From Paraglomus occultum (lineage: Eukaryota > Glomeromycota > Glomeromycetes > Paraglomerales > Paraglomeraceae), in assembly GCA_910592205.1 (NCBI GenBank), contig CAJVPJ010000582.1, positions 1 through 21,533 on the forward strand: a stretch of 21,533 nt of DNA, in the 5' to 3' direction. Shown here one piece after another: positions 1 to 21,533 of the stretch (positions are counted from its first letter, which is position 1; each line of letters opens with the position of its first letter). The notes below the pieces were generated by a model that worked only from the letters and a program-made list of their open reading frames with translations, did no database searches and was not told where the DNA came from. The translations under genes were made by a program, and so were the position numbers.

Positions 1-2
1 TG

Positions 3-1529
3 ACGCCATTACGTCATGGATGCACGCATATAGCAGAATGGAATGAATTGACTCGTGTAACACTCAAAAAAATAGTTGACGAGGATTTTTATCAGGTAAA
101 TTATTTTACGTGTAAAACAATGCAATCGATAAATGCGTATCATGCGTTTAAATTGAGCGGTGTTATGACATTGTACTCTGTTTACTTAAAATAGTTAACG
201 AAGGAATACCCGACAATATTAACACCCGACAATATCTGGATAATCGGAATCACCCAGGAGCCATCTACTCGGGAATATTATTTGGTTTTCTATTACGATG
301 TATACGCAATACTGGACAGTTTCGTACGCAACATTGAACGTTTTAAATACATGCAGTATAGCGACTTTGATGAACTCAAAGAGATCGGAGTTGGTGGTTA
401 CGGAACTGTTTATACTGCCAAGTATAAAAAGTATTCGGAAGTAGAACGTATGAAGGAGGAAACTGTTGTGTTAAAACGATATAATGATAAGAATTTTGAT
501 CAGACTTCGGAATTATTTGTTCTAGAGGTAAGCAATAACTTGATAGTATTGATTAAAGTGATATTTAATTTAACCGTTGTATTTTTTTATTTAATAGTTC
601 AAAAATCATGCAAAGTGTTTATACGAATATACAGGCGATGGATTCCTTGAACTTCATGGAGTGACACAAGACCCAGAGACAAAAGAGTACTTAATTGTTA
701 TGCAATATGCTAACCATGGCAGTCTTTTGTCTTATTTGGTTCAAAATATTAACAAATTGTCGTGGTTGGATAAATTAGAGAGTTTGATGGATATTGCATA
801 TGATTTGTATACTATTCATGATGCGGGATTAGTACACTGTGATCTTCATGGCGGAAACATTGTTATGCATAATAGTGACGATGCGCATTATGAATATATA
901 CAACCATTCATATGCGATCTTGGTCTTTCACAATCAGTAAATTCACGCGAGTCAAATTCAACAATTCGAGGCGTTTTGCCATTTATTGCACCCGAAGTCT
1001 TCCATACCAGCAAATTTACTCAGGAATCGGATGTGTATTCATTTGGTATCATTATGTATTTGATCGCTACTGGTGAACCACCATTTAGAGATTGGTCGTT
1101 TGACAAATGTTTGGCGATACGTGTTTGTGAGGGACTGCGACCATCGATGCCTGATTCTGCGCCAGAGGAATACAAGAAACTTGCCGAGCGGTGTTGTGAT
1201 GCTGATCCTGATAAGCGTCCTGATGCAAAGACACTTTGGAATGATAGTAGGATGCTTATTGAAGATGTGGAAAAGGATAAATCTGATGACAGCGTGTGGA
1301 ATGCCGTTTATCATAATGATTTAAAACCATTATCGCGTCTTGAGAAGGAGAGTAAATACTCTAGTAAACTCTTACATACAGGGGATTTGCCCAAACCGCG
1401 AAATAGCTATAATTTGGATTCAGCTGCAGGTATGTTACGCACCTGGTACAAATAAAGTCAATTTACAGGTATTACAATTTTAACGCTTTTATTTCTTATA
1501 ATTTAGGAACTCAAACTCTTTTTGAATAA
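3..1529 (+). CDS. Protein kinase (TKL-like), 5'-partial, with an extra N-lobe fragment in front of a full kinase domain
   Basis: Predicted protein kinase phosphorylating a protein substrate; the start lies upstream of the window. Exons by hand: 3-95, 195-527, 598-1429, 1507-1529, all phase-consistent, giving 426 residues in the window. The first part reads as a kinase N-lobe fragment: a VTLKK strand like the VAIK lysine strand, then GITQEPSTREYYLVFYY, like a beta4-beta5 hinge. It has no catalytic C-lobe and runs straight into a second, complete domain with glycine loop GVGGYGTVY, VVLKRY lysine, HCDLHGGN catalytic loop (HRD changed to HCD), DLG in place of DFG, APEVF and DVYSFGIIMYLIATGEPPF. 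The TQDPETKEYL hinge is, from family knowledge, typical of Glomeromycotina kinases. The last splice (donor GTATGT at 1430) gives an end GTQTLFE; without it, translation stops at 1455. The kinase call is firm; the exon at 3-95 and the last exon are less so. Confidence 0.85.
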
Positions 1530-2447
1530 ACTCGTAATTTACGGTTTATTACAGTTTATTATTATTATTATATGAATTTTATTCAATGGTTCGAATTATA
1601 CGACGTACTTCTATATATGTCAATGTGAATGAGTGCCTTTTCTGGGCAGAGTATTAGAAAATATAAAAAATTATATAAAAGTAAACATTGGGAACGGAAC
1701 TAATCATTTAAAGTTATAAATAAAACTAGCAACGTTTGAATGGACAGTAAAACATACTTTCAATTTCAGCACCGGCTGGATGATGCGTCGGCCAATAATG
1801 TAATGCTACTGGATATTGCTATAGATATAGAGCGATTAGTGCACTTTATGCCAAGAATGCAGAAAAAACCCTGGAAATGCGAGAAAGCAGAAAATGTGAC
1901 ACTCCTGTAAGAATTAAATCTTAGTTTATTCTACTGCTTACTGATGATATTACACGGGCAATAAACTCATATTCCTCAAGAGCTATTGCCATTCTCTTTT
2001 TGTGAAACAAACTCAATTTGAGCCTCCACCGAGTAGACAACCTATCAGTTGCTACGTGTGTCCAGTATTTGATAAAATGCTGCTTTAAGTCATTACAATT
2101 AAAAATTTACGTAATTAGCTGATTTTAGACAAGATGACAATTTTTTTATGACTTTGACAACAGTAGTAAGTATAATAGTGGATGTCGCAACAGTCAATGC
2201 AAAAATTCTATTTACACCGATTATGTAAAAAAAACAACATCGAGATATGTACCCACTATTATTAATACGATTCATATTCCCTACACGAGTACCCTGGGTA
2301 CACATATCAAAGAAATATAGTAAGCATAAATTATGACACGCATGTTATCACAAAACATACAAGGCCGTAACTTTGATAAATTAGATCAATGTGTCTATGA
2401 CGTTCGGTTAGCGTAATTTTCTGCTGTGTTTTAGTTTGGGATCTAGT

Positions 2448-2475
2448 AATGGGTCAAAAAAATTATTGACCCATT
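2448..2475. repeat. Perfect 10-bp inverted repeat (hairpin) with 8-nt loop
   Basis: AATGGGTCAA at 2448-2457 is followed by an A/T loop and its exact complement TTGACCCATT at 2466-2475. The flanks hold GGATCT on one side and GGATCC on the other, so the symmetry is partly extended. The next 60 bases are GC-richer than the surroundings (GGCCGGCGC). This looks like the end or core of a dispersed repeat or small transposable element. A transcription terminator hairpin is unlikely in a fungal nuclear genome. Confidence 0.5.
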
Positions 2476-3607
2476 TCGGATCCTGAAGCAGGCCGGCGCA
2501 TTTCGATTTTTTTGCAAACCGTGATAATCTCCGGAAACATTTTTATCACTGTAGCAGTGACTATATACCAAATGCGTATAACAAGTCTGTTTTTTTTTTT
2601 ACTTGACGTTGTAGACGTTGGCCTATATCTATGCACGTAAACATCAAATGTTGTTAACAAACTCGGTTTATAATAATAACAATCAAATAACATTTGCTTT
2701 AATTCTATATTATTAAAGTAAACGATTCGCTCGCTCATACATTTAATACCAAAAGGTTTATTAAATAAGCATTGTGAATTATATGCTATGTGTGTACTAA
2801 TATGATAAACATATGTTCTGTAGATTGTCACGTTTTGCAAAATCGAAATGGGGTTAACAATATTTTGACTCATTCTCAATTGTATTCTAGCGCTTGCTTT
2901 TTTCTTCTTTGCGCCGATAAAGAAGGGCATGTGTTATTTTTCATAATAAACTAGCATCTATTTACACAAGAAACTCGGTTAAGACATTGGCCTGTTAAAG
3001 ACTCTTTCAATTATCTAATGAGCACGCTAACATCGCAATTAATTTGTATTTGAGAAATCTCGGGTAAAGTTTCACGTGCGCGCACTTATGGATGATTATG
3101 ATACAAGTATACATGAGACTCAGTTTAGCCATTTCATTCAATCGCAGTTATAACGGGAAATCCTTCTCTATTGGAATTATTGCGGAAAACTTTAATGTAA
3201 ACTCTTTACAACAGTTGTAAATTTAAATAGTACCTTTAATTTTGCGGGATATGCTACTATTTGACGGTGAGAATATTGTAAGATTTATGTGAAAATTCTA
3301 AAGCTTTTACTATAATGACGACATACGTTTTTGGAATTCAAAGTTTTTTGATAAATGTATCATGATGGCCAGCGCCGTGTTACTTACCCTATTATTAATT
3401 CACTTTAAACAGTTCTCAAGTAAAAATGTTCGTAATATTTAAATATGCGTATTCCAACCCATTAGTCGATTACATAGTAAACAGATTGACACAATAGTAC
3501 GATTGTAAGTTACTACTATTCCTTAATTTTTGGTGTAAAATTATATTTTACAGATTTACAATAATTCTAAAAGTGTATGAGTATGTGGTGTAATATTAAA
3601 TTTATAT

Positions 3608-3664
3608 GCCGGCCCGAAAAGGTAACACAAGTTGGTAACCATCAGATTTAGCGGGCGGCCCGTG
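3608..3664. repeat. GC-rich patch, possible dispersed repeat fragment
   Basis: A patch of about 57 bases bounded by GCCGGCCCG and CGGGCGGCCCG lies in DNA that is otherwise strongly AT-rich. It contains two GGTAAC copies, at GGTAACACAAG and TTGGTAACC. No open reading frame of useful length crosses it. The sharp change in composition suggests an inserted or repeat-derived piece; this is inference, and copies elsewhere in the genome would be needed to prove it. Confidence 0.3.
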
Positions 3665-5040
3665 TTAAAAATCTTTCGTTCTCACGATCAATATTATGAT
3701 TGGGTTGCAGAAAACGTTCCATGCCCAAACATTGGAAAACTATGCAAATTTTTACCAGAGGATAAAATTATATCTATATGTGCGTACCACGCATCTAAAA
3801 CTTGATCTGGTCATAGTTATATTAAAATGTAGTGACAGCAAACGTAAACGATAGCAAACAATGATAATTATTTTCAGTATAAATCTGTAGAGTTACATAA
3901 TTTGATCATCGAGTAATGTCAGAGACCCTCTAAACAATAAATCCGTAGTGCCAACGCAACGTATTGTTTTTGTAGATAGTATACGTGTACAGTACTAACA
4001 CGGCAATAAGTAAATACATCAGTCTTATAGAAAAAGTAATTACTAAGAATATGAAATTCTGAAATTTTTTTTGTTTGATTAATTCAGTTTATTATTATAA
4101 ATGCTTTACTACAACATTCGTCCATAACATTTCAAATTTTTAACAAAGAAAAATTCGACATGAATGTGGCATATTAAACGACACATACTTTTTATTCACA
4201 GCTCTCGAACCTCCCGTGCAATAAAGTAATCGAACTGATTTGCTCTTAGTCTATGCACTTTCTTTTTGAGCAGCATAATTTACCCGTACTTTTAAATCCA
4301 TATAATTTAACATGCATCGATAAACTTGACTATATTTTCTTAATCCACTTTTATTTTATGTGCAGTTTCCCTTTATTGGTCGAAACAATAAAGAATATGT
4401 GAACTATCACATTTCATTGGACAACAATCGTCTATTTCGAATTAAATGATCTGCAAGGACGAAGCACAGCGATTGTTTGTTATATTACAGTATTACATTA
4501 CATAACACGTGTAACAACCATGCAATGCGATAATAAAGAACGAACGCTCATTCTGACCATTCTTCTTACTGATAGGTAAATATTATTACCCAAGAAAAAC
4601 TGCACTCATGCGATCGAAAGAATAATTACACATTCGAACATGATTGTAAGTTAAAAGTTTTACGGCAATTTTTTTTAAAACGTCTTCAACTTTATCAATT
4701 GAGTATTGGTTTAAAATTACGTAGTGCTCGAACATTACGACGCAGGTGTGCACAGCTTTTGGTGTATACTAACTTGTGTTATTTGAGAAACTTATTACAG
4801 CTAGAAATCTACTATATCGACGTTAGTAAATATAGGCAAAATATCTGCTTTCCGACTGTCCATAATTGCAAGAAATAAAACAGTAATGTTACAATAGTTT
4901 GAATAAAGTAATAAACACCACGAAACAATTGTAATTATTTATTATATTATAATCTTGCAGTGTTTTCGTTAACACTAATAGGAAAATGATTACAGGAAAA
5001 AGACTCAATTATTGCCGCATCGCTCATGTTTTTTGGTACG

Positions 5041-5371
5041 TCAATTAAGTGGAGGGTCTGGTTGTGGATTAAACCTTTTTACTCGTTCATGTGGAGGATC
5101 TGGTTGTGGATTAAACCTTTTTACTCGTTCATGTGGAGGATCTGGTTGTGGATTAAACCTTTCAACGTTTCTTGCTTTGACTACAAAATACACGAACAAA
5201 AAGAGTTTTTGAGTCAAGTGGCATTCTTACAAGTATACCTGAGAATCAATTCTCTTGTCTCTTCTAATACTTACCGGCAAAAGACTTGAGTTCTCCCGCT
5301 GGCACTGCGCCGACGTAGCATAACAAGTAAATCAAAGCGCAAATAAAGAGGATTGTTGATTTGGAGGCCAT
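5041..5371 (-). CDS. Secreted KEX2-processed repeat peptide precursor (78 aa)
   Basis: Small secreted precursor predicted to be cut into short peptides in the late secretory pathway. Exon 1 runs 5371-5275 and exon 2 runs 5180-5041, joined over a 94-nt intron (donor GTAAGT, acceptor TTTTGTAG) in matching phase 1. Exon 1 encodes a signal peptide: MASKS, a hydrophobic core TILFICALIYLLCYVG, then a small-residue cleavage region around AVPA. Exon 2 encodes three tandem copies of FNPQPDPP: two full 14-residue units, FNPQPDPPHERVKR, and a final FNPQPDPPLN before the stop. KR precedes the second and third copies in an RVKR context that suits Kex2/furin-type proteases; ER precedes the first. This is the layout of fungal KEX2-processed repeat proteins and alpha-type pheromone precursors; the receptor and role are unknown. 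A TATA-like box lies about 100 nt upstream. The plus strand is also open across the repeats but has no signal peptide or splice structure. Confidence 0.85.
5051..5162. repeat. 42-bp tandem repeat, about 2.7 copies, inside the repeat-peptide gene
   Basis: Units at 5051-5092 and 5093-5134 are full length; the third, from 5135, is cut off after about 28 bases. The two full units differ by one base (GGAGGG versus GGAGGA), a synonymous GAC/GAT change in the aspartate codon on the minus strand. A unit of 42 bp is exactly 14 codons, so copies can be gained or lost without changing the frame. Confidence 0.95.
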
Positions 5372-5468
5372 TGTTTCCAATGCGTTGGCAAATTTTGGTT
5401 ATTATTCGACGTTTAGCTGAGGTCAATTGAAGTGTTCAAAATCTTGGTAAAGGCATTCCAGAGGCTCA

Positions 5469-5479
5469 TTTATATAAAT
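5469..5479 (-). promoter_or_regulatory. TATA-like box of the repeat-peptide gene
   Basis: The minus strand reads ATTTATATAAATG here, about 100 nt upstream of the ATG at 5371. It is the clearest TATA-like element near that start and supports transcription of the minus strand. Confidence 0.5.
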
Positions 5480-6373
5480 GACAAAGTCAATAATTTTTAA
5501 TGTTGATCTTAGCTGTGACTCTTGGTTACAAATCTGTTAAACGTTGTTGCGGATCTGTTAAGGAAAATAATAAAGGAGGACGTATCCCAACTCGTCATAC
5601 ATTAGTGTTAGACTTTTGTTACGAACTAATAGAAAAGATCGAATAAACACTAATTTGTAGGCGTTTCGGCTACCCGTTACGCAAAAATTTTGCTGTGATA
5701 ATAAAATATACCTTGCGACTATCTGTCTGTTTCAAGGTGTACTGTTTCTAAAAAACTAGTACCTTTTTGGATGACAGACTAATACTAATCTGGATAAATT
5801 CAATTGCGTAAGTGCACCCATAATCGGCCCGGGCTACCGCTATTTCAGACTTAAATGTGTGTACGCTCTTATTATCGCAAATAAAACCAAACCATATTTC
5901 CACAACAATGCCGTTACCACTCACAATCACCTGAAATATTCTAACGCCCAAATAAACAAACGTGTAATTGTTGATCATTGCTGATATCTTATTGAAAGTC
6001 TATTGGATACAAATCAGACGATACTGTTTTCCTCGAAACATCTAGACCAATCCTTCAGTCTACTACATTTACATGCAGAGACTATGAACGAATGTGCGAA
6101 CATCACATCCCTTATATCTAATAACTTGTTGATGATAACAAAAACGCTAACTTACAAGTGAATGGATGATGAACACACACACTCACATGTTTACAAGATA
6201 ACGTCATGCTGAACTAATCCCCCATTGCGCCAATATTTTCAGTTTCCCCTAACGATTAATGGATATATTTTTTCGCAAATAAACAAACAAACAAAACAAA
6301 GAAACCAAAACAGAACAAAATAAAATTGCCCACATGCGAAAAGAACCATCAAAAAAGTTGTTCTCGAATTCAA
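5480..6373. other. Intergenic region between the repeat-peptide and Hsp70-like genes
   Basis: Mostly AT-rich non-coding DNA. A 9-bp inverted repeat ATTAGTGTT/AACACTAAT sits around 5600-5653. Open stretch 5978-5748 on the minus strand is described separately. An A-rich tract with AAAC units covers roughly 6280-6325, directly before the Hsp70-like start, and may be 5' untranslated sequence. I saw no clear heat-shock element. Confidence 0.5.
5748..5978 (-). CDS. Possible exon or gene remnant, 76 codons, unrecognised
   Basis: Open from an ATG at 5978 to a TAG, with more balanced codons than neighbouring chance frames and a stretch IVVEIWFGFICDNKSVHTF that could be a folded protein core. AAAAAG|GTACTAG near the end could be a splice donor, but I could not find a convincing downstream exon. 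I recognise no family and no signal peptide. It may be one exon of a decayed gene or chance. Confidence 0.2.
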   Translation of the reverse strand: MINNYTFVYLGVRIFQVIVSGNGIVVEIWFGFICDNKSVHTFKSEIAVARADYGCTYAIEFIQISISLSSKKVLVF

Positions 6374-8918
6374 ATGGGGACGTTAACATTTTCTGATTCT
6401 GCTTTACTGAGCGATTTCGACGACAATCAAGAAAGAGCATTGTCTTTTTCCGAGGAAGACCTTCGTTATGTGGTCGCTCTCGGTAACGTGTATACTGAGC
6501 GTGCGTTACAGAGTATCCCAAGCTATTAGTAATTGTAAATTATCTTTCAGACTTTGGCACAACATTTTCGGGCATTGCTTTTGGTCAATTGCAAAGGAAA
6601 GATAAAGTAGTCGTTAATACTAATTGGTAGCACCTCCTTCTTAATTTGACTTTCCTGACTTGAGACAAAGTGGTCGATCGACTAATAAATTTGTTCATCA
6701 GGGGCAAATACGTACATAAAATTCCAACACGCCTGATTTACGACTCCAATGGAAAGGTTCTTTGTTGGGGTTTAGATGCCGCATCTTCATCTCAAGTGAA
6801 TAAGCTGAAAAGCCAATATAAGGATGACATATTTTTTGCAGAATTGTTTAAACTTTACTTGTCATCTGACAAGAAAAGTTATAGGGCAAAATTGCCCCCA
6901 AGTGTCTCTTATCAAAAGGCAATTGTAGATTTTCTGACCTGTATTAAACAAGTATGTATACGCTTAGTCCATAAGATGTGATATATTCTGTACTCTAAGT
7001 AAGACTAATGATTTGCTAGGAAATCGATCGAATAATCGATAGACGTGAATTAATATTCAATAACGCTGGAGATGGTACGTTTCCTTAATAGTAATGTAGT
7101 TTAATGCTTTAACACCAATGGTTAATCGTAACATGTATTGCGTAACCGTCTCTCCCGAAATAGTCAAATTCCCAGAGGAATTTCGTATCGCGCTAACTGT
7201 TCCTGTAGAATGGTGAGTGGGCGATACATCTCCCCTCTTTTCCTTTTGAATTCGTACTATTGAACATTTGCAACATTACCTCAAAAAGGGGTTTCGGATC
7301 CAACGATGTAATGCGCGACTGCATGCATAAAGCCGGATTTACCTTAGAAAAAGACTCGGAACAATTACAATTCTTACCAGAACGTAAGTGTGATTATGGG
7401 TACGGGATAGGAACACTTGATAATAGCTAATCTCGATATTTTTTATGCGTATCTTAGCGGCAGCTGCGGCAATTTCCTGCCTCCAAGATCGTGAAAATTA
7501 TAATCTAAAACCAGGCGGTAAGAGAGATCATCTCCGTACAATTAATTAAAATTTCGTCGTCGGTTCAGAACATCATTCCCTTCCTCTCCTTTCTCTCCTA
7601 CCACTTAGACTCTTACATAATTGCCGACTGTGGCGGCGGTACGGTTGACTTAAGCACGTATAGAATACGCGCGGATAACAAAATCGACGAAAAGACCATA
7701 AGTAAGGGGGCAACGTGCGGCAGTACGAGTGTCGACAGAAAATTTTTGAATTTTCTTGCAAAGCAGCTGGGCATCAAAAAGAACAGAATGGAAAACCTGA
7801 GACTGAAAACCATCCCGTGTTTGGTTTATGATGTTTTCGCACCTATCAAACACAAGTTCGACGGCGATGAAGAGCACTTTAAAGAATTCGAGCTCAATAT
7901 TATGGGAGATTGTCCTTCGCTTGAGAAACATGCCAGTCCAAAAAAAATAGACGCTTTGGATGAGGACGAATGGATAATTAAGCATGATTACAAGACCATA
8001 AAATCTTTTTTTGATTCCAGCGTCAACAAAATCATAGACCTGATTAGGTAAGTGTATGTAAACGAATAGAGACATTGTTCAATCTGAACAAATAATGTTG
8101 AGACATCTCTTTTGCTATATAGGCAACAAATCGATTTAAGTCCTCAAAAATGTGCAGCGTTGCTCATGGTCGGAGGTTACAGGTACATGTTATCAAGGAT
8201 TTATCATAACGTACCTTTGCTTTTCCCAATTATATGCCGTTGTTCTAATTGTTTTGTGTAATCCTCAGCGAATCTCCATATCTGCAAGCGAGGATAAGGG
8301 AAGAGTTTAAGGAACATATACCATCGATTATTGTACCACCATCACCAAAACCGACAGTATCCATTGTCGAAGGTGCAGGGTTTTACGGTAAGTTAGAAAC
8401 TGTATAAAAATATGCATGCCCATGCCCAATCTAACCCTTGATATTGTGTAGGCCTCAATTGTGACGAGATTATTAAAACCCGTGTGTTGAAACATTATTT
8501 CGGCGTAAAGACGCTGAATCATCCCGTCTTAATAATGCTCAGCGGGGACTTGCACGTGTTTTCTGTTATTGCGAGCAAAGGGTCAAGTATTCCTCCCCCC
8601 ACACCATTTAAGGAGGTTTATAAACCATTATTTCCCGACCAAGAAAAAGCCAACGTGAGTATCTATTATTCCGATACGGACGATCCGGACGACGCAGACG
8701 ATGACACCGTCGTTCACAAACTCAAACATTGGGTCGTTGACATACCCGATGTCCAACACGGTCTTAATAGGGTAATCGAGGTGTCATTGTCGTTTGGAAT
8801 AGAATTGGCAGAAATAAAGGCGACGGCTAGAAATAGTATTACGGGAAAGGTGTACGAAGTTGCAGAGATTAAAGAAGCAGACGAATATTATGAGGAAGAA
8901 AAGCTTTGGGCTTCATGA
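6374..8918 (+). CDS. Hsp70-like ATPase (HSPA12-type), 592 aa, 11 exons
   Basis: Predicted ATP-binding protein of the actin/Hsp70 fold. Hand-made exons: 6374-6482, 6551-6626, 6702-6951, 7020-7074, 7164-7212, 7289-7383, 7458-7517, 7609-8047, 8123-8182, 8269-8387, 8452-8918. All ten introns (about 65-90 nt) join in phase and the total is exactly 593 codons. Motifs in order: phosphate-1 DFGTTFSG at residues 37-44 (the D is made by splicing), KIPTRLIYD, RIALTVPVEW, the AAAAIS helix that matches EPEAAAI in relatives, phosphate-2 IADCGGGTVD near 236-245, CGSTSVDRKFL, the adenosine motif VGGYSES at 394-400, and IIKTRVLKHYFGVKT. As in HSPA12 proteins, the canonical DnaK substrate-binding domain and EEVD end are absent; the C-terminal part holds an acidic run DTDDPDDADDD. 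The ATG at 6374 is the first in frame. Client or role unknown; the family is expanded in mycorrhizal fungi. Confidence 0.92.
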
Positions 8919-8974
8919 GGAATTGTTGACTAGTGTTAAATGTTGTTGTATATTGTATATTTGTTTTATATATT

Positions 8975-8980
8975 AATAAA
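8975..8980 (+). terminator. AATAAA polyadenylation signal of the Hsp70-like gene
   Basis: AATAAA occurs about 57 nt after the stop codon at 8918, in AT-rich sequence, a suitable place for 3' end formation of this transcript. Confidence 0.4.
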
Positions 8981-9291
8981 TAATTCCTTCTTTTGTTGAT
9001 ATGGCGTTTAGAGATAGTTTATGTAATGTTGTCATTTCATTAATTACTTTTTTCGTTACTGGCTTTCATATGACAATGATGTAACTAACCAGCTGTAGTG
9101 GTGACGAAGAAATGTTTATTTGTTCAAGTCTGATATAATATGTATATATGGAATAGGTATCATCAAATCGTTATACGATCATCACAAACTAAATCTTTTG
9201 TAGGTAAAATAGAAAGACATTTCAAATATTGGCATCACTCTTTCATCAGCTATTTCGCTATTTAGCACAGCAGACTCGAATTCACATAAAT

Positions 9292-10080
9292 TTACTGGTA
9301 GGTTCCAATCGTAAACATCAGTACAGCGAGTCCGACAGTATCCAAGAACCCTTTAAGAAATTTAAGCTTTGCCAGGAGGAACGGTCTTTGGTGGGCGGAT
9401 AGGAAAAAAAGTTATAAACCATGCGTTTTCCCAACATTATTATCATACTAATTCATCACAACGAGGCGAGGATTACAATGCAGTATTTACCTGTTGTCCC
9501 AAATGTGCCCGCTTACAACATAAGGAACAATCCATCCGCCAAACAGAACCAAGCCGAGAAAAGCAGCTTCATTGGAATCCTCCGTTTTGGTAATATTGAG
9601 GAGCACCCCAGTAACGTACGCCTAGATAATAAAGATGAGGACGGGATGACAAGGAGTGATTCATGGTTACGACAAGATGTGTATATAGCGATCGATCATA
9701 GCACACATTGTTAATACTTTCTTTACCTGAAGAACACACGTCAACAGTTCGATGACTAAATTACGTCTATAAAAACGTCAAAAGCATAACGACACATGTA
9801 AATACTCTTCCTCTTCCAAGTACATTTTCACCATCATATTCTTGATCGGTCGTACTCACTTTGAACAACATTCAGCCTGCTTGCATTTCTCCGTACCCGC
9901 ACCCGCACCCTTTTCTTGAGTCATAGCTGCATGCAATCGTTCACCAAAGAGAAGACTAAAGATTATACCACCTGCGGCAAACCTGGCAAGACTACCAGCA
10001 ACTAATGAACGAACGAACGATATGGGTAGTGTAGTGGTAGTGGTGATAAGTGTCAAAAAGAGTCGAGTTGTAGTAAACAT
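9292..10080 (-). CDS. Polytopic membrane protein, 161 aa, four exons including a 40-nt micro-exon
   Basis: Small integral membrane protein of unknown function. Exons: 10080-9860, 9766-9727, 9621-9491, 9385-9292; phases match at all three junctions and the sum is 162 codons with stop. Four hydrophobic stretches are visible: LVAGSLARFAAGGIIFSLLF (near residues 26-46), LVIELLTCVLQAYVTGVLL (made by joining the micro-exon to exon 3), AAFLGLVLFGGWIVPYVV, and FLDTVGLAVLMFTIGTY at the end. A cysteine-containing loop, EKCKQAECCSK, follows the first stretch. The start is supported by an in-frame stop 18 nt upstream and a TATA box about 165 nt upstream. The last acceptor is a weaker CAAAG. Convergent with the Hsp70-like gene, with about 370 bp between the stops. 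I do not recognise the family. The first and third exons are firm; the micro-exon rests on phase and hydrophobicity. Confidence 0.7.
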
Positions 10081-10243
10081 TCTTTTTTCCTTTCACCGAG
10101 AATTATACCGACCTACGGCAATGGGAGATACTTGAAACATCTTTTCTTTCCTCTTTGAAATTTGTGTCGTAAAGGTGTTGGATGATGTTAAAGAGAACAA
10201 GCTACACGCTCTCGTGATTGTTTTCTGCGGTTACCATCCATGG

Positions 10244-10254
10244 CTTTATATATA
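10244..10254 (-). promoter_or_regulatory. TATA box of the membrane protein gene
   Basis: The minus strand reads TATATATAAAG, about 165 nt upstream of the ATG at 10080. It is the best TATA match on this side of the gene. Confidence 0.5.
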
Positions 10255-11010
10255 ACATTAAGGTTATTTCTATTACGCAATTTCCATGCTGTCAACCCGT
10301 TTTTATCCGATCGTTCCATCTATTATATTTCTTTATTTGGTTAAAGTACACGTTGTAATGTATGGATCGACGAGAGGCAAAAATCTCCCCCCCGCAAGGC
10401 AGTAAGTATGTTATCACCAAATATACTGTAAATCAAGCACTTTTTATGGATGGTTTCTCTAACACCCGTGTCCGTTATAAGCTCTGCCAGTCATTAGATC
10501 CAGCTGACTATGAAAAGTTCTGAAGAAATTGGAGTCAACAGAACATACAATGATCTGATAAGATATGCTGCGGGTCTGCGGATAGAATCTTGTGCGTGTG
10601 AACAAGATCTACGCCGTCATCTCTATTTACTGCGGACGTAGGAGATCAGAGATCACGGGATGGGTATGTAATGGCAAGCCCGCAATGACATAATAAATTT
10701 GGTTTCCTAACAAGTAGGTCGTCATACTATCACTGGAACGAAACCTAATCGATCACCATAACTATAACGTTCGTGTGCTAAGCAAACATTGCGCTTGTTC
10801 GTATCGTGCTAACTAAATCTATACACATGCCGTACTACGTTTGTCGATTGTCAAATTAAAAATACCAACAGTTTTATTTATGTATTTATTTTTTACATTG
10901 CAGACCCGTCAATATTAAATCTATTCAAAGCCAAAGTCCTTTTCTTTACTAGTTTACATGGAAATGAAAAAAAAAAAACACATTATCAAACACTATTTGC
11001 AAGTAATTTC
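10255..11010. other. Intergenic region without a supported gene
   Basis: No convincing gene. Part of it, about 10480-10680, is GC-richer than the flanks and holds a 43-codon open frame on the plus strand (10510-10641, beginning MKSSEEIGVNRTYNDL) followed by GGATGG|GTATGT, which could be a splice donor. I could not build a multi-exon model and see no domain, so it may be a remnant. A poly-A tract at about 10966-10979 lies just downstream of the first kinase-TPR gene. Confidence 0.45.
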
Positions 11011-14000
11011 TCAAACGTCCGCGTTATTTCTTATACCACATTTGAGCATCTTGTAAAACTGACTTATTCGTAACGTAGGCGCATTACTTTGTTCACTCTC
11101 TAATGAATTATTGAGATCGGTCAATGCGTTACGGTATTCTTCGAGATCGAAACAGAATTTTTCCTGTATTTGTAATGTACGCGCCGCATCTATCGATAGC
11201 GCCTTATTGAAATCATTTAATGAACTGCCATATTCTTCTAAATCGAGATGCACGTTTCCCCGTATAGCCGATGTGCCGACTCGGTTGTGATAAGTCTCCA
11301 GTGATTTATTCAGATCCATTAACGCGCGGTCATACTGTTTCAACATGTAATACGTCTCGCCTCTGAACAATAACGTCCACTCATTGCTCGGATCGATCTC
11401 CAATGATTTGTCCAGATCGCTCAAGGCGTTTTCGTATTGCTCAAGTTTACAATAAACATGTCCCCGCACGCTCAAAGCGTATTCATCATTCGGCTCAATT
11501 TCTATTGCTTTGCTGGCATCGCTTAATGCACGCTCATACAGTTGGAGTTCACTATAAAGATAGCCTCTTACGGACAACGCAACCACATAATCTTTTTCGA
11601 CTTCCAATGCTTTGTCAACATCGTTCAGCGCATCGTCATACTGTTCAAGTATCGTATAAACGTTAGCCCTTAAACTCAACGCCGACACATCGTCTGGTTC
11701 AACCTCTAACGATTTATTGAGATCCATTAGTGCTTTACCGTACTGTCTTAGATGTAGATAGAAACATCCTCTTCGACTCAACGTCGACGCATCATTTGGT
11801 TCAATCTCTAACGATTTGTTGAGATCAATTAGCGACTTGTCGTATTGCCTTAGCTTTAGGTAGACAACTCCCCTTATTTTCAACGCCCACGCATCATTTG
11901 GTTCAACCTCTAACGATTTGTTGAGATCAATTATTGAAGTGTCATACTGCTTTAAATCTAAATAAACGCCTCCTCTCGCACCAGATGCCCATGCGTCGTG
12001 TGGGTCAATCTCTAACGACTTGTTGAGATCATTAAGTGACTTGTCGTATTGTTTTAAATTTCGATAGACATCTCCTCTTCGACTCAATGCCCACGCATCG
12101 TTTGGTTCAATCTCTAATGATCTGTTGAGATCAATTAGCGCATTATCGTACTGTTTTAGATTTAGATAGACACGTCCTCTTTGACGTAATGCTGATGCAT
12201 CGTTTGGTTCAATCGCCAACGCTCTGTTGAGATCAATGAGTGAATCGTCATATTGTTTTAGTTCCAGATAGACACCTCCCCTTCGACTCAATGCCCACGC
12301 ATTGTTTGGTTCAATCACTAATGATTTGTTGAAATCATTCAGCGAATATTCGTATTGGTTTAGTTCTAGATGGACACACCCTCTTTCTCTCAATGCCCAC
12401 GCATCGTCTGGTTCAATCTCTAATGATTCGTTAAGATCAATGAGTGAATTGTCATACTGTTTTAGATTTCGATATACACTTCCTCTTAGACGCAACACCC
12501 ACGCGTCGTCTGGTTCAATCTCTAATGATTTGTTAAGATCAATTAGTGAATTGTCGTCTTGTTTTAGATTGAAATAGGCACATCCGCTTAAACTCAATGC
12601 CGACGCATCATTTGGTTGAATCTCTAGCGATTTATTGAAATCAATTAGTGCATCGTTGTATTGCTTGAGCTCTAGATAGACAACTCCCCTTTCTCTCAAA
12701 ACCCACGCATTGTTTGGTTCAATCTCTAACGATTTGTTGAAATCATTCAGCGCATTGTCGTATTGCTTTAGATTTCGATAGACATCTCCTCTTCGACTCA
12801 ATGCCGTCGCATTGTTTGGTTCAATCCTTAACGATTTGTTAAAATCTTTTAGTGAATTGACGTATTGTTTTAAATTTCGATAGAGACCTCCCCTTCGGCG
12901 CAATGCCGACGCATTGTTCGGTTCAAGTTTTAACGAATTGTCGAGATCAATTAATGCATTGCTGTATTGTTTTAGGCTTAGATAGACACTTCCTCTTCGA
13001 CGCAATGCCGTCGCATTATTTGGTTCAAACTCTAACGACTTGTTGAGATCAATTAGTGACTTGTCCCATTGCCTTAGATTTAGATAGACACCTCCTCTAT
13101 GCCTCAATGTCCACGCATTATTTGGCTCAATCTCTAACGATTTGTCGAAATCGTTGAGTGCGTTGTCGTATTTTTTTAGATCTAGATAGACGCCTCCCCT
13201 ATGTCTCAATGCCCACGCATTGTTTGGCTCAATCTCTAATGATTTGTTGAGATCGTTTAGTGCGTTGTCGTATTTTTTTTGATCTAGATAGACGCCTCCC
13301 CTATGTCTCAATGCCCACGCATTGTTTGGTTCAATCTCTAACGATTTGTTGAGATCGTTTAGTGCACTGTCATATTTTTTTAGATCTAAATAAACACCTC
13401 CCCTTTCTCTCAGTGCCCACGCATCGTTTGATTTAATCTCTAACGATTTGTTGAGATCAATTAGTGATATATCGTATTGCTTTAGATTTCGATAGACACT
13501 TCCTCTTTGATTCAATGCCCACGCATTGTTAGGTTCGATCTCTAGCGATTTGTTGAAATCATCCAGTGATTTACCGCGTTGTTCTAGCTCTAGATAGACA
13601 CCTCCCCTTTCTCTCAATGCCCACGCATCGTTTGGTTCAATCTCTAACGACTTGTTGAGATCAATTAGTGATTTGTCGTATTGCTTTAGATTTCGATAGA
13701 CACTTCCTCTTTGATTCAATGCCCACGCATTGTTCGGCTCAGCCTCCAATGACTTATTAAGATCGTCTATTTGAGAACAATTCTCCAATCTCGTATAAAT
13801 GTTAGCACACAATGGTCGCTTACTAGGATCTTCATCCCAACAATCTGAATACAAGCTAATATATTCTTCAAGTGTTCCAGGAAATGGAGAATCACGGGAG
13901 CCGTCAAGCCTATACATAATAATTTTAACAGCTTCGGTAAGTCCTCCGCATGGGTCTTTGCCACTGGATATTTCCCATAGTATCACACCAAGACTAAATA

Positions 14001-14913
14001 CGTCAGATCTTTTTCCACGTTGATATGAATTGCCTTTCAAAGACAGCGGATCTTTGTATGCTGGAGCGCCGTCTCCATGTGATTTGGACATCGCTTGTTT
14101 CAACACACTCGATAACCCGAAATCAGTTATCTTTGCAACGTTTGATTTGATAAGGATATTACTTGATGACTGGAAAACAAACGCATACATCAGCTTAACG
14201 TAGATACGAGTCAAAAAATAAATCAGAATGTGGGCTGTGTGATAAATACCAAATCCTTATGAATAATATCAAGATCATGTAAATGTTTTAGCCCATTGGT
14301 GACTTCCAAGCCCAGCTTGTATTTGTCTTTCCAAGTCAAAGTTTTAAAGTGTGTCCTTAAGTACTCACGCAAATTCCCTCCGTCAGCGAGTTCAAACATC
14401 ATATTATAATTCTCATTTCTGTCTGTATATGTCGCGTTGAAAATACGATAGCGTTAAGAAGCAATTCGCAAGTAACAAGTAAATAGATTGTACATTGTCA
14501 ACATACCTTTGTATAGACCCAGAAAACGGACAATGTTAGGATGATTGTTCGCTTTGTTATGACATTTTAACTAGCGTATAGTATTCATTCAAGAATTAGT
14601 CTCTGCACAAATAGATGTGAAAGCATAATGAGAATGGGATAATAATAGACAACCTCTTTAACAAATTGTTGATGTAAATCTTCTTCACAATCACCATGCC
14701 TGTCGAGACGTAAAATCTTCACTGCAACAGTATTATCGGAGAAAATGTTGCCGGCGATGCCAGTTTCCTGCTTACCGTTGCCTTGCATACCACTCCAAAT
14801 GCTCCATGGCCAATATATAAAGGGTCCAGTTCTAAGTCATTCTCTGAGCAGCAATAAATCAAACCTTCACGAATGGTCGCTTCAAGCCACTCCTTATAAG
14901 ATGTTTGAGACAT
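11011..14913 (-). CDS. Kinase-TPR fusion protein with about 27 TPR units; frameshift in the kinase N-lobe
   Basis: Predicted signalling protein: an N-terminal protein kinase followed by a long TPR superhelix for protein binding. Exons: 14913-14654, 14570-14507, 14422-14250, 14169-11011, matching the paralog at 17357-20032. Kinase motifs: glycine loop GHGAFGVV, lysine strand VAVKI, HPNIVRFLGLY, HKDLSSSN catalytic loop (HKD for HRD), TDFGLSSV, and YKDP where most kinases have APE. Exon 1 lacks one base near 14772-14774 relative to the paralog (GCAACGGTAAGC versus GCAACGATAAAGC). The frame therefore shifts between GVVCKAT and KQETGIAG, and translation from the ATG stops before the catalytic lysine. 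With that base present the protein would be about 1218 aa. The remaining 1052 codons of exon 4 are intact, so this is a recent mutation, an assembly error, or a gene read by some unusual means. The intron after exon 1 has a weak GTTGTC donor, as in the paralog. Confidence 0.85.
11014..13761 (-). repeat. TPR-coding tandem array, about 27 units of 34 codons
   Basis: Units of 102 bp with the pattern LNKSLEIEPNDAWALRERGG-Y--LKQYD-ALID. TPR signature residues (W/A, L, R/G, Y, A/S, D) are kept. Units 1-19 are very alike at both DNA and protein level; units 20-27 are more divergent and match, one to one, the last eight units of the paralog. The pattern EPNNAWALRHRGGVYLD recurs in units 5 and 6, pointing to very recent unit duplication around 13130-13400. 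Confidence 0.93.
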
Positions 14914-17356
14914 TGCTGATCGAATGGGCGGGTAAGTAGAAATAACTGATGAGATCTGACGATGCAATGCAATGTAACTGTAACTGTAACTGACAGATTA
15001 CCATTTTGGGAAGGCTGTGGGGCAATAGATCTTGGGGTTTGTATACAAACTATAGTTTTGTATACATGTAGTGGCGCACAATTATATGTAGCAGACCCGC
15101 TTCCAAAACCGTATTGAATGGGTGACTTTCACTGCGAACGTAGTCATTGTTTATAGTTGACTTTGTGTTTCTGAATATATTTACCGATGGGCATAAGTGA
15201 AGTATAAAAAATTCTTACAACTGTTGTAATAGTCGGTTTACCGAACTTTGAATAATCCATCGTTGACTCGATCTGAGAATTCACCCGATAAGAAGTCATA
15301 TGACTGACCAACTCGTATATACGTGTAGATCACGTAAAGTAGGAAACAATCCAATCATTAAAAGTTGAAACCTTTCTAACACACAAATTTAAATTAAAAA
15401 CTTTTTATGTATAAAGCTGCAAGTACTTCTGTTTAAACTTTTTGTTTCATGTCGTAGATTAAATTAGTCAGCAGAATTGGTCAACTTCAATATTTTTTGT
15501 GATAAGGAGCTTTCCGGTCAAATTTACAAGAAAAATTTGCTAACATTAATCCACTCATTCCAATTTCAATTTTACAAGCGACATGTAATGGAATAAGATA
15601 TGTATACAAATTTAGTTAGCACACTGCAGCAATTTTTGCTTTACATTTACAGTATTTATACAAATGAGATACATCGAGCAATATAGATAAGACAATTACT
15701 ATTGCCGTAATCATTATGTCGTAAAACTAGCTGGCTTAAATTTAAAGGGAAAGACTAGAAATTTGATTATACAAAATTGTTTTTGCGTAAAAGTTTCATA
15801 TAATTGGCTCAAAATGCGATGTACGTGTATAATTGCTGAAACAGATAGTGTGTATCGCAAATCAGTCATGGGTTGAAGAAGTATCCTTGATGTAGACGCA
15901 CTTCTACTGGAAGGTTGGTATGCTTCTTAATTTACGATGCAATAGTCAGTATTACTAGTATTACCATTAACTTGTCAATAACTTTACACGACATGACATC
16001 TTTTTTACTGGCGGGTTTGACCTGGATATTTATCACACAACTAGTAAATTTATGACATCATGGATATATGCTAAATAATTAAATAATTTACCTCGTTATG
16101 TATGCTCAATTCAATTCATAATAAGCATAAACCATAAGTTATTTTCCCCGACATCAATAGAACTAATAGAATTTATTTCAATAGGGTTAATGCCATCTTA
16201 ACAAATTACAATGAACTCTCCCTAAATGCACGCTCTCCCTAACTGCACGCATGCGACTTAGATCAATATGATGGTATAGTTGGACACCAATAAAATTCAG
16301 CGAATTTAAGATTTTACTATTCCCGAGTTATAAGAATTGCTGTACAATAACAAATTATGTTGATAGTATAACGGCGGAGGTTTGTGTTAATGTTAATTGG
16401 CAGAGGCACATCACTTGAAGCTATTGGTAAACAGTTAGTGCCAGTTGATGAAAATTATATGCGCTTCCATTCATTATAGAACAAAATAGCCGTTGATTGC
16501 TTTTCAAAGATCACTAACAACGCAACGCAAGCAAATGAACTTGCGGCCTTTTTGGCTCCTTTTGTGGTACTGTAACTTTTGCGATTTACTTGTTATCACT
16601 TTCAAACTCATTTACTACCCCAATCATTCACACATTGCATTATTTGATACGCAAACTCACGTTATAACGTTGAAGCTATTGAATTGCCGATGAAAACTGA
16701 CTCGCGTTTTATACATTCACGTGAGACATATTCAACAAAATTGAGATCGCCCGTATGTAGTCCTGCTATTCTACATAACACTGCCACCATACAGTATGCA
16801 ACCAATTCAACTTCATCTATTTATCACGTATTATACCTTCTCTCAAAAACTATGTAAAGTCGTTTCAAAAAAAGTTGAACAGTATCTAAATGTATAATGA
16901 ATAACAGTAACAATTATTATCAGATGCAATGCATCAATCAAAAAATTCAAAAATTAGTCACGAAAGGCAATTGTCATTAGTCTATGATCATCAGGCGAAG
17001 CCTCTTAACTATTTATAACCATAGTTAATGAATAAGATGTAACGTATAAACAATTCTATCATCATATAGTTGGTGGAGCAAAACTTGTAAATAAGATTAA
17101 TTCCACAATATCTTGTGTGTAAACAACAGTAACAGATACTTACAATTGCATAACACTAAGCGAAAAACACGTAGAAACAAACGCCTTGTCCATTGTATAC
17201 TGAATTTATGTTACATTAGCTAATTATTCCAAATTACTATCTTTAATTAAATGGACGACTGTACTACTTTAATATATAAATGACAAACAATATCGAATTC
17301 TATAAGCAATCATTTTGAACGTTAGGATATAAAACTCAACTAGTTATAGTAGTCTC
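14914..17356. other. Intergenic region between the two kinase-TPR genes
   Basis: About 2.4 kb of AT-rich DNA, no supported gene. Next to the first gene lies a short TAACTG repeat (about 14975-14993). Bases around 15095-15220 resemble the region upstream of the second gene (about 20145-20265), for example GAATGGGTGACTTTC against GAGTGGGTGGTCTTC, so the promoter side seems to have been duplicated with the gene. A 66-codon open frame at 16493-16693 lacks an ATG start and any family feature. Confidence 0.55.
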
Positions 17357-20032
17357 TCAACTATCTGCGTTTTTTCTTATACCACATTTGAGCATCTTGT
17401 AAAATTGGCTTACTCTTAATGCCTGCGCGTTATTTTGTAATGAATTGTTGAGATCAGTTAATGCATTACGGTATTCTTCGAGATTGAAACAGAATTTTCC
17501 CTGTATTTGCAATGTACGCGCATCTATCTCTAGCGTCTTATTTAATAGACTGCCATACTTTTCTAAATCAAGATGCACGCTTCCTCGTATAGTCGATGCG
17601 CTGACCTTATTGTGATAAATTTCCAATGATTTATTTAAATCTATGAATGCACGGTCATATTGTTTCAACATGTAATATGTCTCGCCTCTGAACAATAATT
17701 TCCATTCATCACTCGGATCGATCTCCAATGACTTGTTGAGATCACTTAAGGCATTTTCGTATTGCTCAAGTTTACAATAAATATGTCCCCGCACACTCAA
17801 TGCAGATTCACCGTTCGGCTCAATTCCTATTGCTTTGTTGGCATCGCTTAATGCACGCTCATACAGTTTGAGTTCACTATAAAGATAGCCTCTTACGGAC
17901 AGTGCAATTACATCATCTCTTTTGACAGCCAATGCATTGTTAACATCATTCAATGCATTGTCATACTGTTCAAGCATTGTATAAGCATAAGCCCTCATAC
18001 TTAACGTCAACGCATCGTTTGGTTTAACCTCTAACGATTTATCGAGATCCATTAGTGCTTTGCCGTACTGTCTTAGATCTAGATAAAAACATCCCCTACA
18101 ACCCAATGACCACGCATTGTCTGGTTCAATCTCTAACGATTTGTCGAGATCATTTAATGCATTGTCATATTTTTTTAGACGGAAATAGACGTTACCCCTT
18201 CCTCTCAATGCTAGCGCATCATTTGGTTTAACCTTTAACGATTGGTTGAAATCGTTTAGCGCATTGTCATATTTTTCTAGATTGAAATAAACATCTCCTC
18301 TTTCTTTCAATGCCCACGCATCGTCTGGTTCAAACTCTAACGATTTGTTGAAATCATTTAGTGCATTGTCATATTTTTTTAAACGGAAATAGGCGCCTCC
18401 TCTTCGACTCAATGCCCACGCATCATTTGGTTTAACCTTTAACGATTGGTTGAAATCGTTTAGTGCATCGTCATATTTTTCTAGACTGAAATAGACGCCT
18501 CCCCTTTCTTTCAATGCCCACGTATTGTCTGGTTCAAACTCCAACGATTTGTTGAGATCGTTTAGTGCATTGTCATATTTTTTTAGACGGAAATAGGTGC
18601 CTCCTCTTCGACTCAAAGCCCACGCATCATTTGGTTTAACCTTTAACAATTGGTTGAAATCGTTTAGTGCATCGTCATATTTTTTTAGATCGAAATAGAC
18701 ACTTCCTCTTTCTTTCAATGCCCACGTATTGTCTGGTTCAAACTCCAACGATTTGCTGAGATCGTTTAGTGCATTGTCATATTTTTTTAGATTTCGATAG
18801 GCGCCTCCTCTTCGACTCAATGCCCACGCATCGTCTGGTTCAATCTCCAATGAGTTGTTAAGATTGTCTATTTGAGAACAATCCTGTAATCTCATATAAA
18901 CGTTAGCACACTGTGGTCGCTTATTGGGATCTTCATCCCAACAATCGGAGTATAGGGTAAGATATTCTTCAGGGGTTCCAGGAAATGGGGAATCACGGGA
19001 GCCCTCAAGCCTGTACATAATAATATCGACAGCGTCAGTAAGTTCTCCGCATGGGTCTTTGCCGCTGGATATTTCCCATAATATTACACCAAGGCTAAAT
19101 ATATCCGATCTTTTTCCACGTTGATATAATTTGTCCTTCAAAGATACCGGATCCTTGTATGCTGGAGCGCCGTTTCCATGTGATTTGGACATTGCTTGTT
19201 TCAACACGCTCGATAACCCGAAATCAGTTATCTTTGCAACGCCTGATTTAATAAGGATGTTACTTGATGACTAGAAAACAAAGGTATGCATCAGCTTAAG
19301 ATAACATCAGTAAAAAGATACAATCGAAAGGTGTATTGCGATGATAAATACCAAATCTTTGTGAATAATATTAAGACCATGTAAATGCTTTAGCCCATTG
19401 GTAACTTCTAAACCCAATTTGTATTTGTCTTTCCAAGTCAAGCTTTTGAAATACTTCCTTAGGTGCTCACGTAAACTTCCGCCATCAGCGAGCTCAAACA
19501 TCATATGATAATTCTCATGTTTGTCTGTATACGTTGAAAATACGGTAAGAAGCTATTCCTTGTAGTAATAAGCCCTTTGTGAACATACCTTTGTATAGAC
19601 CCAAAAACTGGACAATATTAGGGTGGTTATTTGCTTGGTTGTGGTGTTTTAGCTAACGTATAAGCATGTTGTAGTTGTTCGAAAAGTTAGTCAATATATA
19701 CAAAACAATGCTGCGAGTATAAACTAATGATAATAAACAACCTCTTTAACAAATTGTTGATGTAAGTCTTCTTCCTTATCTCCATGTTTGTCTGGAAACA
19801 AAATCTTCACAGCGACAGTAGTGTCAGAAAAATTGCTAGATTTCTTGCCCAAGATGGTCTTGGCAATGTTTCCAATGCCGGTCTTCTGCTTTATCGTTGC
19901 TTTGTACACTACTCCGAATGCTCCACGACCAATATGTAGAGGGTCTAGTTTTATGCTATTCTCTGGACAGCAATAGATGGAACCTTCATGAATGCTTGCC
20001 TTTAGCCATTCTTTATAAGATGCTTGAGACAT
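17357..20032 (-). CDS. Kinase-TPR fusion protein, 813 aa, intact paralog
   Basis: Protein kinase domain (about residues 25-300) followed by about 15 TPR units (from about residue 313). Exons: 20032-19742, 19652-19589, 19524-19352, 19270-17357, all in phase. Motifs: start MSQASYKEWLKASI, glycine loop GRGAFGVVYKA, VAVKI lysine, FVKE helix-C glutamate, HPNIVQFLGLYK, hinge MMFELADGGSL, HKDLSSSNILI catalytic loop, TDFGLSSV, a YKDP motif in place of APE, DIFSLGVILWEI, and WDEDPNKRP. The motifs fit an active TKL/RIPK-like serine/threonine kinase. The intron after exon 1 uses a weak GTTGTT donor; reading through it would end the protein at VVYYH. The TPR part probably binds a partner and brings it to the kinase; partner unknown. 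It is the intact sister of the gene at 11011-14913, same strand and exon layout, so the two arose by tandem duplication. Confidence 0.93.
17360..18862 (-). repeat. TPR-coding array, about 15 units, with a 204-bp two-unit repeat
   Basis: Units alternate between two types: SLEFEPD-(T/A)WALKERG and SLKVKPNDAWALSRRG. Pairs of units (68 codons, 204 bp) are repeated about three times between roughly 18150 and 18860, so expansion took place in two-unit steps. The last eight units (from about 18147 down) match units 20-27 of the neighbouring paralog. Confidence 0.92.
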
Positions 20033-21533
20033 TGTTAATTTCAGACGTATGGGCAGTAGTAGTAGTAGGGATAACAGATAATTGTGTCACATTTTGCCGG
20101 ATGCAGTGTAACTAATTAATGTGAGTGGCTGTGTTTCACTAACTTTTGAGGCAATTCCGAACTATATCGAGTGGGTGGTCTTCGCCGGGCGATGTTTGTC
20201 GTAACTTTAAATATTTACCTTTGATGGATATGTGACGTACGGAGAATTTGTTACAACTTGAGTTTTCGATATTTTATTAAACTTGACTCATCGTAATGAG
20301 TCGATTTCTAGGATATTATCCGAAGCAAATGTAGTCGCTGCTAGCAGTCAGAATTTTTTTGAGTTGTAAACTTTGACTGAAACACGAACTGGCTTCTTGG
20401 GCAAAGTTAAGGAATGCGCCAATCGCTTTAAGTAACACTGGCCGTTTATTGAATCTCAAGTATACAGACAGCGATGAACGAGCGTTGTTGCTGCCTTGTA
20501 TTCGATTTTATATTCGGTCCAGTCTCAATAGTATTTTAAAGTGGCTTTATGTGTATTTCTTTAACTTTAGATAAATTGCTTTAACTTTTTTGCTTTGAAT
20601 TTTTGTATAAAAAATATTTCGATAATGTAGATTTAGTATAAACCCTAGATAAAACTGTAAGGATAAAGAAATTATTTCAAGCTTACAACAAATAAACTCT
20701 AAGTTAAAGATTTATTTCTTTAATCAAATAATTTGCTTTAATAAATATTTGTTACAAACATACGTATATCTAATTTATTGGCTAGCAGTAAAAAATCCCG
20801 ATCAATTACGAGAAAAACTTTAATGAGATTACAAAATGCGAAATTTTTACGTCAGAATATGTTGATTGTCAAGTAATTGCTAGTCCAGTATAATCCAATA
20901 TAGTAACCATTAGTATTAGTATTAGTGTCGAGACTAAACCACAGTGTACCATATAATTTTCGATAAAATAATGCCTCTGTAGCTTGAACAATTACCGCCA
21001 GCCCTTCCGTCGACTTATCTTATATTATCGGGTATGATGTATGTGTAGATTTCTAACTGTATCCAAAATCTAACGTTACGACAAAATTAGACCAAGATAA
21101 ATATAACGTATTAATTGATTTATTATCTATTAACGGTAAACATATGACTGTGTGCTTAGAAAGAAACGCACTTTTTTAAAGTCATATAGCAAATTAACTT
21201 AATAATATTTTCTTGTCCGACGTGTTATGTTGAATATGCAATTGTGATTTAAGGCGTTATTTATTTCAATTTTAATGCGTCAGCAATTTTTATACAATAA
21301 CGCTTCGTTTACGTATTATATTACTGCTAAACAGCAAATTAATATATCGTACAGTTCCGAAATAAACGTCTACCCAAAATCTTTGCATAATAATTTTTTG
21401 TACTTTTAAAAATGATTACAACAAATAATTAAACTCATTTACGTAGTCTCACAAGAATTAACTTCTAATTTATCCATACATTTTTGCATAGGTTATTACT
21501 TGTTTTTTCTTCTTCCAGAAAAATTTTATTGTT
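20033..21533. other. Intergenic region without a supported gene
   Basis: The first 230 bases form the 5' flank of the second kinase-TPR gene, with a short TAG triplet repeat near 20056-20068 and similarity to the flank of its paralog. The remainder is strongly AT-rich with stops in all frames. I see no RNA gene, repeat or open frame worth calling. Confidence 0.6.

Follow-up and report, generated by a model that had tools for sequence, protein, structure and literature searches.

Kex2-processed repeat proteins (KEPs) of fungi carry a signal peptide followed by near-identical peptide units that are separated by KR sites and cut by kexin, as described in parts of Le Marquer 2019 (PMC6339444) and Umemura 2020 (PMC7329392). 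The strict KEP test set out in one section of the former paper asks for a signal peptide, at least four fragments after cuts at KR or RR, at least three of them alike, and repeats that make up at least 15% of the protein (PMC6339444). SP7-like proteins of Rhizophagus, also an arbuscular mycorrhizal (AM) fungus, are likewise secreted and contain repeats from [KR]R, according to the relevant part of PMC5293756. In this study, a small gene of Paraglomus occultum was compared with these systems. Its precursor shares the signal peptide, the near-identical units and the KR sites of KEPs, and a kexin is encoded in the same genome; it differs from them in having two KR sites, three fragments and single-copy relatives. 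The likeness to SP7-like proteins is one of description; no Rhizophagus name occurs among the matches listed, most of which are nameless.

The gene lies on the minus strand (5371-5041) of the window, the whole stretch of 21,533 nucleotides that was analysed. Exon 1 (5275..5371, 97 nt) holds the start codon (5371-5369), the signal peptide and the start of the pro-region; it is followed by a phase 1 GT-AG intron of 94 nt (5181..5274, GTAAGT...TTTTGTAG). Exon 2 (5041..5180, 140 nt) encodes the remaining pro-region and three copies of the core FNPQPDPP, and ends with the stop codon TGA (5043-5041). Joined in phase, the two exons translate into a precursor of 78 aa, MASKSTILFICALIYLLCYVGAVPAGELKSFAVKARNVERFNPQPDPPHERVKRFNPQPDPPHERVKRFNPQPDPPLN-stop; read without splicing, the frame of exon 1 is closed by a stop that comes after SFAGKY, just beyond the donor. 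By inspection, the signal peptide covers approximately residues 1-25 (5371-5297), with a charged start, the hydrophobic stretch ILFICALIYLLCYVGAV and small residues ahead of GE, and the precursor has no further membrane helix. The product is very likely secreted. Core copy 1 (5134..5157) is preceded by NVER, which is not dibasic; copies 2 (5092..5115) and 3 (5050..5073) are both preceded by RVKR, with the KR codons at 5121-5116 and 5079-5074. The residues that follow the three cores are H, H and L, copy 3 being closed by LN-stop. All three cores are held in a 42-bp tandem repeat (5049..5162, 2.7 copies, 98% matches), in which copies 1 and 2 are identical across 42 nt and copy 3 shows a single synonymous change within the core, GAT to GAC. 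A possible TATA box (TATATAA, 5470..5476) and a possible poly(A) signal (AATAAA, 4938..4943) on the same strand are consensus matches only. The splice join, the three cores with RVKR before the second and third, and an open plus-strand frame opposite the gene (87 aa, 5026..5289, the reverse complement of the repeat) had all been described in the earlier note on this DNA, and each was found again here.

Among the neighbouring ORFs in the window are protein kinases, of which two also have TPR repeats. At 11011-14190 and 17357-19192 of the minus strand, protein-kinase ends are fused to long TPR arrays with DNA repeats of 102 bp. Bacterial contamination was ruled out by the GT-AG intron and these protein-kinase/TPR neighbours; window and gene are fungal. 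RNA structure at the locus was unremarkable (z 0.29), and a PADLOC search for defence systems matched 0 of 7 proteins. A DNA pattern for [FL][ND]PQPxPP found these three copies alone in the 32.3-Mb assembly, with 0 matches for the reversed control, and no second locus for the gene was found in its own genome with either precursor as query.

Three protein searches, from which the best 120 each of 250, 340 and 262 matches at E 10 or better were taken, gave 212 different proteins among the matches listed. One of them (P0001) is an identical 78-aa protein already deposited for P. occultum, which equals the splice product predicted from exons 1 and 2; the expectation that automatic annotation would miss the gene was therefore mistaken. 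PRJEB45340 was annotated with GeneMark-ES, as stated in part of PMC10512289, and the deposited models probably come from that ab initio prediction, the link to PRJEB45340 being our own; the deposit is thus no independent proof of expression. Two proteins of P. brasilianum also share the leader encoded by exon 1. P0002 (55 aa, 78% identity with P0001 as aligned) ends in HVRR-FNPQPDPPRDPQLAG, with a single FNPQPDPP behind RR and then R; at the place of this RR, copy 1 of P. occultum is preceded by ER. P0121 (54 aa) ends in HVQK-LNPQPEPPGFINEK, with a single LNPQPEPPG behind QK. Among the matches listed, leader and pro-region match Paraglomus alone. The identical deposited protein and the two P. 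brasilianum proteins sharing leader and core indicate that the gene is not a chance frame, and the gene and its anatomy are almost certainly real. A meaningless minisatellite was also ruled out, since the core is retained in single-copy relatives. The search of relatives for a signal peptide with repeated FNPQPDPP-KR, which the earlier note had proposed, thus recovered the leader and the core in P. brasilianum, but neither the repeats nor KR. As P0002 and P0121 are single-copy, with the core behind RR and QK, it is the core and leader, rather than the repetition and the KR sites, that are shared with P. brasilianum. A further match, the 99-aa metagenome protein P0003, has three cores, each with KR directly in front; two of these cores run on into KERV or KEGV, which resemble the HERV of P. 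occultum. P0003 may come from another eukaryote.

A single P_proprotein domain match was found in the genome (C166:15313-15486). It lies in an ORF that resembles yeast kexin 1ot5, with a match at 1.4e-52. This kexin gene makes Kex2 cutting after KR plausible, and the precursor is probably cut in this way. In the predicted course of maturation, the signal peptide would be removed, kexin would cleave after both KR sites, and a Kex1-like enzyme would trim the basic ends. Copy 2 would then be released as FNPQPDPPHERV and copy 3 as FNPQPDPPLN, and copy 1 would be released in a longer form with the pro-region still attached. The KEX2-processed repeat layout assigned to the gene earlier is borne out by the tandem cores, KR and kexin, but weakened by the relatives, which are single-copy with RR or QK, and by the strict KEP test: by inspection the signal peptide is present without another membrane helix, and the cores alone account for 24 of 78 residues, but two KR sites yield three fragments. 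Of the 212 proteins among the matches listed, 3 carry a dibasic pair immediately in front of the core; P0121 and copy 1 lack such a pair, and release by Kex2 may therefore not be the rule. The precursor could alternatively stay uncut, as a small secreted protein whose proline-rich tail is disordered and in which the core serves as an exposed linker or tag. The single-copy P. brasilianum forms, one of them without a Kex2 site, speak for this; against it are the kexin in the genome and the placement of KR exactly between the P. occultum copies and before each of the three in P0003. An uncut tail is, on the whole, unlikely.

The layout of signal peptide, tandem short peptides and KR separators is also that of an alpha-type mating pheromone precursor, and the gene had been called pheromone-like for this reason. 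STE13-like signatures have moreover been described on R. irregularis KEPs in part of PMC6339444. In P. occultum, however, FN follows both KR sites, and not the X-A or X-P dipeptide of the STE13 signature of Ascomycota alpha pheromones. No pheromone family appeared among the Pfam matches; an MF_alpha-type match was not found in the precursor searches, whose HMMER filters let few very weak matches through. Mating peptides usually differ from species to species, whereas the core is identical in one P. brasilianum relative and shared with bacteria. A search for the STE2 receptor matched 0 of 1 genome, yet 0 of 14 control genomes matched either. A mating pheromone is highly improbable, and the pheromone-like label is unsupported.

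Apidaecin precursors (PF00807) have proline-rich units in common with the P. occultum precursor and are likewise built of tandem units with dibasic separators; a proline-rich antibacterial peptide aimed at soil bacteria was therefore considered. The 38-aa mature region touches the C-terminal end of the Pfam Apidaecin profile in two stretches (best at residues 3-11; E 0.58), but its score of 10.8 bits is far below the cut-off of 23.1 bits, and the full precursors gave no Apidaecin match. Proline-rich antibacterial peptides are cationic, whereas the four Paraglomus peptides are acidic, with a net charge between -1.15 and -1.24 at pH 7, and the P0003 unit has -0.24. The core is also carried by bacteria themselves. 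Although a table in PMC7329392 pairs Apidaecin with one KEP type, from Rhizophagus, Diversispora and Trichomonascus, such an antibacterial function seems quite improbable for the Paraglomus precursor.

The core proved to be widespread in bacteria. The 212 listed proteins other than P0001, P0002, P0003 and P0121 look bacterial in our judgement; organism names, given for few of them, are bacterial and include Mycobacterium, Devosia and Candidatus Angelobacter. A working definition of a bacterial NPQP module, [FL][ND]PQP[DEL]PP, was adopted, which the cores of P0001, P0002, P0003 and P0121 all fit. Two to five copies of the loose core occur in 205 of the 212 proteins among the matches listed. In 585 xxPxPxPP stretches of the listed proteins other than the four above, the free places are nearly fixed as F/L, N/D, Q and D/E/L; this set was gathered by motif similarity and so describes the module without testing it. 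A DNA-pattern scan for FNPQPDPP in 84,980 prokaryote genomes found at least 134 places in at least 118 loci. By eye, the record titles of these loci fall into at least 14 phyla, including Acidobacteriota, Actinomycetota, Pseudomonadota, Myxococcota, Planctomycetota, Verrucomicrobiota, Bacteroidota, Chloroflexota, Bacillota and Cyanobacteriota. Conservation extends outside the searched letters: G directly follows the core in 86 of 133 listed places, and the residue before it is G in 68 and A in 39 of 134 (G or A, 107/134). The 134 listed places use 99 DNA spellings, and this free codon choice points to selection on the protein or peptide. With the motif masked, the 121 listed ORFs fall into 55 groups, with sizes of 29, 17, 9, 4, 3 and 3, seven of two, and 42 singletons. 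No Pfam or NCBIfam model above cut-off covers the module in the proteins tested, and no name or description of it was found in the open-licence PMC literature, in which the string 'fnpqp' matched cattle-genome text.

Reversed patterns gave matches in 0 of 12, 0 of 148 and 0 of 60 genomes, the 12 having been chosen as motif holders. A chance pattern was ruled out by these controls together with the flank conservation and the codon freedom; single bacterial matches may still be due to chance, and three poor-looking loci (L011, L032, L053) were kept in the counts. The module is rare and patchy: F[ND]PQP[DE]PP occurs in 2 of 148 genomes of one class, the centre included and the other match being FDPQPDPP, and FNPQP[DE]PP in 2 of 60 genomes of one phylum, again with the centre included. 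A mobile or phage element was rejected, as the viral_contigs set gave 0 matches for the pattern (1 for the reversed pattern) and one weak plasmid match was seen (P0004, E 1, 45%).

In the bacterial ORFs, the core often stands behind an export-type leader or close to the protein end. It directly follows an AxA signal-peptide end in 21 of the 121 listed ORFs, a GG/AG leader in 11 and a lipobox cysteine in 6; in another 25, it is no more than 15 residues away from the C-terminus. Such export-type or terminal placement totals 63/121, with the core elsewhere in 58, and these classes rest on start codons picked by hand, with a bias to signal-like starts. Secretion-like ORFs number 76 of 121 with the motif against 180 of 641 in the background, a comparison biased by setting the best-scoring start against the first ATG, and on which no conclusion is based here. 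In myxobacteria and acidobacteria, the module forms much of ORFs of 18-23 aa with an MKxxTxxKAG-like leader, which argues against its being the linker of an uncut tail. At an acidobacterial locus (L100:6175-6563), three tandem module sites fall in a stretch of less than 400 bases; the outer two are part of mini-ORFs, MKVQTxVKAGFNPQPDPPG, and the middle site is FNPQPEPP. In Thiodictyon, a C39-peptidase ABC exporter and an HlyD protein are encoded upstream of a 35-aa peptide ORF, which starts approximately 260 nt further on.

In 3 of 3 Paenibacillus loci, the gene for a 52-aa protein with a signal peptide and two cores adjoins that of a response regulator; the regulator has a LuxR-type DNA-binding match, above cut-off in 1 of 2 tested. 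In both loci whose sequence extends far enough, a second small gene, secreted by its looks, is followed by one for a histidine kinase; the kinase has a possible 7TM sensor, the match being below cut-off. Among the three Paenibacillus genes, the 18 core codons show 1-3 synonymous and 0 amino-acid changes per pair, and the other 34 codons 3-4 amino-acid changes. Related genes with 56-61% identity, presumably globin-like, lie near module peptides in Cellvibrio (L049:1770-2258) and in a Burkholderiales MAG (L034:4965-5393); globin as a general module partner was ruled out, with 2 of 118 listed loci found by tblastn.

Family B, a set of secreted domains and the commonest bacterial carrier (29 ORFs), has the module right after the signal peptide in 11 and at the very end in 11 of the 22 aligned members, the other 7 being two-domain, short, open-ended or near-duplicate. 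The module in this family thus behaves as a detachable piece. In the structural model of one C-terminal form, the motif tail is predicted to be poorly ordered (block 181-190, pLDDT 60; residues 179-182 below 50), which would suit an uncut, exposed tail in the fungal protein as well. Foldseek with this model gave no match at E 0.001 or better, with TM-scores of 0.35 or less in the 50 matches listed. Docking of the motif in family B was rejected on the poorly ordered modelled tail and the Foldseek result. Further carriers are ATP synthase alpha of Acidobacteria, with the module close to the C-terminus (L046 and L112, the latter assigned by sequence likeness to the former), and 2-oxoacid dehydrogenase E2 of alphaproteobacteria, with the module ahead of the E3-binding domain (L067, L111). 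These carriers argue against a ligand role in every case; together with the 58/121 placement, they fit an exposed linker as well as a ligand.

Two further features of the carriers were observed. A family of 17 motif ORFs (L013, L024, L036, L050, L093, L113 and 11 others), many of approximately 650-800 aa, occurs in Sphingomonas, Chloroflexota, Bacteroidota and other hosts, and several members also carry LNPQPLPP; no Pfam match was found in the 3 members tested and no NCBIfam match in the 1 tested. The words LPAVQ and DGSV occur in 13 and 18 of the 121 listed motif ORFs (L003-L120); both are absent from the 597 motif-free ORFs of 200 aa or more in the same loci. We take both to be typical of planctomycete DUF1559 prepilin-like proteins.

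The bacterial NPQP peptides and the Paraglomus precursor thus have in common the 8-residue core, with its F/L and D/E variation, in small export-signal precursors, often in 2-5 copies. They differ in that the bacterial core usually has G after it and stands behind other leaders, and in that the 209 other listed proteins, P0121 among them, have no dibasic pair directly before the core. Among the Paraglomus proteins, the G is present in P0121 and replaced by H, H and L in P. occultum and by R in P0002. The KEP descriptions in the parts of PMC6339444 and PMC7329392 considered here report no bacterial sharing of a core, unlike the case of Paraglomus. The core may have merely converged on the bacterial letters in a Kex2-processed effector or hormone directed at the plant or at the fungus itself. 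Such an origin would agree with the leader and pro-region, confined to Paraglomus among the matches listed, and with the repeat-containing secreted proteins with Kex2 sites of AM fungi, some of them expressed in planta, that are described in parts of PMC5293756 and PMC6339444. However, a rough composition model predicts that approximately 1 in 9,000 random xxPxPxPP peptides would carry, at all four remaining places, the letters that are common in bacteria, and both P. brasilianum cores, LNPQPEPPG included, use letters common in bacteria (F/L, D/E). A converged effector or hormone is therefore doubtful. The fungal core is, with good confidence, the same module as in bacteria and no coincidence, although it is too short for alignment to show common descent.

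The sharing of the core with bacteria changes the likely role of the peptide from that proposed in the earlier note: it may be a shared or borrowed extracellular signal rather than a private fungal pheromone. Our preferred reading, to which we give a probability of roughly 0.4, is that the Kex2-matured fungal peptide acts on whatever the bacterial module acts on. The peptide would owe its effect to its core, the NPQP module, which bacteria of many phyla set on peptides and protein ends, and the fungus would show or release the same ligand outside the cell. An exposed proline-rich ligand, which bacteria would display or release and Paraglomus would release through Kex2, is the simplest way to cover both sides. 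It would hit the same target as the bacterial module, be it nearby bacteria or a receptor recognising the module; in the rhizosphere, the Paraglomus core could mimic or compete with bacterial signals. The common target, or mimicry, is itself a tentative step. It is more speculative still to regard FNPQPDPP as a cross-domain extracellular word, exported as a ligand along several routes by bacteria of many phyla, with which the Kex2-matured version of an AM fungus talks to, or jams, listeners in the root zone.

In sum, the fungal gene by itself is one more small secreted precursor. Its core links it to a module that recurs in otherwise unrelated bacterial proteins, many of them with export signals. 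This link opens a concrete and cheap test of inter-kingdom peptide signalling near roots, and the module is a lead for the annotation of small bacterial peptides.
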